DNA from: Deltaproteobacteria bacterium
GTDB taxonomy: Bacteria; Desulfobacterota; Binatia; UBA9968
Assembly: GCA_009692615.1 (NCBI GenBank)
Contig: SHYW01000045.1
Location: 1-37,021 of the forward strand
Direction of reading: 5' to 3'
DNA: 37,021 bases
Shown here: positions 1 through 37,021 of the stretch, one piece after another
Layout of the letters: the number at the start of each line of letters is the position of its first letter
Position numbering within the stretch: the stretch's first letter is position 1
Made by a program: the position numbers and the translations under genes
Notes under the pieces: generated by a model
The model's database searches: none
Told to the model about the DNA's origin: nothing
Seen by the model: the letters and a program-made list of their open reading frames with translations, nothing else

Positions 1-40
1 TTGCATAAAGCTCCACTGTGAACATCCTTCCAGCCTCCCG

Positions 41-724
41 ATGCCATTCAATAACATCGAGACAGCCTACAGGACCGGTACACTTTTGACCCGCCATTTT
101 CTGCCAGATCTTTGCCGGTTCAGTGGTACACTTTACGCCCGCGATTTATGCCTCCGCGATGGTGAGGTGTTCGTCAAAGCCAACCCGTCGCAGAAAATTT
201 CATTGGCGAAAGCGGTCAACCGAACGGGCGAATTGATCGGCCGGGCGACCACCAATCCGCGTTTTAAGGACGATGTCCAAGGCAAAAGTTTCGCCGCCCA
301 TTTCGCTGAAGTGGAAGTCGACAGCGTCACCGGTCACGTACGAATCACTCGCTACGTCGCGGCGCACGACAGCGGCACGATCATCAATCGCTTGGCGGCG
401 GAAAGCCAAATCAAAGGCGGCGTCACCCAAGGCATCGGCATGGCGCTTACCGAAGAATTAATCATCGACAAAGTGACGGCGACACCGATCAATCCCAACT
501 ATCGCGACGCCAAGGTGCCGACCCATTTGGAAGCGCCGGAGATCGAAGTGATCTTCGTCGAGCATGCCGATCCCTACGGTCCCTTCGGTGCCAAAGTCGT
601 CGGCGAGCCGCCGATCACTCCATCGGTGGGCACCATCGCCAATGCGATCTTCAACGCCACAGGCAAGCGCATCAAAGAGCTGCCGATCACGCCGGATAAA
701 ATTCTCCGCGCGGTGCGGGTCTAG
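41..724 (+). CDS. Xanthine dehydrogenase-family molybdopterin-binding subunit, C-terminal remnant
   Basis: This open frame encodes only about the last 190 residues of a molybdenum hydroxylase large subunit (CoxL/XdhA-like), a family usually near 750 residues. Conserved family sequence starts at about position 145 (LRDGEVFVK) and runs to the stop. It includes KVVGEPP, whose Glu corresponds to the catalytic base of the family. The first 35 or so residues read through the IS-like repeats and show no family resemblance, so the ATG at 41 is probably fortuitous. Most of the molybdopterin-binding region is absent. The stop lies 18 bases before the ATG of the FAD subunit, with a shared operon layout. 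I infer that an insertion or rearrangement removed the 5' part and that the product is not functional alone. If the upstream part lies beyond the window, it is separated by the inserted sequence. Confidence 0.8.
   Translation: MPFNNIETAYRTGTLLTRHFLPDLCRFSGTLYARDLCLRDGEVFVKANPSQKISLAKAVNRTGELIGRATTNPRFKDDVQGKSFAAHFAEVEVDSVTGHVRITRYVAAHDSGTIINRLAAESQIKGGVTQGIGMALTEELIIDKVTATPINPNYRDAKVPTHLEAPEIEVIFVEHADPYGPFGAKVVGEPPITPSVGTIANAIFNATGKRIKELPITPDKILRAVRV
77..143. mobile_element. Remnant of an IS21-like element end
   Basis: The motif GGTACACTTT occurs twice in direct orientation, at 77-86 and 125-134, and each copy is followed by a C/G-rich tail (GACCCGCC and ACGCCCGCG). Repeated GGTACACTTT-type motifs spaced by tens of bases resemble the multiple transposase-binding repeats at the ends of IS21-family elements; that family assignment is from memory. 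No istA or istB gene lies within the window, so this would be one end or a solo remnant. Recognisable xanthine dehydrogenase coding sequence begins immediately downstream, at about position 145. Confidence 0.45.
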
Positions 725-739
725 GGAGGAGCGACGAGC

Positions 740-1723
740 ATGAAAAGTTTTGAAAACATCGATGCCAAAAGCGTCAAAGAAGCGGTCGGGCTATTGCAGA
801 AATTCCACCAGCAGAAAAAATTCGCCGCGGTGGTCGGCGGCGGCAGCGAATTTTTACAGCTGATGAAAGATCACGTCGTCGAGCCGGATTACGTGATCAA
901 TCTAAAAACCATTCCCGGCCTCGATTACATTCGTGAGGAGCGCGGCGGTTTTCGCATTGGTGCCCTGGCCAAGTTGGCCGACATCGATGAGCATGCGGCG
1001 ATTCGCGAAAAACTGTTGATCCTTTCCGACGCCGCCGGCGAAGCGGCGTCGCCGCAGATCCGTAACGCCGGCACGCTGGCTGGCAATCTTTGCCAGCGGC
1101 CGTTCTGCTGGTATTTTCGCTCAGCCAATTTTACTTGTCTGCGCAAAGGCGGTCAGGTTTGTTACACGGTCACCGGCGACGGCCGCTTTCATTCGATCCT
1201 CGGCGCCGGGCCGAGCTACATCGTCCATCCATCCGATACCGCGCCGGCTTTGGTCGCGCTCGGCGCGCAAATTAAAATCGCCGGACCGGCGGGGAAAAAA
1301 ACTATTCCCTTGGAACAATTCTTCGTGCTGCCTTCAGTCGATTACCGCCGTGAAAATATTCTCAACCCCGGCGAGATCGTCACCGAGATCTACGTGCCGC
1401 TGCCGAAAACCGGCAGCAAGGGATTCTTCCATAAGATGCGCGAGCGCTTGGCGTGGGACCACGCGATTGTTGCCGTGGCGACCATCGTCGAAAGCAGCGG
1501 CGGCGTAGTGCGTAATGCCCGCGTGGTCCTGGGCGGCGTGGCGCCGATTCCCTGGCGCGCGGTCAAAGCGGAAGAGTTTTTGCGCGGCAAGAAGTTGGAC
1601 GAAGCCACCGCTAAACAGGCTGGCGAGTTAGCTGTCGAAGGCGCTAATCCGCTCAAAGACAACGCTTACAAAGTGAAGCTGGCCCAGGACTTGGTGCAGC
1701 GCGGTTTGTTGGCTTCGGTTTAA
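740..1723 (+). CDS. FAD-binding subunit of a xanthine dehydrogenase-family molybdenum hydroxylase
   Basis: This is the medium subunit (CoxM/PaoB-like, 327 residues), which passes electrons from the molybdenum and iron-sulphur centres to FAD. The FAD-binding stretch VVGGGSEF lies at residues 31-38, and the second flavin motif RNAGTLAGNLCQ at 108-119. Cysteines 118, 123, 133 and 141 lie in a loop resembling the segment that holds an additional 4Fe-4S cluster in PaoB and in the 4-hydroxybenzoyl-CoA reductase beta subunit, so an extra cluster is plausible. The start is supported by a strong AGGGAGGAGC ribosome-binding site just upstream. The large-subunit fragment lies directly upstream, and no 2Fe-2S small subunit follows. 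With its partner truncated, this gene may be an orphan. The substrate cannot be inferred. Confidence 0.9.
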   Translation: MKSFENIDAKSVKEAVGLLQKFHQQKKFAAVVGGGSEFLQLMKDHVVEPDYVINLKTIPGLDYIREERGGFRIGALAKLADIDEHAAIREKLLILSDAAGEAASPQIRNAGTLAGNLCQRPFCWYFRSANFTCLRKGGQVCYTVTGDGRFHSILGAGPSYIVHPSDTAPALVALGAQIKIAGPAGKKTIPLEQFFVLPSVDYRRENILNPGEIVTEIYVPLPKTGSKGFFHKMRERLAWDHAIVAVATIVESSGGVVRNARVVLGGVAPIPWRAVKAEEFLRGKKLDEATAKQAGELAVEGANPLKDNAYKVKLAQDLVQRGLLASV

Positions 1724-1841
1724 GCGCTCAGCTATTTTTTTTTCTCCGCTTCAAGACATTAAAATGGTGCCGCTACATCAACCGATGCAGCGGCCATTTG
1801 AGCTTGACCAGCCTGGCTTAAGTTCGTAAGTTTTGGCCTTC

Positions 1842-2600
1842 ATGTTCGCCGAACTGTACAAATCGCGCCGGCTGCTGTTGGCGGCGGCACTGCCGCCGTT
1901 GTTGGTGCTGCTGTGGTTTGGCTTCAACGGTTGGCAGCGGCGCGCCGGCGTGAGCGATTCGCCAAGCGAAACTGTAGCGACCGTTTCTCTTCAAGAGATG
2001 CGTCAATCGTTGGTCAATGACCGCCAGCTCTTGGCCGATTACGAAAAAGAGCAAGCGATGTTGCGCGCTGAAGTGATTCGCCGGCGTAAGCTGTTCGCCG
2101 AAGGCCAGCTGGCGAAAGATCAAGTACTCGAAGCCGAGCAAAAGTTCGTTGCGGCGTTGAAGCGCGTTCACGCCATGCGTTACACGGTCACCGAGACCGA
2201 CATCGCGATTACCGAAGCGGTATTGGGTGAAAAAGTGTTACGCATGCCGGCGCTGCCGGTGGGCGGCTTCTCGCAAACCGCGGAGCTCACGCGCTTCAAT
2301 GGCCCGTTCAAATGGTCCATCGGCGAGGCGCCGCGGGTGCAAAAGTTTTTTTCCAATACTTTTGGCCGCAGCTTGCCGATTACCGCCTTGGGTCAATCCG
2401 ACACGCACAACCGTTTTGGTTTCGATCATCGCGATTCCGTCGATGTCGGGCTTCATCCCGACAGCGCGGAAGGGCGCCAGTTGATCGATTACCTGCGCAA
2501 ATCCGGCATCCCTTTCCTGGCCTTCCGCCAAGCGGTTCCCGGCGCCGCCACTGGGCCGCATATTCATATCGGTAAACCTTCGGCGTTTCTGCGCCATTAA
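1842..2600 (+). CDS. Membrane-anchored protein with coiled coil and His/Asp...HxH C-terminal domain (paralogue 1)
   Basis: This is a protein of about 252 residues of unknown function. It has a basic N terminus and a single hydrophobic segment (about residues 10-25), a charged helical stretch of about 80 residues likely to be coiled coil, and a C-terminal domain carrying FDHRDSVDV, LHPDS and HIHIG. A His/Asp cluster followed by HxH suggests metal binding and recalls M15-type DD-peptidases, but the exact M15 signature is not present, so this is inference only. The ATG at 1842 is preferred over the TTG at 1833; neither has a convincing ribosome-binding site. A clear paralogue lies at 3563-4354 in the same orientation, with a broken protease between them on the other strand. 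The protein is probably periplasmic and tethered to the inner membrane. Confidence 0.65.
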   Translation: MFAELYKSRRLLLAAALPPLLVLLWFGFNGWQRRAGVSDSPSETVATVSLQEMRQSLVNDRQLLADYEKEQAMLRAEVIRRRKLFAEGQLAKDQVLEAEQKFVAALKRVHAMRYTVTETDIAITEAVLGEKVLRMPALPVGGFSQTAELTRFNGPFKWSIGEAPRVQKFFSNTFGRSLPITALGQSDTHNRFGFDHRDSVDVGLHPDSAEGRQLIDYLRKSGIPFLAFRQAVPGAATGPHIHIGKPSAFLRH

Positions 2601-2643
2601 AGTTTCTTTAGCAGGTTGGGTGAAATCGCGGCGGTAAAAAGAA

Positions 2644-3461
2644 TTACTGCACGGGGATTTTTTTCAATAGTTCTTGCAGATGTTTAATCAGGATCGCGTA
2701 GGAGATACCGCTGGGTTTTTGAATCACGGTTTCTTTGCTTTCTTGGATGAAAACTTTGTTCAATATGCCGATCACCTGGCCGCTGTCGGGATGATAGACC
2801 GGGCTGCCGCTGTTGCCAGGATAGGCTGTGGCGTCGAGTTGAAAGACATCATAGGGCGCGATCAGCCGAGCGAGGGTTTTTTTTCAAGGCTTTGTCCCGA
2901 CAGCTGTGGGATCACGTTGGGCGTGATCGCCGAGATGATGCCGCGGTGGGTCACCGCGTGCAGGCCGAGCACCATGCCGATGGGATAGCCGGTGAAGGCG
3001 TAGGACTCGCCTTCGCGCACGTTGTCTGAGTTGCCCAAAGTCATCGCGATGAGCGGCGCGCCGGTGATGCGCAAAATCGTCAAATCGTAATCGCGATCCT
3101 CACCGACCACGGTGGCCTGGCGGACTTCGACGCCGTTGGCGGTGGCGGCAAACACGGCGATGAATTCGTTTTTATCCTGCTCGATTTTTTCCGGCATCAC
3201 ATGGGCGTTGGTGGCCACCAGGTGGCCGTCGCCGAGGACAAATCCGGTGCCGCGGAAAACCGCTGGCGGGCGGCGGGTTTTCAGATAGGTGCCGACGGCG
3301 ACGATGGCCGGTTTGATTTTGCTGATCGTGCTCGGCAGTCCGTTGGGTTCGCCAGCCTGGGCTTGGCTAAGCGTGAACAGGATGGTGCCGAGAGCGCATA
3401 GCCATTCGATGAGCCATCGATGGATTCGCTTCGCGGCGGTAATTGTATTCGCACTGCCCAT
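2644..3461 (-). pseudogene. Trypsin-like serine protease interrupted by a frameshift at an A8 tract
   Basis: This is an exported trypsin-like (S1) protease with an N-terminal signal peptide (start ATG at 3461, hydrophobic stretch ending in AQA). It has the catalytic His in TNAHVM (residue 87) and the catalytic Asp in DYDLTIL (residue 126). The reading frame hits a stop at 2862. A run of eight A on the coding strand (2877-2884) sits just before. Shifting frame there restores a continuous family match with no stop to the TAA at 2644-2646, including TAYPGNSGSPV, which carries the catalytic Ser. The gene is therefore complete apart from one base. It could be a true pseudogene, a slippage-expressed gene or a sequencing error. 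No PDZ domain is present. It lies opposite to, and between, the two HxH paralogues. Confidence 0.75.
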
Positions 3462-3562
3462 CCTGGCTAGATAGTAACGCGCGGGCGCTGGGGTCACAAC
3501 CCAACGCAACAAGACTACCGTTTAGCTTGACCCGGCGTGGCTTAGTTCCTAAACTTCATGGA

Positions 3563-4354
3563 ATGAGATTGGGTCGGTCAAACAATGATCGAGTGAATGC
3601 GCTGGCACTGGCGGTTTTGCTGAACTGTAGCGCGCTGCGGCCGCTTGGCATCCGCCAATCGAGTCATGCCCAGGAAATTCGCAAATCGCCGCCGGCGCGC
3701 CGACCGGTGGCGAGCGATTCGGAACTCGCCCGGGCACGTACCGACGTGATCCAAAAAATTCGCGAAGCACGCGCCGGTGGGCAGAAATTGCTCGAGCTCC
3801 ATGACGCCGAGCGGCTCAAGCTTGCAGCGCAGTATGAAGAGCGGCGCGATCAATACTACATGGGTTTGATCTCGCGCGAAGAAGCACTCAGAGCCGAAAA
3901 CGCCTGGGTCGAAGCGATCATTAAAGTCGATGAAGACAAACGCTGGCTCGCCGAAACCGACATGGCGATGACGGAATATTCTTTGCGCGACGAGCTGCTC
4001 CGTTTACCGGGGCTGGCTATCGGCGGCTACAGTGAATCGGGAACCCTGGTGCGTTTCAACGGCGGCACGCCGTGGTCGTTGATCGATTCGCCCAAAGTGG
4101 AAAAGTTTTTTACTCAGGCGTTCGGCCGCGCTTTGCCGATCAGCGCCTACGGTCAGACCACCACCCATGACCGGTTGCGCTTCGATCATCGCAATGCGAT
4201 AGATGTGGCGCTTCATCCCGATAGTAAGGAAGGACGATCGTTGTTGGGCTATTTGCGCCAAGCGGGAATTCCGTTCATCGCCTTTAGAAACGCGGTGGCG
4301 GGTTCGGCGACCGGCGCGCATATTCATATCGGCAAGCCGTCAGCGCGCAATTAG
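3563..4354 (+). CDS. Membrane-anchored protein with coiled coil and His/Asp...HxH C-terminal domain (paralogue 2)
   Basis: This is a paralogue of the protein at 1842-2600, about 263 residues long. The C-terminal half matches closely: FNGG..WSL, KVEKFFTQAFGRALPIS, FDHRNAIDVALHPDS, YLR.AGIPFIAFR and HIHIGKPS. The N terminus has a hydrophobic segment (about residues 13-25) acting as a signal or anchor, then a long charged helical stretch rich in Glu, Arg and Ala. The frame stays open upstream to 3443, but the ATG at 3563 gives the most plausible signal sequence. Residues identical in both copies (the two His and Asp of the DHR...D motif and the terminal HxH) are the likeliest metal or catalytic ligands. 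Function is unknown; a cell-wall or peptide-directed role is a guess. Confidence 0.65.
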   Translation: MRLGRSNNDRVNALALAVLLNCSALRPLGIRQSSHAQEIRKSPPARRPVASDSELARARTDVIQKIREARAGGQKLLELHDAERLKLAAQYEERRDQYYMGLISREEALRAENAWVEAIIKVDEDKRWLAETDMAMTEYSLRDELLRLPGLAIGGYSESGTLVRFNGGTPWSLIDSPKVEKFFTQAFGRALPISAYGQTTTHDRLRFDHRNAIDVALHPDSKEGRSLLGYLRQAGIPFIAFRNAVAGSATGAHIHIGKPSARN

Positions 4355-4406
4355 CGTTTCTTGATCGCGCTTTCAAAGTGCCAACCTAACAACCTGCAAA
4401 CCATTC

Positions 4407-5126
4407 ATGGCGCAGCCGACAATTCCTTTGCCAGCTTCAACCGTGGTGTTAGTCCGACCCAATGACAACGACGGTTTTGAAATCTTCATGAATCGCCGGC
4501 CGGACAAGATGGAAGTTTACGCTGGCGTCCATGTTTTTCCCGGCGGTCGGGTCGAGGTCGGCGACTTTTCGGCGCCGATGTTGGAACTGACGCAAGGGGT
4601 GACCCCGGCTGAAGCTCAGGAAAAACTCGGTGGTGGGCTTGCCGCCGAACGTTCTCTCGGCTTCTGGGTCGCCGCCGCGCGGGAACTTTTTGAAGAAGCG
4701 GGCATCTTTCTGTTCGCGCCACAAAACAACAGCCAACGCGATTCGGCGTTGCCGGGGTTGGCTGAGCGCTTAGCCGATCGGCGCGCGGGTTTGCAGCGGG
4801 GTGATTTCGATCTTGCCAGACTGTTGGCGGCGGAGGGGCTTTACTGCGATCTACGCCGGCTCAATTATTTTTTTCATCGGGTTACCCCAGAGCATTATCC
4901 GGTGCGCTTCGACACCCGTTTTTACCTCGCGGCCTTGCCCCCAGACCAATCGCCGCTCGATAGTTCTGAGGAAGTTTCGGAAAGCTTATGGATAACGCCG
5001 AGCGCGGCGTTGGAACGATCGCAGCTGGGCGATTTTCCCATGATGCCGCCGACCATCGCAGTATTGCGCAGCTTGTCCATCCATAGTTCCTGGAATGAAC
5101 TGGGAACGGTGTTCGATCTCGGTTGA
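4407..5126 (+). CDS. Nudix hydrolase with a split Nudix box (NUDT19-like)
   Basis: This Nudix-fold hydrolase of 239 residues would cleave a nucleoside diphosphate linked to another moiety. The Nudix box is split: GGRVE at residues 46-50 and RELFEEAG at 92-99, with about 40 extra residues between, an arrangement known from the NUDT19/NUDT7-related group, some members of which act on coenzyme A derivatives. The N-terminal beta strand (STVVLVRP) and FMNRRP fit the fold. The start has no strong ribosome-binding site but agrees with the family's short N terminus. Neighbours give no pathway clue, so the CoA substrate is only a family-based suggestion. Confidence 0.8.
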   Translation: MAQPTIPLPASTVVLVRPNDNDGFEIFMNRRPDKMEVYAGVHVFPGGRVEVGDFSAPMLELTQGVTPAEAQEKLGGGLAAERSLGFWVAAARELFEEAGIFLFAPQNNSQRDSALPGLAERLADRRAGLQRGDFDLARLLAAEGLYCDLRRLNYFFHRVTPEHYPVRFDTRFYLAALPPDQSPLDSSEEVSESLWITPSAALERSQLGDFPMMPPTIAVLRSLSIHSSWNELGTVFDLG

Positions 5127-5416
5127 AACCGAGCTCAACGGGCACCGGCGAATTCGCAGCAATAGCTCTAAACTGTACGAACTTACCAGCGCCTACCAGA
5201 ACCTTCAGCGCGCTTCTCGATAGATCCCCTGGCGGCATTGTGCTTGCATTCGTAATCGCCGTGAATTGGTAATCGCGGCGAATTGATGCAGCTTATGGGT
5301 CATGCTAAAATCCCCAACAACTTAATTGATCTGGGGACTTTTGCGCAGTTTCCCTTTCGCTTCAACCTGCCGATTATTAGTTCAAGCTTCGAGAAATTCG
5401 CTAGGTATGATCTGAT
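5127..5416. other. Intergenic region containing a 17-bp imperfect tandem repeat
   Basis: This 290-base stretch has no supported gene on either strand. It holds two adjacent 17-base units, 5252-5268 and 5269-5285, that differ at two positions (GTAATCGCCGTGAATTG and GTAATCGCGGCGAATTG). The downstream glucan phosphorylase has no clear ribosome-binding site. A TATGAT hexamer at 5406-5411 lies too close to the start codon to be assigned confidently as a -10 box. The tandem repeat could be a regulator site or chance. Confidence 0.35.
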
Positions 5417-7144
5417 ATGACTATTGATTTGTCTGACGTGGCAACCATCGCCTATTTTTCCATGGACGTAGCGGCCGATTCGGCGATTCCGACGTACAGC
5501 GGCGGCTTAGGGGTTTTAGCCGGTGACATGTTGCGCTCGGCGGCGGATTTGGCGATCCCCATGGTGGCGATCTCGCTGCTCCACCGCAAAGGCTATTTCG
5601 AGCAGCGCCTCGACGCCCGCGGCAATCAGCTCGAAAGTCCGTCTAAGTGGCAGCCGGAGAAATATCTCACCCCGCTCGACGCGCGGGTATCGTTGCCCCT
5701 CGAAGGGCGTGCGGTGCAGATCCGTGCTTGGCAGTACGACTTCGTCGGTATCACCGGACATGTCGTGCCGCTGCTTTTTTTGGACACCGATCTGGAAGAA
5801 AATAACTCTCTCGATCGCGGCTTCACCGATTTTCTTTACGGCGGCGATGAACGCTATCGATTATGCCAAGAGGCGATTTTAGGTTTGGGCGGCGTCGCCA
5901 TGCTGCGCGCCTTGGGCTACGCCGGTGTGCGCGTGTTTCACATGAACGAAGGCCATTCCGCGTTAGCGACGCTTGCTTTAATGGAGGAGCGGGCACAAGC
6001 GCAAAAGCACATTCGCTTTACGGACATCGAAATCGAAGCGGTCCGACGACAATGCGCCTTTACCACGCATACGCCAGTGCCCGCGGGCCATGATTGTTTC
6101 ACTCGCGAGTTGGTGGGTCGGGTTCTCGGCGTCGATCGCTCCGCGGCCTTGCGCCAATTGGGTGTCATGAACGGTTCGCTCAACATGACTGAGTTGGCAC
6201 TCAAGCTTTCGGGTTTCGTCAACGGCGTGTCGATGCGCCATGGCGAGGTCTCCCGGGCGATGTTTCCGAGCTATGAGATTGACGCGATCACCAATGGCGT
6301 GCACGCGGCCACTTGGACCGCGGCGCCGATGGCGGCGTTGTTCGATCGTCGTCTTCCCGAGTGGCGCCGCGACAATTGTTTTCTGCGCTACGCCATCGGT
6401 ATCCCGGCTGGGGAAATTCGCCGCGCCCATGATTTGGCGAAAAAGGAATTGCTCGCGCAGGTGCGCTGGCTCACCGGCACGGCGCTGGTCGAGAAAGTTT
6501 TCACCATCGGCTTTGCCCGGCGCGCCACCGGTTACAAACGGGGCGATTTGCTATTCACGGATTTGGAAAAACTCAAGAAGATCGCCAAGCAGTCCGGGCC
6601 GCTGCAATTGATCTACGCCGGCAAAGCCCATCCACGCGACAACGGCGGCAAGGCGATCATCCGGCGCATTTTCGAAGCCGCCGCGGCCCTCGCTGACGAT
6701 GTCCGTGTGGTCTATTTGGAAAACTACGATATGGCCCTCGGCAAACTGCTCTGTTCCGGCGTCGACATCTGGCTCAACACGCCGCTGCGCCCCCAAGAAG
6801 CGTCCGGCACCAGCGGCATGAAAGCGGCGCTCAACGGTGTGCCGAGCTTCAGCGTGCTCGACGGCTGGTGGATCGAAGGCCATATCGAAGGCGTCACCGG
6901 CTGGTCCATCGGCGATGCCAATACTGCGGAGAACGATTCCCTCGCCGAAGCTGCTTCGCTCTACGAAAAACTAGCAGCACGCATCTTGCCGCTCTATTAC
7001 AAAGAGCCCGACAAATTCGCCCAAGTCATGCGCTCGGCGATCGCCCTCAACGGTTCTTTTTTCAACACCCAGCGGATGATTTCGCAGTATTTAAGAAACG
7101 CCTATCAGTCGGCGAGCGACGATGCGGCGCAGCGCTTGGATTAG
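5417..7144 (+). CDS. glgP: Alpha-glucan phosphorylase (GT35 family)
   Basis: This enzyme releases glucose 1-phosphate from alpha-1,4-glucans with phosphate and pyridoxal phosphate, in the cytoplasm. Visible family motifs are YFSMD (13-17), YSGGLGVLAGD (27-37), FHMNEGHSA (174-182), HTPVPAGHD (218-226), TNGVH (292-296), ARRATGYKR (368-375) and SGTSGMK (463-469), whose Lys469 would bind PLP. The length of 575 residues matches the shorter bacterial/archaeal-type alpha-glucan phosphorylases rather than the roughly 800-residue E. coli GlgP. It lacks the extra N-terminal domain found in some homologues and begins directly with the catalytic fold. No other glycogen gene is nearby. Confidence 0.92.
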   Translation: MTIDLSDVATIAYFSMDVAADSAIPTYSGGLGVLAGDMLRSAADLAIPMVAISLLHRKGYFEQRLDARGNQLESPSKWQPEKYLTPLDARVSLPLEGRAVQIRAWQYDFVGITGHVVPLLFLDTDLEENNSLDRGFTDFLYGGDERYRLCQEAILGLGGVAMLRALGYAGVRVFHMNEGHSALATLALMEERAQAQKHIRFTDIEIEAVRRQCAFTTHTPVPAGHDCFTRELVGRVLGVDRSAALRQLGVMNGSLNMTELALKLSGFVNGVSMRHGEVSRAMFPSYEIDAITNGVHAATWTAAPMAALFDRRLPEWRRDNCFLRYAIGIPAGEIRRAHDLAKKELLAQVRWLTGTALVEKVFTIGFARRATGYKRGDLLFTDLEKLKKIAKQSGPLQLIYAGKAHPRDNGGKAIIRRIFEAAAALADDVRVVYLENYDMALGKLLCSGVDIWLNTPLRPQEASGTSGMKAALNGVPSFSVLDGWWIEGHIEGVTGWSIGDANTAENDSLAEAASLYEKLAARILPLYYKEPDKFAQVMRSAIALNGSFFNTQRMISQYLRNAYQSASDDAAQRLD

Positions 7145-7183
7145 CAAAAAAATCTGCTGACGGTTGTGCGTTACCAAAACTGG

Positions 7184-7699
7184 CTAATGCTTATGCTCGC
7201 CGCGAAGTTTCCATTCCATACCGTCGATGATGCATTCGACGCTGGCCTGAAGAATATCAGCGGCGACGCTCACCGTGCCCCAGCGTTCGTTGCCATCGGA
7301 AAAGATCGCTAAGACGCGCACCAATGCGCCGGCGCCACGCTCGTCGTCATCGTGACTGATGTCATGCATGAGCCGGACATCGAATTCTTCGAGGCGAACT
7401 TCGGAGAGCTGCGGATAGTGTTTTTCGAGAATCTTACGCATGGCGCTATCGACGGCATGGACCGGACCGCGGCCGCCAGCGGCGACCAGTTCCTCATCGC
7501 CGAAGATTTCGATCAACACAGTGGCTTCAGTCTTGCTCCGCAGCGCTTCAGGGGCCTGGAAGTCGACTTGATCATCGATCTTACAGCGCAGCACCCGAAA
7601 CGGTTTTAGATAGTCGTCGCGCCGGCGAATCGACATCAGCTCGAAGGACGCCCAGGCGCCGTCCAAGCGAAAAAAATCTTCTTTATAATCCCTAGCCAT
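7184..7699 (-). CDS. Free-standing LeuA/CimA-type C-terminal regulatory domain protein
   Basis: Residues of about 55-170 of this 171-residue protein resemble the C-terminal allosteric domain of 2-isopropylmalate and citramalate synthases: GRGPVHAVDSAMRK, YPQLSEVRLEEFDVRL, ALVRVLAIFSDG, RWGTVSVAADILQASVECIIDGMEWKL. No TIM-barrel catalytic domain is present in the ORF or in neighbouring genes. The N-terminal 50 residues (containing FELMSIRRRDD and FRVLRCKIDD) correspond to the linker/subdomain that precedes the regulatory domain in CimA. The gene is convergent with the glucan phosphorylase. It might bind leucine or isoleucine or pair with a synthase encoded elsewhere; this is inference. It could also be a remnant of a longer gene, though the upstream sequence shows no barrel. 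Confidence 0.75.
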   Translation of the reverse strand: MARDYKEDFFRLDGAWASFELMSIRRRDDYLKPFRVLRCKIDDQVDFQAPEALRSKTEATVLIEIFGDEELVAAGGRGPVHAVDSAMRKILEKHYPQLSEVRLEEFDVRLMHDISHDDDERGAGALVRVLAIFSDGNERWGTVSVAADILQASVECIIDGMEWKLRGEHKH

Positions 7700-7869
7700 G
7701 CTGTTCTCCGGTTAGGCGATCTGCGGTTGCTGTGAACTTTCGGCCATTATAACGTCGGCTTCGAAAAGCGCCAGGATTAATTTGCAAAGCCCGGAGCTGA
7801 CCAACCTGATGACCGGTAAAATCTTTTCTTCCCACAAATTCGCAAACTTGGTATCATGGTTCCAAGCTT

Positions 7870-8439
7870 ATGGAAAATCGCTCAACGGCTCCTCAGTTGC
7901 GCGGCTTCTTTCGCGATTCGGTGCGCCAGAGCTTTTGGCAGCTCGGCATTCACGACGCGACAGTGGCCGAATATGTGGCGGATGTCTTGACCGAGTTCGC
8001 CAGGACCGAGAATCTCTACAAGATTCACAACGCCAACGGCCGAAAGGCCGACTCGGTGGTGGAGATCCTCAGCGAAGAACAGCCAGCGTCGGCCGCTGAG
8101 AACGATCTGCTGCGCGAGCGTTCGCGGCGTAAATATGTCGGCGATTACGCGCTGTTCATGAGCGGTATTTTTCGCAAGCATATCGAAGGTCGGGGTTTCC
8201 TCGACTATTATCTACAAGAAGGTAGCCGCTCCTACTGGAAAGTTTCCGAACTGGACCTTTCGCTTTACCATACCGGTTATTACCTGTTTCAGGAGCTGTC
8301 GACAAAATTCGAATATTATTCCGGCGCCCTCGATTATGTGCGTATGGCCTGCTTTGCCGGGGCGCCGGGCGAGGATTCCCACTCCGGGTTCTTGCGGCGC
8401 ATCGAAGGTTGGATGAAAGTCAATCTATCGGAAAATTAG
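7870..8439 (+). CDS. Unknown protein at the head of the mltG-moxR gene set
   Basis: I do not recognise this 189-residue protein. It is soluble, with no signal peptide or membrane segment, acidic and aromatic-rich, and predicted mainly helical. The segment 95-145 is notable for Tyr and Phe content (YVGDYALFMSGIF, GFLDYYLQEGSRSYWK, YHTGYYLFQELS). It ends 10 bases before the GTG of mltG and is therefore probably co-transcribed with it. The start ATG at 7870 has no strong ribosome-binding site. Its conserved-looking aromatic blocks and tight linkage suggest a cytoplasmic partner or regulator of the downstream envelope genes, without direct evidence. Confidence 0.6.
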   Translation: MENRSTAPQLRGFFRDSVRQSFWQLGIHDATVAEYVADVLTEFARTENLYKIHNANGRKADSVVEILSEEQPASAAENDLLRERSRRKYVGDYALFMSGIFRKHIEGRGFLDYYLQEGSRSYWKVSELDLSLYHTGYYLFQELSTKFEYYSGALDYVRMACFAGAPGEDSHSGFLRRIEGWMKVNLSEN

Positions 8440-8449
8440 CTTGGCCTGA

Positions 8450-9526
8450 GTGCGCCAAATCGCCCCGTCTGAGCCGTCACTTGTCTTCATTGTGAGAACC
8501 GTACTTGCCAGCGTCGCCATTGCCGCCATCGTCGCCTTGCTGGGCGCCGCGTTGATGTTCCACAACATTCACTACTCGGTTCCGGCCCTCGGCGCGCAGC
8601 CAGCAGAGGTGCGCGTCGAGCGGGGCGATTCTTTGTCTACGGTATCGCGCAAGCTGCGCGAGCAGAAGATCATCACCAACAGTTTGTTTTTCTCCCTTTG
8701 GGCGCGCTTCAATGGCTCGGAAAAAAAACTGCATCAGGGGCTCTATCGTTTCGATAGCGGCGTGACGGCGCGGGAAGTGCTTGAGCGTTTGGTCAGTGGC
8801 AAGGGAATTTTTCAAAGCGTGACGATTCCCGAGGGCTTTACGGTTCGAGAGATTGCCCAACTGCTGGACAAGATGCAGATCGCCGATGGCCAAAAGTTTC
8901 TCACCGAAGCTGCCAATCCGAGTTTGCTGGCGAACTTGGGTTTACAGGGCAAAGGGATCGAAGGCTATCTGTTCCCGAGCACTTATCACTTCACCCCGGC
9001 GACGGCGGAACGGGAAATAGTGATCACCATGGCCGAGCAGTTTCGCAAGGTGTCGCAACCGCTGTTGGCCGAGGCTAAGGGTACATCGTCGATGACCGCC
9101 CATGGGATTCTCACCTTGGCGTCGATCATCGAGAAAGAAACTGGTGTCGAGGCTGAGCGGCCGTTGGTCTCCGCGGTTTTTCACAACCGGCTCAACCGGC
9201 AAATGCCTTTGCAAAGCGATCCCACGGTGATCTACGGCATCAAAGATTTCAACGGCAACTTGACCAAGAAAGATTTGCAGGAGGCGACGCCTTATAACAC
9301 ATACCGGATTCCGGCGTTGCCGCCGGGACCGATTTGCAATCCCAGCGTGGCCTCGATCAAAGCGGCGCTCCATCCGGCCGCTGTGCCGTATCTCTACTTC
9401 GTGTCTAAGAACGACGGCAGTCATTTGTTTTCCGAAACCATGGAAGCGCACAACCGCGCCGTCAAAACTTTTCAACCGGTGCGTCATGGGCCGCCGACAA
9501 GCGCTAAAATGACCGCGCGCCATTGA
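8450..9526 (+). CDS. mltG: Endolytic murein transglycosylase MltG
   Basis: MltG (YceG) is an inner-membrane lytic transglycosylase that cuts nascent peptidoglycan strands and limits their length. One transmembrane helix spans about residues 13-36, followed by a LysM-like subdomain (VERGDSLSTVSRKL) and the catalytic domain. The catalytic Glu is Glu228 in LTLASIIEKETG, equivalent to Glu218 of the E. coli enzyme. Other family signatures are EGYLFPSTY (171-179), NRLNRQMPLQSDPTVIYG and YNTYRIPALPPGPICNPS. The length of 358 residues is typical. The start is GTG, 10 bases after the preceding gene. The usual neighbours of mltG in enterobacteria (pabC, tmk) are absent; here it sits with a MoxR module. 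Confidence 0.93.
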   Translation: MRQIAPSEPSLVFIVRTVLASVAIAAIVALLGAALMFHNIHYSVPALGAQPAEVRVERGDSLSTVSRKLREQKIITNSLFFSLWARFNGSEKKLHQGLYRFDSGVTAREVLERLVSGKGIFQSVTIPEGFTVREIAQLLDKMQIADGQKFLTEAANPSLLANLGLQGKGIEGYLFPSTYHFTPATAEREIVITMAEQFRKVSQPLLAEAKGTSSMTAHGILTLASIIEKETGVEAERPLVSAVFHNRLNRQMPLQSDPTVIYGIKDFNGNLTKKDLQEATPYNTYRIPALPPGPICNPSVASIKAALHPAAVPYLYFVSKNDGSHLFSETMEAHNRAVKTFQPVRHGPPTSAKMTARH

Positions 9527-9573
9527 GCGCAGCGCGTTCAATCCGCTGGGCCGACATGCTATAAGTTTCGTAC

Positions 9574-10965
9574 ATGGCGCCATCGTCCCACTTCGAATCG
9601 CAGGTGGGCGCAGAAACCTTGGTCGGTCGCTTGCGGGCTCGACTCGGTCATCATGCGCTGTGGGATACCTTGCTGATGTCGATGCCGCCGATTCTGTTTT
9701 TATTCTCCGGCGCATACGCAATGACGCGGGCTGGTTGGATTAGCTCAATCGTCGCTATTGAGATCACCTTTCTGGGGTTAGCGTTTGGCGCCGCAGTGAT
9801 CGCTTGGCATTATCGCCGATCGGCCACTACCAGCGCCGGCGCGGCGCAGTTGCTCGACGAGCGCGCCGGCGCCAAGGATCACTTTCTCACCTTGGCGACC
9901 ATCGATCGCTCGGCGCAAGCGCCGTCGTTGATCGCCCAGCTTACCCGGCAGTCCGCCGAGCTGGGCGGCGGTATTGAACTCAAGCGCGATTTTCCCTACC
10001 AGCCCAGACCCGCGGCTTACCGTTCCGTTGCCGGCTCGGTGCTCGCCGCGTTGTTGCTCTTTTTTCTCATGCCGTACGCCGATTCGTTGCTCCACCCGCC
10101 ATCGTCTGCGCAGCGGTTGCGCGAGTTGGCTGCAAAAATGGCGTCGGCGCCGGGGCTGAAAGAATTGTCCCAGCAGCTCAAACAGCTGGCGGCCAAGCTC
10201 GACGATCCTAAAGTCGCGCCCGACGAAAAAAAGCAGGCGACTGAAGATTTACAGAAACAAATCGCCGAGCAGCAACAAAAAGAGCAAAAGAAAAAAAATC
10301 AAGAAATGCTCGCCCAAGCGCAAAGTGAATTGAAAGACAGCCAGCAGCAGCAATCGGCGGGCGGGCAGGAACAGCAGAAAGATCAGCAGAGCGGCGGCGG
10401 TAACCAGCAAAGTAACCTACCGAAAGAAGGCCAAGGCGAAGGCAAGCAGAGCCAAGGCAACGGCGGCGAGGGTAAAGGCGAGTCGAGCGCGCAGGCGAGT
10501 AAAGACATGCAGCAGGGCAAGCAGGCGTCGGGCAATCCTAAAGAAGCCGGCCAAGAAAAAAATCAGATGGCCCAGGGCGATACCAAAGGCAATCAACCCG
10601 ATCCCAATCAGCCGGGCAAAGAACAAAATAAAAATCAATCGGATAAAAATCCCGGCGACGGCAAAGACAGCGGCGGTAAAAATCAAAGCGCGGAAGCGCC
10701 GCCTCAAGGAGCACCGCCATCAGACCGTTTTTACAAAACCGGTGAAGGCAAAGATGGACTCAAGGGCGCGCGCTACGTCACCGTGCAACTCCCAGAGGAT
10801 GTGGCGGCGGAGTCCAAGGGCGAGAGCGCGGCGACCAAGGAATCCAAAGGCGGCCGGGCGCGGCCGCAAGTGCCGGTCAGCAATGCGCCCCTGCCGGCTC
10901 ATGTGCCCAACGCGCCGAGTGAAAAACAGCAGATGCCGATCGAGTATCGCGGCGTCATTCGATAA
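9574..10965 (+). CDS. Membrane protein with long Gln/Lys/Gly-rich low-complexity region, upstream of moxR
   Basis: This 463-residue protein has an N-terminal membrane domain with three hydrophobic segments (about 33-52, 56-80 and 150-172). A helical Gln/Lys-rich stretch follows (about 190-260), then roughly 110 residues of disordered Gln/Gly/Lys/Asn/Ser-rich sequence (about 260-375). A short conserved-looking C-terminal part contains GARYVTVQLPEDV and ends PIEYRGVIR. Large membrane proteins with such low-complexity tails often accompany MoxR ATPases in MoxR/vWA gene clusters. Here the gene is 16 bases from moxR, so a membrane partner of the ATPase is likely. No von Willebrand domain is visible. 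The disordered part may be compositionally rather than sequence constrained. Confidence 0.7.
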   Translation: MAPSSHFESQVGAETLVGRLRARLGHHALWDTLLMSMPPILFLFSGAYAMTRAGWISSIVAIEITFLGLAFGAAVIAWHYRRSATTSAGAAQLLDERAGAKDHFLTLATIDRSAQAPSLIAQLTRQSAELGGGIELKRDFPYQPRPAAYRSVAGSVLAALLLFFLMPYADSLLHPPSSAQRLRELAAKMASAPGLKELSQQLKQLAAKLDDPKVAPDEKKQATEDLQKQIAEQQQKEQKKKNQEMLAQAQSELKDSQQQQSAGGQEQQKDQQSGGGNQQSNLPKEGQGEGKQSQGNGGEGKGESSAQASKDMQQGKQASGNPKEAGQEKNQMAQGDTKGNQPDPNQPGKEQNKNQSDKNPGDGKDSGGKNQSAEAPPQGAPPSDRFYKTGEGKDGLKGARYVTVQLPEDVAAESKGESAATKESKGGRARPQVPVSNAPLPAHVPNAPSEKQQMPIEYRGVIR

Positions 10966-10981
10966 TTAAAAGGGGACTGAA

Positions 10982-11968
10982 ATGGAGTCGGAGCAATTCC
11001 TCGAAACTTTCAAACGCCTGGAGAGCGAAGTGCAAAAAGTCATCGTCGGCCACGACGATACGATTCGCAAAGTGCTAATCGCATTTTTCGCCGGCGGTCA
11101 TATCTTACTCGAAGGCGTGCCGGGCTTGGGTAAGACCCTGTTAGTAAAATCTTTGAGCCATGCCCTCGGGATGTCGTTCAAGCGCATTCAGTTCACGCCC
11201 GACTTGATGCCCTCCGACATCGTCGGCACCGAGGTGCTCACCGATAACGGCGAGCGGCGCGAATTTCAATTCAAGCAGGGACCGATTTTCGCCCACGTCG
11301 TGCTCGCCGATGAGATCAATCGCGCCACGCCGAAGACTCAGTCGGCGGTGCTCGAAGCGATGGAAGAAAAGCAAGTGACCGTGTTCGGCGAATCGCACAC
11401 GCTGGAATCGCCTTTCATGGTTCTCGCCACGCAAAATCCCATCGAACTCGAAGGCACCTATCCATTGCCCGAAGCACAGCTCGATCGATTTTTTTTCAAG
11501 CTATTAGTCATGCCGCCGACGCCGGATCAACTGCGGGAGATACTCAAACGCACCACCGGCACGGCGGTGGGCGCCTGCGCCAAGGTGTTGCCCGACGACG
11601 ACGGCAAACATGTCAACGAGATGAAACATCTGCTGCGTCAGGTGATGATCGCGCCGCCCATCGAAGACTACGTCGTGCGCTTGGTGCACGCGACGCAACC
11701 GCAGGGCGAGCACGCCGGCGGCGTCAACGCATCGGTGAAACAATTCATCCGCTTCGGTTCAAGCCCGCGCGGCGCCCAGTCGGTCATCCTCGGCGCCAAG
11801 GGTCATGCCTTAGCCGAAGGCCGAGTGCATGTCAGCTACGAAGATGTCGAAAAAGTAATCTCGCCGGCACTGCGCCACCGCATCATCCTTAACTTCCAAG
11901 CCGAAGCGGAGAATGTGAACGCGGATCAAATTCTCGCCGAGGTGATTAAGCAGGTGAAGCGGCAGTGA
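10982..11968 (+). CDS. moxR: MoxR-family AAA+ ATPase
   Basis: MoxR ATPases act as chaperone-like assembly factors for membrane or metal-containing complexes. Walker A is GVPGLGKT (residues 45-52), Walker B is VVLADEINR with Asp110 and Glu111, and the family sequences FTPDLMPSDI, EAMEEKQVT, ATQNPIELEGTYPLPEAQLDRF and GSSPRGAQ are all present. The length of 328 residues is typical. A GGGGACTG ribosome-binding site precedes the ATG. Most MoxR genes are followed by a DUF58 gene and vWA membrane proteins; here the operon ends and a convergent cytochrome gene follows 22 bases later. The immediate partners are therefore the upstream low-complexity membrane protein and MltG. Confidence 0.92.
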   Translation: MESEQFLETFKRLESEVQKVIVGHDDTIRKVLIAFFAGGHILLEGVPGLGKTLLVKSLSHALGMSFKRIQFTPDLMPSDIVGTEVLTDNGERREFQFKQGPIFAHVVLADEINRATPKTQSAVLEAMEEKQVTVFGESHTLESPFMVLATQNPIELEGTYPLPEAQLDRFFFKLLVMPPTPDQLREILKRTTGTAVGACAKVLPDDDGKHVNEMKHLLRQVMIAPPIEDYVVRLVHATQPQGEHAGGVNASVKQFIRFGSSPRGAQSVILGAKGHALAEGRVHVSYEDVEKVISPALRHRIILNFQAEAENVNADQILAEVIKQVKRQ

Positions 11969-11990
11969 GTGCGGTGTCAGCGGTGATTTT

Positions 11991-12893
11991 CTATTTAACT
12001 TTATTCTTTATCACCGGAATCGATTTCAGATAATCGGCGATCGCCAGCATGTCTTCCTTGGTCATGTCTTTGTAGCCATGGCCGGCGCCTTGAATCACTT
12101 CGAGCATTAGGCCTTGGACGTTATCAAGATCGGCCTTGATGCCGGATTTGAGCAGCTCGACCATATCGTCGCGTTTCCAGTCGCCGATGCCGGTTTCTTT
12201 GTCTGGGGTGATGTTGGGCACGCCTTCGCCTAGGGGGCTCGCTTTCTCGGTTACGCCGGCCATGTAGAGGACGCGGTTGGGCGCGCCGGCAAAATTTCTC
12301 GGCGTGTGGCAATCGCCGCAGATGGCGACATGCTCGACCAAATAGCGGCCGCGCTCGACACCGCTCTTGGGTGGTTGCGTTGGAGTTGCTGCGAAGCGGC
12401 CGAACACGGCGAGATACAAACGCGCGCCGATACTGCGCGTAAACGGCGCCCAGCTTTTTAGTTCCGGAGTCGCTTTTTTCACCGGCTTGAGCGTGCGCAG
12501 ATAGGCGACTAACGCTTTCAAATCTTCTTCGGCCATGCCGGAATATTTTTCAAAGGGCATGACCGGCAAGAGTTTGCTGCCGTCGCGGCGCACGCCTTTG
12601 ACGATGGCATCGATGATTTGCTGGTCGGTCCAATTGCCCAGGCCGGTGTCTTTGTCCGGCGTGATATTCGTGCTGTAAACTTTGCCGGTGGGGATCGGAA
12701 AGGCGCGGGCGCCAGCGTTGGCTGCTTTTTTCGGCTCGCTGTGGCAAGCGCAGCCGCCGGCGACGGCGAAAATGTACTGGCCTTTGGCGATCAAATCCTG
12801 GTTGTCGGTTTGGCCGCTGGCGGGTCCAGCGAGCAGCCAGAAAACACTCAATAACAGAACCCCGATCATTTTAATCTTCGCTGATGTTTGCAT
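11991..12893 (-). CDS. Exported two-heme cytochrome c
   Basis: This is a periplasmic cytochrome c with two class I-like domains, about 300 residues from the ATG at 12893, with a signal peptide ending near GPASG. The second heme site is a canonical CGDCH in HVAICGDCHTP. The first site reads CACH (Cys48-Ala-Cys50-His51), one residue short of CxxCH. Both domains contain the NITPDK(D/E)TG(L/I)G.W repeat, and VMPFEKYSGM supplies a likely Met ligand. Such proteins pass electrons from dehydrogenases to terminal oxidases. The gene starts 4 bases after the upstream panE-like gene, so the two are probably one transcript. The frame extends to 12935, but that start would overlap the neighbour. Confidence 0.85.
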   Translation of the reverse strand: MQTSAKIKMIGVLLLSVFWLLAGPASGQTDNQDLIAKGQYIFAVAGGCACHSEPKKAANAGARAFPIPTGKVYSTNITPDKDTGLGNWTDQQIIDAIVKGVRRDGSKLLPVMPFEKYSGMAEEDLKALVAYLRTLKPVKKATPELKSWAPFTRSIGARLYLAVFGRFAATPTQPPKSGVERGRYLVEHVAICGDCHTPRNFAGAPNRVLYMAGVTEKASPLGEGVPNITPDKETGIGDWKRDDMVELLKSGIKADLDNVQGLMLEVIQGAGHGYKDMTKEDMLAIADYLKSIPVIKNKVK

Positions 12894-12897
12894 GGTG

Positions 12898-13827
12898 TTA
12901 GCGCTTGGCCTCCCGACGAATTTGTTGATCGACAAATTTTAGCATCGCATAAAACGTTTCGTTGACTGACGCCGCTTGACCATGAGCTGCGAGCCGCTTG
13001 ATGACGATGCCGTTGAAGGCTTCATATTCGAGCGGCTTGTCGGCTTCGAGATCTTGCAACATCGACGGCTTGAAATCGCCCATGGTTTTAGAAAACGCCA
13101 GTGTGTCGTCGCAAAGCTGCGCCGGTAGTTCGATCCCATCAGCGCGCGCCGCTTGGCGCACTTCCGCCATGCAAGCTAACGCCAATTCAGTTAGCGCTGG
13201 CGACTCGACGATCTCGCGGGTGTTGGCGCGGGTCAAGCAGCTGATGGCGCAAAACGGCGCGTTCCACAAAAGTTTGCTCCATTGGACTTTGCGAATTCCA
13301 GCGCTGACTTCGTTGGGAATTCCGGCGGCGGAAAAAAATTCCGCCAAGGCTTTGGTCTCGTCATTAACTGTGCCGTCCAACTGGCCGAAGATGATGCGCC
13401 CGCCAGTCGAGTGCGTGATCATGCCCGGTGCGGAAAGTTGCGCGCCGATATAAACGACTGCGGGCAGGACTTGGGCCGCGCCGTAAAATTTCGCCAGCTT
13501 GTCGGGATTGTCGATGCCGTTTTGTAACGAGAGAATTTTCGTTCGATTGGACACCATCGGTGCAATCGCCTGGCCGGCGCTTTCGGTGTCATAGGATTTT
13601 ACGCAGAAGAGCACCAGGTCGACTTGGCCCACCGAATTCGGTGCGTCGCTGCATTGGGCGTTCTCGACATGCAGATCGCCGTTGACGCTCTGCACCCGCA
13701 GGCCGCTGCTTTGCATCGCTTCGAGGTGCCGGCCGCGGGCGATAAAACAAACTTCATGGCCGGCGGCCGCCAGTTTGGCGCCGAAGTAGCCGCCCACCGC
13801 TCCACTTCCCATTACCGCAATGCGCAT
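12898..13827 (-). CDS. 2-dehydropantoate 2-reductase family protein (PanE/ApbA-like)
   Basis: This 309-residue NADP-dependent reductase belongs to the ketopantoate reductase family. The Rossmann motif GSGAVGGYFGAKL lies at residues 7-19, with FIARGRH for the NADP phosphate. VDLVLFCVKSYDTE and LSLQNGIDN follow, and the C-terminal helical domain includes KVQWSKLLWNAPF with the family's Lys and Asn. PanE reduces ketopantoate to pantoate for coenzyme A synthesis, but many paralogues with other 2-oxo acid substrates exist. With no other pantothenate gene nearby and a cytochrome c gene directly downstream, I leave the substrate open. Confidence 0.88.
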   Translation of the reverse strand: MRIAVMGSGAVGGYFGAKLAAAGHEVCFIARGRHLEAMQSSGLRVQSVNGDLHVENAQCSDAPNSVGQVDLVLFCVKSYDTESAGQAIAPMVSNRTKILSLQNGIDNPDKLAKFYGAAQVLPAVVYIGAQLSAPGMITHSTGGRIIFGQLDGTVNDETKALAEFFSAAGIPNEVSAGIRKVQWSKLLWNAPFCAISCLTRANTREIVESPALTELALACMAEVRQAARADGIELPAQLCDDTLAFSKTMGDFKPSMLQDLEADKPLEYEAFNGIVIKRLAAHGQAASVNETFYAMLKFVDQQIRREAKR

Positions 13828-13941
13828 GGATTTATTCCCATCGTGGCGCGAATGTAAACTTGGCCAGGGGCGATGTCAATTTCATTTGCCGGCGCGCCGA
13901 GCGGTTTGAGCTTGGCCGGCGATATGTTATTAAACCAGACC

Positions 13942-14142
13942 ATGGAGAAGATTGACGCCCAAAGCGATCATCTGGGATTGGAACGATTCAAACCCGGCGT
14001 CGAAGTGACATTCAAAGGCAAGCCGTACAAAATCCAGTGCCGCACGACGCTCGCTTCGGGCGAAGCGGCGGTGGTGTTGCAAGGCGAGCGCGAGCAGTTC
14101 GTCATCAGCGCCAACCAGTTTCTCGCCGGCGTCAGTTCCTAA
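13942..14142 (+). CDS. Small unknown protein
   Basis: This is a 66-residue protein starting at the ATG at 13942; the frame is open from 13873, and an ATG at 13924 is also possible. It has no recognised domain. The core FKPGVEVTFKGKPYKIQC...AAVVLQGEREQFVISANQF looks like a small all-beta barrel, with an RxxFKPG turn at its start. No signal peptide or membrane segment is visible. It is divergent from panE and lies 28 bases before the decarboxylase-like gene, in the same direction, so co-transcription is possible. Confidence 0.5.
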   Translation: MEKIDAQSDHLGLERFKPGVEVTFKGKPYKIQCRTTLASGEAAVVLQGEREQFVISANQFLAGVSS

Positions 14143-14170
14143 TTCGTAAATCTATCTAGGGAGCGATTCA

Positions 14171-15163
14171 ATGGGAAAAGTTCGTTTGACGTTGTCTTGT
14201 TGGGATTATGACCGCACTCGGGCGTTGCAAGACGGCCGGGTCGAAGTGGAGGGCGTCGATTTAACTTATCTGCCGTTGCGCGTCGAAGAGACGTTTTGGC
14301 GCATGCTGCGCTACGGCGAGTTCGATGTCGCCGAGATGTCCACCGGTTCGTTTCTCATGTCGCGCGATAAGGGCGCGCCGCGCTTCATCGGCATCCCGGT
14401 TTTTCCGTCGAAGACTTTTCGCCACTCGTGCATTTATATCAATACCGATTCCGGCATCAAAAAACCGGCGGACATGGCTGGCAAAAGGGTCGGCGTGCCG
14501 GAATATCAAATCACCATGGCGACCTGGGCGCGCGGCGTCTTGCAACATGAATACGGCGTGCTGCCGGAAAAAATGAAATGGTTCACCGGCGGCGAAGAAT
14601 CTCCCGGCCGTCAAGATAAGGTCCAGCACAAACTGCCGTCCAACATTGATATCCAAGCGATCGCCGGCGACAAGACGTTGTCCGGCATGCTCGAACGGGG
14701 CGAGATCGACGCGATGATTTCGGCGCATATGCCGTCGCCCTTCGTGCGCCGCCACCCCAAGGTGCAGCGCTTGATTCCCAACTTCCGCGAAGTGGAAGCG
14801 GACTATTTCAAACGCACGAAGATTTTTCCGATCATGCACACTATCGTCATTCGCGAAGAGGTTTACGAAGCGCATCCGTGGATCGCCCAGAGCCTGTTCA
14901 AAGCCTTCAACGAATCCAAGCGGCTGTGCCAAGAAGCGATGTACGAATTTTCCGCGTTGAAGTACATGATGGCTTGGTCCATCGACGAGATGGAAAAGGA
15001 GCGCGAGCTGCTCGGCGCCGATCCCTGGGCGTACGGCTTGGAAGCCAATCGCCATATTCTAGAAACCTTGATTCAGTACACCCACGAGCAAGGCTTGATC
15101 AGCAAGAAACTCGAAGTCGATTCCTTGTTTGCCAAGAGCACGCTTGAGGAGTTCAAAATTTAG
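14171..15163 (+). CDS. 4,5-dihydroxyphthalate decarboxylase-like / substrate-binding-fold protein
   Basis: This 330-residue protein of the periplasmic-binding fold resembles 4,5-dihydroxyphthalate decarboxylase (Pht5-type) and is often labelled an ABC substrate-binding protein. Visible family features are LTLSCWDYDRT at the start, FDVAEMSTGSFLM, FIGIPVFPSKTFRHSCIYI and the LAGKRVGVPEY-type turn (DMAGKRVGVPEYQ). There is no signal peptide: the first residues enter the first beta strand directly, which favours a cytoplasmic enzyme over a transport receptor. The AGGGAG ribosome-binding site is well placed. No permease or ATPase genes and no phthalate dioxygenase lie nearby, so the substrate is unknown; decarboxylation of an aromatic acid is the family-based suggestion. 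Confidence 0.8.
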   Translation: MGKVRLTLSCWDYDRTRALQDGRVEVEGVDLTYLPLRVEETFWRMLRYGEFDVAEMSTGSFLMSRDKGAPRFIGIPVFPSKTFRHSCIYINTDSGIKKPADMAGKRVGVPEYQITMATWARGVLQHEYGVLPEKMKWFTGGEESPGRQDKVQHKLPSNIDIQAIAGDKTLSGMLERGEIDAMISAHMPSPFVRRHPKVQRLIPNFREVEADYFKRTKIFPIMHTIVIREEVYEAHPWIAQSLFKAFNESKRLCQEAMYEFSALKYMMAWSIDEMEKERELLGADPWAYGLEANRHILETLIQYTHEQGLISKKLEVDSLFAKSTLEEFKI

Positions 15164-15202
15164 GCGCGGTTGTTTTGTTAGGCGCAGAACTCGGTCACTA
15201 CC

Positions 15203-15721
15203 ATGGCGGACGAAAAAGCTTTTGACGAAACCAAGTGGTGGATCGACCACAGACCGGTTAAGGAACGGGAAAAGACCGTCGAACCGGTGCGCGGCATCAT
15301 CGAAAAATGGGCGGTGGATCTGCTCAAGAATTATAATCAGGATGAGGCGGCGAAAAATCTTGTCGACATCAATCAAAGAATTTTCAAAGGTCTCACCATC
15401 GCGCCGGGCCAATGGGGATACTATTCTCTCGAAATCGGCACCTATCCCCCCGACCGGTTAGCTAAAATCAAAAGCAGCTTGCCGCTGCCGGCAGGCAGCC
15501 GCGGGATTGTCATCGACGCCGGTTTTTCCGTGCGCATTATTATTACCGCTGAGCCGGTAGGCGAACGCTATGTCGATATTAATTTTCTCGACGCGCCGTC
15601 CCTCGATTTCTGGGTGCATAGACAATTGATCGAAGAACGAGTTTTTTCCAACATCGGCGAAGCGCTCAAGCGGATTCGCCAAGACCTACCGAGCTATCTC
15701 AGTCCGCCGGTCGATCCGTGA
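15203..15721 (+). CDS. Unknown protein following the decarboxylase-like gene
   Basis: I do not recognise this 172-residue protein. It is soluble, without a signal peptide. A helical N-terminal third (VEPVRGIIEKWAVDLLKNY) precedes beta-rich segments (GYYSLEIGTYP, RGIVIDAGFSVRIIITAEP, YVDINFLDAPSL) and a closing helix (IGEALKRIRQDLPSYL). It lies 39 bases after the decarboxylase-like gene on the same strand and is probably co-transcribed. It could be an accessory subunit, but nothing in the sequence shows this. Confidence 0.55.
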   Translation: MADEKAFDETKWWIDHRPVKEREKTVEPVRGIIEKWAVDLLKNYNQDEAAKNLVDINQRIFKGLTIAPGQWGYYSLEIGTYPPDRLAKIKSSLPLPAGSRGIVIDAGFSVRIIITAEPVGERYVDINFLDAPSLDFWVHRQLIEERVFSNIGEALKRIRQDLPSYLSPPVDP

Positions 15722-15763
15722 TCGTGCTCGTGGCTCGTGCTCGTAAATTCGATCACGATCACG
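15718..15763. repeat. Perfect 10-bp inverted repeat between convergent genes
   Basis: CGTGATCGTG at 15718-15727, overlapping the stop codon of the unknown gene, pairs exactly with CACGATCACG at 15754-15763. The loop contains further GCTCGTG direct repeats. It lies between convergent genes and could stop transcription of the upstream gene, but no T tract follows. The GCTCGTG-rich sequence resembles simple repeat expansion. Confidence 0.5.
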
Positions 15764-15826
15764 ACCATCGATGGTATCCGCGCTTTGTTTTGAAATCTAA
15801 GATTTGAGATTTGCCATCCCGCAGGG

Positions 15827-17002
15827 TTACGCGTGTTTCACTTTTGTCTTGGGCTTTGCCAATTCGCGCACGGCGGGCTCGCGCGGGATCGGTACCAATG
15901 AAGTCACTTCCAAGCCATAACCGCGCAGGCCGACCAGATGTTTTTTGTTGTTGGTCAGCAATCGCATTTTGCGCACGCCGATGTCGCGTAGGATCTGCGC
16001 GCCGATGCCGTATTCTTTGAAGTCGGCCTGGTAAACGAAAGATCGGTTCATGTCCTTCTGCTGCTTACCCTCGACTCGCGGGTAGGCCATCATGGTTGGG
16101 TGGTGCGCCCGCAGCTTTGGCTGCAGATAGAGGATCACGCCTTTGCCGGCTTTGGCGATGATTTCCATTGAGCGCTGGATCACTGTGCCGGTATTGAGCA
16201 GCTCGAAGCCGAAGACATCGCCGGGAATATATTTGGTGTGGACGCGCACCAGGATTTCGTCCTTGGCCGAAATCTCACCTTTGATCAAAGCCAGATGTTC
16301 GTTGTCGTCGACATGGGTGTTGTAGACGATGGCTTGGAAATCGCCGCCTACTCGAGTCGGCAGCGGCGCGGTGGCGGCGCGATAGACCAGCGAATCGTAG
16401 TTCAAGCGGTACTGAATCAGGTCGGCGTTGGTGACCACCTTGAGCTTATGCTTTTTGGCAAAGCGCAACAGGTCCGGTTGGCGGGCCATGGTGCCGTCGT
16501 CTTTCATGATCTCGCAAATAACGCCCGCCGGTTTGAGCCCAGCGAGCCGCGCCAAATCCACCGAACCTTCGGTTTGGCCGGCGCGCACTAACACGCCGCC
16601 GTCGCGCGCCCGCAGGGGAAAGATGTGACCGGGCGTCACCAGGTCCGATGGTTTGGCATCGTCGGCGATGGCGTCGAGAATGGTTTTGGCGCGGTCGGCG
16701 GCGGAGATGCCAGTGGTGATGCCGCTGGCTGAGTCGATGGACACCGTAAAGGCGGTGCCGAACGGTGAAGTGTTGTCTGACACCATCATCGATAAGCCGA
16801 GATGTCGCACCCGTTCCTCGGTAAGCGGTAGACAGATCAAGCCGCGGCCATGGGTGGCCATGAAATTGATCGCTGCGGGCGTGACCTTTTCTGCCGCCAT
16901 ACAGAGATCGCCTTCGTTCTCGCGGTCTTTGTCATCCATGAGGATGACCATTTTGCCGAGACGATAATCTTCAATAGCTTCTTCGATGGTCGCGATAGGC
17001 AT
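15827..17002 (-). CDS. ribB: RibBX-like protein: DHBP synthase fused to a degenerate GTP cyclohydrolase II domain
   Basis: Residues 1-200 match 3,4-dihydroxy-2-butanone 4-phosphate synthase, which makes the four-carbon unit of riboflavin: DDKDRENEGDL (23-33), MVSDNTSPFGTAFTVSID, AKPSDLVTPGHIFPLR and PAGVICEIMKDDGTM. The metal-binding His of GGHTEA in E. coli RibB is Gln143 here (AGQTEG), a variant that may be family-specific. Residues 215-380 follow the GTP cyclohydrolase II fold, but its three zinc cysteines are replaced by Tyr258, Leu269 and Thr271, and the EGRGIGL region is replaced by KLRAHHPTM. The second activity is therefore very probably lost, as in the RibBX proteins described from Proteobacteria. 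No FMN riboswitch is visible upstream, and no other riboflavin gene is nearby. Confidence 0.88.
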   Translation of the reverse strand: MPIATIEEAIEDYRLGKMVILMDDKDRENEGDLCMAAEKVTPAAINFMATHGRGLICLPLTEERVRHLGLSMMVSDNTSPFGTAFTVSIDSASGITTGISAADRAKTILDAIADDAKPSDLVTPGHIFPLRARDGGVLVRAGQTEGSVDLARLAGLKPAGVICEIMKDDGTMARQPDLLRFAKKHKLKVVTNADLIQYRLNYDSLVYRAATAPLPTRVGGDFQAIVYNTHVDDNEHLALIKGEISAKDEILVRVHTKYIPGDVFGFELLNTGTVIQRSMEIIAKAGKGVILYLQPKLRAHHPTMMAYPRVEGKQQKDMNRSFVYQADFKEYGIGAQILRDIGVRKMRLLTNNKKHLVGLRGYGLEVTSLVPIPREPAVRELAKPKTKVKHA

Positions 17003-17037
17003 GGGCAGTTACTTTACCATCTTGCTGGATACGGTCA

Positions 17038-17073
17038 ACTGGATGAAAAGCCCGCCAGTTGGCGTTTTTTTTT
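17038..17073 (+). terminator. Hairpin plus T9 tract in the ribBX-crcB intergenic region
   Basis: CAACTGG and CCAGTTG form a 7-bp stem with a 12-base loop, followed after GCG by nine T on the plus strand. This has the form of an intrinsic terminator. No plus-strand gene ends just upstream: ribBX runs the other way and starts about 35 bases to the left. If real, it acts on antisense or crcB-leader transcription. No fluoride-riboswitch consensus was recognised. Confidence 0.4.
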
Positions 17074-17149
17074 CGTTCGCCGCCGAATTGATTGTAATGA
17101 TCGGAACGATGCCATAGGTTTAGCGCTACTTTCTCGCTCACAATGCTTT

Positions 17150-17536
17150 ATGAAAGCGATCCTACTTGTCGGCACCGGCGGTTTTCTCGGTTCGGTCCTG
17201 CGTTACTTGTGCGCCGCTTGGGTATTTCGGATCTTTGACAAACCTTGGTTCCCGGTTGGTACGTTAGCGGTCAATTTGCTCGGCTGTTTAGTCATCGGTT
17301 TGCTCGGCGGTCTGGCTGAGCAGCGCCGTCTGTTCGACCAAGAAGTTCGCTTGTTTGTTTTCGTCGGCATTCTTGGCGGGTTTACGACGTTTTCAGCCTT
17401 CGCATACGAAACCTCGATATTGCTGCGCGACACCCGTCCGCTCGCGGCTTGGCTGAACGTCGGCCTGCAAGTTTTCCTCGGCTTGTTCATGGTGTGGCTG
17501 GGCGGCTGGCTGTCGCGCCTGGTGCCGACGGCATAG
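17150..17536 (+). CDS. crcB: CrcB/Fluc family fluoride channel
   Basis: This four-helix inner-membrane protein of 128 residues exports fluoride as a dual-topology dimer. The family signatures are GGFLGSVLRY (10-19), PVGTLAVNLLGCLVIGLL (35-52) and GGFTTFSAFAYE (76-87), with Asn42, the helix-break threonines and the phenylalanines of the fluoride path. The ATG at 17150 gives the expected length; the frame is open much further upstream but reads antisense to ribBX. It is a single gene rather than a paired crcB set. Confidence 0.93.
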   Translation: MKAILLVGTGGFLGSVLRYLCAAWVFRIFDKPWFPVGTLAVNLLGCLVIGLLGGLAEQRRLFDQEVRLFVFVGILGGFTTFSAFAYETSILLRDTRPLAAWLNVGLQVFLGLFMVWLGGWLSRLVPTA

Positions 17537-17611
17537 CGATTTTTTTCATTTCTTCCACCGGCTAAGCGGTTGACTCATTAGTTTTTCAATCTTTTCTGGA
17601 ACCTTGCTCGG

Positions 17612-17628
17612 CCTTAGACCGTCTAAGG
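17612..17628. promoter_or_regulatory. Perfect 8-1-8 palindrome upstream of a small unknown gene
   Basis: CCTTAGAC-C-GTCTAAGG is an exact dyad ending 18 bases before the GTG start and just before its ribosome-binding site (AGGGAGGTG, about 17634-17642). The short central spacer is typical of a dimeric repressor operator, or it may form a leader hairpin. No regulator gene is adjacent, so the ligand and protein are unknown. Confidence 0.4.
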
Positions 17629-17646
17629 TTTCTAGGGAGGTGCTAC

Positions 17647-18102
17647 GTGAGGAGAAAATTGGGGGGGAAACCGAAATCGAACGATAATCATCAGCGTCAG
17701 CCGTTTTGGACCATGGCGGTCAATCCGCCGCGGGCGCCAATGGAAGAGAAGGTCCTGGCGATTTTCCAACCGGATGTGCTGATCGAAAGTCAGTATCAAT
17801 CAACTCAGACGCGCCAGTTGCCGATGGACCCGGAGCGGGTGCTGATGCTGGCGGTACTACGTGACGCCGTGAGCTGTTTCCAGGATCACGTCATCGCGCG
17901 TAACAAACCCAAGCAATCGCTGCACCGTGAAGCCGAGGAGTGGATCTTAGATCGCGACTGTTCGCATTTGTTCTCCTTTGAGAATCTTTGCGAGTCTCTT
18001 GGTTACGATCCGGACTACATGCGTGCCGGGTTGTGCCGCTGGAAGGAAGCGGTGTTGGGTCGGCCGGGCATGAAACAACAAATGAATCCTTTAGCCGGTT
18101 AG
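17647..18102 (+). CDS. Small unknown protein with FSFENLCESLGYDPDYMR motif
   Basis: I cannot assign a function to this 151-residue protein. After a basic, probably disordered N terminus, the segment about 60-140 looks helical. It contains ERVLMLAVLRDAVSCFQDH, an REAEEWI helix and the block LFSFENLCESLGYDPDYMR. I recall this pattern in small uncharacterised proteins of related bacteria. The start is GTG with a strong AGGGAGGTG site. A second, truncated copy of the same family lies at 26921-27103 (YSFTNVCELLGFDPRYVR). The htrA gene follows in the same direction after 94 bases. The C-terminal helix pair could bind nucleic acid or a protein partner; this is unproven. Confidence 0.65.
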   Translation: MRRKLGGKPKSNDNHQRQPFWTMAVNPPRAPMEEKVLAIFQPDVLIESQYQSTQTRQLPMDPERVLMLAVLRDAVSCFQDHVIARNKPKQSLHREAEEWILDRDCSHLFSFENLCESLGYDPDYMRAGLCRWKEAVLGRPGMKQQMNPLAG

Positions 18103-18143
18103 CAACTAAGCAGTTAATCCGCCACGCTATTGGTTTTCTCCGC

Positions 18144-18183
18144 CAGGTTAGGAACGTTTCGGTCGCCGACTACGTCTAACCTG
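18144..18183 (+). promoter_or_regulatory. Leader hairpin just upstream of htrA
   Basis: CAGGTTAG (18144-18151) pairs with CTAACCTG (18176-18183). ACGT/ACGT pairing and an inner TCGG-TCG-CCGA hairpin extend the stem. It ends a few bases before the GGAGG ribosome-binding site of the htrA gene (18187-18191). It could be a leader structure affecting translation, or a 3' hairpin of the preceding gene; no T tract follows. Confidence 0.4.
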
Positions 18184-18196
18184 CGCGGAGGAAAAC

Positions 18197-19662
18197 ATGG
18201 AAACTCAAACATTTCAGCGAAATCCTAAACGGTCGACCATCGCGGTGGTGAGTGCACTTTCGCTCATCGCCGGTATGGGTATCACCAGCGTCGTTGAGCG
18301 ACACTATTCGGGCGTGGCGCCGGTCAACGCGGCGAGTTACGCCGCGCCCAGCGCGATGCCGCAAAGTCTCCCCGACTTCGCCAGCTTGGCGAAACGACTC
18401 GGCCCATCGGTGGTCAACGTCGCCACCACTCAAGTACGACAAGCGGCCCGATCGGGTCTCCGGTCTGGCGACGACCAGATGGGAGAATTTTTCAGCGCTT
18501 TTTCGGCCAGCCGGCGCCGCGCGGACCGCAACGCCAAGGCGGCCAGGGCTCCGGTTTTATCATCGATAACAACGGCACGATCCTGACCAATTATCACGTC
18601 GTCGACGGCGCGCAGAAAATCGTCGTCACTTTAGCCGACGGCAAGAACTACGATGCGACAGTGGTCGGCAAAGATCAGAAGAGCGATCTCGCGGTGATCA
18701 AGATCGACGCCGGCAGAGAATTACCGGCGGTCGCACTCGGCGACTCGGACCGTTTGGAAGTCGGTGAATGGGTGATGGCGATCGGCAATCCCTTTGGCCT
18801 CGATCACACCGTGACATCCGGCATCGTCAGCGCCAAAGGGCGAAACATCGGCTCGGGTCCGTACGATAACTTTATTCAGACCGATGCCTCGATCAATCCC
18901 GGCAACTCCGGCGGTCCGCTGATCAACTTGCGCGGTGAGGTGGTCGGCATCAACACGGCGATCTACAGTCAGTCGGGCGGCAACATTGGCATCGGCTTCG
19001 CGATCCCGGCCAATTCGGTCAAAGAACTTCTGCCTCAACTGCGCAGCAGCGGCAAAGTGGTGCGCGGTTATCTCGGCACCTCGGTGCAAAAGGTGACGCT
19101 GGAAATCGCCGAGTCCTTCGGCATGAAACAAGCCCGCGGCGCCTTGGTGGCGGAAGTTTTGAAAGGGAGTCCAGCCGAGCGCGCGGCGGTCAAAGCTGGC
19201 GATATCATCGTCGAGTTCGACCGCAAAGAAATCAAAGACTCGTCCGACCTGCCGATTCAAGTTGCCCGGGTGGCGCCCGGCACGACGGTGCAAGTGCGCG
19301 TGCTGCGCGATGGCAAAGAAATAAGTTTGCCGCTGACCGTGGGCGAGATGAAGGACAATGAAGTTGTCACGTCGGTTCAAGAAGGGGGTCTCGGTCTAAC
19401 CGTCCAGCCGCTCACGCCGCAACTAGCCGAGAATCTCGGCTTGGAACGGGCCGAAGGTTTGGTCATCACCGCGGTGAAGCCCGGCAGCGCCGCCGAAGAG
19501 GCAGGACTCAAAACCGGCGACGTGATCAGCGAAATTAATCGTCAACCGATTAAATCCTTGGCCGATTACAACCGCGAGCTGGCGCGCAACGATAAGGCGA
19601 AATCACTGCTGTTGTTGGTCCGGCGCGGCGAGAGCAGTCTGTTTCTCGCTCTTAAGCGCTAA
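18197..19662 (+). pseudogene. HtrA/DegP serine protease with two PDZ domains, frameshifted
   Basis: This encodes a periplasmic HtrA/DegP-type protease of about 488 residues if one missing base is restored. The first part (start ATG 18197, ribosome-binding site GGAGG) has a signal anchor (STIAVVSALSLIAGMGI) and LPDFASLAKRLGPSVVNV. At about 18488-18494 (T5-C) one base is missing, and the initial frame runs into a stop at 18586. The frame used from there encodes FGQP, then GSGFIIDNNGTILTNYHVVDG with the catalytic His, KSDLAVIKI with Asp, NPGNSGGPL with Ser, and two PDZ domains (about 19070-19340 and 19385-19660). The downstream half has no good start before the GTG at 18661, which lies after the catalytic His. 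The copy as read is therefore inactive unless the shift is an assembly error. Confidence 0.85.
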
Positions 19663-19685
19663 TATTTCCGACCGGCGAATTACTA

Positions 19686-19725
19686 ACGCGCAGCTTCCTC
19701 TTCTAGGGGGCTGCGCGTTTTTTTT
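19686..19725 (+). terminator. Intrinsic terminator after htrA
   Basis: CGCGCAGC (19687-19694) pairs perfectly with GCTGCGCG (19710-19717) and is followed directly by eight T. It lies 24 bases after the htrA stop on the plus strand, a classic rho-independent terminator. Confidence 0.85.
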
Positions 19726-19840
19726 CCGGAAGCGAGTCTGCTGGGTGATTCAGGTCCGATCTCCCGAACGATTGAGTGGCCTCGCAGAATCGTCTAATAT
19801 CCGCCCTTGCTTAAGGTTCTAAAAATTTGAGGAGCGGTTC

Positions 19841-20908
19841 ATGACGATGGGTCCATGCCAGCGAGTGCTAACAACCAGGAAAAAAGTATTTTGCGCGGCG
19901 TTCATGCGCATATTAATTTTCGCCAGCTTGTTATTGGGCGGGAGCCAAATCGCCGAGGCCAATCCTTACCTCGCACGATCTGGCGAGCGGCCGGTGCCTC
20001 TGCGCATCGCCACCTGCGCCGTGTCCGGCGGTTTTGCGCATCTCTACACCGCGCTAGAAAATAATCTTTTCGACAAGTACGGTTTCAAGATCGAGCATGT
20101 GTTTATCCGCGGCAGCACCTCGGCGCTGGCGGCATTGTACGCCGATGAGATTCAGTTTCTGTACTGCGCCGCCGATGCTACTTTGCCGGCGCTGGCGGCT
20201 GGATTGGATGTTAAATTAGTCGCCGCGCCATTGGTCAAACTGCCCTACGTGTTGGTCACGCGTAAAGAGATTCGCCGCGTCGAGGATCTCAAAGGCAAAG
20301 CCTTGGGCGTCGCCCGCGCCGGCGATTTGAGCGACCGGCTGTCGCGCGCGATGGTCAAGAAATTCAATATCGAGGATGTCGCCATGCGGCCCATCGGCGG
20401 CAGTCAGAGCGAGCGTTATCAGGCGATGGTCGCCAATCAGGTTCAAGGCGTGGTGATCACGCCGCCCCTCGACGTGCGCGCTAAGAACGACGGCTATAAT
20501 ATTACCTACCGGCTGATCGACATGGATATTCCGTTTATCTATAGCTCGCTGCACGCGAGCGGCCGGGCGCTGCGCAATCGGCCGGAAATGATCCAACGTA
20601 TGGTTGCCGCCTTCGCCGAAGCGATCAGCTTCGTCGATCGAAATCCAGTGAAGGCCAAGGCGGCCATCGCCAAGATCATGCGCATCAAGGACGAAGAAGC
20701 GCTGCAGGTTTCATACAACGTTTACACCAAGGACATCGTCGACCGGCGCATGATCGTGCCGGGGACCGCCGTGGCCGACACCATCGAGCTGTTGCGTGCG
20801 TCCGGCTCGCCGGTCAAACGCAAGGCGGAAGAACTTTATGATAATAGCTTCGTCAATCATTTGGAGAAGAGTGGGTTTCAGAAAGAGCTTTGGGGTGAAA
20901 GGAAGTGA
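19841..20908 (+). CDS. NMT1/SsuA-like periplasmic substrate-binding protein
   Basis: This 355-residue exported binding protein belongs to the NMT1/THI5/SsuA type. A basic N terminus is followed by a hydrophobic signal (about residues 22-38, cleavage near AEA). The mature part shows LRIATCAVSGGFAHLYTALENNLFDKYGF, ALYADEIQFLY, DLKGKALGVARAGDLSD and ANQVQGVVITPP, typical of the two-lobed fold. GAGGAGCG upstream of the ATG at 19841 supports this start over the internal ATG at 19904. No ABC permease or ATPase gene is adjacent, so it is an orphan receptor. Sequence alone does not give the ligand. A terminator separates it from htrA. Confidence 0.85.
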   Translation: MTMGPCQRVLTTRKKVFCAAFMRILIFASLLLGGSQIAEANPYLARSGERPVPLRIATCAVSGGFAHLYTALENNLFDKYGFKIEHVFIRGSTSALAALYADEIQFLYCAADATLPALAAGLDVKLVAAPLVKLPYVLVTRKEIRRVEDLKGKALGVARAGDLSDRLSRAMVKKFNIEDVAMRPIGGSQSERYQAMVANQVQGVVITPPLDVRAKNDGYNITYRLIDMDIPFIYSSLHASGRALRNRPEMIQRMVAAFAEAISFVDRNPVKAKAAIAKIMRIKDEEALQVSYNVYTKDIVDRRMIVPGTAVADTIELLRASGSPVKRKAEELYDNSFVNHLEKSGFQKELWGERK

Positions 20909-21144
20909 GCCCTGAAGCCGTCAGAATTCAGTAGTCAGAAGCCGGGCGATCCACTTTTGGTTTTATCTCGTCGCCGCGCGGCGCAAATCACGCTTGGGCT
21001 TGGTCTCGCGGCTTTTTTCGTCAACGTCGCCGCGCGCGGACATCCTTAGTTGACCAAGCCGGGCGGAGCGCCGCGCTGCTTGTCTTAATTTTTTGCTTTT
21101 GTTAGTCCTGCTGTTTCTATCTCACCATCTGAAAGGCGCGCAAA

Positions 21145-22587
21145 ATGAAGACTCTCATCCAAGGCGGCTGGGTCGTCGGCTTTGACGGCAACCAACATGA
21201 AGTGATCAAGGACGGCGTCGTAGTTTACGACGGCAACCGCGTCGAGTTCGTCGGCAAGGAATATGCGCCGCCGGTGGACAATAAGATCGACGCCAAGGGC
21301 TGTCTGGTGTCGCCGGGTTTTATCGACACGCACTTTCACTCCGGCATCAATGCCAGCGATTACATCCTCAACGATTCCACCAAGACCGATTTCTTCGCGT
21401 CGAATTATCTTGCCCACGGTGGACCGACCCGCGAGGGCGCCCATGCGGCGCATTTGAAAGACGTCGACATCGGCCAGCGCTTCTCGCTGATTCACGTGCT
21501 GAAGAGCGGCGTGACCACGACCTTCGACATCGGCGGCGCCGGCGGCGAACCGGAGCGCTACGTCGATATGATAGATCAGGTCGGCATTCGCTGCGCCGCT
21601 GGACCGAGCTACAAGAACGTTTCGTTCTTCCACGACCGCGAAGGGAGATTGGAATACGACTGGAACGACGAGCGCGGCAGCAAAGGATTAACGAGCGCGG
21701 TCGACTTCGCGAAAAAATTCAACGGCGCGTGCGGCGGGCGTATGAGTGCGCTGCTTTATCCCGGCCACGTTGACTCCTGCACGCCTGCCTTGCTGAAGGA
21801 AACCACCCTGGCGGCGAGGGATGTCGGCGTGCGCGTGCAAATCCACGCGACCATCAATCTGTTCGAATTCCACACCGTAATGCAGCGCGAACGCTGCACG
21901 CCCATTGAGCTGCTCAAAAAAATCGGCTTTCTCAATCCGGAAGTTTCGCTGTCGCACTGCATTTTCGTCAGCGGCCACAGCTGGCTCAGCTATCCCTACG
22001 GCGACGATATAAAAATTATCGCTGACTCCGGCGCGTCGGTCGCTTACAGCCCGCTGAAATATTTAAAGCTCGGCATCCTGATGGAATCCTTCGACCGCTA
22101 TCGCCAAGCCGGCATCAACATGGGCATCGGCACCGACACGTTTCCCAAGGACATTCTCTCCGACATGCGCTATGCCGCCATCGCCTCACGCATCGCCGAC
22201 AAAAGTTTTCTCGCCGGCCATCCGCGCGACGTTTTCAATTCGATCACGCTCGGCGGCGCGAAGATGCTCGGCCGCGACGACTTGGGCAGATTACAAAAAG
22301 GCGCCAAGGCCGACATCACCATTGTCAATCTGCGCGACATCGCCTTCGGCGCTGTGCGAGATCCGATTCGATCCTTAATGGAAACCGCCGTCAGCCGCGA
22401 CGTGCGCACGGTGATCGTCGATGGCGAGACGCTGGTGGACAACGGCAAATATCTGCGCATCAACGAAGAGGAGTTGTTGGAAAAAGTCCAGGCCAAAGGC
22501 GAGCAAGTTTGGGACAGCGTCGCCAAGTGGCACTGGACGGGAAAAGCGATCGACGAAGTCGTGCCGCCGAGTTTTCGGATGAAGTGA
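21145..22587 (+). CDS. Amidohydrolase-superfamily metal-dependent hydrolase
   Basis: This 480-residue protein has the layout of the subgroup that includes AtzA, TrzN and cytosine/MTA deaminases: a small beta domain, a TIM barrel with metal ligands, and a C-terminal return of the beta domain. Ligands are His63 and His65 in FIDTHFHSG, His234 in VQIHATI, His271 in LSHCIFVSGH and Asp331 in GIGTDTFP. The glutamate usually found three residues after the third His (HxxE) is Ile237 here, so the catalytic details may differ. The GAAAGG site precedes the ATG. It follows the orphan binding protein after 236 bases and may act on the same class of compound; the substrate is unknown. Confidence 0.88.
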   Translation: MKTLIQGGWVVGFDGNQHEVIKDGVVVYDGNRVEFVGKEYAPPVDNKIDAKGCLVSPGFIDTHFHSGINASDYILNDSTKTDFFASNYLAHGGPTREGAHAAHLKDVDIGQRFSLIHVLKSGVTTTFDIGGAGGEPERYVDMIDQVGIRCAAGPSYKNVSFFHDREGRLEYDWNDERGSKGLTSAVDFAKKFNGACGGRMSALLYPGHVDSCTPALLKETTLAARDVGVRVQIHATINLFEFHTVMQRERCTPIELLKKIGFLNPEVSLSHCIFVSGHSWLSYPYGDDIKIIADSGASVAYSPLKYLKLGILMESFDRYRQAGINMGIGTDTFPKDILSDMRYAAIASRIADKSFLAGHPRDVFNSITLGGAKMLGRDDLGRLQKGAKADITIVNLRDIAFGAVRDPIRSLMETAVSRDVRTVIVDGETLVDNGKYLRINEEELLEKVQAKGEQVWDSVAKWHWTGKAIDEVVPPSFRMK

Positions 22588-22641
22588 AGGAACCCGACAT
22601 CGAAAGATTACGCTCCATACCCCGCTGCACAAGCACGTACC

Positions 22642-23928
22642 ATGCTTGTTGACCCAAATTGGACATTAAATGCCGAGAACCTTAGTGTCGCTTTGAAAGC
22701 GGCTACTTCTCTGTTCGATCGCCGATGGATTGCTAATCAGAGAGGTAAACGACCAAACTATCACTTAACCCAAGGAGCAGCAGGAGTAGACGCGACTTGG
22801 GGTCAGATTGATGACTTTATAAAACATAGTGCAGCTGGAAAGACAATGCATCCTCTTGCTGAGTCGATTTTTGCGTCCGAATCAGCTTTGGCGGAATTCT
22901 CAAAAACTGGAGTTTGGTTCGAAGATCGTGTTTTCTATCAGGTTATATCTTTAGCGCACGTTGCTTCCTTCAGTTCGCTCATACCAGGTGCAGCGCCTCG
23001 TCTTGCGAAGTTGATTGGAACGGAGTGGAGAAGCGCGCTCTATGAACTCTTAGTTGCCTGTTCGTACCGATCCGAAACGCTCACTGAGTTCATAAAGGAA
23101 ACTAATTCCCCGACACCTGACATACGATTGATGACCAATCCAAACCTCTTCGTCGAGTGTAAAGGTCGACAGAAGTATGAAGAAATAATAGAAGGATTTA
23201 TCCGTACCTGGAGACGTGAGTCATTGGCTCGTATCGACCAAGTTTTAAGAAAATACCACGGGAGCTTTCTCGTCAGAATTACGCTACTTTCACCTCAGGA
23301 CGCCACTGTTTACCAAAAAGAAATTCCTGAAGCAATTTCTACAATGATTGAGAGTGGTTTGAGGGAGCACGACGCCACAAATCGTTACTCTATCGCAATC
23401 GAACCATGGGCGGAACAGATAATTCTATTTCCGCGTCCTGTTACGCATAAAGAAGTTTTCGACTTTTTACCGTTCGATGAGTGGGATGAGTGGCATTACA
23501 TCCTCCCCTACGGTCACTTAAAACCATTGGCTAGCGATACTCGAATGTTCGAAGGAATTAGACAATGGCGTCTCATTTGTGTACGTGCCGATTACTTAAA
23601 GGATAATCGAGTATCGCTCCTAGCCACCCTAAAGGATTTATGTAAACGGCAATTTCGAGAATACCAGCCGGGTATTGTGCATATGGCAACTAACAGCGTT
23701 CAATTCGGTTTGGGGCGTTTCCGCCGGCCGGAAACTATCGTGGAGATTCTGAAATCTGATTTTGAGGTCATGTTCAGAAATTACGACAGAATCTGGAAAA
23801 TTATTATCGATGTTACTTGTGGTAATGAGTGGAAAGGATTTACCGAAGTGCTTCGAGTTCAGGCTACTCGGAAATCAACTGACTCACCAGCTGGTTATGT
23901 AGAGCCCAAACGAATCTTTTTAGTGTAG
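22642..23928 (+). CDS. AT-richer orphan protein with PD-(D/E)XK nuclease signature
   Basis: This 428-residue protein is unlike its neighbours in base composition: its codons favour A and T in a GC-rich window. No named family is recognised. The central region has the order expected for a PD-(D/E)XK nuclease core: Glu135 in SALYELLVAC, then PD at 159-160 (TPDIRLM), and ECK at 172-174 in LFVECKGR, with a hydrophobic strand before it. The helix after ECKGR contains WRRESLARI. The C-terminal 200 residues are unassigned. There is no clear ribosome-binding site at the ATG. Isolated composition suggests recent transfer, and a defence or DNA-processing role is plausible. No methylase or helicase partner is next to it. 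Confidence 0.6.
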   Translation: MLVDPNWTLNAENLSVALKAATSLFDRRWIANQRGKRPNYHLTQGAAGVDATWGQIDDFIKHSAAGKTMHPLAESIFASESALAEFSKTGVWFEDRVFYQVISLAHVASFSSLIPGAAPRLAKLIGTEWRSALYELLVACSYRSETLTEFIKETNSPTPDIRLMTNPNLFVECKGRQKYEEIIEGFIRTWRRESLARIDQVLRKYHGSFLVRITLLSPQDATVYQKEIPEAISTMIESGLREHDATNRYSIAIEPWAEQIILFPRPVTHKEVFDFLPFDEWDEWHYILPYGHLKPLASDTRMFEGIRQWRLICVRADYLKDNRVSLLATLKDLCKRQFREYQPGIVHMATNSVQFGLGRFRRPETIVEILKSDFEVMFRNYDRIWKIIIDVTCGNEWKGFTEVLRVQATRKSTDSPAGYVEPKRIFLV

Positions 23929-23977
23929 ATAACCGAGCCAGCTCCGGTCTCCGTTCGTTATGTTGTCTCGCAATTCG

Positions 23978-25765
23978 CTAAGTCAAGTTTTCGAGTTTTT
24001 TAGTTAATGCACGGATCTCCTCAAACCCTTTCTGCCAAAACTCCGCTTTGTGAATATTGACACCTAATGTTTCGAGCAGGGCGTCGGGTGACGCCGAGCC
24101 GCCGGCTTCGAGCAGCGCGAGATATTTCGGCACGAAGCTTTGGCCTTGATCTTTGTACATGCGATAGAGCGCCAGGACCAAGAGCTGGCCGAAGACGTAG
24201 CTGTAACAGTAAAAACGCGAGTGGATGAAGTGGGGAATGTAGGACCAGCCCCAGCGATAGCCGTCCGGCATGTCGACAGCGTCACCGTAATATTTTCCAT
24301 TCGCCTCGATCCAGAGTTGGCCCACCGCGTCGGGCGTCAGGCGTTTTTCTTTTCTGGCGGCGAAGGCTAGCTCTTCGAAGCGGGTCAGCACGTTTTGGCG
24401 AAACACCGTGGCGAAAATATCTTCGAGCTTGCCGGCGATGAGCGATATCTGCACCTGAGGATCGCTTTGCTGTGAGAGCAGGTGATCGAAGACCAGCATC
24501 TCGGCGAACACCGAGGCGGTTTCGGCGGTGGTGAGCGGCGTGTCGTAGTTGAAATAGTTTTGCTTGCGGCTGAGACAGCCATGCATGCCGTGGCCGAGCT
24601 CGTGGGCGACGGTCATCACATCGCGCAGGTTGTCGTCGTAGTTGCAGAGAATGTACGGATGCAGTTGCGGCGATGGCGAGGCGCAAAAGGCGCCGCCGCG
24701 TTTGCCCTTGCGGATTTCCGCGTCGATCCAATTTTTCGCGAAGAATTCTGACGCCAGTTGGCGAAAGCTCGGATCGAAGGCTTCAAATGCGTCAAGGATC
24801 GTTTGCTTGGCTCGATCGTAGGCGAAGGGTCTGACCTCTTTCCCGACCGGCGCGTATTGGTCGTAGAGCGCGAGCTTTGGCAGTTGCAGCAGCTTTGCTT
24901 TCAACCGGAAATAATCTTGCGCCAAGTCGTAGTTCGCTTCCGATACCGCCATCATGGTCTTCACCGCGGCACCGTCGATCTCGTTGGACAGATGGCGCGG
25001 CGCCATGGGATCGCGATAATCGCGCAAACGGTCAGTGGTCAAATGGTCTTGAATCAGATTGTCGTAGATAAACGTCAGTACTTGCCCGTGCGGCGCCAAT
25101 CCTGAGTAAACCGTCTCCATGGCGCGCTGGCGCAGCGCGCGGTCGGGGTCGTGCAGCAGCGAAAGCATTTGACTGAGGTTCAATTCTTCGCTTGTACCGT
25201 CGCGCTCGAGCTTGAAAGTTAACGACGAAGTGATTTCGGAAAATAGCCGGCCAAAGGCGTTGCGCCCGGTGTTGTCCTTTTCGTTGATGAGCTTTTCTTC
25301 CAATTCCGAGAGCGTGTGCGGACGATAGCGGCGCAGGCTGGTTAGATAGTGTTCGAAGGGTTTGAGCTGCGCTTGGCTCATTAGCTTGTTAGCGATCTCA
25401 TCTTCGACTTTGAGCCAGGCGAGTTCGAAAAACAGCAAGAGATTTCTGATCTCGGTGCTGCGTTGTTCGACCCGCTGCTCCAAGTCTTGATACTCAGGTT
25501 TGGCCGTGTCGGCGGCGTAGAGCAGGCCGGCGTAGCTGCCGACTCGGCCGAGGGCTTCGTAAATTTTTTCCAGACTTTGCAGCGCGCGCAGGAGAGTTTC
25601 GCCGCTCAAACTTTTCGATGCGTTCATTGCCTGGCGAAATTGTTCGGCGAAAGCTTCGGCGTTACTCCGGCACTGGTTGAGCGTGGTCTCGATGCGCGGG
25701 TCGTCATGGGACGCGAACAGGTCGCTTAGGTCCCAGCGGATTCCTTGGGCACTGTGATTTTCCAT
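23978..25765 (-). CDS. pepF: Oligoendopeptidase F (M3 family)
   Basis: This cytoplasmic zinc metallopeptidase of about 595 residues cleaves medium-length peptides. The zinc motif is HELGHGMHG (His388, Glu389, His392), and the third ligand is probably the Glu of TTAETASVFAEM. Family segments include WDLSDLF at the start, GRVGSYAGLLYAADT, RPHTLSELEEKLINEKD and WSYIPHFIHSRFYCYSYVFGQL. The ATG at 25765 puts the conserved WDLSDLF at the normal position; the longer frame to 25852 adds nothing recognisable. The class II aldolase gene is divergent, sharing a short upstream region. Confidence 0.93.
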   Translation of the reverse strand: MENHSAQGIRWDLSDLFASHDDPRIETTLNQCRSNAEAFAEQFRQAMNASKSLSGETLLRALQSLEKIYEALGRVGSYAGLLYAADTAKPEYQDLEQRVEQRSTEIRNLLLFFELAWLKVEDEIANKLMSQAQLKPFEHYLTSLRRYRPHTLSELEEKLINEKDNTGRNAFGRLFSEITSSLTFKLERDGTSEELNLSQMLSLLHDPDRALRQRAMETVYSGLAPHGQVLTFIYDNLIQDHLTTDRLRDYRDPMAPRHLSNEIDGAAVKTMMAVSEANYDLAQDYFRLKAKLLQLPKLALYDQYAPVGKEVRPFAYDRAKQTILDAFEAFDPSFRQLASEFFAKNWIDAEIRKGKRGGAFCASPSPQLHPYILCNYDDNLRDVMTVAHELGHGMHGCLSRKQNYFNYDTPLTTAETASVFAEMLVFDHLLSQQSDPQVQISLIAGKLEDIFATVFRQNVLTRFEELAFAARKEKRLTPDAVGQLWIEANGKYYGDAVDMPDGYRWGWSYIPHFIHSRFYCYSYVFGQLLVLALYRMYKDQGQSFVPKYLALLEAGGSASPDALLETLGVNIHKAEFWQKGFEEIRALTKKLENLT

Positions 25766-25872
25766 GTCTCTTCGTGTAGTTGGTTTTTCGCCGAAAGCCA
25801 AGTTGCGGCAGCGGATGGCAGTGTATATGATGGCGAAAATTTTTCTCAACAAACATGGAGGCGTAGTTTTTT

Positions 25873-26583
25873 ATGGCCGAATTAACCGAACTCAAAAAAG
25901 TGCTGGCGATGTCGTCGCGCATGCTATTCAACTCCGGACTGGTCGATTACAGCGGACATATCAGCGTGCGCATTCCCGGTTCCGATCACCTGCTGATTTT
26001 GCCCCATCCGGTCAGCCGCGCGATCGTCAAACCGGACGACATGGTGGTGACCGATTTCGACGGCAAAGTGATCGAGGGCAAGTACAAAGCGCCGTCGGAA
26101 GTCTACATGCACGCGCGCGCCTACAAAGCCCGTAGCGACGTGCAAAGCGTAGCCCATCTGCACAATCACATGGTGGCGACCTTGAGCATGGTCAACAAAC
26201 CATTTTATCCCGCCTCGTCCAATCCCGGCGCGTTTTTCGGTCCCGGTCCGTTGCCGCTCTACATGGATCCCGCGCTGATCCACACGATTGAACAGGGCGA
26301 TGCGGTGGCCAAGACCTTGGGCAAAGGCGATGCCGTCATGCTGCGCGGCCATGGCTCCATGGTCGTGGCGCAGTCGATCGAATGGGTGTTCGCCGCCTGC
26401 GTCGATTTGGAAGAAGCCGCGTCGCGTTTCTACAAAGCGTCGCTGCTCGGCGCCGTGATGGTTTACAACGAAGACGAAACCCAACGCGTCATGAAAGGCC
26501 GACGCAAGGATTCCGTGGTGCAAAAGGTTTGGGATCACAATGTCGCCAAGACCAAGCTCGCGGGATTGATGGACGGGATTTAA
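25873..26583 (+). CDS. Class II aldolase/adducin family protein
   Basis: This 236-residue zinc-dependent protein belongs to the fuculose-phosphate aldolase family, which also contains epimerases and decarboxylases. The zinc ligands are His95 and His97 in AHLHNH and His160 in LRGHGSMV, and the catalytic Glu76 lies in APSEVYMH. The N terminus (GLVDYSGHISVRIPG) has the normal phosphate/substrate loop. GGAGG 11 bases before the ATG is the ribosome-binding site. The C-terminal helices differ among subfamilies, so the substrate cannot be stated. A perfect hairpin follows the stop. Confidence 0.88.
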   Translation: MAELTELKKVLAMSSRMLFNSGLVDYSGHISVRIPGSDHLLILPHPVSRAIVKPDDMVVTDFDGKVIEGKYKAPSEVYMHARAYKARSDVQSVAHLHNHMVATLSMVNKPFYPASSNPGAFFGPGPLPLYMDPALIHTIEQGDAVAKTLGKGDAVMLRGHGSMVVAQSIEWVFAACVDLEEAASRFYKASLLGAVMVYNEDETQRVMKGRRKDSVVQKVWDHNVAKTKLAGLMDGI

Positions 26584-26590
26584 TATTTGA

Positions 26591-26628
26591 AATGAACTAC
26601 CCCGCCGCAAGCAGCGGGGTAGTTCATT
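26591..26628 (+). terminator. Perfect 15-bp hairpin after the aldolase gene
   Basis: AATGAACTACCCCGC (26591-26605) pairs perfectly with GCGGGGTAGTTCATT (26614-26628) across an 8-base loop, CGCAAGCA. It lies a few bases after the aldolase stop. It looks like a terminator stem, but no T tract follows, so a processed 3' end or a repeat unit are alternatives. Confidence 0.55.
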
Positions 26629-26644
26629 AGAAAAATCTAACGTA

Positions 26645-26878
26645 ATGGGTTTTGTGCTGGAGTTACTTTTCAAGGTCGTGTTCAGAGTTATCTTTTGCTG
26701 GACGGGCGAAATTATCTTGTTTATCCTGACCCTGGGCAAGCATAAGCCACGCTGGGATCTTCACACTCAGGAGTCACCGATCCGATTTATATTTTTTTAC
26801 AATTTTAGCATTTGGATTGGTATGATTTTTTCGTTTGCCATTCTCGTCTTGATCATCAAGCTCGTCATCTGGAAGTGA
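26645..26878 (+). CDS. Small two-helix membrane protein of unknown function
   Basis: This 77-residue protein has two hydrophobic segments (about residues 5-30 and 50-75) joined by a charged loop (LGKHKPRWDLHTQESPIR). No domain is recognised. The sequence is AT-rich relative to the window, as expected for a membrane protein but perhaps more so. It lacks a clear ribosome-binding site. It sits between the aldolase hairpin and a decayed gene fragment, so it may be part of a rearranged stretch. Confidence 0.5.
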   Translation: MGFVLELLFKVVFRVIFCWTGEIILFILTLGKHKPRWDLHTQESPIRFIFFYNFSIWIGMIFSFAILVLIIKLVIWK

Positions 26879-26912
26879 TTAGCGGGGGGCACAGAGTTTG
26901 GGCGCAGTTCCG

Positions 26913-26950
26913 GCCGCTAGCTTTGCCAAAGTTTGAAAGAAGCTAGCGGC
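26913..26950. repeat. Perfect 11-bp inverted repeat at the edge of a gene remnant
   Basis: GCCGCTAGCTT (26913-26923) and AAGCTAGCGGC (26940-26950) are exact inverse copies separated by 16 bases. They overlap the 5' limit of the family match in the remnant at 26921-27103. The structure could be a short transposition or recombination scar, or a leader hairpin. Confidence 0.5.
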
Positions 26951-27103
26951 ACGGACTGGCTCTATTCGTTCACCAACGTCTGCGAGTTGTTAGGTTTCGA
27001 TCCGCGTTACGTGCGCGAATCGCTGCTCAAGCGGGAAAACCGTTACATCGAACCGGCGCGCACTCGAGTGCCATCACTTGCCGCCATGGCGGCGCAGCAA
27101 TAA
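26921..27103 (+). pseudogene. C-terminal remnant of the 17.6-kb small-protein family
   Basis: An open frame with no usual start codon and an in-frame TAG at 26918 encodes about 60 residues. They include DWLYSFTNVCELLGFDP and RYVRESLLKRE and end at the TAA at 27101-27103. This aligns with the LFSFENLCESLGYDPDYMRAGLCRWKE block of the protein at 17647-18102. The N-terminal half of the family is missing upstream. It is a decayed paralogue or the tail of a disrupted copy. It is convergent with, and 2 bases from, the end of the M48 gene. Confidence 0.65.
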
Positions 27104-27105
27104 GT

Positions 27106-28476
27106 TTATTTTTTGCGTTCCTTGAGCGGCCGTAGTTCGTCTTTGATCAGCTGGCCGCGGGGACTATTTTCGCCGGCGATCTTGATCGCCCGTTCAAAAT
27201 CAGCGATCGCCTGCTCTTCTTCGTCTTGTAGCAACAGCGCGCGGCCATGATAGTAATAGCCGTCGGCGAGCCGACCGAGTTTGCTGTAGACTGTCGCTAG
27301 CCGACTGACCGGTCGGTCCCAAACCGGTGCGAGATTGCGAGCGTTCAAATAGGCGCCCGCAGCGCTCGCCAAATCGCCGGACTTTTCTAACATCTCACCG
27401 AGATAAAAGTAGGTTAACGGTTCATTCGGCTCTAGCGCCAAGGCGCGATCGAACGCCACCCGCGCGGCGGCGAATTCTTCGCTTTGACTGAGCAGCGATC
27501 CGAAATCGCGCTGTAGACTAGGATTGTCCGGTTGCAGCAGGCGGGCTTTTTCGTAGTTGCGTTTGGCTGCGGCGAGATCGCCGGTCTGTTGTTGGGCGAA
27601 GGCGAGCAGATGGAGTGATTCGGGGTTCGCCGGATTCTGCTGCGCGAGCTTTTCATATTCGCTGATAGTGGCGTCGCGCAGTGGCTTCGCCAAGCGGATC
27701 AGCAGCTGGACTTTTTTCAGCGCCACCGGATCGTCGGGCCGCGCTTGGGTCACGCCCAAGGATTTCACCACCAGTTCGGCATTGGCGATGCGCTCCTGGG
27801 TGATCGGATGGCTCAAGATATACGCCGGCACGTCGATGGGATTGAGTGCGCGTTGTTGATCGAGAGTTTTTAAAAATCCCAGCGTGCCCTTGGGATCGTA
27901 GCCCGCCGCGGACATGTAGCGGGTGCCGAGAGTGTCCGATTCCAATTCCAACTGCCGGCTGTAGGCGGCTTGGCGTGTCGCCGACACCGCTTGGCCGACC
28001 ACGCCCGCGGCCGCGGCGCCGCTGCCGCTGCGCGCCAACAGAGCCATGCTTAATAGACTTAAAATCGATATGGCATCCGGTCCCGAGGAGCGCGCCATGT
28101 GATGTCCTTTAGCGTGGACGATTTCATGGCCGAGCACGCCGGCTAATTCGTCGGTGCTCTTGGCCCTTTCAATCAATCCGGTGAACATATAAATCGAACC
28201 GCCGGGTACCGAAAATGCGTTGAGCTGCGATTCCTCGACGACGAAGAAGCGGTAATCAAAGGACAGCGGCCCGGTGGCGGCGAGGATGCGCCGGCCGATG
28301 CGGTCGATGTAACGCTCGACTTCCGAATGATTGGTGAATTTGAATGCCTTTTTAGCCTCGCGGCGAAACTCGCGGCTGATTCGGGTCTCTTCATCTTCGG
28401 CGGGCGGGCTGAACGATGGCAGGCTCGGTAGCGTGATCGATCTGCAGGCGCTGATCGCCAAGAGAATCGCTAACAT
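27106..28476 (-). CDS. M48-family metalloprotease lipoprotein with TPR repeats (BepA-like)
   Basis: This is a periplasmic zinc protease of about 456 residues from the ATG at 28476. It begins with a short hydrophobic signal ending in a lipobox, AISAC (Cys11), so the protein is probably a lipoprotein. The M48 zinc site is HEIVH (His117, Glu118, His121) in LAGVLGHEIVHAKGHH, preceded by NAFSVPGGSIYMFTGL. From about residue 290 on, four tetratricopeptide-like repeats follow. This domain order matches BepA/YfgC, which monitors outer-membrane protein assembly. The signal lacks the usual basic N region, so an upstream start is possible. The upstream intergenic region is occupied by palindromic repeats. 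The gene is divergent from the LonB-like gene. Confidence 0.88.
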   Translation of the reverse strand: MLAILLAISACRSITLPSLPSFSPPAEDEETRISREFRREAKKAFKFTNHSEVERYIDRIGRRILAATGPLSFDYRFFVVEESQLNAFSVPGGSIYMFTGLIERAKSTDELAGVLGHEIVHAKGHHMARSSGPDAISILSLLSMALLARSGSGAAAAGVVGQAVSATRQAAYSRQLELESDTLGTRYMSAAGYDPKGTLGFLKTLDQQRALNPIDVPAYILSHPITQERIANAELVVKSLGVTQARPDDPVALKKVQLLIRLAKPLRDATISEYEKLAQQNPANPESLHLLAFAQQQTGDLAAAKRNYEKARLLQPDNPSLQRDFGSLLSQSEEFAAARVAFDRALALEPNEPLTYFYLGEMLEKSGDLASAAGAYLNARNLAPVWDRPVSRLATVYSKLGRLADGYYYHGRALLLQDEEEQAIADFERAIKIAGENSPRGQLIKDELRPLKERKK

Positions 28477-28489
28477 CCAGGCACAATGA

Positions 28490-28630
28490 AATTTCCGGTT
28501 GTGGTTCAGTTTGTTTTTAACATCGCATCTCACTGTAGGGGCCGACCTGCGTGTCGGCCCTCCGAACGGGCGGACACATAGGTCCGCCCCTACATATTTA
28601 GGCGAAACTGAACCACTACCAAATTTCCGC
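28490..28630. repeat. MITE-like nested inverted repeat upstream of the M48 gene
   Basis: GTGGTTCAGTTT (28501-28512) pairs exactly with AAACTGAACCAC (28605-28616), and flanking AAATTTCC/GGAAATTT-type sequence extends the arms imperfectly to about 25 bases. Within lies a second symmetric unit, 28534-28594, whose ends are TGTAGGGGC and GCCCCTACA. It contains two hairpins: GGCCGAC/GTCGGCC and GGGCGGAC/GTCCGCCC. I recall the TGTAGGGGC...GCCCCTACA unit as a common dispersed palindrome in environmental bacterial genomes. The left arm lies just before the M48 start and may form part of its leader. Confidence 0.7.
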
Positions 28631-28657
28631 TGCCGCGTGGGGAGACTGTATGCCCCT

Positions 28658-28739
28658 ATCATCCTGAGGCGATCGCCGAAGGATCTCGACTTCGTCAGCG
28701 GTAGCGAAGGCGAGATTCTTCGCTGTCGCTCAGAATGAT
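28658..28739. repeat. Dispersed palindromic repeat (ATCATCCTGAG...CTCAGAATGAT)
   Basis: ATCATCCTGAG (28658-28668) and CTCAGAATGAT (about 28729-28739) are imperfect inverse ends. The interior contains GAAGGATCTCG and CGAGATTCTTC as a second imperfect pair. The CCTGAG...CGAAGGATCTC form is known to me as a widespread intergenic repeat, not a gene. With the preceding element it fills most of the 437 bases between the M48 and LonB-like genes. Confidence 0.65.
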
Positions 28740-28913
28740 AGCTTTCCGAGTTTTGCGTTGGTGGCACGGTGTCAGCGGCGGGACGATTCATCAATGGAGT
28801 ATAGAGAGTCGCTATGGGCCAATCAATACGGATGAATTCCATCCGGCGAGCGGTTGACGACCGCGCTGCGAGTGCCTATCCTCGCCAGCAGTGAAAACCC
28901 CAAGGAGTATCCG

Positions 28914-31358
28914 ATGTCGATAAAATTCGAAGTACCGGCCGAGAAACTGACTTGGCGTTGCGATCTATCGTTTTTACCGTTCACCTGCACGGCGGAGATG
29001 ACGCCGCTGGAAGATTTTATCGGTCAAGACCGGGCCATGCGCGCCATCGAGTTCGGCCTCGGCGTCAACAAGCCGGGCTTCAACATTTTCGTCACCGGTC
29101 TCACCGGCACCGGCAAAAACAGCATCATCAAGGCGTTCCTAAAAAAAATCACCAGCGCCCAGGGCGCGCCGCCGGCCGATGCGCCGACGCCGGAGGATTG
29201 GTGCTACGTTTACAATTTTAACGACGCCGACCGGCCCCAAGCGCTGAAGATCCGCCGCAGTTGGGGCAAGATGCTCAAGGCCGATATGGAGCAGCTGATT
29301 CAAAATCTCCAGCGCGAAGCGAAAAAAATGTTCGAGAGCGACGACTATGCGCATCAGCGCCAGTCGACGATCGAGCAGATTCAAAAACGCCAGCAGGAGA
29401 TGATGGAAGGGTTGATGGAGGAAGCGAACCAAAGCGGTTTTGCTTTGCGCATGACGCCCTCGGGCATCGTGCTGTTGCCGACCAAGGACGGCAAGCCGAT
29501 GCAGGAGGAAGAATATCTAGTGCTGTCCAACCTAGAAAAACGCCAATTGGAAGAAAAGCGTGGCGAGATCGAAAAGAAAGTCGAGCACACGCTGCGCGAA
29601 GGTAAAAAAATGGAGCGCGAGATCGCCGAGAAACTCGACGCGGCGGAAACCCAAGCGGCGGATTATCTGGTGCGCCTGCCGCTCGCCGAGCTGAAAGATA
29701 AATATCAGGACTATCCCAAGGTGGTGGGCTATCTCGACGGCGTGCGCGATCACATCATCAAGAACCTGCAACGTTTCAGGGGCGGCGATGGGCCGGCGCC
29801 GACGGCGATGACTCCGATGCAGTTGGCTGAGGCCCCTGGCGATCCGTTTTTGCCTTATCGGGTCAACGTGTTTGTCGACAATAGCGACACTCTTGGGCGG
29901 CCGATCGTCGTCGAGACCAATCCGACCTATCATAATCTGTTCGGCGTCATCGAAAAGAAATCGATCATGGGCGGCTACGTCACCGACTTTACTTTGGTCA
30001 AAGCCGGTTCCATCAGCCGCGCCAACGGCGGCTATTTAGTTCTCTACGACCGCGAAGTGCTGGCCAACGCGGGCGTCTGGGAAGCGTTGCAACGGGTGAT
30101 CAAAAATCGTGAGCTGCGCATCGAGGAACCGAGCGCGTTTTTCGGCTTCGTGCCGCCCCAAGGACTGCGCCCCGAAGCGATCCCCACCGATACCAAGGTG
30201 ATCATGATCGGCGATCCGTCGCTCTACCGGACGTTGGCTTCCGCCGATCCCGATTTCCGCGAGACCTTCAAAGTCAAAGCCGATTTCAATTTCGAGATCG
30301 ACCGCTCTCAAGAAAACATCACGGCGTTCGCCTGTTTCATCGCCGACTATTGCAATCGCGAAGGCATGCGCCACTTCGATGCCGATGGCGTGGCCCGGGT
30401 GATCGAACAGTGCGCCCGCCAGGTCGAAGACCAGAATAAACTTTCGACCCGCTTCAGCGATATGGTCGATTTGTTGATCGAGTCCGACTATTGGGCCGAA
30501 AAAGAGCGCGCCGAGTTGGTGTCGGGAAAACATGTCGAGCGCGCCATCGTGGAGAAAATTTTTCGCTTGAACTTGATCGAGAAGCGGCTCCAAGAAATGA
30601 TCGCCGATGGGACCATCTTAGTCGACGTCGACGGCGCCGTGGTCGGGCAGGTGAACGGTTTAGCCGTCTATCAAATGGGCGACTTCAGTTTCGGCAAACC
30701 GTCGCGCATCACCGCGAAAACTTTCATGGGGCGCGGCGGTATTCTGAATATAGAGCGCGAATCCAAGATGAGCGGCAAGAGCCACGACAAAGGCGTGATG
30801 ATTCTCGGCGGTTACTTGGGCGGCAAATTCGCCCAGCAACATCCGCTGTCGCTGTCGAGCAGCGTCTGCTTCGAACAATCCTACGACGGCGTCGACGGCG
30901 ACAGCGCGTCGTCGACCGAACTGTATGCGATTCTCTCGAGCCTTGCCGAACTTCCGATCAAGCAAGGCATCGCGGTGACCGGCTCGGTCAATCAGAACGG
31001 CGAAGTGCAAGCCATCGGCGGCGTCAATTTCAAAATCGAAGGCCACTTCGATGTCTGCCGCGTCAAAGGTTTTGCCGCCGGCCAAGGCGTGATGATTCCC
31101 AAGGCCAACCTGCGTAACCTCATGCTGCGCGCCGATATCGTCGACGCGGTGAAGGGCGGCAGGTTTCACATTTATGCTGTCAGTACGATTGACGAAGGCA
31201 TCGAAGTGTTGACCGGCGTGAGTGCCGGAACACGCAACGCCGACGGCAGTTTTTCAGAAGGCTCGAGCAATGACCGGGTGCAGAAAAAATTGCAGCTATT
31301 TGCCGAGCAGCAAAAACAAATGTCGGCGAGCGCGGAGCAGAAAAACGGCAAAGAGTGA
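28914..31358 (+). CDS. LonB-like ATP-dependent protease (AAA_32/Lon_C architecture)
   Basis: This 814-residue soluble protease fuses an ATPase to a Lon-type Ser-Lys protease domain. Walker A is GLTGTGKNS (62-70, Lys68). A long helical/coiled-coil insertion lies at about 125-260. The ATPase continues with LVKAGSISRANGGYLVLYDREVL and IMIGDPSLYRTL. The protease dyad is Ser664 in DGDSASS and Lys707 in GGVNFKIEG, 43 residues apart as in Lon. The ATG at 28914 has an AAGGAG site 6 bases away. This family lacks the Lon substrate-binding N domain and is distinct from LonA. It probably degrades selected cytoplasmic proteins; its substrates are not indicated. It is divergent from the M48 gene. Confidence 0.9.
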   Translation: MSIKFEVPAEKLTWRCDLSFLPFTCTAEMTPLEDFIGQDRAMRAIEFGLGVNKPGFNIFVTGLTGTGKNSIIKAFLKKITSAQGAPPADAPTPEDWCYVYNFNDADRPQALKIRRSWGKMLKADMEQLIQNLQREAKKMFESDDYAHQRQSTIEQIQKRQQEMMEGLMEEANQSGFALRMTPSGIVLLPTKDGKPMQEEEYLVLSNLEKRQLEEKRGEIEKKVEHTLREGKKMEREIAEKLDAAETQAADYLVRLPLAELKDKYQDYPKVVGYLDGVRDHIIKNLQRFRGGDGPAPTAMTPMQLAEAPGDPFLPYRVNVFVDNSDTLGRPIVVETNPTYHNLFGVIEKKSIMGGYVTDFTLVKAGSISRANGGYLVLYDREVLANAGVWEALQRVIKNRELRIEEPSAFFGFVPPQGLRPEAIPTDTKVIMIGDPSLYRTLASADPDFRETFKVKADFNFEIDRSQENITAFACFIADYCNREGMRHFDADGVARVIEQCARQVEDQNKLSTRFSDMVDLLIESDYWAEKERAELVSGKHVERAIVEKIFRLNLIEKRLQEMIADGTILVDVDGAVVGQVNGLAVYQMGDFSFGKPSRITAKTFMGRGGILNIERESKMSGKSHDKGVMILGGYLGGKFAQQHPLSLSSSVCFEQSYDGVDGDSASSTELYAILSSLAELPIKQGIAVTGSVNQNGEVQAIGGVNFKIEGHFDVCRVKGFAAGQGVMIPKANLRNLMLRADIVDAVKGGRFHIYAVSTIDEGIEVLTGVSAGTRNADGSFSEGSSNDRVQKKLQLFAEQQKQMSASAEQKNGKE

Positions 31359-31410
31359 ATTTAGCTTTCGCTGGTCATGGCGGCGATGTGACTGGTCGTT
31401 CCCGGTTTCT

Positions 31411-31567
31411 AATTTCCCCCTTTGGAAAAGGGGGATCAAAGGGGGATTTGGTTGTGGGGTAGGGTGGTCGTGTTTCGAGCAGTAGCTAACCTATTAATTA
31501 ATCGCGCCGTGCGAGCCTGAGGAAAATCTCCCCTAGCCCCTCTTTTTCAAAGAGGGGGACCGGAAAA
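31411..31567. repeat. Inverted pair of poly-C/poly-G palindromic repeats
   Basis: Two related units lie in the 249 bases between the convergent LonB-like and htrA genes. The first (about 31411-31449) contains CCCCCTTTGG/AAAAGGGGG and a repeated AAAGGGGGATTT. The second (about 31525-31567), on the opposite strand, contains CCCCCTCTTTG/AAAAAGAGGGG. Each can form a hairpin and could act as a bidirectional terminator. Such units are common dispersed intergenic repeats. Confidence 0.6.
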
Positions 31568-31607
31568 TACTCTGAGCTTATTTGCAATTTCTTTCCAACT
31601 AACCGCT

Positions 31608-32681
31608 TCAACCTTCGCTGGCTTTGGCCGATTCGGGTTTGGTGCCGAGCGGCACCGATAGTTGTATCGTTCGGCCTTTGCGAATGATCGTCAAACGCAC
31701 GACTCGGCCCGCTTCGAATCCGCCGACCATGCGCCGCACATCGCGCGGGCTGTCGACATTGTTGTCGTTGACCGCCAAGATTACGTCTTGTTTTTGAATG
31801 CCGCCGCGCGCCGCGGGTTGTCCCGGCAACACGGAGCGGATGACCACGCCTTTGACCGGATGAAGGCCCAACGCCTTGGCTTGTTCTAGAGAAATGTCCG
31901 ACAGCTGCACGCCCAACCAACCCCAGGCGAATTTTTCGCCGTTGACCAAACGCGGCAAAACTTTTTTAATCACGTTGACCGGCGTGGCGAAACCCATGTT
32001 CCCGCGCTCGGAGGCCATCGTGATCATGCCGACGACATGGCCTTGGCGATTGAGCAGCGGGCCGCCGCTGCCGCCGGCGTAGGCCCCGGCATCGGTTTGA
32101 ATATAGTCGAAGCTCGCCGAGTCGGCGAAGCTCCGGCCGGCGCGGCTGATGATGCCCATGCTCATGGAACTTTCCCGGCTGAAGGGATAACCGAAAACCA
32201 GCGCCAGATCGCCGACACGAACGGTCTCGGAATCGGCGAAGGAAAGGATCGGCATCGGTTTGGCGACGGAAACTTTTAGAATCGCCAGATCGATCTGGCT
32301 GTCGGCGGCGATGACCTCGGCGGCCAGGCGATCGCCGTTGGCGAGCCGCACTTCGATCTCTTTGGCTTTGTCGACGACATGCTGGGCGGTTAAAAGATAT
32401 CCTTGGGGATCGATGAAGAAACCCGAACCGAGGCTGTTCTGCGGTTCGCTTTGAGCGCCTTTGCCGTCCTGACCGGTGACGCGGATCTGCACGATGGCCG
32501 GCCGCGCGTTGTCGGCGAGCTGGACCATGGCGCGGTTGAGCCGGTCGAGTTCAGTTTCGCTGGTTGACGGTTGGGCTTCGCGCCAGAGCGGCGCCGATAT
32601 TTTCGCCGCGTGTTCTTGCGCCGCTAAAGCACCCGGCGCTAGACACAATGCGACCGCAATCAATCTTCCGACGATGTTCAC
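31608..32681 (-). CDS. HtrA-type trypsin-like serine protease with one PDZ domain
   Basis: This exported protease is about 357 residues long. The GTG at 32681 is chosen because it has an excellent GGAGGG site 7 bases away and gives a signal peptide ending in ALAA; the frame is open to 32741. The catalytic residues are His101 in TAQHVVD, Asp131 in DLAIL and Ser205 in AYAGGSGGPLL, where Gly replaces the usual Asn of GNSGGP. One PDZ domain occupies about 260-350 (GWLGVQLSDIS, GVVIRSVLPGQPAARGGI). This is the only intact HtrA-like gene of the three trypsin-like genes in the window. It is convergent with the LonB-like gene and divergent from the SDR. Confidence 0.9.
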   Translation of the reverse strand: MNIVGRLIAVALCLAPGALAAQEHAAKISAPLWREAQPSTSETELDRLNRAMVQLADNARPAIVQIRVTGQDGKGAQSEPQNSLGSGFFIDPQGYLLTAQHVVDKAKEIEVRLANGDRLAAEVIAADSQIDLAILKVSVAKPMPILSFADSETVRVGDLALVFGYPFSRESSMSMGIISRAGRSFADSASFDYIQTDAGAYAGGSGGPLLNRQGHVVGMITMASERGNMGFATPVNVIKKVLPRLVNGEKFAWGWLGVQLSDISLEQAKALGLHPVKGVVIRSVLPGQPAARGGIQKQDVILAVNDNNVDSPRDVRRMVGGFEAGRVVRLTIIRKGRTIQLSVPLGTKPESAKASEG

Positions 32682-32794
32682 GGCGATCCCTCCGCATTGT
32701 AAATTCGACCTTGGTGTATCGAAAACCCTGGGCAAGAACAAGTGGCACCCATTGGTGTTGCATTTGAGGTCGAGAGTTATGTTAGTCTGGCGTC

Positions 32795-33574
32795 ATGAGT
32801 GGACTGGAGAACAAGATCGTTCTGATCACCGGCGGCAGCGGCGGCATCGGCTCTTCGCTTGCGAAAGAATTCGCCCGCCAGCGCTGCCGGGTTGCGATCG
32901 CCGCGCGCCGGCAGGAAAGTTTATCGGCCTGCGCTGAAGAACTTTCCCGCGCTGGCGGCGAAGTTCTCGCCATCGCCTGCGACGTGACCGACAGGCAACA
33001 GGTGAAACAGCTTGGCGCTGAGATTACCGCGCGCTGGGGCGCGGTGCAGATTCTGATCAACAACGCCGGCATCGCCCGGGCCGCGAGCTTCACCGAGATG
33101 GCGGACGCGTTGTGGGACGAGATTCTCGCGACCAATCTCACCGGCACTTACAATTGCTGCAAAGTTTTCTTGCCCGAAATGGCGCGCGCCAAGTGGGGGC
33201 GGATCATCAACATCGGTTCGACCACGGCCAAGGTCGGCTATCGCCACGTGACGGCTTACACGGCATCGAAGCATGGTCTGTTGGGGTTGACCCGTTCGCT
33301 GGCGTTGGAAACCGCGCGCCAGGGAGTGACCGTCAACATGATCTGCCCCGGCTACGTCGATGACGAGCGCACTCGTGAAAACGCTCAGGTCATGGCGCAG
33401 AAGGCGGGCAAGAGCGTGACGGAAATTCTCCAGCTGTTTGCCGACAGCGCTCCGCAGAACCGGCTGATCGAGCCAGAAGAAGTCGCGTCGTTGGCGCTGT
33501 TGATGGCGTCGGAGAAACTCGGCGGTATGACCGGGCAGGCGATCAACGTCGACGGCGGTGCGGTGATGGCGTGA
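32795..33574 (+). CDS. Short-chain dehydrogenase/reductase, FabG-like
   Basis: This 259-residue NAD(P)-dependent oxidoreductase has the Rossmann motif TGGSGGIG at residues 12-19, NNAG at 89-92, and catalytic Ser142, Tyr155 and Lys159 (YTASK). The C terminus, GGMTGQAINVDGGAVMA, is typical of 3-oxoacyl-ACP reductase and 3-hydroxybutyrate dehydrogenase-like members. AARR at 36-39 suggests NADPH use. The next gene on the strand is an acyl-CoA dehydrogenase, separated by a repeat element, so a role in acyl-group metabolism is possible but not shown. Confidence 0.9.
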   Translation: MSGLENKIVLITGGSGGIGSSLAKEFARQRCRVAIAARRQESLSACAEELSRAGGEVLAIACDVTDRQQVKQLGAEITARWGAVQILINNAGIARAASFTEMADALWDEILATNLTGTYNCCKVFLPEMARAKWGRIINIGSTTAKVGYRHVTAYTASKHGLLGLTRSLALETARQGVTVNMICPGYVDDERTRENAQVMAQKAGKSVTEILQLFADSAPQNRLIEPEEVASLALLMASEKLGGMTGQAINVDGGAVMA

Positions 33575-33596
33575 GCGTCTCGGGTTTCGAGTTTAC

Positions 33597-33783
33597 CAGG
33601 CTGCTGAAAAAAGGTACTCATGCTTCGAGAGCCTCAGCATGAACGGATTCTAAGCTTCATTTCAAGACCACATCCGTTCGTCCTGACCCCTCGACAGGCT
33701 CGGGACTAAAGGCTGTCGAGGAGGCCTGCCCTGAGGCCCCTCGAAGGGTCGAAGGACTCCGAGGAGTTTTTCAGCAGGTTGCT
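33597..33783. repeat. MITE-like repeat with CTGCTGAAAAA termini
   Basis: CTGCTGAAAAA (33601-33611) and TTTTTCAGCAG (33767-33777) are exact inverse ends about 175 bases apart. Inside are CCTCGACAG/CTGTCGAGG (33689-33697 and 33713-33721) and CTGAGGCCCCTCGAAGGGTC-type sequence resembling the common dispersed CCTGAGCCTGTCGAAGG repeat. No coding sequence is visible. It fills the gap between the SDR and acyl-CoA dehydrogenase genes and looks like a non-autonomous mobile palindrome. Confidence 0.6.
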
Positions 33784-33839
33784 AGGGTTTCAGGTTCGCG
33801 AGAAATTAAATCGTCAGCCGCTTTCAATTTGGTGAACTC

Positions 33840-34979
33840 ATGTTGCCTTTCTTAACTCAAGATCATTCCGCGCTCCAAGCCCAAGTCAGGCTGTGGGCGG
33901 AAAAGAATTTGTTCGCCGGCCACGAGAGCGAAGCTGATCTTGATCAGCGCGCGAGAGATTTGATCAAGCAGTTCGCAACAGCAGGTTTTTTGCAGCACGC
34001 AGTGCCAAAAAAGTTCGGCGGTTCGCGGGAAAAAGTCGCGGCGCGCGATCTCTGCATTCTGCGCGAAGAGCTGGCGCGCGGCGACGCGCTCGCCGATACC
34101 ATGTTCGCGCTGCAAGGGCTGGGCAGTTTTCCGATTACGCTGGCGGGCAGTGCGGCCCAAAAACAAAACTATTTGCCGCGAGTTGCCAGCGGCGACGCGA
34201 TTGCTGCTTTTGCGATCACCGAACCGGAAGTGGGTTCGGATGTCGCTTCGCTACAGACGAAGGCGGTGCGCCGTGGGGAAGAATTCGTTTTGAACGGTAC
34301 CAAGCGATTTATTTCCAATGCCGGCATCGCGGATTTCTACGTTGTCTTTGCATCGACGGCGCCGGAGAAAAAAGCCAAGGGCTTGAGCGCTTTCATCGTC
34401 GACGAGAGCACGCCCGGTTTGGCCGTGACGGAAAAAACTAAACTGCTTTCGCCGCACCCGATCGGCGTTCTCGAATTCACCGACTGCATGGTGCCCGAAT
34501 CCGCTTTACTCGGCGCCGAGGGCGAAGGTTTGAAGATCGCTTTGGAGACGCTTGATCTTTTACGTTGCAGCGTCGGGGCGGCTGCCGTGGGATTTGCCCA
34601 GCGGGCTTTGGAAGAAGCGATTCGCTACAGTAAGGCGCGGCGGCAGTTTGGCCGGGCGATCGCTGAGTTCCAGGGGATTGAATTCAAGCTCGCCGAGATG
34701 GCGACTGAGTTAGAAGCAGCGCGGCTGTTGGTTTACCAAGCAGCCTGGGCGCATGACTGCGGCAACGCCGATGCCAAACAGAAATCGTCGATGGCGAAAT
34801 TCTACGCCACCGAAGCGGCGCAGCGCATCGTCGATCAAGGTTTGCAAATTCACGGCGGCGTGGGATTGATCGCCGGCAGCATCATGGAGCGACTCTACCG
34901 CGACGTGCGCGCGCTGCGGATTTACGAAGGCACGTCGGAGATTCAAAAACTGGTGATTGCGCGGGCGTTGCTAAAATAG
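33840..34979 (+). CDS. Acyl-CoA dehydrogenase
   Basis: This FAD-dependent acyl-CoA dehydrogenase has 379 residues, the normal length. The family signatures are FAITEPEVGSDVASLQT, VLNGTKRFISNAG, RRQFGRAIAEFQGIEFKLAEM, LQIHGGVGLI and RIYEGTSEIQ. Glu363 is the probable catalytic base in the position used by short- and medium-chain members. It oxidises an acyl-CoA to the 2-enoyl-CoA and passes electrons to ETF. The substrate chain cannot be inferred. The ATG has a weak GGTGA site. No ETF or CoA-ligase gene is adjacent. Confidence 0.93.
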   Translation: MLPFLTQDHSALQAQVRLWAEKNLFAGHESEADLDQRARDLIKQFATAGFLQHAVPKKFGGSREKVAARDLCILREELARGDALADTMFALQGLGSFPITLAGSAAQKQNYLPRVASGDAIAAFAITEPEVGSDVASLQTKAVRRGEEFVLNGTKRFISNAGIADFYVVFASTAPEKKAKGLSAFIVDESTPGLAVTEKTKLLSPHPIGVLEFTDCMVPESALLGAEGEGLKIALETLDLLRCSVGAAAVGFAQRALEEAIRYSKARRQFGRAIAEFQGIEFKLAEMATELEAARLLVYQAAWAHDCGNADAKQKSSMAKFYATEAAQRIVDQGLQIHGGVGLIAGSIMERLYRDVRALRIYEGTSEIQKLVIARALLK

Positions 34980-35068
34980 GCTCAGCCGAAGGCTGATCAA
35001 TCCTCTGACAGAGGTCGGAAGTCAAAGGTCAGAGATCAGGTGTCAGCAAAAGCCAGGAGAAAAAAATC

Positions 35069-36049
35069 ATGCACAAAAAAATCACTCGGCGAGCTTTTTG
35101 CTCGATGCTCTTGGCTCTGCCCGTTGCAGCTCGGGCGCAGCAGCCGGCGGGAATACCCCGGATAGGAATACTGATCGCGGGCTCCGCGTCCTCCTATTTG
35201 CTCCGGGTCGAAGCATTGCGCCAACGGCTGCGCGAGCTCGGGTATGTCGAAGGGAAAAACATTTTCATTGAGTACCGATATGCGGAAGGGAAACTCGAAC
35301 GGCTGCCTGACCTTGCAGCCGAGCTGGTCCGTCTCAAAGTTGACGTTATCGTCACCACCGGCTCGAATACTTTAGCTGCTAAGAAGGCGAGCGCAACAAT
35401 TCCCATCGTATTTGCCGTTGCGGGCGATCCAGTAGGAAGTGGGCTCGTTTCCAGCCTGGCGCGCCCGGGCGGGAATATCACCGGACTTAGCCTCATGGCG
35501 CCGGATCTAGATGGCAAACGATTAGAACTGCTCAAGGAAGCCTTCCCTAAGGTTGCCCGGGTGACCTTCCTCTGGGTGCCCGTTGATTCGAGGGGAAACT
35601 TGGCCCTCACAGAGATGGAGGCTGCGGCCAAGGCGTTGGGAGTCAAACTTCAATCGCTTGAGGTGCGAAGCCTTGACGATTTTGACATCGCATTCGCACG
35701 AGCGAAAAGGGAAGGCGCCCAAGCGCTCATTGCGACCGCAAGCCCACTAATCAATACTCAGCAACGTCAAGTGTTGGACTTCGCGGCAAAGAACCGGTTG
35801 CCGGCGATGTACGAAACGAGTGAGTTTGTTGAGGCCGGCGGCTTGATGAGCTACGCGCCGAACTTTGCGGATATGTGGCGGCGCGCCGCTGACTTTGTGG
35901 ACAAGATCTTGAAAGGCACAAAACCCGCCGAGATTCCGGTCGAGCAGCCGATGAGGTTCGAGTTCATCATCAATCTGATAGCGGCCAAGCGGATCGGATT
36001 AACGATTCCGCCGAATGTGTTGGTGCGGGCGGATAGAGTTATTAGGTGA
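35069..36049 (+). CDS. Tat-exported ABC transporter substrate-binding protein (ABC_sub_bind/TrpX family)
   Basis: This 326-residue exported binding protein begins with a twin-arginine signal (ITRRAFCSMLLALPVAARA). The mature part has PRIGILIAGS, LRVEALRQRLRELGYVEGKNIFIEYRYAEG, DVIVTTGSN, IPIVFAVAGDPVGSGLVSSLARPGGNITGLS and ANRIGLTIP-like IAAKRIGLTIPP, all typical of the family that includes tryptophan/tyrosine-binding TrpX. The AGGAG site precedes the ATG. As with the receptor at 19841, no permease or ATPase gene is adjacent. The ligand is unknown. Confidence 0.92.
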   Translation: MHKKITRRAFCSMLLALPVAARAQQPAGIPRIGILIAGSASSYLLRVEALRQRLRELGYVEGKNIFIEYRYAEGKLERLPDLAAELVRLKVDVIVTTGSNTLAAKKASATIPIVFAVAGDPVGSGLVSSLARPGGNITGLSLMAPDLDGKRLELLKEAFPKVARVTFLWVPVDSRGNLALTEMEAAAKALGVKLQSLEVRSLDDFDIAFARAKREGAQALIATASPLINTQQRQVLDFAAKNRLPAMYETSEFVEAGGLMSYAPNFADMWRRAADFVDKILKGTKPAEIPVEQPMRFEFIINLIAAKRIGLTIPPNVLVRADRVIR

Positions 36050-36054
36050 GACGA

Positions 36055-36104
36055 GATCCTTCGCGTTCGCTCAGAGCCTGCCCTGAGTTTATCGAAGGGA
36101 CAAG
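36055..36104. repeat. Dispersed CCTGAG...CGAAGG palindromic repeat
   Basis: GATCCTTCGCGTTCGCTCAGAG, then CCTGCCCTGAG and TATCGAAGGGAC, matches the same dispersed repeat type seen at 33597-33783 and 28658-28739. It lies in the 273-base gap between the binding protein and the DUF4258 gene. No gene is seen in the remainder of that gap. Confidence 0.5.
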
Positions 36105-36322
36105 TTTTGGATTGGGGAAACCCAACAGATAAATCACTCCGGGCTACCAAGATGCCCTTTCAGGAAGCCTGTTTTACAGAGGAAATACTAACCCCAGGCT
36201 TCATTGAATCCAGCCTTGGGATGAAATACACTTTGCATTCAGTTTCAAAGGCGAGGCGAGAATTAACTACGCGCGATTCTTCATAGCAAACTTACTGGAG
36301 AGGCCACGGAAAAAATGCCGAC

Positions 36323-36574
36323 ATGACGATTCGCTGCCACCCACACGCTCTGGCGCGTATGGAAGAGCGCGGGACGTCCGAAGAGGAAGTTATCGAAACA
36401 GTGAAGACCGGCGAACGATTTACCGCAAAGTTTGACCGCACAGGTTTTCGGCGCAACTTCGCATTTGGTGAAATGTGGCGCGGCAAGCAGTTCAACACCA
36501 AGCAGGTGGAAGCCTACGCGGTTCAAGAAGGCACGGATTGGTTAGTGATCAGTGTTCTTACCCGTTATTTTTGA
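36323..36574 (+). CDS. DUF4258 family protein, putative toxin of a DUF4258/DUF2283 pair
   Basis: This 83-residue protein has the DUF4258 pattern: HPHALARMEERGTSEEEVIETVKTG near the start, a central beta region (FRRNFAF) and VISVLTRYF at the end. Small DUF4258 proteins resemble RelE/BrnT-like folds and are often encoded next to DUF2283 proteins, so the pair is a suspected toxin-antitoxin module. The function of this pair is not established here. The DUF2283 gene starts 23 bases after the stop. Confidence 0.75.
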   Translation: MTIRCHPHALARMEERGTSEEEVIETVKTGERFTAKFDRTGFRRNFAFGEMWRGKQFNTKQVEAYAVQEGTDWLVISVLTRYF

Positions 36575-36596
36575 GCGCAAGAGAAGGGAGCCAGCT

Positions 36597-36839
36597 ATGC
36601 GATTCACGTATGACCCTCGTTACAATGTTGCCTACATCAGTTTTCAGGAAAAGCGCGCTGAAGTGGAGACGATTCGGGTGAGTGATGAGTTGGCTGTGGA
36701 CCTTGCCCCCGATGGCACGGTTTACGGTATCGAACTGTTGAACGCTAACCAGCAATTACAACGAGAGCACATGGGAACGCTCTTAGTTATTAACGAGGCC
36801 ACTGGGGAACGCACGGAATTGCCCCTTGCCGTTCGTTAA
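36597..36839 (+). CDS. DUF2283 family protein, putative partner of the DUF4258 protein
   Basis: This 80-residue protein begins MRFTYDPRYNVAYISF and continues RVSDELAVDLAPDGTVYGIELLNANQQL, the standard DUF2283 pattern. The ATG at 36597 has a GGGAG site at 6 bases and is preferred over the longer frame. It forms a two-gene unit with the DUF4258 gene and would be the antitoxin if this is a toxin-antitoxin pair; that role is inference. Confidence 0.8.
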   Translation: MRFTYDPRYNVAYISFQEKRAEVETIRVSDELAVDLAPDGTVYGIELLNANQQLQREHMGTLLVINEATGERTELPLAVR

Positions 36840-36958
36840 AAGACTCGACCGAGGGCTCAATTCGGTTCCTATCTAAGGAATCTCTGAACAAGTCATCTAG
36901 CAAGTCGTCTAATAACGAAGAGCAGAAAGACCGACAAGGTGAGGCGGGAGGAAAGAGC

Positions 36959-37021
36959 GTGGGGGAGCAGACAACGTTTGCGAGTTTGGCGTGGGCGAGA
37001 AAGAAAAAGCAGAGCAAGCGG
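36959..37021 (+). CDS. 5' end of a probable IS5-family transposase (cut by the window end)
   Basis: From the GTG at 36959, with a GGGAGG site 8-9 bases upstream, the frame reads EQTTFASLAWARKKKQSKR to the window end. Transposases of the IS5 group often start with a short QxTFA...KKKxTRRE sequence. Only 21 codons are visible, so this is a tentative call. If right, an insertion sequence begins in the preceding 120 bases, where no terminal inverted repeat could be recognised without the other end. Confidence 0.4.
   Translation, partial: MGEQTTFASLAWARKKKQSKR

Follow-up and report, generated by a model that had tools for sequence, protein, structure and literature searches.

Shedu (SduA) is a stand-alone PD-(D/E)XK defence nuclease, encoded by a single gene with a patchy, mobile distribution, and in these respects it resembles the family described here. 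PD-(D/E)XK domains are also found in 13 validated systems from the DefensePredictor work on E. coli, many of them reported to be of mixed architecture (PMC13092281); these 13 may include the E. coli representatives of the family described here. A literature search, which covered the main texts of journals open without subscription, returned no report recognisable as this family, six accession numbers included.

None of the PADLOC models, Shedu included, matched any of 15 family members at E ≤ 1, nor did any match the protein studied here. Pfam, NCBIfam and PADLOC yielded nothing significant for the 15 members, and the only nuclease families with weak Pfam matches were Mrr_cat (PF04471, type IV restriction; best E 0.029) and REase_AHJR-like (PF18743; best E 0.0092), each at best borderline and each in 2 of the 15; our protein matched neither at E ≤ 1. 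The predicted structure of a family member has its core fold in common with the archaeal Hjc resolvases (1gef, 1ob9, 2wcw) and with the type II enzymes HindIII, BsaWI and BstEII, but the family differs from these in the helical region before the core, at the N-terminus, and in the long C-terminal region.

The gene lies in the window, a complete contig (C45) of 37,021 nucleotides. On balance, and with moderate confidence, we consider that it encodes a stand-alone, metal-dependent PD-(D/E)XK nuclease that was acquired horizontally as a single gene, and that its family is plasmid and prophage cargo, most likely attacking incoming phage or plasmid DNA. If this is true, the known mobile single-gene nuclease families gain one that was missed by the PADLOC, Pfam and NCBIfam libraries used, although its members occur on plasmids, within P2-like prophages and, by blastn, in 53 of the 5426 complete E. 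coli genomes; it would also offer a simple case of how a methylase-free nuclease spares its host. The case further illustrates that reading catalytic residues by eye can recover a relation that single-sequence searches miss.

Results

Composition and surroundings of the gene

The gene is the sole open reading frame (ORF) between a convergent amidohydrolase and PepF pair (Table 1), and it is present in a single copy in the source genome (5,048,122 bases, 186 contigs). The initial annotation had picked out an AT-richer gene standing alone between these two flanks, with E135, P159-D160 and E172-C173-K174 in the order of a PD-(D/E)XK nuclease. The ORF coordinates and residue positions were correct, and Pfam identified both flanks as named. 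The gene has a GC content of 0.446. Across the contig, 715 overlapping tiles of 1287 bp average 0.562 (sd 0.025), and the 12 of lowest GC all overlap the gene, making it the most AT-rich part of the contig. Its GC3 is 0.41, compared with 0.70–0.76 in four neighbouring genes.

Table 1. Coordinates of the gene, its flanks and its conserved residues in the window. Counts are of relatives that keep the residue; several relatives are near-copies.
Feature	Position	Strand	Evidence
Gene for a 428-aa protein, a divergent member of the unnamed PD-(D/E)XK-type family	22642..23928	+	Sequence, profile, BLASTP and hhalign comparisons
Amidohydrolase, left flank	21145..22587	+	Pfam PF01979 (Amidohydro_1), E 2.7e-31
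PepF-type peptidase M3 (oligopeptidase F), right flank	23978..25852	−	Pfam PF01432, E 1.1e-49; PF08439, E 1.2e-16
Codon of E135, placed on the first helix of the core by alignment with the modelled relative	23044..23046	+	E in 41/41 relatives; E148 in model helix 142–157
Codons of P159-D160, predicted metal-site Asp	23116..23121	+	D 41/41, P 33/41
Codons of E172-C173-K174, (D/E)XK motif	23155..23163	+	E and K 41/41, C 40/41
C-terminal region with Q337, H347, R362, E402	23650..23847	+	Q 40/41, H 38/41, R 40/41, E 40/41

When nine proteins around the gene were scanned with PADLOC, eight had no match and the ninth matched through an apparent protease domain; the surroundings are not a defence island. 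Within the window, the protein encoded at 31608-32741 matches, over residues 98–262, the protease part of the PADLOC RT-Protease_XI, LmuA and HamA1 models (best E 8.5e-19); this looks like a shared protease domain and no defence system.

A remote member of a widespread family

Single-sequence searches with the window protein found no relative in genome contigs, viral contigs, phages, 145 relatives of the source genome or 395 genomes of its phylum, and library scans, Pfam and PADLOC included, returned nothing at E ≤ 1. These results fit the description of the gene as an orphan, yet the gene belongs to a widespread family. A search of plasmids gave two matches, with E-values of 0.4 and 0.9, both spanning the motif, and these weak matches, P0002 (Kosakonia, 484 aa) and P0003 (Sinorhizobium, 542 aa), formed the bridge to the family. 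In pairwise BLASTP the window protein matched P0002 at 4e-8 and P0003 at 1e-7, while P0002 and P0003 matched each other at 6e-10.

Relatives of P0002 are present in 66 plasmid records, and further members came from viral contigs, genome contigs, E. coli chromosomes and one of 50,697 phage records. A member is also held by another genome of the window's own phylum (G219; alignment profile, E 5.6e-87); in the alignment-profile search of the 395 phylum genomes, three matched, including the window's own, and one of the three matched weakly. The corresponding alignment search of the 145 relatives matched the window genome's own copy alone, and viral scans with alignments A8 and A9 gave no match. 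In a sequence search of the PDB, the window protein found unrelated weak matches only and the family alignment found none. Family proteins are about 370–540 aa long, and their named hosts are alpha-, beta- and gammaproteobacteria, Bacteroidota and Desulfocapsaceae. Many copies on IncA/IncC-type plasmids are shortened (L017:5001-5573 and similar), and the L017 copy adjoins a Tn3-type transposon.

How securely the window protein belongs to this family was judged from profiles. When 35 relatives were made into a profile that excluded the window protein, the protein scored 36.9 bits over residues 71–237, whereas 1000 shuffled copies of it reached at most 3.1 bits. In hhalign, the window protein matched a four-member profile (A4) with probability 80.1 (E 1.4e-5) and A8 with probability 44.5 (E 2.3e-4); the match to the second subfamily (A7) was weak (probability 3.6, E 0.012), and the flanking amidohydrolase, as a control, gave probability 0.1 (E 0.47). 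By these comparisons, we judge the window protein to be a true but very remote member of the family.

This remoteness is pronounced. In the tree the window branch is very long, with 6 changes per column and a placement without support. The relatives show 90% conservation or more at 27 positions; the window protein agrees with them at 14 and departs at 13, among the latter the family R beside ECK, Y182 and E186. Since 13 of the 27 well-conserved positions have changed, altered function or decay is possible, and the gene might be a decaying relic whose function has been lost or changed while the family stays active elsewhere. A search of 22400-24100 for a sigma-70-like promoter also found none, as a relic would predict. 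Nevertheless, we regard decay as improbable, because the reading frame is unbroken across 428 codons and the protein itself retains E135, D160, E172, K174, Q337, H347, R362 and E402.

Conserved residues and predicted fold

Residue conservation was counted in 41 relatives, which include several near-copies and are thus not 41 independent cases. Three loci were left out because the frame is broken (L016), the copy is the one shortened beside the Tn3-type transposon (L017) or the match is weak and partial (L045), as were the near-duplicate viral loci L020, L023, L025, L026, L029, L030, L033, L076, L077 and L079; a truncated row of 177 aa (L043) was kept. Conservation of D160, E172 and K174 in homologues had been proposed as a test of the nuclease reading, and all three are present in every one of the 41 (Table 1). 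This invariance, together with the gap between the profile score of the window protein and those of its shuffled copies, argues that the E/D/E/K motif is more than a chance occurrence. The roughly 200 residues beyond the motif, initially called unassigned, do lie after the core, but they are a C-terminal region that the family conserves, with near-invariant Q337, H347, R362 and E402.

When the window protein was modelled alone from its single sequence, the pLDDT was 36.3, and this model was left out of the fold searches. As it was too poor to use, the fold of the window protein is taken from homology. The Vibrio plantisponsor member was chosen for AlphaFold2 because the window row was too remote, and it was modelled from an alignment (A13) of 21 sequences comprising the window, viral and genome loci, with pLDDT 87.7 and pTM 0.89. 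The core of this model consists of a helix (142–157), three strands (161–164, 176–180, 183–191), a second helix (197–219) and a final strand (224–230). E148 lies on the first helix, D175 just ahead of the second strand, and E188 and K190 on the third strand. The Vibrio member is thus predicted to have the alpha-beta-beta-beta-alpha-beta PD-(D/E)XK core with its catalytic residues in place. The nuclease fold first suggested for the window protein is supported through its family, by the invariant residues and the modelled core.

Structure searches with the Vibrio model gave modest scores. Of the 335 PDB matches that Foldseek returned at E ≤ 10, not one reached E ≤ 0.001; the match to the Hjc resolvase 1ob9 had a probability of 0.96, with 2.1 Å over 48 columns. 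In VIA-align, the Z scores were 5.7 for Hjc (93 residues, 3.4 Å), 5.3 for the McrBC assembly, 4.8 for HindIII, 4.7 for I-Ssp6803I, 4.2 for BsaWI and 4.0 for BstEII, most nuclease scores being below 6. The fold assignment rests no less on the order of the elements and the placement of the residues than on these scores. The best-scoring VIA-align rows belonged to acetyl-CoA carboxylase, whose central domain reached a Z of 8.6, and to a chain of a CdiA-CT toxin, which aligned over 126 of 132 residues with an rmsd of 3.8 and a Z of 8.2. Kinship with acetyl-CoA carboxylase was not accepted; VIA-align warns that a Z below 8 may reflect a mere common arrangement.

The amidohydrolase-PepF site in related genomes

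The site was surveyed in 20 genomes, including the source genome, with a match threshold of E ≤ 1e-80. The amidohydrolase was matched in all 20 and PepF in 9, and the two were adjacent on one contig in four: the window, G003, G004 and G009. In the window the ends of the two matches are 1396 bp apart; in G003, where PepF was matched as two pieces, they are 90 bp apart, in G009 74 bp, and in G004 800 bp. In G003 and G009 the site is empty, with no gene between the amidohydrolase and PepF. In G004, which is of the same genus as the window, an HNH-domain ORF of 148 aa (Pfam E 2e-12; PADLOC PtuB models 2.6e-7) occupies the gap (L070:6699-7380), preceded by a small ORF of 83 aa that has no Pfam match. 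Thus the window gene was gained at, or lost from, this site within the family, and the low GC and this occupancy agree with the earlier suggestion of a foreign single gene at a variable site. In the congener G004, another one-gene nuclease takes the place that the gene has in the window.

A site that is empty in two relatives and occupied by an HNH ORF in a third could hold a free-standing homing-type or other selfish nuclease gene, present there through promoting its own insertion and playing no part in defence; the structural match to a homing enzyme, I-Ssp6803I, points the same way. We give this alternative a small chance. The relatives of the gene sit in unrelated surroundings, the window protein greatly exceeds the I-Ssp6803I chain of 148 residues in size, and no convincing flanking repeats that would mark a mobile element were found at the window site, only short ones of chance length.

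Genomic surroundings of the relatives

Family members are found on plasmids and in P2-like prophages. An integrase gene adjoins the family gene in all 12 P2-like viral loci (L019–L030) and also in one E. coli locus (L080), and in phage 899 the family gene lies between tail-fibre assembly and tail-sheath genes. P2-like phages carry antiviral cargo elsewhere, between gpA and gpQ (PMC9122126).

Some relatives adjoin Dnd, Qat, Septu-, AbiJ- or Hachiman-like genes. Judged by product name, a clear defence gene is nearby in 4 of 20 annotated loci, and several others are suggestive; the four carry Qat (L004), an abortive-infection gene with a type I R subunit (L006), Dnd (L009) and a TIR protein (L013). 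Ten neighbours in eight loci, chosen by hand and so not a random sample, were compared with PADLOC: six proteins in four loci matched at E ≤ 1e-5 (AbiJ, DpdB-like, DndC, LmuA-like, PtuA and PDC-M18A) and four proteins in four loci did not. The HamB-like helicase (PADLOC) that adjoins P0003 prompted the idea of a Hachiman link, which was dropped, the helicase being seen beside that one relative only.

Methyltransferase genes are near 3 of the 20 annotated loci (L003, L010, L015). A constant methylase partner was dropped as an explanation on this count, and a restriction-modification pair is unlikely. More generally, no partner gene was shared by the loci seen.

We give little credence to a recombination or repair nuclease of mobile elements, Holliday-junction-resolvase-like and without a defence role: the Hjc resolvases among the structural matches and the adjoining prophage integrases speak for it, but the family is patchy (53/5426 E. 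coli genomes), has no partner gene common to its loci, and may resemble Hjc through the common core alone.

Proposed function

The retained catalytic residues, together with a mobile family of which some members stand beside antiviral genes, suggest that the family is probably a one-gene antiviral defence. For the window gene itself, a role as defence cargo is plausible from the surroundings of its relatives. In our preferred reading, a stand-alone nuclease carried as mobile cargo, the protein would cut DNA in a metal-dependent manner, working alone, and its target would be foreign DNA of phage or plasmid origin. With no consistent methylase beside the gene, host DNA would be spared by recognition of a modification, a DNA structure or an infection signal, which may be read by the N- and C-terminal regions. 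The conserved C-terminal set, Q337, H347, R362 and E402, would be the natural candidate for this recognition step.

A bolder version of the stand-alone nuclease is also conceivable, although we put it forward tentatively and think it doubtful. Here the family would be an undescribed single-protein immune system, in which a nuclease is joined to a sensor or second active site, formed by the C-terminal Q/H/R/E residues, for a phage product or DNA structure, and which would for that reason be methylase-free. The amidohydrolase-PepF gap would then be a miniature hotspot in which one-gene nucleases replace each other within the lineage.

Two observations on individual relatives were made in the course of these comparisons. 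Three rhizobial members (L009:4947-6287, L083:5908-7275 and L084:5935-7281) carry the RefSeq name 'transposase'; this identity was rejected, as the Pfam families listed for the 15 members scanned (E ≤ 1), L009 included, comprise no transposase domain. In Moellerella (L006:4095-4928) and Vibrio (L038:7095-7928), the gene immediately upstream of the family member is AbiJ-like and encodes 277 aa, and its two copies are 97% identical; the AbiJ-like gene and the family gene in these loci are perhaps one mobile cassette.
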